Position numbers and translations under genes: made by a program. Shown piece by piece: positions 1-50,585 of a stretch of DNA of 50,585 bases. The first letter of the stretch is position 1. Every line of letters starts with the position of its first letter. The notes below the pieces were generated by a model. That model worked only from the letters and a program-made list of their open reading frames with translations, made no database searches and was not told where the DNA came from. Source of the stretch: SAR202 cluster bacterium (lineage in GTDB: Bacteria; Chloroflexota; Dehalococcoidia; Lucifugimonadales; UBA826); contig RQOP01000034.1 in the NCBI GenBank assembly GCA_008373095.1, forward strand, positions 1 through 50,585, given 5' to 3'.

Positions 1-1
1 G

Positions 2-1615
2 GAAGAGATACTGGAAGAGACATATGGTGTGATTGTCTATCAAGATCAGGTATTGCATATAGCAAGGGAATTTGCCGGTTATTCTTTGGGGGAGGCTGAT
101 ATTGTAAGAAAGGCGATGGGAAAGAAAGATCCAGAAATAATGGCGGAAGAAAAGACAAAATTTATAACTGGATCATTAGACAGGGGCCATCCTGAAACAC
201 TAGCAGTTCAAGTGTTTGATCTAATAGAGCCTTTTGCAGGGTATGCGTTCAACAAGGCCCACAGCGTTAGCTACGGTATGGTTTCATATTGGACTGCATA
301 TATGAAAGCCAATTATCCAGCTGAGTATATGGCATCATTTATGAATTCATATATGGATAAAAAAGATCGTTTGATCGCCGCTGTAGCTGACTGCCGTAGG
401 ATGGGAATTGAAGTATTACCACCCGACATAAACAAAAGTTATTCTAAATTTACTATTGAGGATGAGGCAGATTCTAAGAAGGCGATCAGATTCGGATTAG
501 CCGCTATAAAAAATATAGGTTCAGAAGCCTTGGTGCCGTTTTTGAATTCGCGAAAAGAAAACGGACCATTTGGCACGATAGAGCAATTATGCCATGAAGG
601 TGATATTAGTTCCCTGAACAGGAAGGCTATTGAATGTCTGGTGATGTCAGGTGCCTTCGATAATTTCGGGGATAGGACAGGTATTTTGGAAGTTAGTGAT
701 CGGATAAGTTCTTTGGCTCAGGATGAAGCCAATATTAGGAACTCAAATCAGTCTACAATGTTTGAAATGCTGGGAGATTCGGTTGGCACTTCATTGTCGT
801 CTATAGAAATACCATTTTCATCTACGTCCGATCACCAGAAGAGAGTTTGGGAAGTGGAGTTGATGGGAATGAGTATTTCAGGTGCCAGCAACCTTGGGAA
901 ACTACTTAGTGGCTTTGGGAATGATGTGTCCGTTATGCTGAATCAATTGCACGGTGTTAACGGTTCGAAGTCAGCGGTGTTGGCTGGTCAAATATCTACG
1001 GTTGTAGACAGGTTTACTAGGGATAACCGCCCGTTCAAGGTGGTGAATATAGAAGTTTTAGATGGTAGCTTGGAAGCCGTAGTATGGGAAGATGTTCTGA
1101 ATAAAACATCCGACTTATGGGATCCTGGGCGGATAATTAAAATGAAAGGTAAACTAAGAGAACGAGATGGAGAAGTGACAATAAGTGTGACTGAAGCAAA
1201 TGAAATTAATTTGGATAAGATTTTTGAAGAAGGGGAGAATGAAACAAAGGAACCATACACCAATGGTTCAGTAGTTTCAGGCAACACTGCAGACAAGAAT
1301 TTAAATATAGCTCAAAATCAAAATGGGGATAGTCAAGGGATAGCTAAACCTGTTGCAAGTAGGAAGAAGCTTATGTTGTCTATCAGAGAGTCTAATGATG
1401 CTGGAAACGATCAAATGCTTCTTGATGATGTAAAAAGGCTACTTTTAGGTTCTTCTGGCAATGACGAGGTTGGAATTGAAATTGAGACGGAATCTTCGAT
1501 TGTAGTGATGGAATGGCCACCAGTAAAAATAGATGCAACACCCGAACTAGAGTCGAAATTAGCAGAAGTTATTGGCTCCTCAGGCAAGGTTACAATACAG
1601 AGTTTAATGTTCTAG
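2..1615 (+). CDS. dnaE: DNA polymerase III alpha subunit, C-terminal part (5' end outside window)
   Basis: Replicative polymerase catalytic subunit. The reading frame is open from base 2, and the codons before the first GTG still read as DnaE (EEILEETYGV, then IVYQDQVLHIAREFAGYSLG), so the gene is cut by the left edge and 537 residues remain. Seen in order: the end of the polymerase core with the conserved AFNKAHSVSYGMVSYWTAYM stretch, a helix-hairpin-helix region (roughly visible residues 140-240, with the GLAAIKNIG type motif), an OB-fold with LAGQISTVVDRFTRDNRPF, and a C-terminal domain ending in VTIQSLMF. The stop overlaps the convergent ogt gene by 12 bp. DnaE identity is secure. The lost N-terminal part should hold the PHP domain and catalytic aspartates. 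Confidence 0.96.
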   Translation, partial: EEILEETYGVIVYQDQVLHIAREFAGYSLGEADIVRKAMGKKDPEIMAEEKTKFITGSLDRGHPETLAVQVFDLIEPFAGYAFNKAHSVSYGMVSYWTAYMKANYPAEYMASFMNSYMDKKDRLIAAVADCRRMGIEVLPPDINKSYSKFTIEDEADSKKAIRFGLAAIKNIGSEALVPFLNSRKENGPFGTIEQLCHEGDISSLNRKAIECLVMSGAFDNFGDRTGILEVSDRISSLAQDEANIRNSNQSTMFEMLGDSVGTSLSSIEIPFSSTSDHQKRVWEVELMGMSISGASNLGKLLSGFGNDVSVMLNQLHGVNGSKSAVLAGQISTVVDRFTRDNRPFKVVNIEVLDGSLEAVVWEDVLNKTSDLWDPGRIIKMKGKLRERDGEVTISVTEANEINLDKIFEEGENETKEPYTNGSVVSGNTADKNLNIAQNQNGDSQGIAKPVASRKKLMLSIRESNDAGNDQMLLDDVKRLLLGSSGNDEVGIEIETESSIVVMEWPPVKIDATPELESKLAEVIGSSGKVTIQSLMF

Positions 1616-2134
1616 AAGATAGTCAGCTTCAAGTTTAAGCAGGTCCAATTTTAGATCTAATCTGGTTTTCCCTTTGCCAAACCCCGTTAAAGTTCCGTCC
1701 GAGCCCACCACTCTATGACACGGTATTATCAATGTTATTTTGTTGTTGGCCATTGCCTGTCCGACGGCTCTGGCAGCCTTGGGACTACCGCTTTCTTCCG
1801 CAACCCATTTGTAGGATCTAGTCTTTCCTATTGGTATTGAGCGGCAGACCTCCCAAACATTGTTATAAAATTTAGGAGCTCTGGAAATGTCTAGAGAAAT
1901 ATCAGAGAGCGAATAATTGCGTCCTTCCAGATAGTCGTTTAATTTTTTGATTTCTTCTGCAAATAAAGCAGTTTCGATCGTATTCTCGGAGTTCCATTTG
2001 CGAGTTTCTTCTATGCAGTTATCTTGATCTATTTGCGGCAAAGAACAACGCGTAATACCTTTCTCGCTTTTTTCCAGAGCTATCCAGCCAAAAATGGATT
2101 CAAACTTCGTATTAATTAGATTTGTCGGTATCAT
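1604..2134 (-). CDS. ogt: Methylated-DNA--protein-cysteine methyltransferase
   Basis: Suicide repair protein that moves the methyl group from O6-alkylguanine onto its own cysteine. The 176 residues match the usual length. The active-site motif IIPCHRVVGSDG and the following GFGKGKTRLDLKLDLLKLE are intact, and the helix-turn-helix segment with ARAVGQAMANN precedes it. The N-terminal part is the ribonuclease-like domain. It is last in the minus-strand run moxR-DUF58-tgpA-ogt and its start overlaps the end of the transglutaminase gene by 23 bp, so coupled translation is likely. No clear SD precedes the ATG. Its 3' end overlaps dnaE in antisense. The choice between ogt and ada-C is by size and single-domain form. 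Confidence 0.95.
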   Translation of the reverse strand: MIPTNLINTKFESIFGWIALEKSEKGITRCSLPQIDQDNCIEETRKWNSENTIETALFAEEIKKLNDYLEGRNYSLSDISLDISRAPKFYNNVWEVCRSIPIGKTRSYKWVAEESGSPKAARAVGQAMANNKITLIIPCHRVVGSDGTLTGFGKGKTRLDLKLDLLKLEADYLLEH

Positions 2135-4652
2135 TTTTCTGAGTCCATCGGAAAATGCGTTTAATAAAATCTTTCAAGATATAGGATTTGATGATAGCCC
2201 AGGGGGCTTCCAAATCGATTAGATCATGGGGTTTTCCGGAGTATTTTTCTATCATATGCGCGTTCGTGATTTTGTATATATCTGTTTTTATTAATGGGTA
2301 TCTGGTAGCCAATAATAGAGAATATTCTTCTACGGTTTGATAATTAGTTTTTGATATGCCAGCTAATTTACCGAAACGGCACATCTTGGTTGTAATTCTT
2401 TCGGTTGGAGACAATCCTGCGAGACCGTATTTCCAAAACGCAGTTATTAACAGTAACGTGACCCCTGACAAAAATATTAAAGATACAGGTATCAAAATAG
2501 TTTTTTGGGTTAATACATCAATGTTCGCAGTACCAGTCTTGACAGCTTCACCTTCAGGGCCCAGTTCATCATAGAAATCGTCTGGTAGTTTTGGGTAATT
2601 CCCATCCTTGTAAATACTGTCAGACCTTATGAATGATGAAGGTGTTTTTTCTCTTAAATCTCTGGAAGGTTTTTCCCAATTTGGAGTTGGTTCAAAATCA
2701 ATCCATCCATAACTGGGGAAATATACTTGAACCCACCCGTGACTGTCTGAATCTTTAATCGTTGAAATATCATCTTTGGAATCATATGACCCGGATGAAT
2801 ACCCTGTTGCTAGTCTTGACGGAATTCCCAAATCACGCAGCATTACAGTCATGGCAGAAGCAAAATAATCGCTGTATCCGGCTTTGCTAGTGAATAAAAA
2901 ATAATCCACTCCGTCCGTACCAACAGGAGGCGTGGAAATTTTTTGAGAGTACACATAATTGCCACTTCGTAGATGCTTTTCAATGGCCACAGCTTTGTCG
3001 TATGGGGTTGGTTCTTTAGAAGCTATCTGATGGGCTAGGTTAGATATTCTACGAGGCATATCTTCAGGCAAATCAAGATAGTGATCTTTTATGAACCCGT
3101 GATACTCTTGGCTTGAATTTTTTAGGTCCTCGGGGGTTGATACGGATACATGAGAAACCATCGTTAATTTCTTGTTTGCTGGAATTTGCCGAGATAGGTT
3201 CCAATCCACAATATCTAAATTCGGTGGCATATCACGGACTAAATTAATGATTTCTGTATCATTTTTGCTGGATGTGGTGTTTACATATTTGTATTCTTTC
3301 GGCAGCTTGTTGTCCAGAAAGTTTCCATATCTGCCATATTTTATTCCACCAGGGTTTTCTTGGAAAAAGTTTTCTAATTCTAATTCAAACATTTGTAGGT
3401 CTTCTGGAATAGATTTGTCGACTATATCGTCTCCAATCGATAACTTAAAAGATTTTGGTTTTAGAGATTCTAGTTCGACGGGTTCACTGACACTAGAAAT
3501 ACTCCCTCCAGCAAAAAATTGGTCTGAAGGGAATGACATTTGCATCAACTGTTTAACTGGTTTCGTTGATTTTAGCCCTTTTGTATTATCAAAATTGGAA
3601 TTTTTTCTGATATCAATAGTATTTGTTTCACCGGATATCCAACCTTCATGAGTGTAGGTGTCATAAGTTCGAGAAATCCAGTAGTTGGGATAATCAGATT
3701 TTGTGGTTAATACCCCCTCTTCTCTAAAGGAAATAGAGCCTATAAAAGGCAAAAACTTACCAAAGAATCGACCATTTTGTTGGGTTCTTGATGGGACACT
3801 TCCCAAAAGACGAGCAAACTGCTCTTCTATCTGAGCTATTGGTGTTCTAGCATCCTTCCAGGCATCGGCTACGGGTCTGGACACATAAATTTTCATGGGC
3901 ATGGCAGTGGCAATCACCAATATTGCAAGGCTATACCAGACAGCGGAATTTAAAGTGAGCCAACCATCCAATTTATTGAATGAGGTTCCATTTCTAATCC
4001 AGTCACGTTTTTGTTTTACCGTTGTAATGTGAGTTATCAGAATCATGGCTGTGAATGCATAGAGATAGAATCTTGAACTGTATTCTTGGGGCAGGAAACT
4101 TAGACATGTGAGTATGGATACTCCATTAAGTACGATTGAAATCCAAATGTTATTGTGTTTAAAGGTAAACCATGAGCAAACGTACCCTAGTATCCAAGAG
4201 AGACTTAACAGAGTAATCGTGTAAGGGATCAAATCAGTGCTGATACCATCGCTAGTTGCTATTCCATACCAATAATCTAACCTCAATTTCAGTTCTGACA
4301 CCTTCTCCAAAAATGGCATGTCTTTTATAAGGGTTAGTGTCTGGTAAAGGACGAAACTCATTCCTACTATCAATGAAATTACATGTATAAAGAGAGAATG
4401 CAATTTAATGCGTGCAAAACATACCGGGATAAGGCTGGAAATCAAAACAGAGTAATAAATGCCAGGAGTCTTTACCCAGTTACCTATAACCACAATATCT
4501 ACTGTGCAAAGAAGTGAAAGTAAAAGGATGAAATAGAGCATAACTCCTTGATCAGGTAAAAAGCTCTTTAAAATATTTAATACGGTACCTTTTTTAGTTG
4601 AAGTCGGTAGCTGTGGCTTCAATAATTCGGCTATTGATACATTCCTGTTCAT
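2112..4652 (-). CDS. TgpA-like membrane transglutaminase-fold protein with Cys-to-Ser active site
   Basis: An 846-residue membrane protein of the DUF3488/transglutaminase type that is usually encoded next to MoxR and DUF58. Six or seven hydrophobic helices lie between about residues 36 and 252, followed by a long extracytoplasmic part, the transglutaminase-like domain (about 540-680) and one more helix near 717-740. The histidine and aspartate of the triad are visible in DSHGWVQVYF and GWIDFEPTP. The nucleophile position reads GYSDYFASAM where the family normally has GYC-DYFASAM, so Ser594 (codon 2871-2873) replaces cysteine. The start overlaps the DUF58 stop as ATGA. The fold is clear, but enzymatic activity is doubtful. 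It could be a structural pseudo-enzyme or a serine variant. Confidence 0.9.
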   Translation of the reverse strand: MNRNVSIAELLKPQLPTSTKKGTVLNILKSFLPDQGVMLYFILLLSLLCTVDIVVIGNWVKTPGIYYSVLISSLIPVCFARIKLHSLFIHVISLIVGMSFVLYQTLTLIKDMPFLEKVSELKLRLDYWYGIATSDGISTDLIPYTITLLSLSWILGYVCSWFTFKHNNIWISIVLNGVSILTCLSFLPQEYSSRFYLYAFTAMILITHITTVKQKRDWIRNGTSFNKLDGWLTLNSAVWYSLAILVIATAMPMKIYVSRPVADAWKDARTPIAQIEEQFARLLGSVPSRTQQNGRFFGKFLPFIGSISFREEGVLTTKSDYPNYWISRTYDTYTHEGWISGETNTIDIRKNSNFDNTKGLKSTKPVKQLMQMSFPSDQFFAGGSISSVSEPVELESLKPKSFKLSIGDDIVDKSIPEDLQMFELELENFFQENPGGIKYGRYGNFLDNKLPKEYKYVNTTSSKNDTEIINLVRDMPPNLDIVDWNLSRQIPANKKLTMVSHVSVSTPEDLKNSSQEYHGFIKDHYLDLPEDMPRRISNLAHQIASKEPTPYDKAVAIEKHLRSGNYVYSQKISTPPVGTDGVDYFLFTSKAGYSDYFASAMTVMLRDLGIPSRLATGYSSGSYDSKDDISTIKDSDSHGWVQVYFPSYGWIDFEPTPNWEKPSRDLREKTPSSFIRSDSIYKDGNYPKLPDDFYDELGPEGEAVKTGTANIDVLTQKTILIPVSLIFLSGVTLLLITAFWKYGLAGLSPTERITTKMCRFGKLAGISKTNYQTVEEYSLLLATRYPLIKTDIYKITNAHMIEKYSGKPHDLIDLEAPWAIIKSYILKDFIKRIFRWTQKNDTDKSN

Positions 4653-5890
4653 CTTGATGATAGTCCGGCTAATTTTGAACTGTCTGTCCGGGAGAAGGAC
4701 CGAGATAAAGCAGCTTCCATTGAATCGCCTTTTCTCAATAGAAATGGAGATATGCCTATACTAGCTAGGGCGGATATCACTTCCGTTTGATCACCGTCAC
4801 CTGAAAATGAAATAGGATCGATCAATATCACAGTGATATTTATGTTGAACTGGGTTAACTCTGACAGCGCACTAACCCATTCAATGTTATTGGATGGGGT
4901 TATGACGATGATAGAAGTGTAGTTAATCCATATATTTCTTTCTTCATTCAAAATTTGATGTAATTTCTTATCATCACCAGATTGAGCTTGTGCCAAAATT
5001 TCCATTGTTCTATCAAAATGAGATGACCCTGTGCTGGGAGGTAAATGATAACGTTCTTTTCCATAACTCAGGAATCCGACCGGAGTATTTGAATTGATGT
5101 ATTTTTTGCATAACGAGGCCACCAAGGAGATTGAGAGTTCAATGCTACTTTCATCTAATTCACCGACATGCACTGAATCATTCAAATCATTCAATATCAT
5201 GACCTCATTGGATGTTCCTACGTCGAATTCTTTCGACATAAGCCTTCCGGATCTGGCCGTACTTTTCCAATGTATGCGACTTAGACTGTCACCATAGGCG
5301 TATTCTCTTACACTTGAAGCATGTGGAGATAAAATGTTGGACCTTCTTCTCGCCATTCCTTCATTGGTTAAATTACTGTTTCCAGTTTGGAAATTTTTCA
5401 AATCATGTATCTTGGGATATATCATTATCTTGTCGGGAGAACCGTGAAGTGTATTGGCTCTATAAATGCCAAGAAGATCGGTTGTGGATATTTCTACAGG
5501 CCCCATTTGGAATAAACCTCTGTGGTAAGCCTTGTCTGTTGATCGCCAAGACCTGTACCCTTTTGTGGTAAGGCCCAATGCGTATGAACTGGTATATTTG
5601 GGTATTGTCGTGATATCTGTAGCCATTAATAGCGTTTTCGGTATCATGCTGAGATTCCGAATACTTATTCTTTTGTCTATCTGTTCTCCTACGCTAAGTA
5701 GGTGATTTCGTCGATCGATGGTGACTTCAAGTTTTCTAGCATTTAGGTAGACGGAGAGCAGGGATATGATGCAGACCACAGAGATTATGTAACCCAGCCT
5801 GAAGAAAAGTCCAAAGCCAGTGGCTAGTCCGGTCACAAGAGTGACAATCAAAATTACAATTATCAGATAAAATCGTGAGGTTGGGACCAA
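4649..5890 (-). CDS. DUF58 domain protein (MoxR partner)
   Basis: Protein of 413 residues with two N-terminal hydrophobic helices (about residues 8-25 and 28-46), then a soluble region containing the DUF58 block. That block includes SVREYAYGDSLSRIHWKSTA and RSGRLMSKEF, which precede the von Willebrand-like core. DUF58 proteins partner with MoxR ATPases and TgpA-like transglutaminases in envelope or maturation functions that remain poorly defined. It lies 19 bp after moxR and overlaps the transglutaminase gene by 4 bp (ATGA). The TTG at 5890 has no SD at normal distance. An ATT codon at 5903-5905, in frame and 8 nt after GAGGAG, would add five residues (MTKIR) and may be the true start. Confidence 0.9.
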   Translation of the reverse strand: MVPTSRFYLIIVILIVTLVTGLATGFGLFFRLGYIISVVCIISLLSVYLNARKLEVTIDRRNHLLSVGEQIDKRISIRNLSMIPKTLLMATDITTIPKYTSSYALGLTTKGYRSWRSTDKAYHRGLFQMGPVEISTTDLLGIYRANTLHGSPDKIMIYPKIHDLKNFQTGNSNLTNEGMARRRSNILSPHASSVREYAYGDSLSRIHWKSTARSGRLMSKEFDVGTSNEVMILNDLNDSVHVGELDESSIELSISLVASLCKKYINSNTPVGFLSYGKERYHLPPSTGSSHFDRTMEILAQAQSGDDKKLHQILNEERNIWINYTSIIVITPSNNIEWVSALSELTQFNINITVILIDPISFSGDGDQTEVISALASIGISPFLLRKGDSMEAALSRSFSRTDSSKLAGLSSR

Positions 5891-5909
5891 TCTAATTTTT
5901 GTAATTAGC

Positions 5910-6896
5910 CTATCTCCTCAGCCAATTTTGAGATTTTTCTCCAGGAATGGGGATAGTCTTCACTAGATCTTTAATTATCTGTTCCGGTTCCAATCCGTTC
6001 ATTCGTGATGAAGGGGAGGGAATAAGTCGGTGAGACAAGATGGACGGGGCCAGCTGTTTGACATCGTCTGGGAGCACATAATCTCTCTCCCGTAATAAAG
6101 CCAGTGCCTGGCTCGCTCTATGCAATGCTATTGAGCCTCTAGGGGAGCTACCCAAGTTTAGTTCCAACATATTTCTAGTTTGAGCAACTATTTTCACAAT
6201 GTATTCTTTTATTAAATTGTCTGAGTATACGGATCTAACAGTGTCTTGCATGTCGGTGACCATTTGAGGAGTTACAACCGCCGAAATATTGTCAATTGGG
6301 TGAATTTGGGATTGGTTATTTAAAATTGAGATTTCCTCAACCTCGTCAGGGTAACCTAGATTGACTTTTAGCAAGAATCTGTCTAATTGAGCTTCTGGCA
6401 GCGGAAAGGTTCCTTCATATTCAATAGGGTTTTGTGTTGCGATAACCATAAATGGCCTCGGTAGATTCCTAGTTATGCCTTCCATGGTTACTTGCTTTTC
6501 TTCCATGGCCTCTAGCATCGCAGATTGGGTTTTCGGGGTAGCTCGGTTTATTTCATCTGCCAAAACTACTTGGGAGACTATTGGACCCTCTCTAAATTCA
6601 AATTCACCGTTTTTTTGGTTATATATAGAAACCCCACTAACATCAGTAGGGAGTAAATCAGGTGTAAATTGAATCCTTTTGAAAGTACATCCACTAGAAA
6701 TAGCCAGACTTCGGGCTAAAATCGTTTTCCCAACTCCTGGGACATCTTCAACTAAAATGTGGCCGCCACTCATCAGTGCGACAGTAGCGAGTTCTATAGA
6801 ATCTTGTTTTCCAATGATGACTCTACTTATATTTTCGGTGATGAGATTAGCTGTTTTTGTTGCTTCGTTATGTACAGTTTTTAGCTCTTCTTTCAA
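5910..6896 (-). CDS. MoxR-family AAA+ ATPase
   Basis: AAA+ chaperone-type ATPase of the MoxR family, 328 residues. Walker A is EDVPGVGKT (about residues 50-58), Walker B is VVLADEINRATPKTQSAMLE, and the sensor region has MVIATQNPIEYEGTFPLPEAQ with LDRFLLKVNLGYP. The C-terminal lid carries SPRGSIALHRASQALAL. The start is TTG, with AAGGA six bases upstream. It leads the minus-strand run moxR, DUF58, tgpA-like, ogt. Family members remodel or insert metal into partner proteins, and the DUF58 and TgpA-like neighbours are the classic partners. The substrate cannot be told from sequence. Confidence 0.95.
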   Translation of the reverse strand: MKEELKTVHNEATKTANLITENISRVIIGKQDSIELATVALMSGGHILVEDVPGVGKTILARSLAISSGCTFKRIQFTPDLLPTDVSGVSIYNQKNGEFEFREGPIVSQVVLADEINRATPKTQSAMLEAMEEKQVTMEGITRNLPRPFMVIATQNPIEYEGTFPLPEAQLDRFLLKVNLGYPDEVEEISILNNQSQIHPIDNISAVVTPQMVTDMQDTVRSVYSDNLIKEYIVKIVAQTRNMLELNLGSSPRGSIALHRASQALALLRERDYVLPDDVKQLAPSILSHRLIPSPSSRMNGLEPEQIIKDLVKTIPIPGEKSQNWLRR

Positions 6897-6920
6897 GTCT
6901 TTTCCTTAACTTTATTTACC

Positions 6921-6926
6921 ATTATC
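6921..6926 (-). promoter_or_regulatory. Candidate -10 element for moxR run
   Basis: GATAAT on the minus strand, 25 bp before the moxR TTG start. The matching -35 (around 6944-6949, TCACTT) is poor, so this is a weak proposal based on one good hexamer in an AT-rich leader. Confidence 0.3.
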
Positions 6927-6963
6927 TATTAATATGATCGCACAAGTGAGTAAGGGTGAATAG

Positions 6964-7038
6964 ATGGGAATGAAGTGGCAATTTATGACATCAAAAGAAA
7001 CGGAATACAAGTTTTTAATTGAAAGGCTGATGCTATGA
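6964..7038 (+). CDS. Tiny ORF A, 24 residues, unknown
   Basis: Short reading frame MGMKWQFMTSKETEYKFLIE followed by RLML and a TGA. AAGGG lies about nine bases before the ATG. The TGA overlaps the ATG of the next tiny ORF as ATGA, the arrangement of translationally coupled genes. It sits in the 227-bp space between moxR and the cupin gene and is the only feature there together with ORF B. No function is recognised, and a chance ORF of this size is quite possible. The overlap and the ribosome sites are the only evidence. Confidence 0.3.
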   Translation: MGMKWQFMTSKETEYKFLIERLML

Positions 7039-7118
7039 AGGGATTTCTCAGAGGACTATTATTTGGAGGTGTGGCAATAGGTTTATATTGGCTAGTGGTG
7101 GGTGTTTGCAGCCCTTGA
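7035..7118 (+). CDS. Tiny ORF B, 27-residue predicted membrane peptide
   Basis: Reads MKGFLRGLLFGGVAIGLYWL and ends in VVGVCSP. A positively charged start is followed by a glycine-rich hydrophobic helix, resembling the first helix of small YtxH-like membrane proteins. GAAAGG lies about eight bases upstream of the ATG. It overlaps ORF A by four bases and ends six bases before the convergent cupin stop. The composition is that of a genuine single-pass peptide rather than random AT-rich sequence, but only conservation in relatives would prove it. Confidence 0.4.
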   Translation: MKGFLRGLLFGGVAIGLYWLVVGVCSP

Positions 7119-7123
7119 ACCTA

Positions 7124-7591
7124 TTACCCTAGGGGGGGGCCTACAAATTCGACGTTATACCTGCCAGAAATCTCCATCGCTCTTTCACCAAATTGTTCTC
7201 CGTCAATTTCTTGTTTATCACCCACTATATCGAAGAAAAAATCTTCGAATTCTGGTGGAGATATTATGACAAGGATTTTTACTGGTTTCTCAGTGGCCCT
7301 CCAAAAGGTGTGTACGACATTTCTTGGTAGGAAAACAAATGAGCCTGATTTAACGCAAAAAATTTCTTCTCCAAGTTTTACGTTTAGTTCACCTTCTAAA
7401 ATATAGAGAGCTTCATCTTCGTCGGAATGAATATGTTGCCCTGGACCTCCTCCAACTAAGTTGGCCTCAAATAGTGAATAGGCCCCATTGGTGTCGTTTC
7501 TGGTGGCTTTGAATGTAATAGGGTGGTCTGATATTTGCAGAAGTTTCCCCTCGTTCGGGCCCAGTACAAGTGAGTTGTCACTAAACGACAT
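7124..7591 (-). CDS. Cupin domain protein
   Basis: Single-domain cupin, 155 residues. The metal-binding motif is GQHIHSDEDEALYILEGEL (two His and a Glu), and the second motif is FLPRNVVHTFWRATEKP with its histidine. GGAG lies six bases before the ATG. Such small cupins serve as dioxygenases, isomerases or sensors, and nothing here fixes the substrate. It lies downstream of the two tRNA genes on the same strand with 43 bp between and faces tiny ORF B. The N-terminal half also folds around the ligand pocket (TFKATRNDTNGAYSLFE). Confidence 0.88.
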   Translation of the reverse strand: MSFSDNSLVLGPNEGKLLQISDHPITFKATRNDTNGAYSLFEANLVGGGPGQHIHSDEDEALYILEGELNVKLGEEIFCVKSGSFVFLPRNVVHTFWRATEKPVKILVIISPPEFEDFFFDIVGDKQEIDGEQFGERAMEISGRYNVEFVGPPLG

Positions 7592-7634
7592 TTAATTCTC
7601 CATTATGAAGGTCAGTCAAGACACTTTAGGTTGA

Positions 7635-7711
7635 TGGTGGGCGATGAGGGACTCGAACCCCCGACTCCCTGCGTGTAAAGCAGGTGCTCTAACCAACTGA
7701 GCTAATCGCCC
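7635..7711 (-). tRNA. tRNA-Val (anticodon TAC), CCA encoded
   Basis: Complete cloverleaf on the minus strand. The acceptor stem GGGCGAT pairs with ATCGCCC, followed by discriminator A and an encoded CCA (7635-7637). The D arm is GCTC/GAGC, and the anticodon stem CCTGC/GCAGG encloses loop TTTACAC, giving anticodon TAC. The T arm holds GTTCGAGTC. It lies 11 bp downstream of tRNA-Arg, so the two are probably co-transcribed. Confidence 0.97.
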
Positions 7712-7722
7712 TAGACCTAGAG

Positions 7723-7796
7723 CGCGCTTGGCGGGACTTGAACCCACGACCTCAGCCTTCGCAGGGCTGCGCTCTATCCAACTGAGCTACAAGCGC
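7723..7796 (-). tRNA. tRNA-Arg (anticodon GCG), CCA not encoded
   Basis: The cloverleaf has acceptor GCGCTTG/CAAGCGC with discriminator G, D stem GCTC/GAGC, and anticodon stem CAGCC/GGCTG around loop CTGCGAA. Positions 34-36 are therefore GCG, which reads CGC and by wobble CGU. The T stem is GTGGG/CCCGC. The three bases after the discriminator are CTC, so CCA must be added by enzyme. Most bacteria use ACG (edited to ICG) for these codons, so the G34 form is unusual. Confidence 0.93.
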
Positions 7797-7815
7797 ATTA
7801 TAAAATGTTACGCTC

Positions 7816-7840
7816 CAGATTAAGACAGTACTTTAATCTG
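7816..7840. repeat. Inverted repeat (8-bp arms) between Ddn-like gene and tRNA-Arg
   Basis: CAGATTAA and TTAATCTG are perfect arms around a 9-base spacer, in the 76-bp gap between the end of the minus-strand Ddn-like gene and tRNA-Arg. No T run follows on the minus strand, so it is not a standard terminator. It may be a processing hairpin or a protein site. Confidence 0.35.
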
Positions 7841-7872
7841 CCAAATAATGTTAGTTCTACTAATAGTAGGAG

Positions 7873-8310
7873 TCAATCACGAATCGGTCTGTATTCAAAT
7901 CTGATGACGGGTATAACTCTTTTCGTTCTGCTTTGGTACTTTTGAAAATTAGGATATAAAGTTGATAATGAATTCCACGCCTCTATTTTGGCTTTGCCTT
8001 CCAATACTTGGGCTTCTGCAGGGAAAAATTTACCTTCTGCCAAAATTTCAACTCTGGGATTAGATAAAATATTTGTGTACCAGTGAGGAGCTTTATCGCT
8101 GCCTCCAAAAGAGCCTACACAGTAATAGCTGGAGTCGATTTTTTTAAACAATAATGGGGTGTAACGTTTCTTACCTGTCTTTTTCCCAACAGTCGTGAGT
8201 AAAAGCATATCCAATCCAGCCAGTCTACCCATTAATTTTCCCTTGGTTATGCGAAGTACCATGGTATGGAATTTACTGAAAGCAACTATAAGCGTAGATC
8301 TAAAATTCAT
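7873..8310 (-). CDS. Deazaflavin (F420)-dependent nitroreductase-family protein
   Basis: Small split-beta-barrel protein of the Ddn family (nitroreductase/quinone reductase using F420H2), 145 residues as expected. Signature blocks seen are LLLTTVGKKTGKKRYTPLLF, SFGGSDKAPHWYTNILSNP, and the C-terminal YQSRTKRVIPVIRF. It lies 21 bp after the M42 peptidase stop. There is no SD: the space before the ATG is filled by an 18-bp perfect palindrome. A homologue with the same motifs is encoded at 15210-15647. F420 use is the family norm but not proven here, and some members bind other flavins or heme. Confidence 0.88.
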   Translation of the reverse strand: MNFRSTLIVAFSKFHTMVLRITKGKLMGRLAGLDMLLLTTVGKKTGKKRYTPLLFKKIDSSYYCVGSFGGSDKAPHWYTNILSNPRVEILAEGKFFPAEAQVLEGKAKIEAWNSLSTLYPNFQKYQSRTKRVIPVIRFEYRPIRD

Positions 8311-8326
8311 ATAGAAATTTCTATAT
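8309..8326. promoter_or_regulatory. 18-bp perfect palindrome over the start of the Ddn-like gene
   Basis: ATATAGAAATTTCTATAT reads the same on both strands. It spans the first two bases of the start codon and the site where an SD should be, between the M42 stop and the Ddn-like gene. It could be an operator or an mRNA hairpin with stem AUAUAG/CUAUAU that controls initiation. The AT richness makes chance occurrence less remote. Confidence 0.4.
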
Positions 8327-8331
8327 TTAGC

Positions 8332-9414
8332 TTAATCAAAGCTTTTCAAACCTTCTACGACAGAAGGGTCAAGTTTCAATATGCATGCTTCAACCAGTTT
8401 TATCGCACTTTCTACGTCCTTCAGGTTGATAAGAGAATTATGGCTGTGTAGGTATCTTGTCGGTACTGTTATGTTTATTACAGGAGTTCCTTGAAAGGCT
8501 TTTTGCATTTCTGCACCGTCTTGTCCGTAGCCACTTAGGACGTTGAACTGTAACGGAAGATCAATTTTGTTTGCAGTTTCTATGACAAAGTCACGAAGAT
8601 TTAAATTGGGAAGCATTGACGAATCGTGTAGAAATATTGCGGGTCCAGCCCCGAGTTTTTCCTGAGCTTCGTATTGAGAAATACTAGGGTAGTCGCCCGC
8701 CACGCCAGATTCCAAATTTAGTCCTATGTCAGGATGAACAGCATAGCTACTTGTGTGTGCGCCCCGAAGACCAATTTCTTCTTGCACAGTAGCCACAGCG
8801 TAAACACTGAAAGGCAGATCCTTGTCCTTTATTGAATCCATAACTCCTATCATTACTGCCAGTCCGGCCCTATCGTCCCAGGCTTTGCCTAAAATAAAAT
8901 CGCTTTCATTTAATTTCTCTGCTTTAACGAAAGGAGCTATTGGGTCGCCAGGTTTTATCCCCAATCTATCTTCAGCGTCGGATTTGTCCTTAGCCCCGAC
9001 ATCTATAAAGAGACTCTCTCCCTTAAAAATCTTTCCTCTTTCATCAGCAGACATCACGTGAGGTGTTTTGATTCCTGTTACCCCAAGAACAATTCCTTTC
9101 GAGGTCATTATTTCCCACCTTTGGCCAATTAAGGCCTGGTCCAGCCATCCCCCTAGATTCTGGAATTTTATAAAGCCATCCGAGGTGACATATCGGACCA
9201 ATAACCCAACTTCATCCATATGAGCTGAAAGCATTATTTTAGGAGAATTAGAAGGGCCATTTTTCAAGCTAATGAGTGATCCCACACCATCTGTTTCTAT
9301 GGAATCGACATATGGGACCAACGCTTTACGTACTATTTGGCGAACTTCACTCTCGAATCCAGAGGGTCCTCGAGCATTTGAGAGTTTTAGTAGTAGTGAT
9401 TCTATATCGAGCAT
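8332..9414 (-). CDS. M42-family metallopeptidase (aminopeptidase)
   Basis: Dinuclear zinc aminopeptidase of the M42 family (glutamyl/tetrahedral aminopeptidase, formerly called endoglucanase M), 360 residues. Metal and catalytic motifs are SAHMDEVG, GKAWDDRAG, VATVQEEIGLRGAHTS, and LNLESGVAGD, with the C-terminal HSHNSLINL. GAGGA lies five bases before the ATG. No signal peptide, so it acts on cytoplasmic peptides. It heads a two-gene unit with the Ddn-like reductase, and its promoter lies in the 179-bp divergent gap shared with the flavoenzyme at 9594. Confidence 0.94.
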   Translation of the reverse strand: MLDIESLLLKLSNARGPSGFESEVRQIVRKALVPYVDSIETDGVGSLISLKNGPSNSPKIMLSAHMDEVGLLVRYVTSDGFIKFQNLGGWLDQALIGQRWEIMTSKGIVLGVTGIKTPHVMSADERGKIFKGESLFIDVGAKDKSDAEDRLGIKPGDPIAPFVKAEKLNESDFILGKAWDDRAGLAVMIGVMDSIKDKDLPFSVYAVATVQEEIGLRGAHTSSYAVHPDIGLNLESGVAGDYPSISQYEAQEKLGAGPAIFLHDSSMLPNLNLRDFVIETANKIDLPLQFNVLSGYGQDGAEMQKAFQGTPVINITVPTRYLHSHNSLINLKDVESAIKLVEACILKLDPSVVEGLKSFD

Positions 9415-9593
9415 AGTATTCCTCGGAGTAACCAGAATTTTAAGTTAGTAGATTTTTGACAGATAAGTATAGTTAAATATTCTCCTAAGGTACTACATTG
9501 GTAACAGGTTCTGGTATCTTCATAGCTAAATTGCTTATCATTAAGTGTGCTAGGTGAGTATTCGGTGGGTTTTGAATTTGATTTAGAGGTTTT

Positions 9594-10766
9594 ATGGTTG
9601 ATATAGAAGGCGCTTCACTGTCAAATAAAAATGTTTCTTTCCTGGACATTGCCAGGGGATTTGTGCCGAAAATTTTGAAAGCTTCTCGAGTAATAACGGA
9701 AGGCAGGGAAATACCTCCGAGTCTCGCATCTGAAATGGCAGAAGAAGGGCTTTTCAGGCTCTATATCCCAGAATCTATTGGCGGGCACGAGATAGATTAT
9801 ATTGATTTTCTGGACCTTGTTGCGGTTATTGCAGAGGCAGACGGGAGCGTTGGGTGGTGTTTCAATCAGAATAACGTTCTATCCACCCTTTCTGCGTTTA
9901 TGCCGGAGCAATTGGCTAGGGAAATATGGTCTGATCCGACGGTCATTTTATCTAATGGTCCTCCTATTTCTCCAAAGGCTGTACCTGTGGAAGACGGATA
10001 TATATTAAATGGAAGGTGGAATTTCAGTTCCGGATCTCGCCATGCAAAGTGGGTTGTTGCTTTGGCACCTGTTGAGGGGAGAGTTATGGAGGGGGCTCAA
10101 TCACCAGAGATGCGTAACATGATGATTCCCAAAGAACAGGTGGAATTTATTGATACTTGGGAAGTGAACGGGTTAAGAGGAACTGGCAGTTTTAGTTTTA
10201 TTGTTGAAGATTTATTTATCCCAGAAGCTCATTCTTTTGTTGAAGGAATGCCTCCGAGAGAAAAAGGGCCCATCTATGTGATTCCGAAGAGCCTTTTGTT
10301 TTGCTCTGGGTTTGCCACCACCGCATTAGGTGTCGCTAGAGGGGCTTTGAATGCTGTCATTGAGTTATCATCTGCCAAAACTCCACAAGAGCAGGACTTG
10401 CTAATGAAGCAACCGTTTACACAAAGAGAAATTGGACAAGCCGAGGCTATATGGAGATCTGCTAACTCGTATCTACGGGACAGTGCTGAATCTGTTTGGG
10501 AAAGTGCGGTGAAAGATAGAGTGATTCCTGTAGAGAGTAGAATAAATTTGAGACTTGCGAGTACTCACGCCATTAGAGAGTCGGTAAAAGTGGCAGATAT
10601 GGCATACTCCCTTAGTGGGGCAACTGCTATTTTCGAAACCAGTCCAATACAAAGGCGTATGCAGGACGTCAGGGTAATAGCGCAACAGATTCAGGGTAGA
10701 ATGGCCCACTATGACACGGCGGGGCAATATTTTCTCGGGATGGACCCGCAAAGTAGATTGTTTTAG
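9594..10766 (+). CDS. Acyl-CoA dehydrogenase-fold flavin enzyme (HsaA/DszC-like monooxygenase type)
   Basis: A 390-residue flavoprotein with the acyl-CoA dehydrogenase fold. The N-terminal helices carry the IPESIGGHEIDYIDFLDLVA block, the beta domain has NGRWNFSSGSRHAKWVVALAP and GLRGTGSFSFIVEDLFIPE, and the C-terminal helices have RESVKVADMAYSLSGATAIF with RRMQDVRVIAQQIQGR. The GSGSRHA/GTGS pattern and the missing acyl-CoA catalytic Glu signature resemble two-component monooxygenases such as HsaA or DszC more than true dehydrogenases, so hydroxylation of a ring or sulfur compound is inferred. AGAGG precedes the ATG by four bases. It is alone on the plus strand and ends six bases from the FIST gene stop. 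Confidence 0.82.
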   Translation: MVDIEGASLSNKNVSFLDIARGFVPKILKASRVITEGREIPPSLASEMAEEGLFRLYIPESIGGHEIDYIDFLDLVAVIAEADGSVGWCFNQNNVLSTLSAFMPEQLAREIWSDPTVILSNGPPISPKAVPVEDGYILNGRWNFSSGSRHAKWVVALAPVEGRVMEGAQSPEMRNMMIPKEQVEFIDTWEVNGLRGTGSFSFIVEDLFIPEAHSFVEGMPPREKGPIYVIPKSLLFCSGFATTALGVARGALNAVIELSSAKTPQEQDLLMKQPFTQREIGQAEAIWRSANSYLRDSAESVWESAVKDRVIPVESRINLRLASTHAIRESVKVADMAYSLSGATAIFETSPIQRRMQDVRVIAQQIQGRMAHYDTAGQYFLGMDPQSRLF

Positions 10767-10772
10767 TTCTTT

Positions 10773-11957
10773 CTATAGCAGGTTCTTTGGTTTTATTATT
10801 CCGAATGAGCTTGTGTATCCGTGGACGTAGGTAGATTCACCCACTGGACCAACTTCTCCATTGCAGAAAAAACCTGTTAACGGTATTTCACCAACAATCT
10901 CTTTAAACATATCTGTGTCGTGATTGGCTTCGCCGTAAAGGTATGAACCTCTTCCAAGGCATGAAAACAAAAGAGCTCCAAATTGATCATGTTCAGAATC
11001 GTCACTGTTATAACTTTCTAGCATTATTTTCAGATTTTCTGAGGAAGTATTTGAGTCTCTTAGGTGGAATTGTACTAATTGGCCTTCTCTTAGCATCTCT
11101 CCTATAGCTAATTTTCCTTCATCGGGGTTGGCACCGACTATGTTACGGATCAAAAAATCTTTCGTGGTAGGAGTGTCAATAAAAGGATCGGTGACTGTGC
11201 CTAAGAACAATGAATTTTGGAATAGTTGTTGATCAGGTTCAGAAAGTTGATTATATATCTCCGACAAAACTGTAAAGGGGCTTTTGTCATCTAGGCTGGT
11301 CAGTATATTTCGTTCGCATTCGGTGATTCTCATAAGGCTGCCGATTGGCTTGCAACCTTGGGCAACTATGGTGTCTATTTCCACGTTGCCATTTAATGCT
11401 ATACCTGCCACGCCGCGGTCTGTTGTACCGTTCAAATATATAGCGTTACTTCCCGGTTGTGATCCCCCACTAGCTATACCACCGATAATTGTGGAGTCTG
11501 GAAAAGCGTAGTCCATTCCTTTGATAAGGCTCTGTATTTCAACTGTGAAAGGATCTGCAAGAATAATAAATTTGGGTTCTGAGTCTCTTTTCACCTTAAC
11601 CAGAGATTCCCATTTTTCAGGTGGTTGATCACCATCTGGCAATTCGCTACCAGTAATGTGAAATGGGGTAATTGAAACATCAGGCATTATTGCAGCCGTC
11701 AGGGCTATCCCTGGCCTATTTTCAACCTCAATTCCTTCACCTATCACACCGTTACCAGAACAGCCTATCAGCGTAGTCTCGGGGAAATATTCTGAAACTA
11801 ATTCCGGTAAATCTTGGTAGAAGGCTTGAAAATCTGGAGACACAAAAGCTATGAGAAGGTGAGGCTGAACCTTTAGATCTGCTTCGATCGCAGCTAGGCA
11901 TTCCCTGGCGCCACTTTCAAAATCTGATGACTCTGATATTTTTGAGGACCAATCCAT
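10773..11957 (-). CDS. FIST-domain sensory protein
   Basis: A 394-residue protein with FIST_N (about residues 30-225: LIAFVSPDFQAFYQDLPELV, IGCSGNGVIG, DSTIIGGIASGG) and FIST_C (about 230-375, closing with LTGFFCNGEVGPVG and HGYTSSFGIIKP). FIST domains are proposed small-ligand sensors that are usually fused to signalling domains. Here they stand alone, with no membrane helix. It is the last of ten co-directional genes, eight bases after the HpcH aldolase, so it may sense a metabolite of that pathway. That role is inference. Confidence 0.88.
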   Translation of the reverse strand: MDWSSKISESSDFESGARECLAAIEADLKVQPHLLIAFVSPDFQAFYQDLPELVSEYFPETTLIGCSGNGVIGEGIEVENRPGIALTAAIMPDVSITPFHITGSELPDGDQPPEKWESLVKVKRDSEPKFIILADPFTVEIQSLIKGMDYAFPDSTIIGGIASGGSQPGSNAIYLNGTTDRGVAGIALNGNVEIDTIVAQGCKPIGSLMRITECERNILTSLDDKSPFTVLSEIYNQLSEPDQQLFQNSLFLGTVTDPFIDTPTTKDFLIRNIVGANPDEGKLAIGEMLREGQLVQFHLRDSNTSSENLKIMLESYNSDDSEHDQFGALLFSCLGRGSYLYGEANHDTDMFKEIVGEIPLTGFFCNGEVGPVGESTYVHGYTSSFGIIKPKNLL

Positions 11958-11965
11958 ATTTATAT

Positions 11966-12691
11966 TTAGTAGCCTCTGATTCCGCTACCACCTTCCAGCA
12001 TTTCTCTAACTGAGTCTCTAACTGCTATTGTCGCGTCTACTGAAACCATGATGTCTTCGTTTCGATACTTGCCTGCTGCGTGTATTTTTTCGGTACCCTC
12101 GTCGGTAACCTTGATGCAGTCAGGATGATCAGGTTCTCCGGGGAATCCCATGGACTGAGCGAGGTCATTGGGTCCGCCAGCGAAAACATTTATCCCATCT
12201 ACTTTCAATATTTCGTCAAGATTATTATAGGCTTTGATGTCTTCTATTTGAGGCATGAGTAAAAGATCATCATTTGTATCCTGCATCATTTTCTTTAGGT
12301 CATCAACAAGACCGAATCTTTGAACTCTTTTGCTTGTATAGCTCCTATGGCCTTGTGGGGCGAAATAGCAGCAATCTATCATAGCTTCTGCTTCTTCTCT
12401 CGTATTTACGAACGGAATAGTTATAGCTTTGATGCCTCGGTCAATATAGTTCAAAATATTGCTCGGTATCTGGTCTGGAACACGCATGGTGGGTGTGACT
12501 CCCCATCCATCGCACATCCTGGCAAATCTATCTATTGTTTCCGGAGTGACCGGAGCGTGTTGGCCATCATAATTTACAAAATCTAGACCCATAGCTCCGG
12601 CTAATTCAACCATTTCATCAGCATAAAAGCTCAACGAGATACCATAGGATTTTTTGCCTTCTTGCATGTTGGAAATAATTTTGTTTGCCAT
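11966..12691 (-). CDS. HpcH/HpaI-family aldolase
   Basis: Class II metal-dependent aldolase of the HpcH/HpaI/citrate-lyase superfamily, 241 residues. The barrel motifs are GLDFVNYDGQHAPVTPETID, TPTMRVPDQIPSNILNYIDRG, MPQIEDIKAYNNLDEIL, and INVFAGGPNDLAQSMGFPGE. AAGGAG lies nine bases before the ATG. Members cleave or form 2-oxo-4-hydroxy acids with pyruvate as one product. A homologue of the same family is at 21051-21815 in another LLM-containing operon. Usual family members are about 250-260 residues, so the protein is full length. The exact substrate is unknown. Confidence 0.9.
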   Translation of the reverse strand: MANKIISNMQEGKKSYGISLSFYADEMVELAGAMGLDFVNYDGQHAPVTPETIDRFARMCDGWGVTPTMRVPDQIPSNILNYIDRGIKAITIPFVNTREEAEAMIDCCYFAPQGHRSYTSKRVQRFGLVDDLKKMMQDTNDDLLLMPQIEDIKAYNNLDEILKVDGINVFAGGPNDLAQSMGFPGEPDHPDCIKVTDEGTEKIHAAGKYRNEDIMVSVDATIAVRDSVREMLEGGSGIRGY

Positions 12692-12737
12692 TTCTATTCA
12701 CTCCTTCTTTTTGGGGATTGTACTTGGATTGTTCCGA

Positions 12738-13082
12738 TTACGCTTTTTTATCGCCATGCCGATATGGTCTGGTTTGGTTGTAAGATAGTTTAGTGGTTAA
12801 CGATTCTTCTAAGTCCAATTCAAACTCGCCGCATAAATCAGCTATTCGGATAATGACGTCTGCCAATTCCACTGTAAACCCTTCCGGTTTTCCTCTTTCA
12901 TCTAACCAGTTTTCACCAATGGAATCTTTACCCTTGACTCGATAGACTTCGAGTGCTTCACTGACTTCACTGTGTATAAGTGCTAGAAGCTCACCCACAT
13001 TTCGGTCAGGATCATCCCACCAGCCTTTGGATTTTGCAGTTTGATGGGATTCTTTTATGAGATTTTCAATTGTCATAGACAT
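12738..13082 (-). CDS. MazG-like nucleotide pyrophosphohydrolase
   Basis: All-alpha NTP pyrophosphohydrolase of the MazG-like type, 114 residues with one domain. Metal-binding acidic pairs are seen in LIHSEVSEALEVYR (ExxE) and VELADVIIRIADLC (ExxD). The ATGs at residues 1 and 3 are both possible starts. It lies in the ten-gene run between an LLM enzyme (20 bp) and the HpcH aldolase (46 bp). House-cleaning of damaged nucleotides would fit an oxidative-stress operon led by a peroxiredoxin, but that link is inference from position. Confidence 0.88.
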   Translation of the reverse strand: MSMTIENLIKESHQTAKSKGWWDDPDRNVGELLALIHSEVSEALEVYRVKGKDSIGENWLDERGKPEGFTVELADVIIRIADLCGEFELDLEESLTTKLSYNQTRPYRHGDKKA

Positions 13083-13102
13083 TTTTCATGCCTCCAATCC
13101 AA

Positions 13103-14104
13103 CTAGTTTATGAAAGGAGCCAGAGATTGAATGGTTGCTTGATAGGCTTCCTTTGTGTCTTCATTTAAGACTAATCTTATTTCGTCCACCCCCGCATCAA
13201 AAAAGTTTTTCATTTGTGCTGCACATTCTTCAGGCGTACCGATTATTGTGGTGGCATCAACCATTTCGTCAGTAACAAGGCTGGCGGCTTTTCCCCTTTC
13301 TTTGTCCAGATAGGCTTTCCTGACCATATCAGCCTCTTCTCCAAAACCTATTCGATGCATGTATTGATGATAGAACACCCCCATACCTCCAATATAGAAA
13401 GATATGTGAGGACGCTCCCTGTCTCTCGCAAGTTTTGGGTCATCTGTGACATATACTGAAACTTGAGGTGAAATGGTGATGTCCTCAAGGCTTCTACCCA
13501 CAGATTCTGCTCCTTCTCTGAGCTGAGATACTGCGGCCTCCATTCTTGAAGGTGCTAGGAATATAGGCAACCATCCGTCGGCTATTTCTCCCGTCATCTT
13601 AAGACTAGGTGGACTTAAAGAGGCTATGTATATTGGGAGGTCAGGTCTATGGGGAGTGAAGCGTAGTCTAAACCTGTTTATTTCAAAAAATTCTCCCGAA
13701 TGATCTAATCTTTCACCATTCATGGCTTTTCGTAGTATGTCAACATACTCTCTTATTCTGGTGATGGGTTTTGAAAACTTTTCGCCATGTAGGTCTTCAA
13801 TTACCAATTTACCACTCGCTCCTAATCCTAAAAAGAATCTTCCCTTCGACATAACATCCATGTTTAGTGCTGTCATAGCTAGATTTGCAGGTGACCTCGC
13901 AAATACTGGAACAATGCTTGTGCCGATTTTGATTCGTTCGGTAACAGCCGCTATTTGGGCTAATGAAGTGAAGGCGTCTTCCCCCCAGGATTCTCCCATC
14001 GTGACACAGCTATACCCTAAGTCGTCAGCCATAATTGCCAATTCCTTAGTTTCGTCCCAGGACCCCCCTGGAGCTCTAAGACCCATTATTCCTACATCAC
14101 CCAT
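13103..14104 (-). CDS. LLM-class flavin/F420-dependent oxidoreductase (Mer-like)
   Basis: Luciferase-like TIM-barrel enzyme, 333 residues, closest in pattern to F420-dependent methylenetetrahydromethanopterin-reductase-like proteins. Typical blocks are LAIMADDLGYSCVTMGESWG, TSIVPVFARSPANLAMTALN, MSKGRFFLGLGASG, and LPIYIASLSPPSLKMTGEIA, with GTPEECAAQM near the C-terminus. GAGGAG lies six bases before the ATG. It is the third LLM gene of the ten-gene run and follows the LLM at 14144 by 39 bp. The substrate is not predictable. The F420 preference is inferred from family likeness. Confidence 0.9.
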   Translation of the reverse strand: MGDVGIMGLRAPGGSWDETKELAIMADDLGYSCVTMGESWGEDAFTSLAQIAAVTERIKIGTSIVPVFARSPANLAMTALNMDVMSKGRFFLGLGASGKLVIEDLHGEKFSKPITRIREYVDILRKAMNGERLDHSGEFFEINRFRLRFTPHRPDLPIYIASLSPPSLKMTGEIADGWLPIFLAPSRMEAAVSQLREGAESVGRSLEDITISPQVSVYVTDDPKLARDRERPHISFYIGGMGVFYHQYMHRIGFGEEADMVRKAYLDKERGKAASLVTDEMVDATTIIGTPEECAAQMKNFFDAGVDEIRLVLNEDTKEAYQATIQSLAPFIN

Positions 14105-14143
14105 TTCTTACTCCTCTTTTTTGATATGACTTTATTCTATCTA

Positions 14144-15190
14144 TTAATTCGACCCGATGAATTCGGTTCCAACAATTTCCATAGTATTGATAGCTTCTTC
14201 GTGATTCAAATCACCCCATTGGAAAGAAATCAATAAGAAGTTGCAATCGCTGTTATTTTCGTATTTTTTTAAATAGTTGATGACTGAGTCAGCGGATCCT
14301 GCCACAACCTGCTCTTTTTCAATTGCCGTCTCAAAATCAATTGTCCAAGGAAGTATCCTTTTACCAATTTCACTTTCAATCATTATTTTAGGTCTGCGGC
14401 TTTCTCCGCCGGGGAGTGGTTTACGAAAATTCGACCTGTATATTTCAAAAGATTTCTCGGCCCTTTGTAAAGCGGATTTATCTGTTTTTCCTATAAAGAT
14501 TCGTTTGGAAACTCCTAATAGAGGATTTTGAAAGAAATGAAATCTTGATTTTTTTGTTTCGTACTCGGCACGGGTTTCTGAATAAATGGTATTGATCTTC
14601 GGTAGATCAGCTACTGTACCTTCTGTTATCAAATTTCCACCGATCTGACCCGCTTTAACAGGATTTCCAGCAACCCATATAGGTGGGTGTGGTTTTTGAA
14701 ATGGGCTCAGTTCCATCCATAGATCTTCAAATTGATAATGATTACCTGAGTAGTTTATAAATTCCTCGGTAAGGCCCTGCATCACGATCTCTACAGATTC
14801 ATTATAGATATCGTCAGAATCTAGCGGGTTTTGTCCCCACATTGCCAGTTCATCACCAACTGGTGCCCCTCTACCAAAGCCAACATCCAACCTACCTGAG
14901 GTTAAGTTATCTAGAGTGCAAATTTCTTCAATAATTCGAATTGGGTGATGAAGAGGGAGAACATATACTAAAGGGCATAATCGAATAGTTGATGTTACTG
15001 AGGCCAGAGCCCCAAGATAGGCTCCTTGAACGGGGGCGGCGGTCAACGGTGAGTGATGGTGTTCTGCAACATGGTAAGAATAAAACCCTAGAGTCTCAGC
15101 CTTTTTCACCATTGATATTCTCTGAGCGTACTGTACGGGAAGTGATAGGTGTTTAAGCCGTTCTACGTGATCAAATATACCTACTTTCAA
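14144..15190 (-). CDS. LLM-class flavin-dependent monooxygenase
   Basis: Luciferase-like monooxygenase, 348 residues. Blocks seen are GFYSYHVAEHHHSPLTAAPV, LCPLVYVLPLHHPIRIIEEI, LDNLTSGRLDVGFGRGAPVG, and HPPIWVAGNP. The start is TTG with AAGAG seven bases upstream. The HHHSP and LPLHHP motifs resemble bacterial luciferase alpha-like monooxygenases. It lies 19 bp after the Ddn-like reductase (15210), whose F420 chemistry may be related. FMNH2 or F420H2 are both possible cofactors. Confidence 0.9.
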   Translation of the reverse strand: MKVGIFDHVERLKHLSLPVQYAQRISMVKKAETLGFYSYHVAEHHHSPLTAAPVQGAYLGALASVTSTIRLCPLVYVLPLHHPIRIIEEICTLDNLTSGRLDVGFGRGAPVGDELAMWGQNPLDSDDIYNESVEIVMQGLTEEFINYSGNHYQFEDLWMELSPFQKPHPPIWVAGNPVKAGQIGGNLITEGTVADLPKINTIYSETRAEYETKKSRFHFFQNPLLGVSKRIFIGKTDKSALQRAEKSFEIYRSNFRKPLPGGESRRPKIMIESEIGKRILPWTIDFETAIEKEQVVAGSADSVINYLKKYENNSDCNFLLISFQWGDLNHEEAINTMEIVGTEFIGSN

Positions 15191-15209
15191 GAATTTACTC
15201 TTGATAGAC

Positions 15210-15647
15210 TTATGAAACTGGTTCGGCTAAGAAGACAGGTATTACACGATCAGTTTTCTGTTGGTATTCGTGATAAGGAGGGTATGCCTCTACTGCAATC
15301 TTCCAGAGTCTTTTCCTCTCACCTGAATCAGTGATTTCTCTTACTGTCATATCGTATATATCTGAGCCGTCCTGAATTTTGACGGATGGGTTGGCTTTGA
15401 GATTGAAGTACCACACCGGATGTTTTGGAGCACCTCCGGTTGAGGCTACCAATATGTAGTTGGAGCCATCAACTGCTCTCATAAGAGGAGTTTTTCTTAC
15501 AGCACCTGTTCTATTCCCTGTATTTGTGACGACTATGACAGGGAGCCCGGTCTCTCTAAGGGTGGTCCCTTCTTTCCCTCCGCTAGATTCATATAATTCA
15601 ACTTGTTCTCTAACCCAATCCCTAGGGCTCGGAATATATTCGGCCAT
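15210..15647 (-). CDS. Deazaflavin (F420)-dependent nitroreductase-family protein
   Basis: Ddn-family split barrel of 145 residues. Signature LPVIVVTNTGNRTGAVRKTP, then STGGAPKHPVWYFNLKANP and YQQKTDRVIPVFLAEP. AGAGGA precedes the ATG by about nine bases. It shares family and length with the gene at 7873-8310 but differs clearly in sequence, so the two are old paralogues. It sits between two LLM monooxygenases in the ten-gene run (43 bp from one, 19 bp from the other), which suggests a joint F420-linked reduction/oxidation route. Confidence 0.9.
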   Translation of the reverse strand: MAEYIPSPRDWVREQVELYESSGGKEGTTLRETGLPVIVVTNTGNRTGAVRKTPLMRAVDGSNYILVASTGGAPKHPVWYFNLKANPSVKIQDGSDIYDMTVREITDSGERKRLWKIAVEAYPPYHEYQQKTDRVIPVFLAEPVS

Positions 15648-15690
15648 TTTAGAAGATCCTCTTTTTTATCTGCTGGTGGAGCTGCTGGCT

Positions 15691-16791
15691 TTAAGCAATC
15701 GCAGACACCACATTTTCCTTATGATACTTTTTTACCTTTTCACGAAGCAATGGTATTAATTCTTTGCCCCAGTATATAGCGTCTTCGATAGGGTTGAATC
15801 CTCTAATTAAAATGGTAGTGCCGCCAATTTTGTAGTAGTTCAATAAAGAATCTGATACTTGATCGGCGGTCCCAACTAATGCCGTACTGTTTCCTGTCCC
15901 CCCCGTAGCAGCTGCAATTGGCATATACAATCGTTCGTCTTGTATGTCGCCTTGTTTGGCAAAGTACACTAGCCTTTTTGATCCAATAGACATGGTCCTG
16001 TCATTAAAGGGAGCATTTTTGCCTTGAACAGCTGCCAACGTGTCATAAGCCCTTTCCCAAGCTTCTGTTTCAGTATCAGCAACTATCGGTCGGGTAGAAA
16101 CAGAGAACCTCACCTCATTAGGGTCTCGCCCTGCATCCTTTACTCTTTTCTTAAAATCATCGATCTTTTTACTAACATCAATAAGAGGTTCCCCAAAAGT
16201 GGCGTAGACATCGCATTCTTTAGCTCCAATGTTCAAGGCTACTTCGGAAGACCCACCAAAATATACCGGTATTCTTGGTTGTTGATAGCAATCCACATCA
16301 CTAAAAGCCTGATTAAATTTGTAAAATTCACCAGAGAAATCAAAGGGTGAATCCTCACTCCAAATCCTTTTAATGATGTGCATAAATTCACCAGATCTTC
16401 TATATCTGTCTTCTTTGCTCAAAAAATCCCCATCTTTCTGTTGCTCAACCTCTGAACCCCCGCTTATTATATGGAGGGCGATCCGACCCTCGGTGAGTTG
16501 GTCGAAAGTGGCGGCCTTTCTCGCAAGCAGAGTGGGACTAACAAAGCCGGGTCTATGAGCGATTAAAAACCCCAAACTTTTGGTGTGGGCAGCTGCATGC
16601 ATGGCCACTATAAATCCGTCTGCTGCACTCGACCTATAGCCTACTAAAACTTTATCAAAGCCACTGTCTTCGTGAGCTTTTGCAAATCTAACTATGTGAT
16701 CCTTACTAACTCCAGTGCCGATAACAGAAACCTGGTTTTTACTGGAAGTTCCTTTCTCAGCCCCAATCATTCCTATGATTTCTACATTCAT
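15691..16791 (-). CDS. SsuD-like LLM-class monooxygenase
   Basis: Luciferase-like monooxygenase resembling FMNH2-dependent alkanesulfonate monooxygenase. Blocks include LVGYRSSAADGFIVAMHAAA, GFLIAHRPGFVSPTLLARKA, FDQLTEGRIALHIISGG, and IPVYFGGSSEVALNIGAKEC, which are characteristic SsuD-type segments. I chose the ATG at 16791 (366 residues), since AAAGGA lies about ten bases upstream and a longer frame to 16866 would run into the SDR gene. The sulfonate substrate is inferred from family and is uncertain, as no ABC sulfonate transporter is near. Confidence 0.9.
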   Translation of the reverse strand: MNVEIIGMIGAEKGTSSKNQVSVIGTGVSKDHIVRFAKAHEDSGFDKVLVGYRSSAADGFIVAMHAAAHTKSLGFLIAHRPGFVSPTLLARKAATFDQLTEGRIALHIISGGSEVEQQKDGDFLSKEDRYRRSGEFMHIIKRIWSEDSPFDFSGEFYKFNQAFSDVDCYQQPRIPVYFGGSSEVALNIGAKECDVYATFGEPLIDVSKKIDDFKKRVKDAGRDPNEVRFSVSTRPIVADTETEAWERAYDTLAAVQGKNAPFNDRTMSIGSKRLVYFAKQGDIQDERLYMPIAAATGGTGNSTALVGTADQVSDSLLNYYKIGGTTILIRGFNPIEDAIYWGKELIPLLREKVKKYHKENVVSAIA

Positions 16792-16802
16792 TTTGAATTC
16801 CT

Positions 16803-17777
16803 TTATTGATCTTCCCAATCGGTTCCTTGGGATATTGTTTTTGCGATTTTTTCTGAAAACTCCCACAACCTTTTGCCCATCATTTGATCTTCCCCATGTC
16901 TTGACGTTGACTTCGGATTGCAGTTTGAAAAATATTTACCACTTACACCTTTTATGTCTGGATGTGTACTCGCATATATCTGAGTAGCTGCACCTTGGTG
17001 AACATTTTTGAAGAGCAGTTTTTCCACCAAAACTGCGCCATATTTTAGGATGGGGTTGTAATGCCTGAGTAAATTAGTTCTGATCACCCCGGGGTGGACA
17101 GCATTGGCAGTTTGGTGGCTACCATTCAATCGGTTTGCCAGTTCATTTGAGAATAATAGATTTGCCAATTTAGAGTGCCCGTAAGCTTTCTGAGGGTTGT
17201 ATTTATTAAAGCCAGAAAAGTTGTCGAACTGGATTCCGTCAGGATAAGCAAAAACTTTGTGTGCCGAGCTTGAGACGATCGTTATCCTTGCCTCATCGGT
17301 AAGTAAAGCCATAAGTTGGTTCACTAACATAAAATGACCGATGTGATTGGTTAAAAATTGAAGTTCTACCCCATATTTTTGTTGTAGCTGTGGTAGAGCC
17401 ATGATGCCAGCGTTGCAGATTATTGAATCTATTTGTGTTCCTGATTTAATTAGAGTCTGAGTACATCGCATAATGGAACTCGGTTCAGATAAGTCGCATT
17501 CAAGCGGCATGAATAGGGCGTTCGCAATTGGCTTGATTGAATTGGCTTTTTCAATAGTTCTAGCCATGCCAATTACTTTTGCGCCTCTTAAAGATAAAAC
17601 TCTTACGGTCTCCAATCCCAGACCGGAATTGGCTCCTGTAACGACGATTGTTTTGTCAGTAAGGTCAATAGACCTGGTTACCTCTTCTGCAGTCGTGTGG
17701 AATCCCAAACCGTTTGGGCCAATTTTGGCGAAACGATCCATGAAGGGGATTCGAGAGCTGGCCAATGATTCTAACAA
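16803..17777 (-). CDS. Short-chain dehydrogenase/reductase (retinol-dehydrogenase-like)
   Basis: Classical SDR, 324 residues from a TTG at 17777, or 312 from the ATG at 17741. The cofactor motif is VVTGANSGLGLE, the active-site YGHSKLAN gives YxxxK, and ICNAGIM supplies the NAG motif. The C-terminal part resembles the retinol dehydrogenase/WWOX-like group. The gap to the SsuD-like LLM is 11 bp and to DUF4395 is 33 bp, so it belongs to the ten-gene run. NADP(H) or NAD(H) and substrate cannot be fixed. No clear SD decides the start. Confidence 0.9.
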   Translation of the reverse strand: MLESLASSRIPFMDRFAKIGPNGLGFHTTAEEVTRSIDLTDKTIVVTGANSGLGLETVRVLSLRGAKVIGMARTIEKANSIKPIANALFMPLECDLSEPSSIMRCTQTLIKSGTQIDSIICNAGIMALPQLQQKYGVELQFLTNHIGHFMLVNQLMALLTDEARITIVSSSAHKVFAYPDGIQFDNFSGFNKYNPQKAYGHSKLANLLFSNELANRLNGSHQTANAVHPGVIRTNLLRHYNPILKYGAVLVEKLLFKNVHQGAATQIYASTHPDIKGVSGKYFSNCNPKSTSRHGEDQMMGKRLWEFSEKIAKTISQGTDWEDQ

Positions 17778-17810
17778 TTAGAATTGCTTCTTAATAAGAC
17801 AGCAGGGATT

Positions 17811-18302
17811 CTAATACTCATATACGGCACACCGTTCACAGACTGTTTCTGGAACAATTCCTACTGAGATCAAAACCTTGAATACTTTACAGGCAAAGCA
17901 ATATCCCAATACCGATTCTAGAAATGCAAATATGCTCAGCACTGAAAGAAGAAATATACTAATAGAGTGGAAGTTAGTTAGCCACAAAATAAAAATTGAT
18001 GTAGAAAATACTAATCCAATACTTTGGGCAAACCGCTTGGGTGGTCCTGGTACTAGTTTTTCATCAAAATTGAATTTGGGCACTAGAATTTTTGTAACTA
18101 TCAAAGCAAGGGGACTAACTTTTGGGCCAGATAGTACTCTGGCTAAAAAGCCGTAAGTCATAATCAACAATATTACCCAAACAAAAGTTACGTCCAAGCT
18201 GATTAGACATATCGATAGAATCGACATTAAAAGGACTCCCGAGGCCACCAAACGTGCCGCAGGCTCATTTATTAGCTCTGGAAATGAAAAGAATTCTCGC
18301 AT
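17811..18302 (-). CDS. DUF4395 membrane protein with two CxxC motifs
   Basis: Protein of 163 residues matching the DUF4395 pattern: an N-terminal NEPAARLVASGV, LSGPKVSPLAL, PGPPKRFAQSIG, and a C-terminal tail rich in cysteines. Four hydrophobic stretches (roughly residues 17-35, 38-55, 92-109, 112-132) suggest a polytopic membrane protein. Two dithiol motifs are visible, GYCFACK (Cys135/138) and VCERC (Cys155/158). GAG lies six bases before the ATG. It is 13 bp after the 1-Cys peroxiredoxin, so a redox partnership is attractive but inferred. DUF4395 function is not established. Confidence 0.88.
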   Translation of the reverse strand: MREFFSFPELINEPAARLVASGVLLMSILSICLISLDVTFVWVILLIMTYGFLARVLSGPKVSPLALIVTKILVPKFNFDEKLVPGPPKRFAQSIGLVFSTSIFILWLTNFHSISIFLLSVLSIFAFLESVLGYCFACKVFKVLISVGIVPETVCERCAVYEY

Positions 18303-18315
18303 ATTTAACTCGTTT

Positions 18316-18969
18316 TTATAAATTGGGTTGAGGTGTAGTTCGAAGGTATTCCTTTACTATCGTGTGCCCTTTAGGAAATTTGCTGGGAATTTCCTCGGTA
18401 GCCACTGCCGGTACGACGATACAGTCTTGTCCATCTTCCCAGTCTGCAGGAGTAGCAACCTGGTAATTCGCAGTAAGTTGAAGAGAGTCCAAAACACGTA
18501 GTATTTCGCTGAAATTTCTTCCTGTTGATGCTGGATAGGAAATGATTAGTTTCACTAATTTATCTGGTCCGATAATGAAAACTGACCGCACTGTTAATGT
18601 GTCGTTTGCATTAGGGTGGATCATTCCGTACGCGTCGGCTATGGCCTTGTTTGGATCTTCGACAAGAGGGAAATCAACGTTTGCGTTCTGGGTCTCATTC
18701 ACATCTTTTATCCACTCAGTGTGTGATTCCAGTGGGGTGAGATCTGCTTTGGTGCCAACACTAACTACAAGTACCTTTGCACCTCTTTTTGAGAATTCAG
18801 ATTTTAAATTTGCCACCCTCCCAATCTCGGTTGTGCAAACAGGAGTGAAATCAGCTGGATGGGACATAAATATGCCCCATTGATTGCCCAGCCATTCATG
18901 GAAATTTATTTCTCCTTGAGTGGTATTTGCTGTGAAATTTGGGGCTTCATCTCCAATTCTTAGGCTCAT
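18316..18969 (-). CDS. 1-Cys (Prx6-type) peroxiredoxin
   Basis: Peroxidase of 217 residues that reduces hydroperoxides through Cys45, in HPADFTPVCTTEIGRV. The Prx6 architecture is confirmed by the C-terminal extension (NYQVATPADWEDGQDCIVVP). The other cysteine, Cys183, lies in that extension and may not be a resolving residue. AGGAG precedes the ATG by six bases. A strong hairpin terminator sits immediately upstream of this site (18983-19009). It is the first gene of the ten-gene minus-strand run. The electron donor for 1-Cys enzymes is often unknown, and DUF4395 next door is a candidate. Confidence 0.96.
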   Translation of the reverse strand: MSLRIGDEAPNFTANTTQGEINFHEWLGNQWGIFMSHPADFTPVCTTEIGRVANLKSEFSKRGAKVLVVSVGTKADLTPLESHTEWIKDVNETQNANVDFPLVEDPNKAIADAYGMIHPNANDTLTVRSVFIIGPDKLVKLIISYPASTGRNFSEILRVLDSLQLTANYQVATPADWEDGQDCIVVPAVATEEIPSKFPKGHTIVKEYLRTTPQPNL

Positions 18970-18982
18970 TTTTTCTCCTAAT

Positions 18983-19009
18983 AAAAAAACCCCGCTTTTG
19001 CGGGGTTTT
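18983..19009 (-). terminator. Intrinsic terminator in the leader of the peroxiredoxin operon
   Basis: The stem AAAACCCCGC pairs perfectly with GCGGGGTTTT (18986-18995 with 19000-19009) around a four-base loop. On the minus strand it is followed by a run of seven T. It ends only about ten bases before the peroxiredoxin ribosome site, so transcripts entering from upstream must pass it. No gene ends upstream on that strand, so either it is an attenuator or it closes a short RNA. In the plus direction the T run is only four long. Confidence 0.85.
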
Positions 19010-19046
19010 CTAGTTGATCTAATGGTTTTTTTAACGAACGATCAAT

Positions 19047-19067
19047 ACCCCGAACCTACTGGGTCGG
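19047..19067 (-). promoter_or_regulatory. Candidate anti-terminator and competing hairpin
   Basis: On the minus strand CCGACCC and GGTTCGG flank an AGTA loop (19050-19067), a hairpin with one mismatch. Its 3' arm runs into CGGGGT (19047-19052), which is exactly complementary to ACCCCG in the 5' arm of the downstream terminator. The two pairings cannot coexist, the layout of an attenuator. This is paper folding only. Confidence 0.35.
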
Positions 19068-19117
19068 TACAACAAGAACAGTTATTTGTGTCTATTGATA
19101 TGTTCATTTCGCCCAAT

Positions 19118-19147
19118 ATCCTAAAACACTTTGTGACAAGTTATCAA
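19118..19147 (-). promoter_or_regulatory. Possible promoter of the peroxiredoxin operon
   Basis: TTGATA (19142-19147) and TAGGAT (19118-19123) on the minus strand, 18 bp apart. Transcription would start near 19110 and give a leader of about 140 bases containing the hairpins. The hexamers match the consensus only partly. I saw no better pair in the 300-bp gap 18970-19269, which otherwise holds only a 38-codon frame at 19212 with no support. Confidence 0.3.
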
Positions 19148-19269
19148 GTTTTGAGAGTCGTAAAATTATTAGCACAATTTATCCTTTGTTATCTTGCAGA
19201 GGTGATTTAACATGGTTGAAATTCACAGGACTGTCTCTGGTACGGGATTTCTTCTACAGGGTTTATTGA

Positions 19270-19815
19270 ATGACGGTTTCAGCTTTAATAGTATTGGCTT
19301 TACGGGTAATTCTTCCCTTATCAATATTTAGAAATAGGATAACTGGTGCCATTTTGTCTATGGCATTGGACCTATTGGATGTAGTGATAGTAGACGCTTT
19401 GCAGGTAGCTTTGGGCGAGCCTCAAGTTGGATTTGGTGAAAACTACCAAATGTTCGACAAATGGCTAGATATGTATTACTTATCAATTGAAGCTGTGGTT
19501 TGCTTGGGTTGGCCAAATCGTCTAGCAAAAGTCGCTGCTATTGCCCTATTTGTATTTCGGTTGGCGGGCATTTCTGCATTCGAGGTAACAGGTGAGGAGT
19601 TTAGGAAACTTATTTTCTTTTTCCCTAACCTTTTTGAGAATTTTTTCCTGTATTACATAATATGTGACCGATTTGCTCCTCGCCTTATTCCTACCAAAAT
19701 AAAATCACTGCTGTTTGTTCTGTTACTCCTGTATGTGCCTAAATTTGCCCAAGAGTATGTCTTACATTTTGCCGAGGTGAAACCGTGGCAATGGATCAGG
19801 GCAAATGTCCTTTAG
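19270..19815 (+). CDS. Unknown polytopic membrane protein
   Basis: I do not recognise a named family. The 181 residues contain about five hydrophobic segments (near 3-20, 25-48, 70-80, 86-104, 145-157). The second carries acidic residues inside the hydrophobic run, LDLLDVVIVDAL (Asp34, Asp37, Asp42). Other notable blocks are FDKWLDMYYLSIE and FFPNLFENFFLYYI. Buried acidic residues often mark metal binding, proton transfer or catalysis in membrane enzymes, but this is only suggestive. It starts divergently from the peroxiredoxin leader and ends 16 bases from a convergent LLM gene. The start is supported only by CAGGG ten bases upstream. Confidence 0.75.
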   Translation: MTVSALIVLALRVILPLSIFRNRITGAILSMALDLLDVVIVDALQVALGEPQVGFGENYQMFDKWLDMYYLSIEAVVCLGWPNRLAKVAAIALFVFRLAGISAFEVTGEEFRKLIFFFPNLFENFFLYYIICDRFAPRLIPTKIKSLLFVLLLLYVPKFAQEYVLHFAEVKPWQWIRANVL

Positions 19816-19831
19816 GCATTATTGGTCGTCG

Positions 19832-21028
19832 TTAGGATTTGGATTTCTCACCCTCAAGGCCCTCTGTTTGCATTACTTTGGCAGCACTTTCATGTTCAGC
19901 AACATTGCTTAGCCTAGCATCAGTAGCTCTTTTCCAAGTCTCTCTATTGTTTACCACAAATTCTATAGAGTCTCGGTAATCTGCCAGCATGGAGTTTATT
20001 TCGGGGATTACATATCTCGCGACTAAATCCCAACTTTTTTTAGTGTTTTCTCTGTTGGCCCAGTCGTGTGCGAATCCAATAACTGCACCAAATCCGCCTG
20101 TAACATCAATCATTTCTTGTATTTTGTTTATCAAATCGTCAGGAGTTCCGATTACTGCATTACCTACACCGGAAAAAGCAACGGCATCTACCGCTTCATC
20201 AGCCGTTTTGAAAATCTGACCATCATCAGGCCTCAGAGCTCTTGTCGTGTATTCGTTATTGTGTATCAGCAGGCCGTCTTTAGCTTCTTCTCTTGCTTGA
20301 TCTCGACTTTCTGCGATGTGCCAACTCATCAGGATTCGCCAATTTTTCCTGTCTATTGCGGTCCCATGTTTCAATGCGGATTCTTCAGCAAACTCCCATT
20401 GCCTCGCGAGCGATTTAAGACCTTGTGAGGCCATTCCTCCTATTGATATCACACCAGTTTCATATTTTCCTGACAATGTCATACCTGACGGAGTAAAGGT
20501 CGAAGCGACGACAAATTCCATGTTTTCCTGTAATGGTCTCAGCTGCAATTTAGCGTCTCTCAATGTAAACCATTCAGATTCGTATGAAAATCTTTCGCCT
20601 GAAAAGAGTCTTTTAATTATTCCGATTGCTTCATCTTGTCTGGAACGCAGTAGCATTGGGTCCAATCCCAAGGTGTGTGCATCGGATGGTAGTGCCCCTG
20701 GACCAGATCCGAATATGACTCTTCCTCTTGATTGATAATCTAATTGCACCAACCTCTGGGCGACCATAAAAGGGTGGTGATATGGGAGTGAAATCACTCC
20801 GGTCCCTAGTTTGATTCTCTGGGTACGTTCCGCTGCTGCAGCCAGAAACAATTCTGGCGAAGCTATAACTTCCCAGCCAGTTGAATGGTGCTCTCCACAC
20901 CAAAATTCGTCGAACCCTAGATTATCTAAGTGTTGCACGAACTCTAAATCACTTTGGAGTTGGAGCATGGGGTTTTCACCAATGGGGTGATGTGGTGCCA
21001 GGAAGGCACCGAAGCTCATGTTGTTCAA
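19832..21028 (-). CDS. LLM-class flavin-dependent monooxygenase (limonene-monooxygenase-like)
   Basis: Luciferase-like monooxygenase of 398 residues, longer than the other LLM copies. Blocks include FGAFLAPHHPIGENPMLQLQ, GFDEFWCGEHHSTGWEVIAS, GTGVISLPYHHPFMVAQRLV, and YQSRGRVIFGSGPGALPSDA. This is the pattern of limonene/long-chain LLM monooxygenases using reduced FMN. The start is a TTG with AGGA seven bases upstream, and an ATG at 21019 is an alternative. It is the last gene of the five-gene operon (22 bp after the HpcH aldolase). The long charged tail ends in EKSKS. The true substrate is unknown. Confidence 0.9.
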   Translation of the reverse strand: MNNMSFGAFLAPHHPIGENPMLQLQSDLEFVQHLDNLGFDEFWCGEHHSTGWEVIASPELFLAAAAERTQRIKLGTGVISLPYHHPFMVAQRLVQLDYQSRGRVIFGSGPGALPSDAHTLGLDPMLLRSRQDEAIGIIKRLFSGERFSYESEWFTLRDAKLQLRPLQENMEFVVASTFTPSGMTLSGKYETGVISIGGMASQGLKSLARQWEFAEESALKHGTAIDRKNWRILMSWHIAESRDQAREEAKDGLLIHNNEYTTRALRPDDGQIFKTADEAVDAVAFSGVGNAVIGTPDDLINKIQEMIDVTGGFGAVIGFAHDWANRENTKKSWDLVARYVIPEINSMLADYRDSIEFVVNNRETWKRATDARLSNVAEHESAAKVMQTEGLEGEKSKS

Positions 21029-21050
21029 GTTAAATTCCTATTTTTGAGGT

Positions 21051-21815
21051 TTAAGATTCTGCAGATGTTGCTTTCTCTTTCAGATTTGTTAGGCCTGCCT
21101 GTATGTATCCTTGAAAGCTACATAGAAACATTCTGCCACCTGCAGAGACCCAGCGTTCTATGTTGTTGTCTCCTGCGGTCGATCCTGTAGCGTATCCTGC
21201 TGAGGCAATTTTTTTCATCGAGTCCTCAATAATCTTTTCAACGTCAGGATGGCTAGGCTTACCAAGATATTCTGGTCCCATACTTTGAGAAAGGTCACCA
21301 GGAACCACCATGAAACAGTCTACTCCATCTACAGTTAATATTTCATCAAGGTTTTCTACTGCAACAACATCTTCTATCAAGGCCAAAAGCATTACTTCAT
21401 CATTAGCCTTGTTTATATAATCTGAAACTCCCAGCCCTTGGCGGGAAGAAAACATTCCCCTACTACCTTCGGGGGTATATTTACCACCTTGTACTAACCT
21501 CTCGGCCTCTTCTTTTGTATTTACATGTGGAACTAAAACGGCCTGTGCACCTCTGTCTAATGCTCTTCCTACTAGCCAAGGGTCGTTGTTGTTTACTCTT
21601 ACGAGCGAGGTCATACCCCATAAATCGCATGCTCTTGAAATATCGCTTATTTGCGACCAGGTTGCTTCACCGTGCTCCATTTCTACCCAAATCACATCCA
21701 CGGCACCTGTTGAACCGAGAAAATCAATCATATCTGTATCTGTGCATGAGACAGCAATTACATTTTCTCCATTTTTTAACTTTTGTTTCGCTCTATTTTT
21801 TCTTAATTCAGGCAT
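21051..21815 (-). CDS. HpcH/HpaI-family aldolase
   Basis: Metal-dependent class II aldolase, 254 residues. Motifs are VDVIWVEMEHGEATW, SLVRVNNNDPWLVGRALDRG, LALIEDVVAVENLDEILTVD, and VDCFMVVPGDLSQSMGPEYL. AGGAGGT lies about ten bases upstream of the ATG. It is shared by family but only loosely similar to the homologue at 11966-12691, with which it shares the HpcH-type acidic metal ligands and the DLxQSMG block. Between a CoA-transferase (39 bp) and an LLM monooxygenase (22 bp), it likely cleaves a 2-oxo-4-hydroxy acid generated in the same pathway. Confidence 0.92.
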   Translation of the reverse strand: MPELRKNRAKQKLKNGENVIAVSCTDTDMIDFLGSTGAVDVIWVEMEHGEATWSQISDISRACDLWGMTSLVRVNNNDPWLVGRALDRGAQAVLVPHVNTKEEAERLVQGGKYTPEGSRGMFSSRQGLGVSDYINKANDEVMLLALIEDVVAVENLDEILTVDGVDCFMVVPGDLSQSMGPEYLGKPSHPDVEKIIEDSMKKIASAGYATGSTAGDNNIERWVSAGGRMFLCSFQGYIQAGLTNLKEKATSAES

Positions 21816-21854
21816 ATTAATTATGACCTCCTAGTGTTGTTGGATCCGTGGCTG

Positions 21855-23066
21855 CTAAATGGCTTCAATATCGCGTAGGTTTTTAATTTGAGATTCGCTA
21901 TATCCGAGGGCATTCAGAATCTCATCATTGTGTTCCCCTAACTCAGGTGCAAATCCCGGATTGCTAGGGGTTTCAGAAAAGTTCCACGGGGAGCCATGGA
22001 TTTTAATGTTCTCTCCAATTTTTGGGTGAAAAATTTCCTTGACATACCCATTGGCTACTACGTTGGGATCATTCGAAGCCTCTAACATGGTATTAACTGG
22101 GGCAGCAACCATGTCTGCCTCACGTAAAATTGACACCCAATGCTCTCGAGTGTTGGTCGAAAACAGGCTTGCTAAAGTTGATAGAATTTCATCTTTTTTG
22201 TCATCAGAATCAAAGGCTAATCCTAGGTCCAGTAAACCTTTTTCTTCCATTGAATTGTGAAATCCTAATATTTCTAATGCAGGGATCCAGTGGCGTGCAT
22301 CTAGCTGAATAGCTAGAGGTTTGCCTTTGCTATCATTGAAACATGCCGCTATTCCTGCTCGCTGTCGGCTTCCATTTATTCTTGCTCCTGTAATGGGTGC
22401 TTGGTTTTTCCACATAGTTGTCGCCATAGTCCATCCCATAAGTCGGAAAGCACTGCCAACTAAAGAAGTGTCTACTTTCTGCCCTTGCCCAGTTTCTTTG
22501 GCATGAATCAATGCTGCCAAAACACCACCAAAGGTGAGAATTGCAGTAGTTTCATCTGCTACTGATGCGACACCGGTTCTCATTGGTTGACCAGGTATGG
22601 AAAAAGCTTCGGTAACTCCCGACAAGGCTTGTCCAACGGCATCGGTGCCAGGCAAGTTGGCATCGGGTCCCTCCAAACCGTAAGCAGACACAGATGCGTA
22701 TACGAGACGTGGGTTAATTTTCCTTAATTGCTCGTATCCAAACCCGTTTCTTTCAGCTGCGCCAGGCCGAAAATTTTGTCCAAAAACATCGGCACTTTCG
22801 ACTAACTCATACAGAATTTTTTTCCCTTCCTCTGATTTTAAATTCAAAGTGATACTTTTCACGCCCCGATTATTGGTTTCGAAAAAAGAGCTAACTCCGT
22901 TTTTAATTTCACCTGAACGCCTTGATCCATCTCCAGTTCCAGGAACTTCTATTTTGATAACTTCAGCTCCTAGATCGGCCATTAGCATATAAGGAACTGT
23001 TCCTGCCTGAGCGGTTGAACAAGTTACTACTCGTATTCCTGATAATGCTCCTACTTTATTACTCAT
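21855..23066 (-). CDS. CaiB/BaiF-family CoA-transferase
   Basis: Family III CoA-transferase (formyl-CoA transferase fold), about 403 residues from the ATG at 23066, which has GGAGG eight bases upstream. The alternative ATG at 23084 contains that SD inside the coding sequence. Seen: MADLGAEVIKIEVPGTGDGS near the N-terminus, NPRLVYASVSAYGLEGPDAN, and LPGTDAVGQALSGV with the catalytic Asp. Such enzymes pass CoA between carboxylic acids. With an enolase, an aldolase and an amidase, it likely activates the acid released from an amide. The donor acid is unknown. Confidence 0.94.
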   Translation of the reverse strand: MSNKVGALSGIRVVTCSTAQAGTVPYMLMADLGAEVIKIEVPGTGDGSRRSGEIKNGVSSFFETNNRGVKSITLNLKSEEGKKILYELVESADVFGQNFRPGAAERNGFGYEQLRKINPRLVYASVSAYGLEGPDANLPGTDAVGQALSGVTEAFSIPGQPMRTGVASVADETTAILTFGGVLAALIHAKETGQGQKVDTSLVGSAFRLMGWTMATTMWKNQAPITGARINGSRQRAGIAACFNDSKGKPLAIQLDARHWIPALEILGFHNSMEEKGLLDLGLAFDSDDKKDEILSTLASLFSTNTREHWVSILREADMVAAPVNTMLEASNDPNVVANGYVKEIFHPKIGENIKIHGSPWNFSETPSNPGFAPELGEHNDEILNALGYSESQIKNLRDIEAI

Positions 23067-23100
23067 TAGGCTTACCTCCAGCATTCCACGTTGTTCTTAT

Positions 23101-24273
23101 CTAATTTGTTATTGTCTCAGTTTCAGTTTTGTGTGAATTAATCCATTCCCAGTTCAAATCCACTCCAATACCGTGTCCTTGAGGAGCATAAACGTTCCCC
23201 TCTTCATCTATAGCATCTAGGTCATCACTATAATTCAAATACACAGGTGCCTTAGTGGAAACCACATTTGGGTGTACTAATCCGAGTTCGTAAAAATTCG
23301 TATTTCTTATGGACGACATTACATGTCTATGTACCGGCCCAGGTCCGTGAAGTTCCATGTCGAGACCGAAACCTTCTGACGCATGGGCAATTTTCATGGC
23401 TCCGGTAACTCCTCCGTCTTCATGAGCCCCACATCTAACATAATCTGTACCATCTGCGATTATGAAATCAACATGTTGTTCAAGAAGCCGAATATGCTCT
23501 GTTTGAAGCAAAGGCGTTTTTACTAACTGTCTTAGTTTCCTATGCGCAAACTGTGAGACACCGTTGTCTTGGAATGGATCCTCCCACCAAAAAAATCCAG
23601 CCTCATCGCAAGCTTTTCCGAGTTTTAGAGCGTCGCCAAAATTCTTTATTTCACAAGCTGGATCAATCAAGAGGTCTAATTTGCCGCCTAGTTTATTTCC
23701 TAAATTTAGGACATTTTCTACCTCACGATCAATGTTTGTGCGAGCTTCTCCCCATCCATGTACCTTGAAAGCCTTGTACCCCATTTGTAAGCATTCTTGA
23801 GCAAAGTTTTCGAAGTCTTCTGGGGTAGTTAGCCCGCCATTTTCATCTCCGTGTAGAGTAGACGCATAGGCCTTTAGTGGTTTTAATTCCCCTCCCAATA
23901 GACGAAACAATGGTTCCTCATAAAATTTTCCTGCGATGTCCCAAAGGCAAATATCAATTACACCCATACCTAACATTGCTAAGTGGCGAGAGCCTCTTTT
24001 CAAGTCATTATAAATTGATTCCCTAGCTAAGGAATCTTTACCAATCAAGTATGGAGCTAAGATTTTTATTTCGGCCAGCGCTATGCTATTAACGTCAGGG
24101 TATTCGCCAATCAATCCGAGATCAGTGTGAATTCTTAGCAAAGAACTAGATTGTTTGGCATTTCCGCCTGGTTCGTAAACCATATTGAAAGTGTTGTAGT
24201 CTCTACCCAAATCGGTTAATGAGTGTGAGTAGTGAATAGCTTCTATTTTGGTTATTATTGGCGAGTCTTTCAT
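23101..24273 (-). CDS. Enolase-superfamily protein (mandelate racemase/muconate lactonizing type)
   Basis: Protein of 390 residues with capping domain and beta/alpha barrel. The usual three acidic metal ligands are present: Asp in LLIDPACEI, Glu in FWWEDPF, and Glu in LLQTEHIRLL. The Lys motif is FKVHGWG (KxH, where many members have KxK), and the final loop has LDMELHGPGPVHRH. GGAAGG lies seven bases before the ATG. Family members abstract an alpha proton from a carboxylate, so dehydration or racemisation of a hydroxy acid is expected. It is second in the five-gene operon, 40 bp after the amidase. Confidence 0.92.
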   Translation of the reverse strand: MKDSPIITKIEAIHYSHSLTDLGRDYNTFNMVYEPGGNAKQSSSLLRIHTDLGLIGEYPDVNSIALAEIKILAPYLIGKDSLARESIYNDLKRGSRHLAMLGMGVIDICLWDIAGKFYEEPLFRLLGGELKPLKAYASTLHGDENGGLTTPEDFENFAQECLQMGYKAFKVHGWGEARTNIDREVENVLNLGNKLGGKLDLLIDPACEIKNFGDALKLGKACDEAGFFWWEDPFQDNGVSQFAHRKLRQLVKTPLLQTEHIRLLEQHVDFIIADGTDYVRCGAHEDGGVTGAMKIAHASEGFGLDMELHGPGPVHRHVMSSIRNTNFYELGLVHPNVVSTKAPVYLNYSDDLDAIDEEGNVYAPQGHGIGVDLNWEWINSHKTETETITN

Positions 24274-24313
24274 TACTTGACCTTCCTATAATTAGTGGTT
24301 ACTCGGTAGTGGT

Positions 24314-25705
24314 TTATATTTCAGGTTTTTTCCATCCACCCGACATTTGCTCTAGTACAAGAGCTATTGCTAGCGAGACATCCTCTCTCCAAGGTTTGGA
24401 GATTATTTGTACACCAATCGGTAAATTATCCTCCGTGTTCCCGTATCTGACTACTGTGCCTGGCCATCCTGTAAGGTTGTATGCGCTTGTGTACGCAAAA
24501 GCATCTTTATTTTTGCCGTTGAAAGTTTCCCCATGGTTGCACGCAGCAAAAGGAGCAGTAGGAGTGATTATTGCGTCATATTTTTTTATAAATGTCAGCA
24601 TTTCACTACGGTACTGATCCAATCTTTCAAGGTTAGCTGTGTAGTCTGACGTTGGTACAGGCTCCGCACTATCTATTCGTTTTTTTAGGAAAGGAGAGAT
24701 TTCCTCAGTACCGGCATTTTCCATCAACCTTTTCACCCATGCCCTGCCGTCACCGCCGTTTAACCCATTAGTTATATCAGGGACCATTTGCAATGCAAGT
24801 GGTCGGTCTTCTTCAACTTGGCAACCCCTAGCTTCAAGATCTTTTGCCGCCTGTTCAACGGTATCCTGGATGGCTTGAGAGGGTTTGTGGATCCCGTTAT
24901 CGGTATAGAAAGCTATTTTTAAATTAGATACATTGACTGAACGCGGGTCTTCTAAAGGCATTTGAATGATCGCTGGATCAATCCAATCAGGCCCACAAAG
25001 AATCGGCAGGGTCAGTATCAGATCTTCTACGTGACGAGCCATTGGCCCATTTTGAGTTAGAGAGTCAACAGCTCCCATAGTGTGGTTTACTATATGCCCG
25101 GTTCTCGGGATTCTTCCGCTGTTGGGTTTGATACCTGTTATTCCACAAAAGTGTGCAGGCATCCTTATACTTCCCCCAGTGTCGCTGCCTATGTCCAGCG
25201 GTGAACCTCCCGAAGCGATAATGGCAGCAGCTCCTCCGCTCGAGCCGCCAGGAATCCTATCTCTGTTATAAGGGTTGTTGGTTCGACCATAGACCAGGTT
25301 GTCCGTTTCTCCAGCTAAAGTAAATTCCGGTGTGTTTGTTTTACCCAGCAGTATGGCCCCAGCAGCTCGTAATCTAGCCGTGACCGTCGAATCTTTGTCT
25401 GGTATGTGATGTGCTCGGCCTTTCGTTCCTCCTGTAGATATAACACCTTCCGTATCCAATGAATCTTTCAGAGTCATCGGTACTCCGTGCAACAGGCCAA
25501 TGAATTCTTTTTTGGAAATTTTCTCGTCTGCTATCTTTGCTTCAGTAAGTGCTCTGTCAGCACACATTTGTACAACGGCATTAAGCATTGGGTTTACTGA
25601 ATCGATCCGTTCTAAATGCATCTTGGTGATTTCAAGACAAGAAACATTTTTCTGTCTAATTTCTGATGCTATTTGGCTTGCTGACATATAGATTAAGTCG
25701 TTCAA
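24314..25705 (-). CDS. Amidase (amidase signature family)
   Basis: Ser-cisSer-Lys amidase. Catalytic Lys in PMTLKDSLDTEG, the signature PGGSSGGAAAIIASGGSPLD, and DIGSDTGGSIRMPAHFCGIT. I chose a TTG start at 25705 (463 residues) because AAGGAG lies seven bases upstream. A longer frame reaches 25777 but has no ribosome site, and an ATG at 25687 is also possible. First gene of a five-gene operon (amidase, enolase, CoA-transferase, HpcH aldolase, LLM) with gaps of 22-40 bp. It would release ammonia and a carboxylic acid that the following enzymes handle. Confidence 0.94.
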   Translation of the reverse strand: MNDLIYMSASQIASEIRQKNVSCLEITKMHLERIDSVNPMLNAVVQMCADRALTEAKIADEKISKKEFIGLLHGVPMTLKDSLDTEGVISTGGTKGRAHHIPDKDSTVTARLRAAGAILLGKTNTPEFTLAGETDNLVYGRTNNPYNRDRIPGGSSGGAAAIIASGGSPLDIGSDTGGSIRMPAHFCGITGIKPNSGRIPRTGHIVNHTMGAVDSLTQNGPMARHVEDLILTLPILCGPDWIDPAIIQMPLEDPRSVNVSNLKIAFYTDNGIHKPSQAIQDTVEQAAKDLEARGCQVEEDRPLALQMVPDITNGLNGGDGRAWVKRLMENAGTEEISPFLKKRIDSAEPVPTSDYTANLERLDQYRSEMLTFIKKYDAIITPTAPFAACNHGETFNGKNKDAFAYTSAYNLTGWPGTVVRYGNTEDNLPIGVQIISKPWREDVSLAIALVLEQMSGGWKKPEI

Positions 25706-25769
25706 TGTACTTCTCCTTACTTCACTATTCCGAATAATATCACTAGCACCGTATGAATCTTTGAAAGAA

Positions 25770-25779
25770 GTTTGCAAAC
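25770..25779. promoter_or_regulatory. Small palindrome in amidase/MFS divergent region
   Basis: GTTTGCAAAC, ten perfect bases, lies between the likely amidase and MFS starts (25705 and 25838). It may be half of an operator, or chance. Confidence 0.2.
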
Positions 25780-25837
25780 AAGTTATTCCAGCAGTGTTAT
25801 ATTTGACCCATTTTCAAACTGGCTATTTGTGAAGTTA

Positions 25838-27079
25838 ATGAACCAAAATACATTAAAGGTGTGGTCTAGCAATAGACTTTGGGCTGTGTCTGTAGGCGAA
25901 ACTCTTGCGTGGGCAGGGCTTTTCTATATATTCCCTGCATCTTTGCTACGGTGGCAATTACATTTTGGATGGAGCATATCAGAGTTATCTGTGGCTCTTA
26001 TGATCGCTCTTATAGTTTCAGCTGTTTCCGGAATAGGCTCAGGGAAAGTAATTGATAAAGGATTTGGCAGAGAACTGATGATGATTGGAGTGGTGCTGGG
26101 AGGGGTTTGTTTGACCATTGTACCTTTCATTCAGTCGTTAGGGTCGTTTTATATATTGTGGGCTGTAATAGGTGTTGCCATGGGGGCGTGCCTTTATGAT
26201 CCTTGTTTTGCGATCCTGACTAGGCAGTATTCTTCTGAAGCTAAAGAACCCATTGTGATGGTCAGCCTTTTGGCAGGGTTTTCGATAACATTTTGTTTCA
26301 TATTGTCTACCTACATTTCCAGTGTTTTCAGTTGGCAGTTCAGTTTCTATATATTTGGGTTTTTGCTGTGTTTTTTTGCAGCACCACTTTTTTGGTTCGG
26401 GATTTCTGCTGACAGAGGAGAAAAATCTATAAAGGAAGAGACGTCCTGTAAACCATATGGATTTTCTACACTCTTAGGTGCTCTGATTTCAAAGCCGTTC
26501 TTTTGGGGATTAAGCATTATGTTCGCGGCTTTTGCATTAAATCACATAATGCTGATAAGCCAAATATTACCCTTATTTGAAAGCAAGGGGGCTACTCCGA
26601 CTTCATCTGTTTTGATTGCTTCAGCTATGGGGCCAATGCAAGTTGGTGGTCGTGTGGGATTACTGTTAATTGAAAAACGTCTTAAAAGGCAGTTTGATAT
26701 TGCCTGGGTTGCTATATTAAGTTGCTTGATTTTGGTTTGTGCCAGTGGAATGCTTTATTTTTCTGAAACCAGCCTTCTGGTTCTAGGTGTTTTTGTCGTG
26801 TTCCAGGGAGTTGCGTTTGGGATCATAAACATTGTCAAACCAGTAATAGTTGCCACCCTTTTAGGGGAATCTGACTTCGGATTTATTGCTGCGATCGTAG
26901 GTATTGGCTATATTCTAGGGTTTGCTGTTGCTCCAGGGGTATCTGGATTAGTATCAGATTTTTGGGGTCTTGATGTTCTTATTTCAACGACTTTTTTGAT
27001 TGCTTTATTGGGATTTGTTGTATTTTCCTATGTAGTACTAAAAAGTCGTAAAGTGATTAATCTGAAAGGCTGGCGATAA
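25838..27079 (+). CDS. MFS transporter
   Basis: Major facilitator superfamily carrier with about 12 hydrophobic helices. The first begins RLWAVSVGETLAWAGLFYIF, and the loop with GKVIDKGFGRELMMIG is the typical cytoplasmic motif after helix 2. I prefer the ATG at 25838 (413 residues). The frame extends to a TTG at 25772 with no obvious SD. It is divergent from the amidase operon and probably imports a substrate for it. Its 3' end overlaps the haloalkane dehalogenase gene by 23 bp on the other strand, so the two mRNAs share an antisense end. Confidence 0.9.
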   Translation: MNQNTLKVWSSNRLWAVSVGETLAWAGLFYIFPASLLRWQLHFGWSISELSVALMIALIVSAVSGIGSGKVIDKGFGRELMMIGVVLGGVCLTIVPFIQSLGSFYILWAVIGVAMGACLYDPCFAILTRQYSSEAKEPIVMVSLLAGFSITFCFILSTYISSVFSWQFSFYIFGFLLCFFAAPLFWFGISADRGEKSIKEETSCKPYGFSTLLGALISKPFFWGLSIMFAAFALNHIMLISQILPLFESKGATPTSSVLIASAMGPMQVGGRVGLLLIEKRLKRQFDIAWVAILSCLILVCASGMLYFSETSLLVLGVFVVFQGVAFGIINIVKPVIVATLLGESDFGFIAAIVGIGYILGFAVAPGVSGLVSDFWGLDVLISTTFLIALLGFVVFSYVVLKSRKVINLKGWR

Positions 27080-27971
27080 ATTCTGCAAGATGACCGCCTA
27101 TGTCGTCGGGAGATATTTCCTGAATGAAATGCCCTCCCTTAACGGTTACTTCTTTTTGATTGTGCCAGGTCCGTGTCTTTTCTCTCTGCTTGCCTACTAA
27201 TATAGATCCAGGTTCAGCATTTATAAAGAGTTTTGGGATGTCACATACACTAAAAAAATCTGAATATGATTGTACTAACTGAACGATTTCCTTAGGTTCT
27301 CCAGCGATGGGTATTTCTCGGGGCCAAGTCAAAGTAGGTCTTCTATCTTCCCCTGCTGACTTAAAGGGCTCCATATAGACTTTCAGGTCTTCCTCTGAAA
27401 GTCTTCCATCTCCAGCTAGTATTCTTTCGACAAATATATTTTTGTCTAGGATCAACTCTTCTCCGGCATCGGATCTAAATGCTTGAAATATATTCCTTGC
27501 CACTTCGGGCCAGTCATCCCAACTTTCTATTGGGCTTGTTATCGCTTCCATATAGGAAACACTTTTAACTTTTTCAGGGTTTAGAAAAGTCCAGTAAAAT
27601 CCAAGCGCTGAACCCCAGTCATGAATAACAAAATGTACTTTTTTAAGGTCTAAATTATCAAAAAGCCCATATAGGTATTCGCTGTGTTCTTCAAATTTGT
27701 AACTATTGGGCCCGGGGTTGTCCAATTTGTCTGATTCACCCATACCAATGAGGTCTGGAGCGATGATTCTTCCAAGATGAGCAACGTGGGGAATTATATT
27801 TCTCCAAAGGTATGAAGATGTTGGGTTTCCGTGTATGAAAACTATTGGGTCCCCTTCTCCCTGGTCTATGTAGGCCAAGGATTTTCCTTTTATGCACATA
27901 CGTTTTTTAGGATATTGATTTGCAAATGAATTGTCGTTAGACATCACGTTTCCATGGATTTTATTTTTCAT
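27057..27971 (-). CDS. Haloalkane dehalogenase (HLD-II-like)
   Basis: Alpha/beta hydrolase of 304 residues with the haloalkane dehalogenase signature. The oxyanion/halide Asn is in FIHGNPTSSYLWRNI (Asn49), and nucleophile Asp118 plus halide Trp119 are in VIHDWGSALGF. The acid is Glu142 in MEAITSPIESW, in the position of Glu130 in the Rhodococcus enzyme, and the base is His281 in GGHFIQEISP. The PDLIGMGESDK motif is also diagnostic. Reaction: C-halogen hydrolysis to alcohol and halide. A shorter start at 27944 is possible. It is divergent from the FlK-like thioesterase and overlaps the MFS end. Confidence 0.93.
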   Translation of the reverse strand: MKNKIHGNVMSNDNSFANQYPKKRMCIKGKSLAYIDQGEGDPIVFIHGNPTSSYLWRNIIPHVAHLGRIIAPDLIGMGESDKLDNPGPNSYKFEEHSEYLYGLFDNLDLKKVHFVIHDWGSALGFYWTFLNPEKVKSVSYMEAITSPIESWDDWPEVARNIFQAFRSDAGEELILDKNIFVERILAGDGRLSEEDLKVYMEPFKSAGEDRRPTLTWPREIPIAGEPKEIVQLVQSYSDFFSVCDIPKLFINAEPGSILVGKQREKTRTWHNQKEVTVKGGHFIQEISPDDIGGHLAEFIASLSD

Positions 27972-28047
27972 TCTCGTTAGTTGGATTCATTTTTACCTGT
28001 TGGATCTTATCAAAAATGCCCTGAAACATTCTTTTTTCCTACTTAGG

Positions 28048-28053
28048 TATAAT
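28048..28053 (+). promoter_or_regulatory. Candidate -10 element for FlK-like/alcohol dehydrogenase genes
   Basis: A perfect TATAAT 31 bp before the TTG start of the thioesterase gene. No good -35 is visible at 16-18 bp (AACATT at 17 bp). It is the best promoter-like hexamer of the divergent gap. Confidence 0.4.
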
Positions 28054-28083
28054 CGCGCTTATATTTATTTTTAGGAGAACACT

Positions 28084-28458
28084 TTGGATACTAGTAAACT
28101 TGAAGTTGGGCAATCGGGTCGTATAAACGTAGAGGTTACTACTGAAATGACGACTAATAGGACTGGTAATGCTGGGGATGATGTATTGTCTACTCCGGCT
28201 ATGCTGGGACTCATGGAAGGTGCCTGTATAAAGCAGTCTGATCATCTTTTGGATAAAAATGCCTCAACGGTAGGTTATGCGGTTGATGGGCTCAGACATG
28301 TTGCGAGGACTGATGTTGGGGAAACTGTGGAAATAAGCACATCTCTGACTGAAGTGGATCGAGCAAAAGGTCGCCTCACTTATGAAATAGAAGTGACCCA
28401 TAATGGTAGTACCGTGGGTAAGGCAGTACACAAAAGAGCGATAATTTCTAAAGGATAA
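28084..28458 (+). CDS. FlK-like hotdog-fold thioesterase
   Basis: Hotdog protein of 124 residues. The FlK catalytic pattern is present with correct spacing: Thr and Glu in STPAMLGLMEGA (eight apart, as T42/E50) and a histidine 27 residues later in GLRHVARTDVGE (compare H76). The known FlK enzyme hydrolyses fluoroacetyl-CoA, but homologues act on other acyl-CoAs, so specificity is open. The start is TTG with AGGAG seven bases upstream. It is probably co-transcribed with the alcohol dehydrogenase and is divergent from haloalkane dehalogenase. Confidence 0.85.
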   Translation: MDTSKLEVGQSGRINVEVTTEMTTNRTGNAGDDVLSTPAMLGLMEGACIKQSDHLLDKNASTVGYAVDGLRHVARTDVGETVEISTSLTEVDRAKGRLTYEIEVTHNGSTVGKAVHKRAIISKG

Positions 28459-28522
28459 AATTATCTGATACCAATGTGGGCGGCAATACATATTTTTGAG
28501 CTTTAGGAAAGGAGAACCAGTT

Positions 28523-29551
28523 ATGCAGGGAATGTTTTTTACTGGAAATTCTGTTGTGGAGGCCATAAATATCGACAAAGTGGGTCCAGCCTCTGGAGAG
28601 GTGTTACTAGAAATGAAAGCTTCCGGTGTGTGCGGCAGTGATTTAAAGAATTTTAGAGCCCCAAAATCGGATAAACCGAAACAGTCCGATTTGAAAGTTC
28701 CTGGTCATGAGCCCGTTGGCGTTGTAGCGGAAGTTGGTCCAAATGTAGGTGGTCTTTCCGTTGGAGATAGGGTGATGATGCATCACTACACTGGATGCCT
28801 GCAATGCTCTATGTGCCTTACGGGATACACTCAAATGTGTTTGGTTGCCCACGAGGTTTATGGATCAACAGAGCATGGTGGGCATCAGGAATACATGCTC
28901 GTTCCAGCTTATACATGTATCCCTATGCCAGAAGGTCTGGATTTCGTTTCTGCAGCTGCTTGTTCCTGTGGCACGGGAACGGCTTTTCATGCAGTAAAAA
29001 GATTGAACCCTACAGGGTTGGATACAGTGGCTATATTTGGTCAAGGACCTGTTGGCCTTTCGGCAACTATGTTTGCTGCACAGCTGGGTGCAAGGGTTAT
29101 AGCGGTTGATATATCCCAGTACAGACTGAATCTGGCTAGGGAGTTAGGCGCTAGTGAAGTGATAGATTCATCTTCACACGATGCAGAACAGATCATTAGG
29201 GAACTCACTTCAGGAGAAGGTGCGGAATGCACCTTGGACGCCACAGGTATACCAGAAGTAAGAATTCAAGCTGTTGATAGTGCTAAGTACTGGGGAAAAG
29301 TATGTTTTGTAGGAGAGGGTAATACCACGACTTTTGATGTTAGTGCTCAAATAATTCATAAACAATTAACAATATTAGGATCCTGGACGTTTAGTCAGGC
29401 TGGTCTGAGTGAAGTTGCAAATTTTGTCATCCAAAGACAATCTCCTATGGATAAATTAATCACACATACATTCCCACTTAAAGAAGCCCAAAAAGCGTAC
29501 GACACTTTTATTTCAGGCGAAACAGGGAAAGTTATTCTGACAATGAATTAA
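28523..29551 (+). CDS. Zinc-dependent alcohol dehydrogenase (MDR family)
   Basis: Medium-chain dehydrogenase/reductase, 342 residues from the ATG at 28523, which has GGAG eight bases upstream (the TTG at 28496 lacks one). Catalytic zinc ligand in SGVCGSDLKNF and KVPGHEPVG, structural zinc in CLQCSMCLTGYTQMC, and the nucleotide motif is FGQGPVGLSATM with a following VIAVDISQYRL typical of NAD-preferring enzymes. It lies 64 bp after the thioesterase gene. Substrate undetermined; sorbitol/threonine-dehydrogenase-like members are most similar in pattern. Confidence 0.93.
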   Translation: MQGMFFTGNSVVEAINIDKVGPASGEVLLEMKASGVCGSDLKNFRAPKSDKPKQSDLKVPGHEPVGVVAEVGPNVGGLSVGDRVMMHHYTGCLQCSMCLTGYTQMCLVAHEVYGSTEHGGHQEYMLVPAYTCIPMPEGLDFVSAAACSCGTGTAFHAVKRLNPTGLDTVAIFGQGPVGLSATMFAAQLGARVIAVDISQYRLNLARELGASEVIDSSSHDAEQIIRELTSGEGAECTLDATGIPEVRIQAVDSAKYWGKVCFVGEGNTTTFDVSAQIIHKQLTILGSWTFSQAGLSEVANFVIQRQSPMDKLITHTFPLKEAQKAYDTFISGETGKVILTMN

Positions 29552-29584
29552 TCCGGTGAAAATCCGAATCTGAAAGTTTTTGAC

Positions 29585-30529
29585 TTAAAACAGAGCGATT
29601 GGATTTACGGGTGACCCTGTGCCTCCTTCCACCACTAGTGGTGCTATGGTCAAATGAAAGGTATATCTGCCTAACTCTTCACAGGTGTTTGATAATCGAT
29701 CAAAATCTGCATTGTCCAAAATTGGCATTCCCATGTGAGGGATGATTACCTCGTGGACGGCTATCCGTGCCGGATAATCGTGATCTCTATACCCCGATTC
29801 TTGTAGATCCCAGCCTAATAATGAAGCATCTGTATTATAAAGAAATTCAATTATTGAAGGTGCATTTCCAGGAGTGTTGGGTGGGAATGTCATTTTTAAA
29901 TCTGGATGTGCTTCCCAAAATGATTTATAACCAGACCGTATGAAAACTGCATCACCTGTTTGGGGAGTTATTCCTTGGCTTTTTGCCCAATCTTCTAATT
30001 CCCAACCTTCCACTGGTTTGTCTAATTCAACAAAATCAGTACCTCTAAATTTTGGGATGTCATACAGAACCCCTCTTGTCACGATACCGTCTCTCCAGTT
30101 TTCTATTGAATGACTTGTAGCTCCTGATTCAGTTACAAGAGCCGGATCCTTATCGTTGTATAGACGTCCTCCTTCTTCCACACTTTTAGTAAAAAAATGG
30201 CATAGGGCGTCTATGTGTGTGTTTACAAACCCATGATATGAGACGCCAATGTAATCTCCAGAACCTCTTTCATGGACCGACATTTCGTGATCGGCTGGTT
30301 TGGGATTTCTGTGTGAATCGGGAATTACAGCCTGCGTTGCCAACGGATTCGCACATGAAACACTCTTCCCTGTTTTAATAAGGTTAGCGGTTTCCTTTAC
30401 TATGTCGGGATTTATGTGGTTAAGTGTTCCAAATTGATCATCATCTCCCCATCTTCCCCAATTACTGAATTTAGTTTTGTAATCGAGATATTCTTGTACC
30501 GTCGTTGGTGTTCGTTCTTTAAGACCCAT
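29585..30529 (-). CDS. Cyclase-family metal hydrolase (kynurenine-formamidase-like)
   Basis: Protein of 314 residues of the cyclase (Mn/Zn) family. The metal-binding HxxxD segment is in NTHIDALCHFF, and the other blocks are IGVSYHGFVNTH and IRSGYKSFWEAHPDLK. Members include arylformamidase and isatin hydrolase, which open amide or lactam bonds. The length is more than the 200-residue KynB type and closer to the longer cyclase-like proteins. It is last in the minus-strand run of five genes 34606-29585, with a 100-bp gap before it. The ATG has no strong SD. Confidence 0.87.
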   Translation of the reverse strand: MGLKERTPTTVQEYLDYKTKFSNWGRWGDDDQFGTLNHINPDIVKETANLIKTGKSVSCANPLATQAVIPDSHRNPKPADHEMSVHERGSGDYIGVSYHGFVNTHIDALCHFFTKSVEEGGRLYNDKDPALVTESGATSHSIENWRDGIVTRGVLYDIPKFRGTDFVELDKPVEGWELEDWAKSQGITPQTGDAVFIRSGYKSFWEAHPDLKMTFPPNTPGNAPSIIEFLYNTDASLLGWDLQESGYRDHDYPARIAVHEVIIPHMGMPILDNADFDRLSNTCEELGRYTFHLTIAPLVVEGGTGSPVNPIALF

Positions 30530-30629
30530 GTCATCTCACTTTATTTAGATTTTTCTTAATTAAATTAAATTGGTAGTCTAATTGAGTTGGAATCATAAGA
30601 TTTCTGTTATTTTCCCTGAATTAGAAATA

Positions 30630-31817
30630 TCAACCATTAGATATTGCTGAATGGTCCCAAGGGGTTATCCATTTGTCCTTTATTTCCATACCGAAACCAG
30701 GTGCGTCCGAAGGTTTGATATATCCGTCTTTTGGCATGGGCATTCCTGGTATTGGGCAAACCTCCTCGAGGGGTATACCCGGGTCTGATCCCATCCAAAA
30801 TTCTGCCATCGGTGATTCTGGCATGGATATAGCGAAATGCTGTCCCCATGGGGATGCCGCTGCAGCATGTGGAATAGTAATTAGGCCCGCAGCTTCTCCA
30901 ATGGCATATATTTTTAGAGCTTCCGTCAAGCCACCGCACCATTTTAGATCTGGTTGCAGTACATCAACTGCTCTATTTTCTACCAACTGCCTAAATGTCC
31001 ATCTTCCATGGTGGTCTTCTCCCGTCGCAAGAGGAACCCAGTTGATCGCTTTTCGCAGTTCAATATGTCCTTCTAGATCTGTCGGAATTAAAGGTTCTTC
31101 AAGCCATCTCAAGCCGTATGGTCTAAGACGTTCGGCCATCCTCACTGCAAATTCCACATTAAAAGACATGACCGGGTTATACATTAATTCAGCGTTGTTA
31201 CCTATGGTTTCTCTTGCTGCGGAGATTTTTTCTTCTACTAAATTAAGACCCTCTATTCCCATGTCATAATGAGCTGGATTTGAGACTTTAAAATGTTTGA
31301 ATCCTAACTCTATTGACCAATCTAGATCGTCCGATGTCACATAGCAGAGGGATTTCTCTCTACAAGGGCCTCCAAGTAGGCTGTAAACTGGCTGCTGCAT
31401 TAACTTGCCCTTTAGATCCCATAGGGCAAGGTCGATACCGGACTGGGCTACCGTAGCTATTCCACCAGATCCAAACCTTTGGGTAGATCGCCACATTAGG
31501 TCGTTTAGGAACTCTAAAGCGAAACAATCTCTTCCTTCCAGTAAAGGTGCAAAATGATAATCTACGATTGATGCCGTTATCTCCCCAAAGCTTGTTTGAC
31601 CTAGACCCCAAGTGCCATCTTCTGCAATAACCTGTACCCATATGCTTTCGTTGGTGTTCGCACCGGGCATTTGTCCGTGAGCTGTTGTGAATTCCGGGTA
31701 TTTATTTATCGGAAGAGCTCTGGCAGAGGTATTGTTCCAGTTTGGTCTTCTTGGTTTGGAAGTAGGAGGTGATTTTGGTATATCGACCTGCACGGCTCTA
31801 ATTTTCTTTATTTTCAT
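30630..31817 (-). CDS. Enolase-superfamily protein, L-rhamnonate dehydratase-like, with an Asp-to-Asn ligand
   Basis: Protein of 395 residues. The barrel end resembles L-rhamnonate dehydratase: GLRWLEEPLIPTDLEG, ATGEDHHGRWTFRQLVENRA, DVLQPDLKWCGGLTEA, and TIPHAAAASPWGQH. The two Glu metal ligands are seen in WLEEP and ATGED, but the first ligand position reads LMYNPVMSF, with Asn214 (codon 31176-31178) where Asp is usual. The Lys motif is FKVSN, also unusual. A GGGGGAG run lies a few bases before the ATG. Which sugar acid it handles is unknown. It lies with an SDR, an MFS carrier and a cyclase in one run. Confidence 0.88.
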   Translation of the reverse strand: MKIKKIRAVQVDIPKSPPTSKPRRPNWNNTSARALPINKYPEFTTAHGQMPGANTNESIWVQVIAEDGTWGLGQTSFGEITASIVDYHFAPLLEGRDCFALEFLNDLMWRSTQRFGSGGIATVAQSGIDLALWDLKGKLMQQPVYSLLGGPCREKSLCYVTSDDLDWSIELGFKHFKVSNPAHYDMGIEGLNLVEEKISAARETIGNNAELMYNPVMSFNVEFAVRMAERLRPYGLRWLEEPLIPTDLEGHIELRKAINWVPLATGEDHHGRWTFRQLVENRAVDVLQPDLKWCGGLTEALKIYAIGEAAGLITIPHAAAASPWGQHFAISMPESPMAEFWMGSDPGIPLEEVCPIPGMPMPKDGYIKPSDAPGFGMEIKDKWITPWDHSAISNG

Positions 31818-31905
31818 TCACTCCCCCGCTGTATATGTATGCATTAGAAATTTTTAAGACCGACCTGATTGTTTTCGTTGCATAATACAGGTCTTTCCGA
31901 TCGGG

Positions 31906-33114
31906 TTATACTTCCCTGAGTTTTCGAAATGTTAGCATCGTTACTATTGCCAATAGAATTAAAGCGCTTCCATGTAGGGACAGCGCTGCAGTAACCCCCA
32001 ATACTGATGCCAAGGCACCGATTTCTAAGCTTCCTAATGGGGCAGTACCTACCGCTGTTGTCCACGCTCCCATTACTCTACCTCTTAAATCATTAGGAAC
32101 GAGTCTTTGAAGCAATGTTTGGGAAAATAAGTCAGATAAGGCCATCATTCCGCTCATCACAAATATAGCTATGATGGCTACATAAACGGTTGGTGCCAGC
32201 CCCAGAAGAAGAAGAGCAATACCAAATACATGTAGAACGATAATAAATTTGATGCCTTGACGACCCTTTTGCCCAAATATTGAAATTATAGCTATAGCTG
32301 CGATACCTCCAGCCGAGCTAAATGCGTTAAGGAGACCTAGTCCTTCAGGCCCCATATCCCATATATCTCTAGCTATACTCGGCATTAAAGCTTGAGAGGT
32401 AAATCCTAGAAGTTCAACAGACATTACAATAAAAACCAATGCAGACAGAGTGCGATTCCGTTTTAGTTCTTGCCAGAATTCATAGAAACCATTTGAAAGA
32501 TTACCTTTCTTTGAAGGCGCCGATTGCCCAGGTGATTTGATTAAGGTTAATATCAAAAAAGCGCATCCACATCCAATAGATATGGCAAAATATCCGGCTC
32601 CGGCTCCCCATTTACCGAGTACAAAACCGACCACTAATGCACCGACCAGTCCACCACTACGCATGGCCAGAGCAAGGTAGGACATGCCTAATAATCCATT
32701 TTCTGGCCCCACTAAATCAAAAACAAAACTACGATTGATAGTATTAATCATCATGTGACAAGTGCCTCCGATCGCTGGAATTATCAGTAAGTGCCATAAT
32801 TCTGATTTTCCATATGCCAAAAGTAACCCCATCAGGAATGCGACCAAAGTAGCTGTAGCCATTAATGATCGAATGAGGGTTCTCCTGTCAACAAGATCTG
32901 AAATAGTACCGGCTGTAAGACCTAGAAAAAATGCTGGGGCATGACGTATGCCCATTGCCAGACCTACCATGAACGGTGAGTCAGTTAATTCTAGGATCAC
33001 CCAGCCTAAAACGACATTTTCACCACGAGTAACACTCTCAAAGAAAGTTGCAGAAGCCAGTAACCTGAAGTCCCGTAACCTTAGGACGGGCGAGTTTTTA
33101 ATTTTATTTAACAA
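31906..33114 (-). CDS. MFS transporter (MFS_3/enterobactin-exporter-like)
   Basis: A 402-residue carrier with about 12 hydrophobic helices. The early block NVVLGWVILELTDSPFMVGL and the AGTISDLVDRRTLI loop match the MFS_3 group (often exporters). The frame starts at a TTG (33114) without a visible SD. It is 23 bp after the SDR gene and 88 bp before the rhamnonate-dehydratase-like gene, so it may export or import a product of this sugar-acid-like cluster. The C-terminal end after the last helix is short. Confidence 0.9.
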   Translation of the reverse strand: MLNKIKNSPVLRLRDFRLLASATFFESVTRGENVVLGWVILELTDSPFMVGLAMGIRHAPAFFLGLTAGTISDLVDRRTLIRSLMATATLVAFLMGLLLAYGKSELWHLLIIPAIGGTCHMMINTINRSFVFDLVGPENGLLGMSYLALAMRSGGLVGALVVGFVLGKWGAGAGYFAISIGCGCAFLILTLIKSPGQSAPSKKGNLSNGFYEFWQELKRNRTLSALVFIVMSVELLGFTSQALMPSIARDIWDMGPEGLGLLNAFSSAGGIAAIAIISIFGQKGRQGIKFIIVLHVFGIALLLLGLAPTVYVAIIAIFVMSGMMALSDLFSQTLLQRLVPNDLRGRVMGAWTTAVGTAPLGSLEIGALASVLGVTAALSLHGSALILLAIVTMLTFRKLREV

Positions 33115-33137
33115 GTTAGTTATTAAATGGGAACAAA

Positions 33138-33941
33138 TTATCTTCCAAAGGAGTTTTGACCTGCGGATGTGCCCCCATCAACCATGTAGACGCCACCATT
33201 ACAGAAGCTGCTTTCATCGCTGGCTAGAAACATCATTAGTTTACCTACTTCCTCCGGTTCTCCATATCGTCTTAGGGGATTTCCTGCGGCCACGGCTTTC
33301 TGTGCTTCCTCAACTGTATTGAAGCCTTGCTTCCCCTCTGCCACCCTTTGTTCTTCAATCGATCGCATCATCCGGGTTTGTATAGGAGCTGGATTAACTG
33401 TGTTTACACGAATACCCATGGATGATCCTTCCATGGCAGCAGTACGCATCAGTCCGATGACTGCGTGTTTTGATGTGGCATATGGGGCCATGCCTGCCGA
33501 TCCCCTAACACCAGCTGTAGAGGAAGTGATCACAATACTCCCTCCACCTCTCTCTTTCATCACCGGCATTACATACTTTAAACCTAGCCACACCCCTTTG
33601 ACGTTCACCTCAATAACCTTGTCAAACATATCTATCGGCGTATCTATTATTGAATTAACTTCGCCTTCAATTCCGGCATTAGCGATAAATACATCAATTC
33701 CACCATGCCGTTCCACAGTAGCATTTACAAATTTCTGTACTTGACTAGGGTCTGTAGTGTCAGCTGCGACGTAGCTCACATTTTCATCTCCAATGGCCTG
33801 GACAGCATCTTTCAGGGCTGATTCATTCAGGTCAACCAGGACTACATGGGCTCCTTCCTCGGCGAAAAGTTTCCCTGCTGCTTGTCCAATGCCTCCCGCA
33901 CCACCTGTTATTACCGCAACCTTATTTGAGAGTCTTGCCAT
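33138..33941 (-). CDS. Short-chain dehydrogenase/reductase
   Basis: Classical 267-residue SDR. The cofactor motif is VITGGAGGIGQA, the second-strand acid in VVLVDLNES points to NAD(H), the NAG motif is IANAGIE, and the catalytic residues are the serine of IVITSSTAGV and the YxxxK of APYATSKHAV. The end has GGVYMVDGGTSAGQ. AGAGG precedes the ATG by six bases. It lies between an unknown protein (47 bp) and an MFS carrier. With a rhamnonate-dehydratase-like enolase it might be a 2-keto-3-deoxy-acid dehydrogenase, an inference only. Confidence 0.93.
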   Translation of the reverse strand: MARLSNKVAVITGGAGGIGQAAGKLFAEEGAHVVLVDLNESALKDAVQAIGDENVSYVAADTTDPSQVQKFVNATVERHGGIDVFIANAGIEGEVNSIIDTPIDMFDKVIEVNVKGVWLGLKYVMPVMKERGGGSIVITSSTAGVRGSAGMAPYATSKHAVIGLMRTAAMEGSSMGIRVNTVNPAPIQTRMMRSIEEQRVAEGKQGFNTVEEAQKAVAAGNPLRRYGEPEEVGKLMMFLASDESSFCNGGVYMVDGGTSAGQNSFGR

Positions 33942-33988
33942 AAAGCACCTCTTTTTGTTTTAAGTATTAAATTTTCGCTATCGAATAA

Positions 33989-34606
33989 TTAAACTCTGTG
34001 AATGATTCGGCTGTTAGTTTGAAATCCGCTTGCCGTAAGTTCGCTTACAGCATCTCTGTTCTTCTTATGATCAGGATCAGTGTTTATGGTTGATATATTA
34101 CCTGCAAGTTCTTCCAATGTTTCGATTGGAGAAGTAATTCGTACAATGTCCAAATCACTTGCCAGTGGTCGTGTTACCATCGGTTTCTTGTTGAATTTAT
34201 CTCTCCATTCCAGAAGGGCTTCTATCAAAAGTTGCGACTGACCTCTTTTCGCTTTCAAATACCTGCGGTTGATGTATTGAGCTTTTGCCATATCTGTATT
34301 TTCAGGAGGTGCCAGAATTACCAGGGTCTGGTAGGTTACTTTTACCGAAAGTTCCTCAAGGGCCATCAATCTTGATTGAGCTTCCGGAGAATTGAGTATA
34401 GAGGATTCCAGCTCTGTTACTTCATTTAAAGTTAGCCCGGTAATAGCAGTGGTGACATCTCTGCTTTCCCGATGAGATGAAGCACTTGTCGCTGTAATGA
34501 TTCCTGATTTCCCGGTGGCCTCTAACGATTTTTTTACCCCTTCAGACAGGATGAATTCCTTTCCAGGTAGTGGCACTCTTCGGATTTCGATTAAGGCTGA
34601 AGTCAT
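33989..34606 (-). CDS. Unknown protein with two similar halves (dimeric alpha/beta-barrel-like)
   Basis: 205 residues, no family recognised. The two halves look alike: an IRR or INRR start, a helix after a Gly or Lys-rich turn, a strand holding TATSAS or TRPLAS, a helix starting ITGLTLNEVTEL or ITSPIETLEELA, and a final strand pair ending QTLVIL or NSRIIHRV. Each half is about 95 residues, like the tandem ferredoxin-like folds of NIPSNAP or EthD proteins. AAGGAG lies six bases upstream of the ATG. It heads the sugar-acid-like run of five genes. The fold proposal is inference. Confidence 0.75.
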   Translation of the reverse strand: MTSALIEIRRVPLPGKEFILSEGVKKSLEATGKSGIITATSASSHRESRDVTTAITGLTLNEVTELESSILNSPEAQSRLMALEELSVKVTYQTLVILAPPENTDMAKAQYINRRYLKAKRGQSQLLIEALLEWRDKFNKKPMVTRPLASDLDIVRITSPIETLEELAGNISTINTDPDHKKNRDAVSELTASGFQTNSRIIHRV

Positions 34607-34787
34607 TTAGATCTCCTTGGGTTAGTAAATTTGATTAATTTGAGAGTGATTGTAATGAATTCGCTTACTTCTTACCAAATAAGAGATAAATACTAGATTG
34701 GAATCTCACTTGAGTTGCCGGATTTGATTCATTAATCTACAAATTGCAACGGATTATCACTTTCGGGTGTAAAGGTGTATTGAAGAT

Positions 34788-35795
34788 ATGAAGATGGAAT
34801 TCGGGGTACAAGTTAATTGTTACGAAACAGGCTGGCCAGAAATTTATAAAACAATTTTGGCTATGGAGAAAGGCAACTGGAAGAGCCTGTGGTTTGCGGA
34901 TCATTTTTTGCCGCCGCATGCTTTAAGTTCAAAAGATGATCCAGTAGCTGCAGAAAAAGGAAACGCTTTTGAAGGATTTACTATATTGGCTGCGGCGGCA
35001 GGTATGACCAGAAGGCTTAGACTTGGTCATTTAGTTTTAGGCAATACCTATAGAAATCCTGGGTTGGTCGCGAAAATGTCTACTACTTTAGATCAGGTCT
35101 CAGAAGGCAGGTTTACGTTATCTTTGGGGGCAGCTTGGTATGAAAGGGAACATCTTGCCTATGGGTGGCCTTTTCCTTCCATGAAGGAGCGTTCTGACAG
35201 ATTTGAAGAAGCCTGTGAGTTGATCAGGCTATTATTCACATCGAAAACGCCTGTTGATTATAGAGGTGAATATTATCAATTGGAACAGGCTCCGATGTCT
35301 CCAGGCTGTTATCAAGAACCACATTTACCGATACTGGTTGGTGGTACTGGGGAAAAAAGAACATTAATGACTCTAGCAAAATATGGGGATGTCTTTAACT
35401 TGGATGGTTGGTCGGGTAGGGGCATGTCTATGGATCTGTATAGGCACAAGATCTCTGTTTTGGAAAGCCATTGTGAAAAAGTAGGTCGAGACCCAGGTGA
35501 AATAAAAAAAACTTTGCTAATGCCCATTAAAATCACAAATGACCCCAAAGAAGCGAGAGATTTTGTTCGTAAATTAGGTTACCGTTCGTCAGACCCTGTA
35601 CATGGCAATTACGGGGGTAAATTGGTTGAAGCGGAAGAAAGTGGATCTGTAGCAGGAAGTTTGGACTATGTCATTGAGCGAATTGAAGAATTCGCTAACG
35701 AAGGAGTAAAGGAAATCATGTTTGGTGGTATAGAAACTGGGGATGTTGATACCTTGGAAATGTTGGACGATGAGATTGTCAGCCATTTTTTATAG
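34788..35795 (+). CDS. LLM-class F420-dependent oxidoreductase
   Basis: Luciferase-like enzyme of 335 residues, the fifth in the window. Blocks are WKSLWFADHFLPPHALSSKD, RLGHLVLGNTYRNPGLVAKM, TLDQVSEGRFTLSLGAAWYE, and LPILVGGTGEKRTLMTLAKY. The WFADHF and AAWYEREH blocks are characteristic of the F420-dependent LLM group. The ATG at 34788 is followed by another at 34794. It is 31 bp before an amidohydrolase gene on the same strand and divergent from the unknown tandem-fold gene across 181 bp. No clear promoter was found there. Confidence 0.9.
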   Translation: MKMEFGVQVNCYETGWPEIYKTILAMEKGNWKSLWFADHFLPPHALSSKDDPVAAEKGNAFEGFTILAAAAGMTRRLRLGHLVLGNTYRNPGLVAKMSTTLDQVSEGRFTLSLGAAWYEREHLAYGWPFPSMKERSDRFEEACELIRLLFTSKTPVDYRGEYYQLEQAPMSPGCYQEPHLPILVGGTGEKRTLMTLAKYGDVFNLDGWSGRGMSMDLYRHKISVLESHCEKVGRDPGEIKKTLLMPIKITNDPKEARDFVRKLGYRSSDPVHGNYGGKLVEAEESGSVAGSLDYVIERIEEFANEGVKEIMFGGIETGDVDTLEMLDDEIVSHFL

Positions 35796-35826
35796 AGAGA
35801 AAGTGTTATTGAAGTAACTACGGACA

Positions 35827-37203
35827 TTGGAAATGCAGGTTAATAGAATTCTTATAAAAGATGCCGCCTACGTTATTACTATGGACGAGAAAAGACGGAT
35901 TATTAGTGGTGGCAGTATATTGATCGAAAATGATCAAATCGCTGCTGTAGGTAAGACCATTGATGTTTCTCAAGTCGATGTTAATAAAGTAATTGAAGCT
36001 AAAGACATGGTAGTAACGCCTGGATTCATAAATGGCCATTGCCATATAAGTTACGCACATGCGACTCGGGGGATATTTCCAGACGACCTTGGAGATGATT
36101 ATCTTGTTAATGTATTTCGTCTACAAGATTCAATGACATCTGATGAAGAGTTGTGGACTTCACTGTTAGCCATCACTGAATTATTGAGTTACGGCACCAC
36201 CACTATTATGGACCCAGGAAGTACCAAAAATGTTGATGTATGTCTGGATGCCTATGAAAAATCTGGGATACGAATGATTACTGGTATTCAGTTAACTGAC
36301 ACAGGAAACCCCTATCGGATGACAGTATATTCCCACGATGAAGCCTTGCGAGTCACTGAATCATTTATATCTCAATACAATGGTGCACTCGATGGAAGAC
36401 TCTATGCCTGGGCCATGCCCTTTTCTCCAGAATATGTTGCAGGGGAACTGTTAGGTGAGTTAAAGATTTTGTCGGACCAATTTAACGTCGGTTGTACGCT
36501 ACACGTAAATAAGGCCGGCAGGTCTATGTCTGACGATATTAATGAACCTCCTATTATTGCCTTGGAAAGATATGGGTTTGCAGGAAGTAATGTAACCCTT
36601 GCTCATTGTGTTGGATTGTCTGATGAGGAAATTAATTCTCTTGGATCTACCAATACGGCTGTAATTACATGCCCAACGAATGTGGTAAAAAATGGTGGTG
36701 GTTATGGTCAGAACTTTCCCTTGACTGAATTAATAAAAGCTAAAGTGCGAGTTGGCATAGGAACTGATGCTGGTAATAATTCCAATTTATTAGAAACTAA
36801 CCGAGCAATGTATTTAGCAGCTGTGCTTATAAAAGACGCAACTGGTGATCCTGCTCAAATTCCAGCCGAAAAGGCTCTGGAATTAGCCACTATCGATGGG
36901 GCAAAGGCCTTGGGGTTGGAAGCCCAAATAGGGTCTCTTGAGGTTGGTAAGAAGGCGGATATAGTGATGTACGATACATTGAGACCTGAGTGGCAAACAC
37001 TTTTTAATCCTGTGAATAGTCTTGTGTACAATGCTGATGGTAGAAGCGTGAAAACTGTATTAGTGGATGGGCGGGTTCTAATTGAGAATTACGTACCTAG
37101 CTTCGTTGACACCGAACAACTAATACGGAAAGTACAAAGCGTCGGGTCAAACATGATGAGTCGAAATAATGTATCGTTCCCTCCAAAGTGGCCCGTCGTT
37201 TAG
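35827..37203 (+). CDS. Amidohydrolase (ATZ/TRZ-like deaminase or chlorohydrolase family)
   Basis: Amidohydrolase superfamily protein of about 458 residues from a TTG; an ATG at 35833 is equally possible. The HxH is in FINGHCHISYAHATRG, further metal histidines in CTLHVNKAGRSM and VTLAHCVGLSDE, and the aspartate in VGIGTDAGNNSN. The block after HVN reads LysAla where many ATZ/TRZ members have Glu (HxxE), so substrate hydrolysis may differ from deaminases. The following gene is convergent with a 5-bp gap. A likely substrate is a nitrogenous ring, but this is family-level inference. Confidence 0.9.
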   Translation: MEMQVNRILIKDAAYVITMDEKRRIISGGSILIENDQIAAVGKTIDVSQVDVNKVIEAKDMVVTPGFINGHCHISYAHATRGIFPDDLGDDYLVNVFRLQDSMTSDEELWTSLLAITELLSYGTTTIMDPGSTKNVDVCLDAYEKSGIRMITGIQLTDTGNPYRMTVYSHDEALRVTESFISQYNGALDGRLYAWAMPFSPEYVAGELLGELKILSDQFNVGCTLHVNKAGRSMSDDINEPPIIALERYGFAGSNVTLAHCVGLSDEEINSLGSTNTAVITCPTNVVKNGGGYGQNFPLTELIKAKVRVGIGTDAGNNSNLLETNRAMYLAAVLIKDATGDPAQIPAEKALELATIDGAKALGLEAQIGSLEVGKKADIVMYDTLRPEWQTLFNPVNSLVYNADGRSVKTVLVDGRVLIENYVPSFVDTEQLIRKVQSVGSNMMSRNNVSFPPKWPVV

Positions 37204-37208
37204 AGGTT

Positions 37209-38165
37209 TCAGTAGCTCCCATATTTATAAGGTATATCTGCCGGCGTTTGCGCTTTTATCCACTCTGGTCGCAAATCCCCAATAATCGAATCTATCTCTG
37301 TGAGGTCTGTGGGAGTAAGTTTCCACGTTGCCGCTTTAGCTGCATTTTCAACCTGGGCTACTGATTTCATTCCTACAATGGCTGATGTTATGGCTGAATT
37401 AGCCAAGGTCCATGCGATCGCTAATTGTATTAAATCTCTTCCATAATTTTTAGACCATTCCTCCAAATTTTGTGTCACTTTATATATCGCTTGGAAGAGA
37501 TCACCTTGGAAAAAATTGAATAATCTTCTTTCGTCATCTGAATCGAAAATGTGACCTGGTTTGTAACTGCCTCCTAATAGACCTTTGGCTAAAACTGAAT
37601 GAGGAATAACTCCTATTTCGCTTTTCTCACAAAATGCGAGGGTAGGGTCTTCCTGGCGAAAGAGTAGATTATATCGAGGTTGTGAGCTGACTATAGAACC
37701 AAATGCCATAGCTTCATGTGTTTGTTCTGATGTGAAATTGGATAGACCGATATGTCGGATTTTCCCTTCTCCTATCAATTCATTCAAGACCTTCATAGTG
37801 TTCTCAATAGGCCATTTGGGTTGTGGGGTATGAAGTTGGTAAAGGTCGATGTAATCAGTGTTCAATGCAAAAAGACTGTTTTCTAGTGCTTCACGAATGT
37901 GTGACTCAGAATGGTCTGGGCCAGAGAGTTTGGTAGCCAGTATCACTGAATCTCGCCTGGATTTTAAAGCTTGTCCGAGAACTGACTCGCTAGTCTGGTA
38001 CCCCTCAGCAGTATCGATAAAGGAAATACCGGAATCTATTGCAGCGTGGATAGTTTTAATAGCTTTTTGGGGATCGACTTTTCCCATACCACCGCCAATT
38101 GGCCAGGCACCGAAACACACCGTGGAGACTACTAAATCAGATTTTCCTAAAATTCTCGTTTCCAT
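37209..38165 (-). CDS. Aldo/keto reductase
   Basis: TIM-barrel NADPH-dependent reductase, 318 residues. Catalytic Asp and Tyr are in FIDTAEGYQTSESVLGQAL, Lys in VILATKLSG, and His in DLYQLHTPQPKW, with the cofactor-binding ITSAIVGMKSVAQVENAAKA near the C-terminus. I chose the ATG at 38165, four bases after the stop of the beta-lactamase-like gene; the longer frame to 38222 would overlap it. No SD is seen, so translational coupling is likely. The substrate is unknown. It is last of the minus-strand run cupin, asparaginase, epoxide hydrolase, beta-lactamase, AKR. Confidence 0.93.
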   Translation of the reverse strand: METRILGKSDLVVSTVCFGAWPIGGGMGKVDPQKAIKTIHAAIDSGISFIDTAEGYQTSESVLGQALKSRRDSVILATKLSGPDHSESHIREALENSLFALNTDYIDLYQLHTPQPKWPIENTMKVLNELIGEGKIRHIGLSNFTSEQTHEAMAFGSIVSSQPRYNLLFRQEDPTLAFCEKSEIGVIPHSVLAKGLLGGSYKPGHIFDSDDERRLFNFFQGDLFQAIYKVTQNLEEWSKNYGRDLIQLAIAWTLANSAITSAIVGMKSVAQVENAAKAATWKLTPTDLTEIDSIIGDLRPEWIKAQTPADIPYKYGSY

Positions 38166-38169
38166 TTGT

Positions 38170-39015
38170 TTATAAAGGTAATGTTCTTGGAAGGCCAAGT
38201 CCATATTCGTTTGTATCTTCAATAATTGCCATGTACCTATGTATTGTCCTTGCTAGGTCAATGATAAAACCTTCTTGGCTCAGGGAGTCGACCATAGAAA
38301 ATTTGCTCATGATGGATACCGTGTATGGGTTATTAGGCAGATAGACGATTCCTGTGTCTCCGCGTACCTTATCCATACCTCCAGGTTTGTTGGCTACAGT
38401 TACCTCAGATCCAATGGCTTTGTTCAAATAAGCAGACTTCGGCTTACTCATGATACGTAGAACTTGCGATGATACCTTGGAAGTGGGCTTTCCGTTATGT
38501 AATTGGTTCATCATCATAACCAATTCATTCGGAGTTGAAACATTTTCATCTCCTCTGTCTATTGCTTCAGGGTCCATCATCTTCCGCCGGAGCTTTGTTT
38601 CAGGCAGTCCCATATCCTGGATTAAATCATTGATACTTTCAATACCAGCAATATCAATGCACATATTTGTAGCCGTGTTGTCTGATGCAAGCATCATTAG
38701 GATGGCTACATCCAAAACAGTGAATTCTGGATCGTTCTCCAAAAAATGAATTACTCCACTGCCACCACCATACTTATCCTGGGTAAAACGGATTCTTTCC
38801 GATAAATCGATTTCACCTTTTTCTTCTAAATAGAAAAGTTTGGCTAAGATGTGTATTTTTATCGTTGAAGCCGTTGGAAATATTTCGTCTCCGTTTATGG
38901 AGATATGTTTGCCGCTACTGAAACTTTTTAAAGATACTCCAGCCACGCCGTCGAATTCATCTATTTTGGTTTTTAAGGTGTTTTCAAGTTGCTGCCACAA
39001 GGAGCCTTTGCTCAT
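38170..39015 (-). CDS. Class A beta-lactamase-fold serine hydrolase
   Basis: 281 residues from the ATG at 39015 (AGGG about nine bases upstream). Active-site motifs: Ser50-x-x-Lys53 in PTASTIKIHI, SDN at Ser111 to Asn113 in LASDNTATN, and a KPG box (Lys210) in ANKPGGMDK where secreted class A enzymes have KTG. There is no signal peptide, so it appears cytoplasmic and unlikely to confer beta-lactam resistance. The Omega-loop Glu is not certain (MDPEAID candidate). Peptidase or esterase activity on a small substrate is more plausible. It is followed by AKR after 4 bp. Confidence 0.86.
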   Translation of the reverse strand: MSKGSLWQQLENTLKTKIDEFDGVAGVSLKSFSSGKHISINGDEIFPTASTIKIHILAKLFYLEEKGEIDLSERIRFTQDKYGGGSGVIHFLENDPEFTVLDVAILMMLASDNTATNMCIDIAGIESINDLIQDMGLPETKLRRKMMDPEAIDRGDENVSTPNELVMMMNQLHNGKPTSKVSSQVLRIMSKPKSAYLNKAIGSEVTVANKPGGMDKVRGDTGIVYLPNNPYTVSIMSKFSMVDSLSQEGFIIDLARTIHRYMAIIEDTNEYGLGLPRTLPL

Positions 39016-39138
39016 ATCATTTCCCTTTTGATTTTGTATGTAGGTTATGTTTCTTATTTTCAATACAAGATGGGTGCATGGTCCCCAAGCCTTCTACATC
39101 AATGGGTGTTACTGGCAAAAATGACAATTTGCTTTTAA

Positions 39139-40299
39139 TTAAGGAAGACTACCCAAAAATTTAGTTAGGAGATTGACTACACTTTCAGGCTGTTCTTGCT
39201 GCACCCAATGGCCGGCACCGTCCACCAAATTGATTTCACTCATATTAGTACAAATATCGTTTTCCATTTTATCTATGGCTCCTGGCCTTTGATATATCCC
39301 CCAGTCCTGCTTACCGGCGATAAACATAGCAGGTATATTAATTTGCATACCTGAGAATAGTTCCAATTTTTCTCTATTCCCTGTACTGCCTCCTGATCGG
39401 TACCAATTAAGTCCGCCCTGAAACCCTGTTCTGCCATATTCAGATGTATAGACTTCAAGTTCCTCGTTTGTAAGCCATTTACAGGAATTTATTTCCTCAA
39501 GGGTCGGCATATGTTTACCTACTGCTTCAGGCATCGTGTCGTTTAAATCCATGATGTAATAGGTCGGCATTTGTGCGAGTTGATCTGCTGTCCATGCGGA
39601 TAATGGGAAAGGGGTGTTCTCTTTCCAGTCAGCACTTTTGTGATGGTAATAAGCTCTTATGAAATCGGATAAACCAGAGTTGGATTTCATAATGTCAGAG
39701 TTCGCTTCGGATGTGCGGTAATAGTGTTGGTAGTGTTTTCTTGGTCTTTCCAGAGAGGCTAATTCCTCTGAAATGGTGTCAAAGGCTGTATCAAGTGGCA
39801 TCTTTTCCTGCTGGGTATCAAAAGGGATCGCGGGTGGCCCAGCGAATGGTGCACTCATCATCACAACAGATTCAAAAATGTCTGGCCGTATAAGTGAGGC
39901 CCAACCTGCCACTCCCGCACCAGAATCGTGACCTATAACACTTTTTGCCCTTTTGTACCCCAAGGCTGAAATGAAACATAATATGTCTTTTACCAAATTA
40001 ATCTGGTAGTAGGAAGAGAGATCAGATACATAAGCGTTGTCCCAGCCTGTCGTCCTGCCAAAGCCTCTCTGGTCAGGGGCCACAACATGGTAGCCTGATT
40101 TTGAGAGGGGAAGTATTATTTTTCTCCAACTATATGAGAGCTCGGGAAAGCCGTGTAGTAGCACAACCAGGGGGTTGTTATCGTTTTTGTTACCGGATTC
40201 TAGATAATGGATATCAAGTCCATTGATCCCCCGGCATATTTTGGATTTTATACCGGCGGGAATAGTGTTATTGCCATAATCGCTAGTGTTCGAATTCAT
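39139..40299 (-). CDS. Epoxide-hydrolase-like alpha/beta hydrolase
   Basis: A 386-residue hydrolase with HGFPELSYSWRK (oxyanion HGxP), nucleophile Asp125 in VIGHDSGAGVAGWA, an acid candidate in AGKQDWGIYQ, and histidine in VDGAGHWVQQEQPE. APDQRGFGRTTG is the usual strand motif. The Asp in the nucleophile elbow indicates epoxide or C-halogen hydrolysis rather than ester cleavage. AGG lies eight bases before the ATG. It is 29 bp after the asparaginase-like gene and 123 bp before the beta-lactamase-like gene. It could act after the haloalkane dehalogenase route, but the two genes are not linked. Confidence 0.9.
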   Translation of the reverse strand: MNSNTSDYGNNTIPAGIKSKICRGINGLDIHYLESGNKNDNNPLVVLLHGFPELSYSWRKIILPLSKSGYHVVAPDQRGFGRTTGWDNAYVSDLSSYYQINLVKDILCFISALGYKRAKSVIGHDSGAGVAGWASLIRPDIFESVVMMSAPFAGPPAIPFDTQQEKMPLDTAFDTISEELASLERPRKHYQHYYRTSEANSDIMKSNSGLSDFIRAYYHHKSADWKENTPFPLSAWTADQLAQMPTYYIMDLNDTMPEAVGKHMPTLEEINSCKWLTNEELEVYTSEYGRTGFQGGLNWYRSGGSTGNREKLELFSGMQINIPAMFIAGKQDWGIYQRPGAIDKMENDICTNMSEINLVDGAGHWVQQEQPESVVNLLTKFLGSLP

Positions 40300-40328
40300 G
40301 TAAATACCTGTTTAAATCAATAGAGCTT

Positions 40329-41336
40329 TTAATACTCAGTAAACATTTGTTGCAGAACTTTCCGGTCCTTTGTGGTTGTTAATCCAATCATTAGTAATAT
40401 TCTTGCTTTCTGTGGGTGCAAATTATCAGCAACAAGAAGGTCCAATTTTGAGATTCTAGGGGTTATGACGGTTCTACCTGCTGTCGACCTAGATGCTAAA
40501 ACTACAGGAAGCCCTTCTTTTGTTGCCTGAGCGGCGGCTTCCAACATAGCTGGTGGTAATGTTCCAGATCCAAAGCCGGATATTATTAAACCGTCAGAAT
40601 TGTTTTTACGGACGGCTTCGATAAGCATATCGTCAGACCCTGCATATGCATACACGATGTCTACACGTGGGAGTTTGTCATATTTCTGGACGTCGAAATC
40701 TGAAGATATTGTATGTTTTCTTGTAGGAGAGCGGTAAAAAAGTACTTTTCCATCTGAATCAGCATAGCCCAAAAACCCGAGTTCATTGGCCCGGAAGGTT
40801 TCTACCCTAAGAGTGTTAGCTTTATAAACATCTCGAGCACTGTGTATTTCGTTGTTGAGTAATGTTAGGACACCTTTACCGACAGAATCGGGACTTGCCG
40901 CAACCCGGATAGCGTCTAGCAAATTAAGATCTGCATCAGTGCCATATGAAGTAGGCGGACGCATCGCCCCAGTTATTACCACTGGTTTTTTGCTCTGCAC
41001 CGTTAAATGTAGGAAATAAGCTGTTTCTTCCAATGTTGCAGTGCCATGAGTTACAACAATCCCGTCAATGTTATTTGTGGCGAGGAGTGTGTTGATACGC
41101 TTGTTCAATTCCAGCCATTCTGTGGGACCAATTGCAGGGCTACCCACACTAATCAAGTTTTCACTGCTTACATCAGCAATTGAATTGGCTTCTGGTATTC
41201 TGTCTATTGACTCTTCAATGGTGAATTTTTTGCCTATCTCGGCATATTGGGTGTAATCCAGATGGTTAAGACCTATTCCAGCAATGGTTCCGCCGGTGCC
41301 TATTACATGTATACGGGTTCTGCTGGAATCTGACAT
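40329..41336 (-). CDS. Asparaginase/glutaminase-family protein with Asp-to-Ala active-site change
   Basis: Type II asparaginase fold, 335 residues. The first Thr is in HVIGTGGTIAGIG, and the second motif, which normally reads HGTDT, is THGTATLEETAYF with Ala100 (codon 41037-41039) in place of the substrate-binding Asp. The catalytic Lys in ARDVYKANTLRV and a Tyr in LDYTQYAEIGK are retained. GAGG lies five bases before the ATG. No signal peptide, so it is cytoplasmic. The missing Asp normally contacts the substrate amino group, so another amide or a lactam may be used, or activity may be lost. Confidence 0.88.
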   Translation of the reverse strand: MSDSSRTRIHVIGTGGTIAGIGLNHLDYTQYAEIGKKFTIEESIDRIPEANSIADVSSENLISVGSPAIGPTEWLELNKRINTLLATNNIDGIVVTHGTATLEETAYFLHLTVQSKKPVVITGAMRPPTSYGTDADLNLLDAIRVAASPDSVGKGVLTLLNNEIHSARDVYKANTLRVETFRANELGFLGYADSDGKVLFYRSPTRKHTISSDFDVQKYDKLPRVDIVYAYAGSDDMLIEAVRKNNSDGLIISGFGSGTLPPAMLEAAAQATKEGLPVVLASRSTAGRTVITPRISKLDLLVADNLHPQKARILLMIGLTTTKDRKVLQQMFTEY

Positions 41337-41384
41337 TTTGCCTCAATTTAATATGGGATTTTCAATCCCTTGATAACCAAATTA

Positions 41385-41663
41385 TTACTTTATTTCGATC
41401 TCCATAAAAGCGACTTCAATTTCAGAGCGGTTCACTACATTATGTTCAGCGCCAGAGTACCTGAAATATGGAATGCCAACTGATATATCGTTTAATGACT
41501 CTGCTCCCGATTTTTCCACTATGGTAAGAGTTCCATTGGTCAGCGGTACCACTGTGTAATCTAATTCATGCCTGTGCCAACCAGTTTCCTCTCCTGGGCC
41601 AAAGCGCCATTCTGTGACCCTTACTCTATCGTTGTCTTCAAAGATAGTAGATTTAGCATCCAT
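41385..41663 (-). CDS. Small cupin protein
   Basis: Single cupin barrel of 92 residues. Metal-ligand motif EETGWHRHELDYTVVPLTNG, and the second histidine in RYSGAEHNVVN. The compact size suits a stand-alone cupin used as an enzyme subunit or ligand sensor. It leads the minus-strand run with the asparaginase-like gene, 48 bp downstream. There is no strong SD before the ATG. A separate cupin is at 7124-7591 and shares only the fold. Confidence 0.85.
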   Translation of the reverse strand: MDAKSTIFEDNDRVRVTEWRFGPGEETGWHRHELDYTVVPLTNGTLTIVEKSGAESLNDISVGIPYFRYSGAEHNVVNRSEIEVAFMEIEIK

Positions 41664-41870
41664 AAGATTTACTTGAATCCTTATATTAATTGGTATGAAT
41701 GTCTTGCTTTGTGAAGCGGAAGTATATCTCTAAATAGCTTATTTATACATTTGGTTGATGTGACGATAAATATAGTAATGAATATGAATGTTTAGATCGG
41801 TGGCAAAGTTAAATCAGGATCAGCAGGGAAAAATATTTCGTATCAATTAGTAAATATATATTTCAATTAA

Positions 41871-41876
41871 TATAAT
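41871..41876 (+). promoter_or_regulatory. Candidate -10 element for gene at 41905
   Basis: A perfect TATAAT 28 bp upstream of the ATG, followed by AAGGGGG as a strong ribosome site. The -35 at 17 bp (TAGTAA) is weak. The 241-bp divergent gap is very AT-rich and holds nothing else. Confidence 0.4.
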
Positions 41877-41904
41877 ACGTAAATAATTAAAGGGGGCTAA
41901 GTAA

Positions 41905-42210
41905 ATGAAATACGCATTGAGAAATACTTGGACATGCCAGCGTGGGAAAAGTCCTGAGGCCATGACAGGTTTCAAGGCAGTGGCTGAAAATTACAGGGGT
42001 ATGGGGGTGCCTACAAGGTTGTATGTGGACATTTCGGGGGATATGGATGTAATCGTAATGGAACTTGAAATTGATAGCCTTGATGAATATTTTAAAGACC
42101 AAAGAGCTTTCTACGCTGGAATGGATGATGCTACCAAAGGGTTGATTGACGGATTAAACGGGAACACATCTTCAGGCAAACGTATCCTTTACGAAATAAT
42201 CGAATTCTAG
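41905..42210 (+). CDS. Small unknown protein (dimeric alpha/beta-barrel-like)
   Basis: 101 residues, no family recognised. The layout suggests a ferredoxin-like dimeric barrel: a first strand ALRNTWTCQRGKSPEAM, a helix with GFKAVAENYRGMG, strands PTRLYVDISGDMDVIVMELE, then helix SLDEYFKDQRAFY. AAGGGGG eight bases before the ATG makes translation certain. It is followed on the same strand by a second small unknown gene (71 bp). A role as a small monooxygenase-like or binding protein is possible but unsupported. Confidence 0.72.
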   Translation: MKYALRNTWTCQRGKSPEAMTGFKAVAENYRGMGVPTRLYVDISGDMDVIVMELEIDSLDEYFKDQRAFYAGMDDATKGLIDGLNGNTSSGKRILYEIIEF

Positions 42211-42281
42211 CTTTTATATTTCAATTTAGCGGGTTTAAAGGTTAAAGCTAAATTGAGTATTACTGGAGGCAGTAAAGCCGC

Positions 42282-42725
42282 ATGATTGATTACGTAGCGG
42301 TTATAGCTCAAATCGCAACCGGGGTCGCAACTTTAGCAGTAGCAATTTTTTTGGCTTCTCAGCTTAGGTTACAGCATAGAGATTTAGCGGAATCGACAAG
42401 AACTCAATTGACTAGTGGAATCGTCCAATGGATTGGACTGATGATCACAGACCCTGGATTTACTAATATTTACTTAAGGGGTATCGAAGGTGACCATTCC
42501 TTGGATAAGGAAGAGCAACATCGATTTAATGTATTTATGGTTTCCTACTTCCTGAGAATTCAACAGTTATGGGACTATGACAACAAAAGTGCGGATGCGT
42601 TGACATACGCCAACATAATGCTAGGCACAGGTCCAGGTGTATTGGATTGGTACCGTGATATGGGGCGTTTCGTTTTCAAACCTGGGTTCGTTGAGTACGT
42701 CGATGAATTGATTGAAGAAGAATGA
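42282..42725 (+). CDS. Unknown protein with N-terminal membrane helix
   Basis: 147 residues. One hydrophobic helix (about residues 6-26, VAVIAQIATGVATLAVAIFL) is followed by a polar alpha-helical part rich in Arg and Glu (RLQHRDLAESTRTQL) and the block FLRIQQLWDYDNKS. The soluble part would face one side of the membrane. GGAGG lies 11 bases before the ATG. I do not recognise a named family, though membrane-anchored helical proteins of this size with a DxxDxx pattern are common in environmental genomes. It converges with the zinc-ribbon gene across 35 bp. Confidence 0.72.
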   Translation: MIDYVAVIAQIATGVATLAVAIFLASQLRLQHRDLAESTRTQLTSGIVQWIGLMITDPGFTNIYLRGIEGDHSLDKEEQHRFNVFMVSYFLRIQQLWDYDNKSADALTYANIMLGTGPGVLDWYRDMGRFVFKPGFVEYVDELIEEE

Positions 42726-42760
42726 TAGTAAAAAAATTCCAGACAATTTATAGATGTAAA

Positions 42761-43786
42761 TTAACGTATTTCCATTGATTCGATTATTTCCATAAATGTA
42801 GTACTTTGTTCATCTTTGCTAGATGATTCGTTTATGAAAACAATGGACAAAACCCAAGGGTCTATTACTGCTGTCAATATTTGAGCTGGTTCACCGCTTC
42901 TAGAATAGATACCCGTCGTCAGGTCAGCAGGTATTTTTTCTATATGTTCGGTTGTTTCCGCTACGAAATTTCTGTCGTTTGTTATTCTGTCGGAGGTGAA
43001 ATTTCGAAGAGTTACACCTTCCATTTTCTGGCCTTCTATCCTGATGAACCCGCCAAGGGGATTCCGGAGCTCAATATCAGGGATAACCCATTCTGGAACG
43101 TCCCTCTCGTTTTGTTCAACCAAATCCCACTGTTCCGGATAGCTTATGGAGAATCCGATTTCATAATCATGATATGTTTGTGAAAGCGGATGGGTAGGGT
43201 TGGAGGATATTGAATACCGTTGGTGCTTTTCCTTTGTTTCAGCCTCTTTATCGATACCCGCATTCAAATTTTCTACTGGAATTTCTTTAACGACCTCGAC
43301 TTCTTTGATCACTTCTACGGGAACCTCTTTAACGACCTCAACTTCTTTGATCACCTCTACAGGAACCTCTTTAATGACCTCGACTTCTTTGATCACTTCT
43401 ACTGGAATTTCTTTAACGACCTCAACTTCCTTAATAACTTCTGTCGGGACCTCTCTAACGGCCTCGACTTTATCTACTTCAGCTGGTCTTAGCGTCAATA
43501 TTAAAATCACTACAACTGTCGTTAGAGCGATTAATCCTATGATTAATATAGACCTTTGTGATCTATTTGTATTCCGGTTTATATTTTCTGGTTCACCAAT
43601 CGTGATTTGGGGTTGAACTTCAAGGGATGGTTTATATAGAGACCCACATTCTGCGCAATAAATGGAATCCTGAGGGTTAGCTACTCCACATTCCGGGCAT
43701 ATCAGCTTGCTTTCTAAAGAGTTACCACAATTACCGCAGAATATAGAATCTTCGGGGTTAATTTCATTGCAACTGAGGCAATTCAT
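42761..43786 (-). CDS. Zinc-ribbon membrane protein with Val-Lys-Glu repeats and PsbP-like C-terminal domain
   Basis: 341 residues. Two zinc ribbons at the N-terminus (CLSCNEINPEDSIFCGNCG, residues 3-21, and CPECGVANPQDSIYCAECG, 30-48), a membrane helix (about 79-98), four 14-residue repeats of the type EVIKEVEVVKEIPV (116-171), and a soluble C-terminal domain (about 200-341) beginning YEIGFSISYPEQWDLVEQ, which resembles PsbP/DUF1795-like folds. It looks like a membrane-anchored sensor with cytoplasmic zinc ribbons and an external domain on a rigid stalk. It overlaps the SDR stop by 4 bp (ATGA). Confidence 0.85.
   Translation of the reverse strand: MNCLSCNEINPEDSIFCGNCGNSLESKLICPECGVANPQDSIYCAECGSLYKPSLEVQPQITIGEPENINRNTNRSQRSILIIGLIALTTVVVILILTLRPAEVDKVEAVREVPTEVIKEVEVVKEIPVEVIKEVEVIKEVPVEVIKEVEVVKEVPVEVIKEVEVVKEIPVENLNAGIDKEAETKEKHQRYSISSNPTHPLSQTYHDYEIGFSISYPEQWDLVEQNERDVPEWVIPDIELRNPLGGFIRIEGQKMEGVTLRNFTSDRITNDRNFVAETTEHIEKIPADLTTGIYSRSGEPAQILTAVIDPWVLSIVFINESSSKDEQSTTFMEIIESMEIR
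43274..43441 (-). repeat. Four tandem 42-bp coding repeats
   Basis: Encodes four copies of EVIKEVEVVKEIPV with Ile/Val variation. The copies are in frame with the zinc-ribbon gene and differ in nucleotide sequence by silent and conservative changes, so the repeat is under protein-level selection and not a recent expansion. The same KEVxVVKEVP pattern forms stalks in many Chloroflexota surface proteins. Confidence 0.9.
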
Positions 43787-44574
43787 AATTTGGATGTAAT
43801 ACCTCCATCCACGTTCATTATTTCTCCAGTTATGAACCTAGAATCATGGCAGGACAAGAAAAGCACGGCATTGGCAACGTCTTCAGGGTATCCGGTACCT
43901 TCCAAAATTTGAACCACATCAAACAATTTTTTCAGTCCGTGCTCTCCTTTACCTTCTCTATCAGCCATGGGCGTTAGAATTTGGCCTGGTCGTACACCGT
44001 TGACTCTTATGTTTGATTGACCTCCGAGGCCAGCTGTATATCTTGTGAATGCATCTACCCCTGCCTTAGCAACGAAATAGGATGCTGGAGGCACTCTTCC
44101 TGTAGTGTTTATAAGAGTTTCTGTAAACCCGGTAACTGCAGCAGCGGATGACATGTTCACTATATTCCCTCCCCCTGACTCAATTAGGTGAGGCCAAACT
44201 TCATTAGTCATGTTGAATACACCATTTAGGTTTACATCAAGAATGTAGCTCCATTCTTCAAAACTTTCAGAGGGAAAACTATTGGGTCCGGCTACTCCAG
44301 CATTGTTAAATAAAATATCAATAGTGCCGAAAATTTGTATTGTCTTATTCACAGCCTCTTTAATTGCATCCGGTTTAGATACATCACACTCAATAAATTC
44401 AGCTGTGCCTCCTTGATTTCGTACAAAGTCTTTTACCTTGGTGCCTTCCTCAGACCTCCTTGCCATTATTGCCACACTCGCACCTTCTCTGGCATAGGCG
44501 TGAACCGTTGCTTCCCCTATACCGCTATTGCCGCCGGTGACGATAGCTATTTTTCCTTCCAATTTTCCTGTCAT
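43783..44574 (-). CDS. Short-chain dehydrogenase/reductase
   Basis: Classical 263-residue SDR. VTGGNSGIGEA binds the cofactor, LFNNAGVAGPN is the NAG motif, the serine block is NIVNMSSAAAV, and YFVAK provides YxxxK. ARRSEEGTK after strand two, with arginines, suggests NADP(H). GGGAG lies seven bases before the ATG, with a TATAAT about 33 bp upstream. The zinc-ribbon gene follows with a 4-bp overlap, so the two are in one transcript although no functional link is known. Confidence 0.93.
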   Translation of the reverse strand: MTGKLEGKIAIVTGGNSGIGEATVHAYAREGASVAIMARRSEEGTKVKDFVRNQGGTAEFIECDVSKPDAIKEAVNKTIQIFGTIDILFNNAGVAGPNSFPSESFEEWSYILDVNLNGVFNMTNEVWPHLIESGGGNIVNMSSAAAVTGFTETLINTTGRVPPASYFVAKAGVDAFTRYTAGLGGQSNIRVNGVRPGQILTPMADREGKGEHGLKKLFDVVQILEGTGYPEDVANAVLFLSCHDSRFITGEIMNVDGGITSKL

Positions 44575-44606
44575 TGCAAATCTCCCTCTGAATATGAATT
44601 GACAAT

Positions 44607-44612
44607 ATTATA
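44607..44612 (-). promoter_or_regulatory. Candidate -10 element for SDR/zinc-ribbon unit
   Basis: TATAAT on the minus strand 32 bp before the SDR start, with a weak -35 (TTACGA) 17 bp away. The 271-bp divergent gap 44575-44845 shows no other convincing feature; a 72-codon frame in it lacks support. Confidence 0.45.
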
Positions 44613-44845
44613 AGAGAATTAAAGAGAAATCGTAATGAATAACAATCGCAATAATATGTTTTTGCAAATCAGGGGAAAACAATTTTCTTGTCTTTGTGTA
44701 GGATATTTCAGTTTCATCATATTAAAGCTATTGAGAAGTCTATTTATGGAGAACTTCGAGCCATTGGCTGGCTATATTTCGGTTTTTGATTCAGCAATAT
44801 TTATAATTGGAAGTGACCCTCAAGGAGACGTATCTAGCAGAATCA

Positions 44846-46054
44846 ATGATTAGTTTATTTAATAAAATCCACTACAGCTGGATTGTTTTGGCGGCCGTGT
44901 CTGGGTTGGCATTGGCTAATTCCGTAGCTAGCCTTAATGTTTTAACTGTTTTCTTTTTGCCTATGTCAGATGAATTCCAATGGAATCGAACCCAAATCTC
45001 AGGTGCAGCAAGTCTTGGAGCTTTGATGGGTGCTGGTTTGGCGGTAGTAACTGGTAGGATTCTGGATCGTGCAGGTCCAAGGGCAATTCTGACTTCAGGG
45101 GCTCTAATTACAACAGCAGCGATGATTGCATTAAGCCAAACTAGCACCGTAATGACTTTTTACATATTTTATGGCGCGGCCCGCGTGAGTGATCAGGGGT
45201 TTATTCAAGCGGTATCACCATCTACGATCGCTAAATGGTTTGATAAAAATAGTGGATTGGCTCTATCCATTCTATTTGGAATCACAGCTTTAGGAGGAGT
45301 TATACTCCCGCTGATATCCCAAATGTCGATTACTGAATATGGTTGGCGAAATGGATGGATGGTTTTAGGGGCTATCATGTTTTTAACGGGGGTACTTCCC
45401 TCTTTGATTTTTGTTCGTTCTCCTAAAAACCTTGATGCATATGAAGATGTGAGTGAGTCAGAAAACTTCACAGCTAACGAATTTTCTTTGCTGGAAGTCC
45501 TTCATACCAAGGAATATTGGTTCCTCACGATCACAGTATTTATCACCGGTATTGCTACTGCAGGAATTGGCTTGCATGTAGTCCCATTCCTAGTTGGGCA
45601 AGGATTGAGTCCAGAAGTCGCCGTTGCTACTGTTAGCCTTCGATTTTTAGCTTCAGCTGTGGGAGGGTTACTTGGTGGACCCTTAGCAGATCGATTTACT
45701 CCGCGTGCCCTGATTCTGTTGGCTGTTTCTACGAGGGCCCTTTCAATATTCGTTCTTATATTTGCAGATACTTTTTTAACCGCAGGAATTTCAGGTGTTC
45801 TTGGCGGACTTTCAGATGGGATTCAGTCTACAGTTCTAGTTTTGTTGCTAGTTAGCTATTTTGGCAAAACCAATGTAGGCGGAATTTATGGGGTCAATAG
45901 AGCAGCAGCAGTTGTTGGATTTTCCGCTGGTCCGATGATAGCTGGTATGGGATTTGATGTCATTGGAAGCTATACCAATATTTTTTGGGGTTTTTTATTT
46001 TTGACAATTGTCAGTATAGCTCTGGTTGTTAGTGCTAAAAGTAAGATTCAATAG
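44846..46054 (+). CDS. MFS transporter (oxalate/formate antiporter-like)
   Basis: A carrier with about 12 helices, 402 residues from the ATG at 44846. The start MISLFNKIHYSWIVLAA is typical of the oxalate/formate antiporter-like group, and the loop GRILDRAGPRAILTSG is the MFS signature. A TTG at 44807 would add 13 residues. AAGGAG lies between the two, too far from the ATG, so the start is not settled. It is a single gene on the plus strand, followed by the malic enzyme gene after 140 bp. Substrate unknown; monocarboxylates are common for the group. Confidence 0.88.
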   Translation: MISLFNKIHYSWIVLAAVSGLALANSVASLNVLTVFFLPMSDEFQWNRTQISGAASLGALMGAGLAVVTGRILDRAGPRAILTSGALITTAAMIALSQTSTVMTFYIFYGAARVSDQGFIQAVSPSTIAKWFDKNSGLALSILFGITALGGVILPLISQMSITEYGWRNGWMVLGAIMFLTGVLPSLIFVRSPKNLDAYEDVSESENFTANEFSLLEVLHTKEYWFLTITVFITGIATAGIGLHVVPFLVGQGLSPEVAVATVSLRFLASAVGGLLGGPLADRFTPRALILLAVSTRALSIFVLIFADTFLTAGISGVLGGLSDGIQSTVLVLLLVSYFGKTNVGGIYGVNRAAAVVGFSAGPMIAGMGFDVIGSYTNIFWGFLFLTIVSIALVVSAKSKIQ

Positions 46055-46194
46055 TGCATTCTAGAAAGTCGATATATTTATAGGGTGACTCGATCGCACT
46101 AATGTAGAAATCAGAAGAAATTGATACCTGTTGTCCTAGAGCGATGAATATTTTAAGGTTATCAGGTTGGATTGCTCGTCAGAGGAGGTTTCTT

Positions 46195-47610
46195 TTGAAT
46201 ATTAATAGACAACCCGGGGCCGCCCACAGTATCACTATACGCATTTCATATCCAAACCAGGTGGGTATGCTAGGCCAAATCACAACGGTCATAAGTGCCG
46301 CTGGCGGTGATATAGGCGCAATTGACATTGTATCTTCAGGTCGCAGTCATATGGTTCGTGATATCACCATAAATGCTCGTGATGAGGCGCATTCGGGGAT
46401 GCTAAGTAACGTTGTTGAACTCGTGGATGACGTAACAATAATAAACGTATCAGACCAGGTTTTTTTGAGACATCTCGGTGGGAAAATAGAAATGCGTAGT
46501 AAAACGCCTATTAAAACCAGAAATGACATGTCTATTGTTTACACTCCTGGTGTAGCAAGGATAAGTAGCGCGATTCAAAAGAAACCTGAATCCGTATGGA
46601 ATTTGACAAGTAAGTCAAACACGGTAGCTGTTGTAACTGACGGATCTGCTGTACTTGGTCTAGGTGATATCGGTCCTTCTGCTGCTTTACCTGTAATGGA
46701 AGGGAAGGCCCAATTGTTAAAGGAGCTGGTAGATGTAGACGCTTGGCCAATAGCTCTTGATACTAATGATCCAAACAAGATAATTGAGGCGGTAAAACTG
46801 ATTTCTCCTGGGTTTGGGGCAATAAATTTGGAAGATATTTCTGCCCCAAGATGTTTTGAAATTGAACAAAGACTCCATGAAGAATTAGATATTCCAGTTT
46901 TCCATGATGACCAGCACGGTACAGCTATAGTTATTTTGGCGGCCTTATATAACGCAGTGAAAGTAGTTGAAAAAGAATGGTCGGAATTAAAAGTGGTGCA
47001 AGTAGGTATTGGTGCAGCAGGTGTCGCTACCGCCAAACTATTAATCAAATCTGGTATCAGAAACATTATTGGTCTGGATAAAGAAGGAATTTTAGATAAG
47101 AATCAGAGCTATCAGCAAAACCCCGTTTGGAGGGAATATTCGCAGATAACAAATCCTAACAATGTTTCTGGAAACCTCACAGAGGCCATCGTTGATGCAG
47201 ATATATTTGTCGGTTTGTCAGGTTCTGGAGTTCTTTCTCCAAAAGATGTCAAAACGATGAACAAGGATCCTATTATATTGGCGATGGCGAACCCCGATCC
47301 GGAAATTTGGCCTGAAGAAATTGACGAATATGTGGCGGTGATGGCGACTGGCCGTTCAGATTATCCTAATCAAGTAAACAATGCCTTGTGTTTCCCGGGT
47401 ATGTTTAGAGGCCTTTTAGATGCCAGAGCTCAAAAAGTTACTGATGAAATGAAAATGGCAGCTGCATTGGCTATTTCTGAAGGGGTACCGAGTAATCATT
47501 TGAACAATGACTATATTATGCCAAGCATATTCGATACTGATGTTGCATACGAAGTGGCAAAAAATGTGAAAATGGCGGCTATAAAAGGTGGAGTGGCTCT
47601 GAAACGTTAA
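46195..47610 (+). CDS. NAD(P)-dependent malic enzyme with N-terminal ACT domain
   Basis: Oxidative decarboxylation of malate to pyruvate. The ACT domain spans about residues 12-85 (ITIRISYPNQVGMLGQITTV), followed by the malic enzyme: YTPGVARISSAI, VVTDGSAVLGLGDIGPSAAL with the Tyr/Lys region and GKAQLLKEL, FGAINLEDISAPRCFEIE, FHDDQHGTAIV, and the NAD motif VQVGIGAAGVATAKLL. The TTG start at 46195 is chosen because AGGAGG lies six bases upstream (471 residues). The ACT domain implies allosteric control, probably by an amino acid. Linked to neither neighbour by strand or gap. Confidence 0.94.
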   Translation: MNINRQPGAAHSITIRISYPNQVGMLGQITTVISAAGGDIGAIDIVSSGRSHMVRDITINARDEAHSGMLSNVVELVDDVTIINVSDQVFLRHLGGKIEMRSKTPIKTRNDMSIVYTPGVARISSAIQKKPESVWNLTSKSNTVAVVTDGSAVLGLGDIGPSAALPVMEGKAQLLKELVDVDAWPIALDTNDPNKIIEAVKLISPGFGAINLEDISAPRCFEIEQRLHEELDIPVFHDDQHGTAIVILAALYNAVKVVEKEWSELKVVQVGIGAAGVATAKLLIKSGIRNIIGLDKEGILDKNQSYQQNPVWREYSQITNPNNVSGNLTEAIVDADIFVGLSGSGVLSPKDVKTMNKDPIILAMANPDPEIWPEEIDEYVAVMATGRSDYPNQVNNALCFPGMFRGLLDARAQKVTDEMKMAAALAISEGVPSNHLNNDYIMPSIFDTDVAYEVAKNVKMAAIKGGVALKR

Positions 47611-47622
47611 TTTTCTATATTT

Positions 47623-48531
47623 TCAGGTTTGTGGCCGTATGTTTGCGTCGCTGAGTTGCTCGAAAAATTCCATAATGACCCAATATTCTTTATCAGCCCA
47701 GCCTTTTGCCAAACCAGCGAGAAAAGGCTGTAAGGCTGATGAACCAAGTGATAAAGGGACAGATAAATTTTGAGCCATCTCATTGGCTAGTCTGACATCT
47801 TTTCCGATTGTATGCAGACCTTGATTGGCGGTCTGACCTTTCGGTGGTTCGGGGTTGATAGTAAGGATTTTATCAACTAAACCTTCAAAGACCTTATTGT
47901 TTCCACTGCTGGCGCCAATCACTTCTTTTATTGTTTGCACACTCAGGCCCGCTTTTACACCGAGTACGAGAGCTTCCATTGTGGCGACCATGTTGATTCC
48001 GGCAAGCATGTTGTTGATTAGCTTTATAGAAGCTCCAGTTCCGTTTGGACCGGTGTGAAATACCTTGTCTCCAAAGGTTTTGAGCACAGGCATTGCCTGT
48101 GAAAGAATAGTTGCCTCACCTCCAGCCATAATTGACAATGTGCCTTCCTCTCGTTGTTCAAGCCCTCCACTTACCGGTGCGTCTAGAACATTCACGTTTT
48201 TAGCTGATGCTTTTTCTACGATAGTGTGAACAATTTCTGGGCTAATAGTACTTAGTTCTATGTAAATATCGCCACTTTTCGTACTAGGGATCACTCCATC
48301 TACGCCAAGTGCTACTTCTAGACTAGCTTCATTGGAAGGTAGGCTAGCTAGTATTATGTCTGACAATTCAGCTACCTCTCGGGGGGAACCGACGGTTTGA
48401 GCTCCGTATTGCTCAAGATCTCTCAAGGGTTGCTCCCGAAGATCTGTAACTGTAAGTTCAAACCCTGATCTGGCAATATTAATTGCCATTGGTTTTCCTA
48501 TGCCACCAAGGCCTATAAATCCTACTTTCAT
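47623..48531 (-). CDS. Beta-hydroxyacid dehydrogenase (3-hydroxyisobutyrate dehydrogenase-like)
   Basis: Two-domain NAD(P)-dependent dehydrogenase, 302 residues. Rossmann start FIGLGGIGKPMAINIARSGF, substrate loop DAPVSGGLEQREEGTLSIM, and the catalytic Lys in KLINNMLAGIN, followed by the helical domain ending with AKGWADKEYWVIMEFFEQLS. AGGAGG lies five bases before the ATG. Substrate could be 3-hydroxyisobutyrate, tartronate semialdehyde or a related acid. It is divergent from the enoyl-CoA hydratase-family gene, both possibly part of acyl or branched-chain degradation, and convergent with malic enzyme across 12 bp. Confidence 0.93.
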   Translation of the reverse strand: MKVGFIGLGGIGKPMAINIARSGFELTVTDLREQPLRDLEQYGAQTVGSPREVAELSDIILASLPSNEASLEVALGVDGVIPSTKSGDIYIELSTISPEIVHTIVEKASAKNVNVLDAPVSGGLEQREEGTLSIMAGGEATILSQAMPVLKTFGDKVFHTGPNGTGASIKLINNMLAGINMVATMEALVLGVKAGLSVQTIKEVIGASSGNNKVFEGLVDKILTINPEPPKGQTANQGLHTIGKDVRLANEMAQNLSVPLSLGSSALQPFLAGLAKGWADKEYWVIMEFFEQLSDANIRPQT

Positions 48532-48656
48532 CTTGTCCTCCTAGAGAATTGCTCTCGTATAATAACCTTATGTGCGCGACTTGTTGAATATACATATAAC
48601 TCCATTCCTTGGGGCTGATAGCACAAAGTGATTTAAATGACTCGAGAAGGTGGATG

Positions 48657-49418
48657 ATGCAGGTTCTTTCAGAAAATACATTGGCTGGAACTGGTCACTT
48701 CGTGACCATTACATATGACCGGGTGGAGAAATTAAATGCATTAAATTCAGAAGGGATAGATGCGTTGTCACTCTCTTTTGATGCGATTGCCGATGATCCA
48801 GAAGTCAGGGCTGTAATTCTGGAGGGAGCAGGGCAAAAGGCGTTTGTGGGTGGAGCAGATATTGTGGAACTCGAGAGTCTGGATACAGATACTGCGAAGA
48901 TATTTATTACCTCATTGCATAGTCTTTTCTCAAAAATTAGAAGCTTACCGGTTCCAGTGATCGCAAAGATTAATGGATACGCTTTGGGAGCTGGTATGGA
49001 ATTAGCTGCAGCTTGTGATATCCGAATCGCCTCAAGCACAGCAATTTTTGGTATGCCAGAAGTAAAAGTTGGCTTACCTTCGGTGATTGAAGCTGCTCTT
49101 TTGCCTCGTCTTGTTGGTTGGGGAAAGGCAAGTTATCTAGTTATGACCGGTGAAAATATTGATGCTGCTAAGGCTTATGATTGGGGATTTCTTGAGGTTG
49201 TAGCTAGGCCAGAAGAGTTAAAAAAAGAAACAGTTAGAGTCGCAGCGTCAATTGCAAATTCGGGGCCTATCGCCGTCAGGGCACAAAAAAGATTGATGAC
49301 TCAATGGGAAAGACTTTCTATCAAAGACGGTATTCACTCTGGTATCGAGGTCTTCTCGGAAGCTTATGAGAGTGATGAACCTCAAATAATGATGGAGCCC
49401 TTTCTAAAACGTAAATAG
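48657..49418 (+). CDS. Enoyl-CoA hydratase/isomerase-family protein
   Basis: Crotonase-fold protein, about 253 residues. Seen: VILEGAGQKAFVGGADIVEL, NGYALGAGMELAAACDIRIA (oxyanion-hole region), and FGMPEVKVGLPSVIEAALLP. The first catalytic Glu (in MPEV) is present, but the second usual Glu region, ASYLVMTGENID, lacks it, so simple hydratase activity is not assured. Isomerase or hydrolase roles are alternatives. The ATG at 48657 has AAGG about seven bases before it; an ATG at 48654 and a longer frame to 48609 exist. It stands alone between divergent and convergent neighbours. Confidence 0.9.
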   Translation: MQVLSENTLAGTGHFVTITYDRVEKLNALNSEGIDALSLSFDAIADDPEVRAVILEGAGQKAFVGGADIVELESLDTDTAKIFITSLHSLFSKIRSLPVPVIAKINGYALGAGMELAAACDIRIASSTAIFGMPEVKVGLPSVIEAALLPRLVGWGKASYLVMTGENIDAAKAYDWGFLEVVARPEELKKETVRVAASIANSGPIAVRAQKRLMTQWERLSIKDGIHSGIEVFSEAYESDEPQIMMEPFLKRK

Positions 49419-49488
49419 ACCTGAATTTCACAAGTTGTTTAACTGGATTGTTCCCATTTATCTGAGACGATTATTCCTTGTTTATTAG

Positions 49489-50585
49489 TCAGATGAATCG
49501 TCCAGATTTAGGCAAAAACGCCTGTTTTACATCGCTAGCAATCTCATCAATAAGGTTTTCTTGATGAGGTGCTAAATCTTGACCGGGCAAATCGTCGCGG
49601 ACTCCCAAGTCAGTTATTTCGGTCCTTATTCCACTCAATGCTTCCAGCGTAGCAAGACCACAGAATGGGACGTACCTTTTTGAATAGCCACCTTCGTGAG
49701 AGAACACAATTTTGCCCTCACATACATCATTAGCCAACTCCAGGAGCATTTGGGTAAGTTGTCTATAGGATTCAGATGTTAGCAGCATTCGACCCAATGG
49801 GTCATATACGCTTGCATCAAATCCACAAGGAACTAGTATTATTTCCGGCTGAAAGGATCTTATTGCAGGTGTCACGATACGTTCTATTGTTGAATGATAG
49901 GCGCCGTGTCCTGAGCCTGCAGGTAGAGGAATGTTGATATTGAAGTTTTCCCCTTCCTTCCTTCCTCGCTCAGCAAATTTTCCCGAATCTGCAGGGAATA
50001 GACCATCCTGGTGAATGGAAATTGTTAAAACATTGGGGTCGTCGTAAAACGCCTGTTGGGTTCCGTTACCGTGATGAACGTCCCAATCAATAGTTGCTAT
50101 CCGTTCAATTTTCCAGATATCCCTTGCATGCATTGCAGCTAATGCCACGTTGGCAAATATGCAGAATCCTCTTCCTATATCGCGTTCGGCGTGATGCCCA
50201 GGAGGTCGTACAAGGGCATAGGCGTTATCCACTTTGCCACTCAATACCGCTTCTGTGGCTACGATTGTCCCTCCAGCAGCTAGCTTGGCAATTTCATAAG
50301 AGCCTTTTCCAAACGGTGTATTCGGCCCTGCCAATCCTCCTAAATCGTCGCTAAGCTCTTTAATCCTATTGATGTAATCTTCTGTGTGGAAGCGCCGTAA
50401 TTCGTCTTCAGTAGCCATACGAGGATCAAGGCGAGTAAGTTTATCAGTAAGGCCAGACACATCCAGAAGATTTTTCATCCGTCTTTTTGTTTCGGGATTC
50501 TCGAAGTGTTCGCCAGGCTCAATATTTACTGCGGCTCCGCTTCCTGTGTCGTGCCACATATATTTTTCGTGCCATAAGAATCCCG
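49489..50585 (-). CDS. Histone deacetylase-family protein (5' end outside window)
   Basis: Zinc-dependent deacetylase of the class II/acetylpolyamine amidohydrolase type. The reading frame continues past the first ATG at 50559, reading GFLWHEKYMWHDTGSGA, which is the conserved family N-terminus, so the gene is truncated by the right edge rather than starting at 50559. Further motifs: VRPPGHHAERDIGRGFCIFA, TIDWDVHHGNGTQQAFYDDP, LVPCGFDASVYDPLGRM, and the catalytic Tyr in SHEGGYSKRY. Only a few residues are missing. Members remove acetyl groups from small amines or proteins. Confidence 0.94.
   Translation of the reverse strand, partial: GFLWHEKYMWHDTGSGAAVNIEPGEHFENPETKRRMKNLLDVSGLTDKLTRLDPRMATEDELRRFHTEDYINRIKELSDDLGGLAGPNTPFGKGSYEIAKLAAGGTIVATEAVLSGKVDNAYALVRPPGHHAERDIGRGFCIFANVALAAMHARDIWKIERIATIDWDVHHGNGTQQAFYDDPNVLTISIHQDGLFPADSGKFAERGRKEGENFNINIPLPAGSGHGAYHSTIERIVTPAIRSFQPEIILVPCGFDASVYDPLGRMLLTSESYRQLTQMLLELANDVCEGKIVFSHEGGYSKRYVPFCGLATLEALSGIRTEITDLGVRDDLPGQDLAPHQENLIDEIASDVKQAFLPKSGRFI

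Follow-up and report, generated by a model that had tools for sequence, protein, structure and literature searches.

The region upstream of a 1-Cys-type peroxiredoxin gene in a SAR202 cluster bacterium is very probably a cysteine-responsive, ribosome-mediated transcription attenuator. It lies on the minus strand of the window, by which we mean the whole stretch of DNA analyzed (50,585 nucleotides, contig RQOP01000034.1), where 178 bases hold, in order, a promoter-like pair, a short open reading frame (ORF), a small hairpin, a spacer, an intrinsic terminator, a Shine-Dalgarno sequence, and the peroxiredoxin ATG (Table 1). The key to the element is the 21-codon leader ORF, which was absent from an earlier account of this DNA made from its letters (the sequence-only reading); its three Cys codons lie at 19080-19078, 19074-19072, and 19071-19069 of the minus strand. 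Support at the sequence level comprises the ORF, the Cys codons, the alternative pairings, the terminator, and the conservation of all of these, and we infer translation of the leader, stalling, read-through, and a shortage of sulfur or cysteine as the natural signal.

Table 1. Leader elements and downstream genes, in window coordinates
Feature	Position	Strand	Basis or remark
Putative -35-like hexamer TTGATA	19142..19147	-	Promoter-pattern scan; TTGATA/TTGAAA at same place in L004-L007
-10-like hexamer TAGGAT	19118..19123	-	10 nt 5' of leader ATG; TAGGAT or TACGAT in 5/5 same-genus leaders
Leader ORF MNISIDTNNCSCCTDPVGSGY*	19042..19107	-	21 codons plus TGA; ATG at 19107, TGA ends at 19042
Sensor codons Cys-Ser-Cys-Cys (TGT TCT TGT TGT)	19069..19080	-	Invariant in 5/5 same-genus leaders
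Small imperfect hairpin (segments 1:2)	19050..19067	-	-7.7 kcal/mol
Antiterminator 5' strand CGGGGT-A-TTGATC	19040..19052	-	Overlaps last leader codons and stop
Antiterminator 3' strand GATCAA...ACCCCG	19001..19019	-	Overlaps terminator 5' arm
Intrinsic terminator hairpin and U-tract	18983..19009	-	Sequence reading, folding, relatives
Shine-Dalgarno AGGAG of peroxiredoxin gene	18975..18979	-	Directly 3' of terminator; gene ATG at 18969
1-Cys-type peroxiredoxin (AhpC/TSA + 1-cysPrx_C)	18316..18969	-	Domain matches
DUF4395 membrane protein, second gene	17811..18302	-	Domain match
Short-chain dehydrogenase (SDR), third gene	16803..17777	-	Domain match
Luciferase-like monooxygenase, fourth gene	15691..16866	-	Nearest SsuD/SfnG; start probably inside ORF
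Rest of co-directional chain	10773..15647	-	F420H2 quinone reductase, two LLM oxidoreductases, 114-aa protein, HpcH/HpaI aldolase, FIST protein

The sequence-only reading had placed a strong minus-strand terminator with seven T just 5' of the ribosome site of the peroxiredoxin gene, and its coordinates were confirmed. The stem-loop at 19009-18986 of the minus strand reads AAAACCCCGC-AAAA-GCGGGGTTTT, with the seven T at 18989-18983. A pattern scan for terminators did not list it, presumably because the stem takes in the T-run. The terminator was also said to belong to no upstream gene, and this was borne out, since the next minus-strand ORF (19832-21028) ends about 820 bp away with a plus-strand ORF in between; with none close on that strand, an upstream-gene terminator was rejected. 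Folding of 18955-19147 gave a z score of -2.99, and none of 200 shuffled sequences folded as well. For the promoter that had been proposed further upstream, the pattern scan gave a TTGATA-18-TAGGAT match at 19147-19118, but with 28 such matches in the region versus 38 expected, there was no enrichment.

Mutually exclusive folds had likewise been proposed, and the two pairings behind that proposal were reproduced, namely, CGGGGT (19052-19047) with ACCCCG (19006-19001) and, exactly as written, the imperfect hairpin at 19067-19050. The antiterminator extends beyond the first of these through the pairing of TTGATC (19045-19040) with GATCAA (19019-19014). It occupies the 5' arm of the terminator, and the two folds exclude each other. 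Its 5' strand comprises the final leader codons with the stop and 2 bases beyond it, and it starts 16 nt past the last Cys codon. The duplex (-14.5 kcal/mol; z score of -1.78) was matched by 9 of 200 shuffled sequences, a modest advantage only.

Folding with a masked ribosome footprint placed the antiterminator 5' strand under a ribosome at the stop codon and left it exposed with a ribosome at the sensor codons. In a partial transcript in which the terminator 5' arm had just been made, masking of the last Cys codon plus 6 nt gave the antiterminator (-13.3 kcal/mol), and masking through the stop codon plus 6 nt gave no fold until the terminator (-18.4). The antiterminator also formed at equilibrium with no ribosome present (-15.3), so the untranslated default would rest on kinetics. 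In the full-length leader RNA, the terminator was always preferred.

The regulator, left unnamed in the sequence-only reading, can now be proposed with good confidence to be ribosome stalling at the leader Cys codons. The predicted sequence of events is as follows: (i) RNA polymerase would start a few bases 5' of the ATG at 19107, and a ribosome would begin almost at the 5' end of the transcript; (ii) with plentiful Cys-tRNA, the ribosome would reach the TGA at 19042 and cover CGGGGTATTGATC; (iii) with CGGGGTATTGATC covered, the terminator at 19009-18983 would form and transcription would stop before the peroxiredoxin gene; (iv) when cysteine is short, the ribosome would stall on TGT-TCT-TGT-TGT and open the small hairpin; and (v) CGGGGTATTGATC, now free, would pair with GATCAA...ACCCCG, and polymerase would read into the peroxiredoxin-DUF4395-SDR-monooxygenase genes. 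This four-segment logic is also that of the classical trp, his, phe, and leu attenuators, which consist of a leader ORF, a 1:2 hairpin, an antiterminator, and a terminator with a U-tract. The window leader differs from them in its use of Cys and in its first gene, which encodes an antioxidant enzyme and not a biosynthetic one. The peroxiredoxin gene does not belong to cysteine biosynthesis, and this counts against a cysteine attenuator.

Seven other genomes of the genus were available, four of which carry the peroxiredoxin at 90 to 95% identity (L004-L007); those lacking the gene are not informative. In all four, the leader ORF has 21 codons, no indels, and the core CSCCT...GSGY*. Across the five leaders, the N-terminal codons vary freely and CSCC is invariant (5/5). 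Base pairs were kept in 100% (terminator), 95% (antiterminator), and 93% (small hairpin) of cells in the alignment of the window with its four relatives. Retention of the alternative stems in these genomes supports the earlier view of an attenuator-like leader. A covariation check on the same leaders found the stems kept but no two-sided compensatory change in the five sequences; the pairs hardly vary, and the alignment therefore neither proves nor disproves covariation. Between lineages, the complementarity of the antiterminator strands was kept, whereas their sequences were not.

The leader precedes ten co-directional genes separated by gaps of at most 46 nt, consistent with the possibility, raised earlier, that it gates all ten; however, the full chain was present in only one of the four same-genus relatives; a second had most of it, and in the remaining two it ended with the third gene. 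Several families of the order have DUF4395 as the second gene, and it adjoined the peroxiredoxin gene also in L254-L257, L262, L263, L264, and L272. The fourth-gene monooxygenase scored 214 bits against TIGR03565, below the curated cut-off of 518. Divergent from the peroxiredoxin operon lies a hydrophobic 181-aa ORF (19270-19815, plus strand) with no Pfam match.

The survey was then widened to 70 peroxiredoxin upstream regions, 68 from the 69 places in 250 genomes of the order (G023:C192 was left out) and 2 from 393 genomes of the class. A Cys cluster was defined as CC or CxC in an ATG-initiated ORF ending just 5' of the terminator; our simple terminator and ORF scans missed interrupted stems and non-ATG starts, and L283, which contains Ns, is doubtful. 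An intrinsic terminator was found in 22 of the 70 regions, and in 18 of these 22 a Cys-cluster ORF precedes it. A further locus (L008, with a CC ORF and a terminator containing N) was kept outside the 18 and would be the nineteenth. Cys-cluster peptides in the same layout thus occur at 13 peroxiredoxin loci beyond the five of the genus, and these distant peptides are mostly unrelated: CCCNCC (L016), CCCCCC (L017 and L018), CRC (L020), CSCC (L021), CSC (L023), CCTCC (L024), CCC (L050, L054, L156, and L157), and CTC (L053). An NCBIfam scan of ten leader peptides gave no named family and a single chance-level TnpB match (E value of 0.31).

The arrangement was absent from L009, L019, L022, L025, and L026, whose peroxiredoxins share about 60 to 82% identity, and from nearly all homologues below 57% identity. 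Terminator and Cys ORF were found together at none of 10 peroxiredoxin loci of the phylum outside the class. Among other phyla (Bacteroidota, Nitrospirota, Verrucomicrobia, Pseudomonas, and others), it was present at 0 of 80 loci and 0 of the 7 with a terminator. One of the records examined (L128) is titled a Klebsiella pneumoniae MAG, and its peroxiredoxin falls among relatives from Bacteroidota, Nitrospirota, and Verrucomicrobia; the label may be wrong.

Several other short ORFs were seen upstream of peroxiredoxin genes. Four loci of one genus (L063, L065, L069, and L073) share a conserved four-codon ORF, MCLC*, about 100 nt before the gene, with a tRNA-like sequence just 5' of it and no intrinsic terminator; it may be a Cys leader acting at the level of translation. 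Among the relatives of the phylum outside the class, L290, L292, L293, and L294 have short ORFs containing Cys (e.g., GCCRC) and no terminator, and L027, L033, and L035 have mutually similar short ORFs of the form M(T)xYLR(G/S)CCVIEIIA, also with no terminator. The leader core DDLFHL(C) is common to L023, L025, and L066, with a stop in place of Cys and no terminator in L025.

Two controls bear on how often the combination arises. Shuffling of the sequence before the terminator gave a Cys-cluster ORF in 3.0% of cases (33/1,100). Among 131 gene starts with sufficient room in the window and 25 other stretches, 17 had the combination (15 peroxiredoxin genes, one YeeE gene, and one lipoprotein gene); this is not a genome-wide rate, since the stretches were mostly chosen for holding a peroxiredoxin gene, and the useful number is the 114 starts with no Cys ORF plus terminator.

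The same arrangement was found at other sulfur genes. Thirteen genomes were searched for a pattern of two Cys codons followed by a terminator; because the reversed pattern, used as a control, gave about as many matches in several of them, each hit was judged on its own. In G009, MKPQELSQNNNIVFAHMMCCDMGCCMN* and a terminator precede genes for O-acetylhomoserine sulfhydrylase and a MetA-type homoserine acyltransferase, and G014 is similar. In G093, MINNQQNCICCCCTSLNRGITARMFIH* precedes genes for a sulfur transporter of the YeeE/YedE type, a TusA-like protein, and a rhodanese. The YeeE leaders (45 loci; the partial place G095:C17 was left out) had a Cys ORF in 25 of the 31 with a terminator, versus 3.3% in shuffled sequence; the YeeE leaders of the window's own genus (L273 and L278-L281) lack it. 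In G160, a Cys leader is followed by the peroxiredoxin gene, YeeE 12 nt on, and then genes read from their sequences as TusA-like and rhodanese-like, which places peroxiredoxin and sulfur import in one predicted transcription unit.

For metY (30 loci), 4 of the 8 leaders with a terminator had a Cys ORF (shuffled, 5.5%); this count is too low, because interrupted terminator stems in the window's genus escaped the scan. In the window's own genome, metY is preceded by the leader MNPHKLEQNDKVNCVHMMCVMMCCGMDCCLT* and a terminator (L197). Leaders L194-L199 and L208 (the last with MNFTAMQNMRFMMMYMMMCTMLSAMFSGCQ...) are rich in both Met and Cys codons, a composition that suggests a methionine or joint Met/Cys attenuator. 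None of the 17 cysS loci of the order whose start could be placed (of 30; 13 were not placeable) had a Cys leader. A Cys leader, YSCGCCCRNKVRPMDF*, with a terminator also precedes a gene for a 460-aa lipoprotein-like protein in G006 (L191, 5984-7366, minus strand), which had no Pfam or NCBIfam match.

These peptides bear on a different reading of the leader as an arrest peptide or redox sensor, in which a Cys-rich nascent chain, through oxidized thiols or a bound metal, would stall the ribosome in response to peroxide or metal instead of Cys-tRNA. Cys is indeed the only residue type common to the leaders, the first gene encodes a peroxidase, and some leaders have more sequence in common, as with the DDLFHL core. 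We nevertheless regard this as improbable: apart from Cys, the peptides are almost wholly different; up to six Cys in a run looks like codon counting; and metY leaders with Met and Cys codons precede methionine-synthesis genes, which fits codon supply better.

The 18 peroxiredoxin, 4 metY, and 25 YeeE leaders were pooled. These 47 are not 47 independent cases, because clustering at 70% identity reduces them to 25 groups (15, 25, and 32 clusters over the range of 65 to 75%; clustering at 60% is meaningless for leaders this AT rich). Cys accounts for 194 of their 1,097 residues. The best duplex of the terminator 5' arm with the sequence 3' of the last Cys codon, compared with 200 shuffles for each leader, had a mean z score of -2.8, and 39 of 47 were below -1.64. 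Hexamers resembling a -10 element gather on the 5' side of the leader ATG, at distances of 6 to 10 nt (these five offsets hold 33 hits versus 89 at the other 55, or about 1.6 per offset), and a Shine-Dalgarno-like motif precedes 8 of 47 leader ORFs versus 26 of 47 genes. On account of this pile-up and the scarcity of Shine-Dalgarno motifs, translation of the leader ORFs probably begins at the transcript 5' end or close to it, which would make them nearly leaderless.

Across the order and class, 47 of 61 terminator-bearing leaders of the three gene types have a Cys ORF before the terminator. This figure, the same order of elements in the window, and the complementarity of the antiterminator strand to the terminator arm speak against control at the level of translation or through Rho, with the hairpin incidental. 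Mycobacterial poly-Cys leaders do act without obvious terminators, as far as the available text of PMC1262725 and PMC13236596 goes, and the MCLC* loci lack a terminator as well, but for the leader studied here such control is very improbable. Searches of Rfam 15 gave no known riboswitch, T-box, or leader family at gathering score; the best subthreshold match on the minus strand was Phe_leader, a classical attenuator, at 37 bits versus a gathering score of 55. It is scarcely credible that the hairpin is an ordinary terminator, or part of a riboswitch or small RNA, independent of a Cys ORF that is there by chance. Small RNAs and riboswitches would also show a strong terminator in the 5' region, but no Rfam family reached gathering score, the combination arises in only about 3% of shuffles, and all five same-genus leaders retain the ORF, its frame, and CSCC.

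A Cys attenuator is an element of a kind already known, since Cys leaders of mycobacteria and of Rhodobacterales cysS are in print. According to the accessible portions of the sources, Cys-codon leader peptides with no terminators were predicted for mycobacterial cys operons in 2005 (Seliverstov et al., PMC1262725) and put forward once more on the basis of ribosome profiling (PMC4633059), and their response to cysteine was shown by Canestrari et al. in 2020 (cited in PMC13236596, PMC9094748, and PMC9031893). Like these, the SAR202 leader has a short ORF with clustered Cys codons 5' of sulfur genes, and its start seems nearly leaderless; unlike them, described in the same portions as translation attenuation with no obvious terminators, it has an intrinsic terminator and an antiterminator and would gate a peroxiredoxin. 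The uORFC-8-2 motif 5' of cysS in Rhodobacterales, predicted in the available text of PMC8632094 to act by ribosome-mediated attenuation, likewise has two tandem Cys codons (codons 14-15, versus 12-13 here) before an intrinsic terminator. It differs in phylum and in gene, cysS there and peroxiredoxin here, and cysS of this order had a Cys leader at 0 of 17 loci. A literature search that left most subscription papers outside its reach returned nothing on Cys attenuators of SAR202 or Chloroflexi or on SAR202 and peroxiredoxin; nor did it bring up an earlier description of such a combination for this lineage, of a Cys leader serving a peroxiredoxin, or of the group of sulfur genes.

A link between this enzyme class and sulfur comes from Pseudomonas aeruginosa, in which, according to the text available for PMC12581299, sulfur starvation induces the 1-Cys peroxiredoxin LsfA more than 45-fold along with sfnG, msu, and ssu genes. 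A 1-Cys peroxiredoxin, which in the window lies near an SsuD-like monooxygenase gene, is there grouped with FMNH2-dependent sulfur monooxygenases; in contrast, that text reports no Cys leader peptide, and none was present at the four Pseudomonas-titled loci surveyed here (L147, L150, L152, and L155). The biological rationale of the connection between antioxidant enzymes and sulfur limitation is called largely unexplored there. Because of the LsfA induction and the DUF4395 and SsuD-like neighbors, we infer that the leader may be part of a sulfur-limitation response, in which flavin monooxygenases would scavenge organic sulfur and the peroxiredoxin would remove leaked peroxide.

More broadly, and only tentatively, Cys-codon (and Cys-plus-Met-codon) attenuators with nearly leaderless peptides might define a sulfur regulon in this uncultured lineage that takes in sulfur import (YeeE/TusA/rhodanese), homocysteine synthesis (metY-metA), and the 1-Cys peroxiredoxin together with the DUF4395 protein and SsuD-like monooxygenases; defense against peroxide would then be wired to Cys-tRNA charging and not to a peroxide-sensing protein. 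The proposed attenuator joins an intrinsic terminator to a nearly leaderless Cys leader of the mycobacterial type. Since such leaders flag sulfur genes from sequence alone, they can help to assign function, as for DUF4395 proteins and YeeE-type transporters. For this uncultured lineage, the leader would supply a concrete regulatory input, cysteine supply, and would put an antioxidant enzyme under RNA-level control by sulfur limitation.
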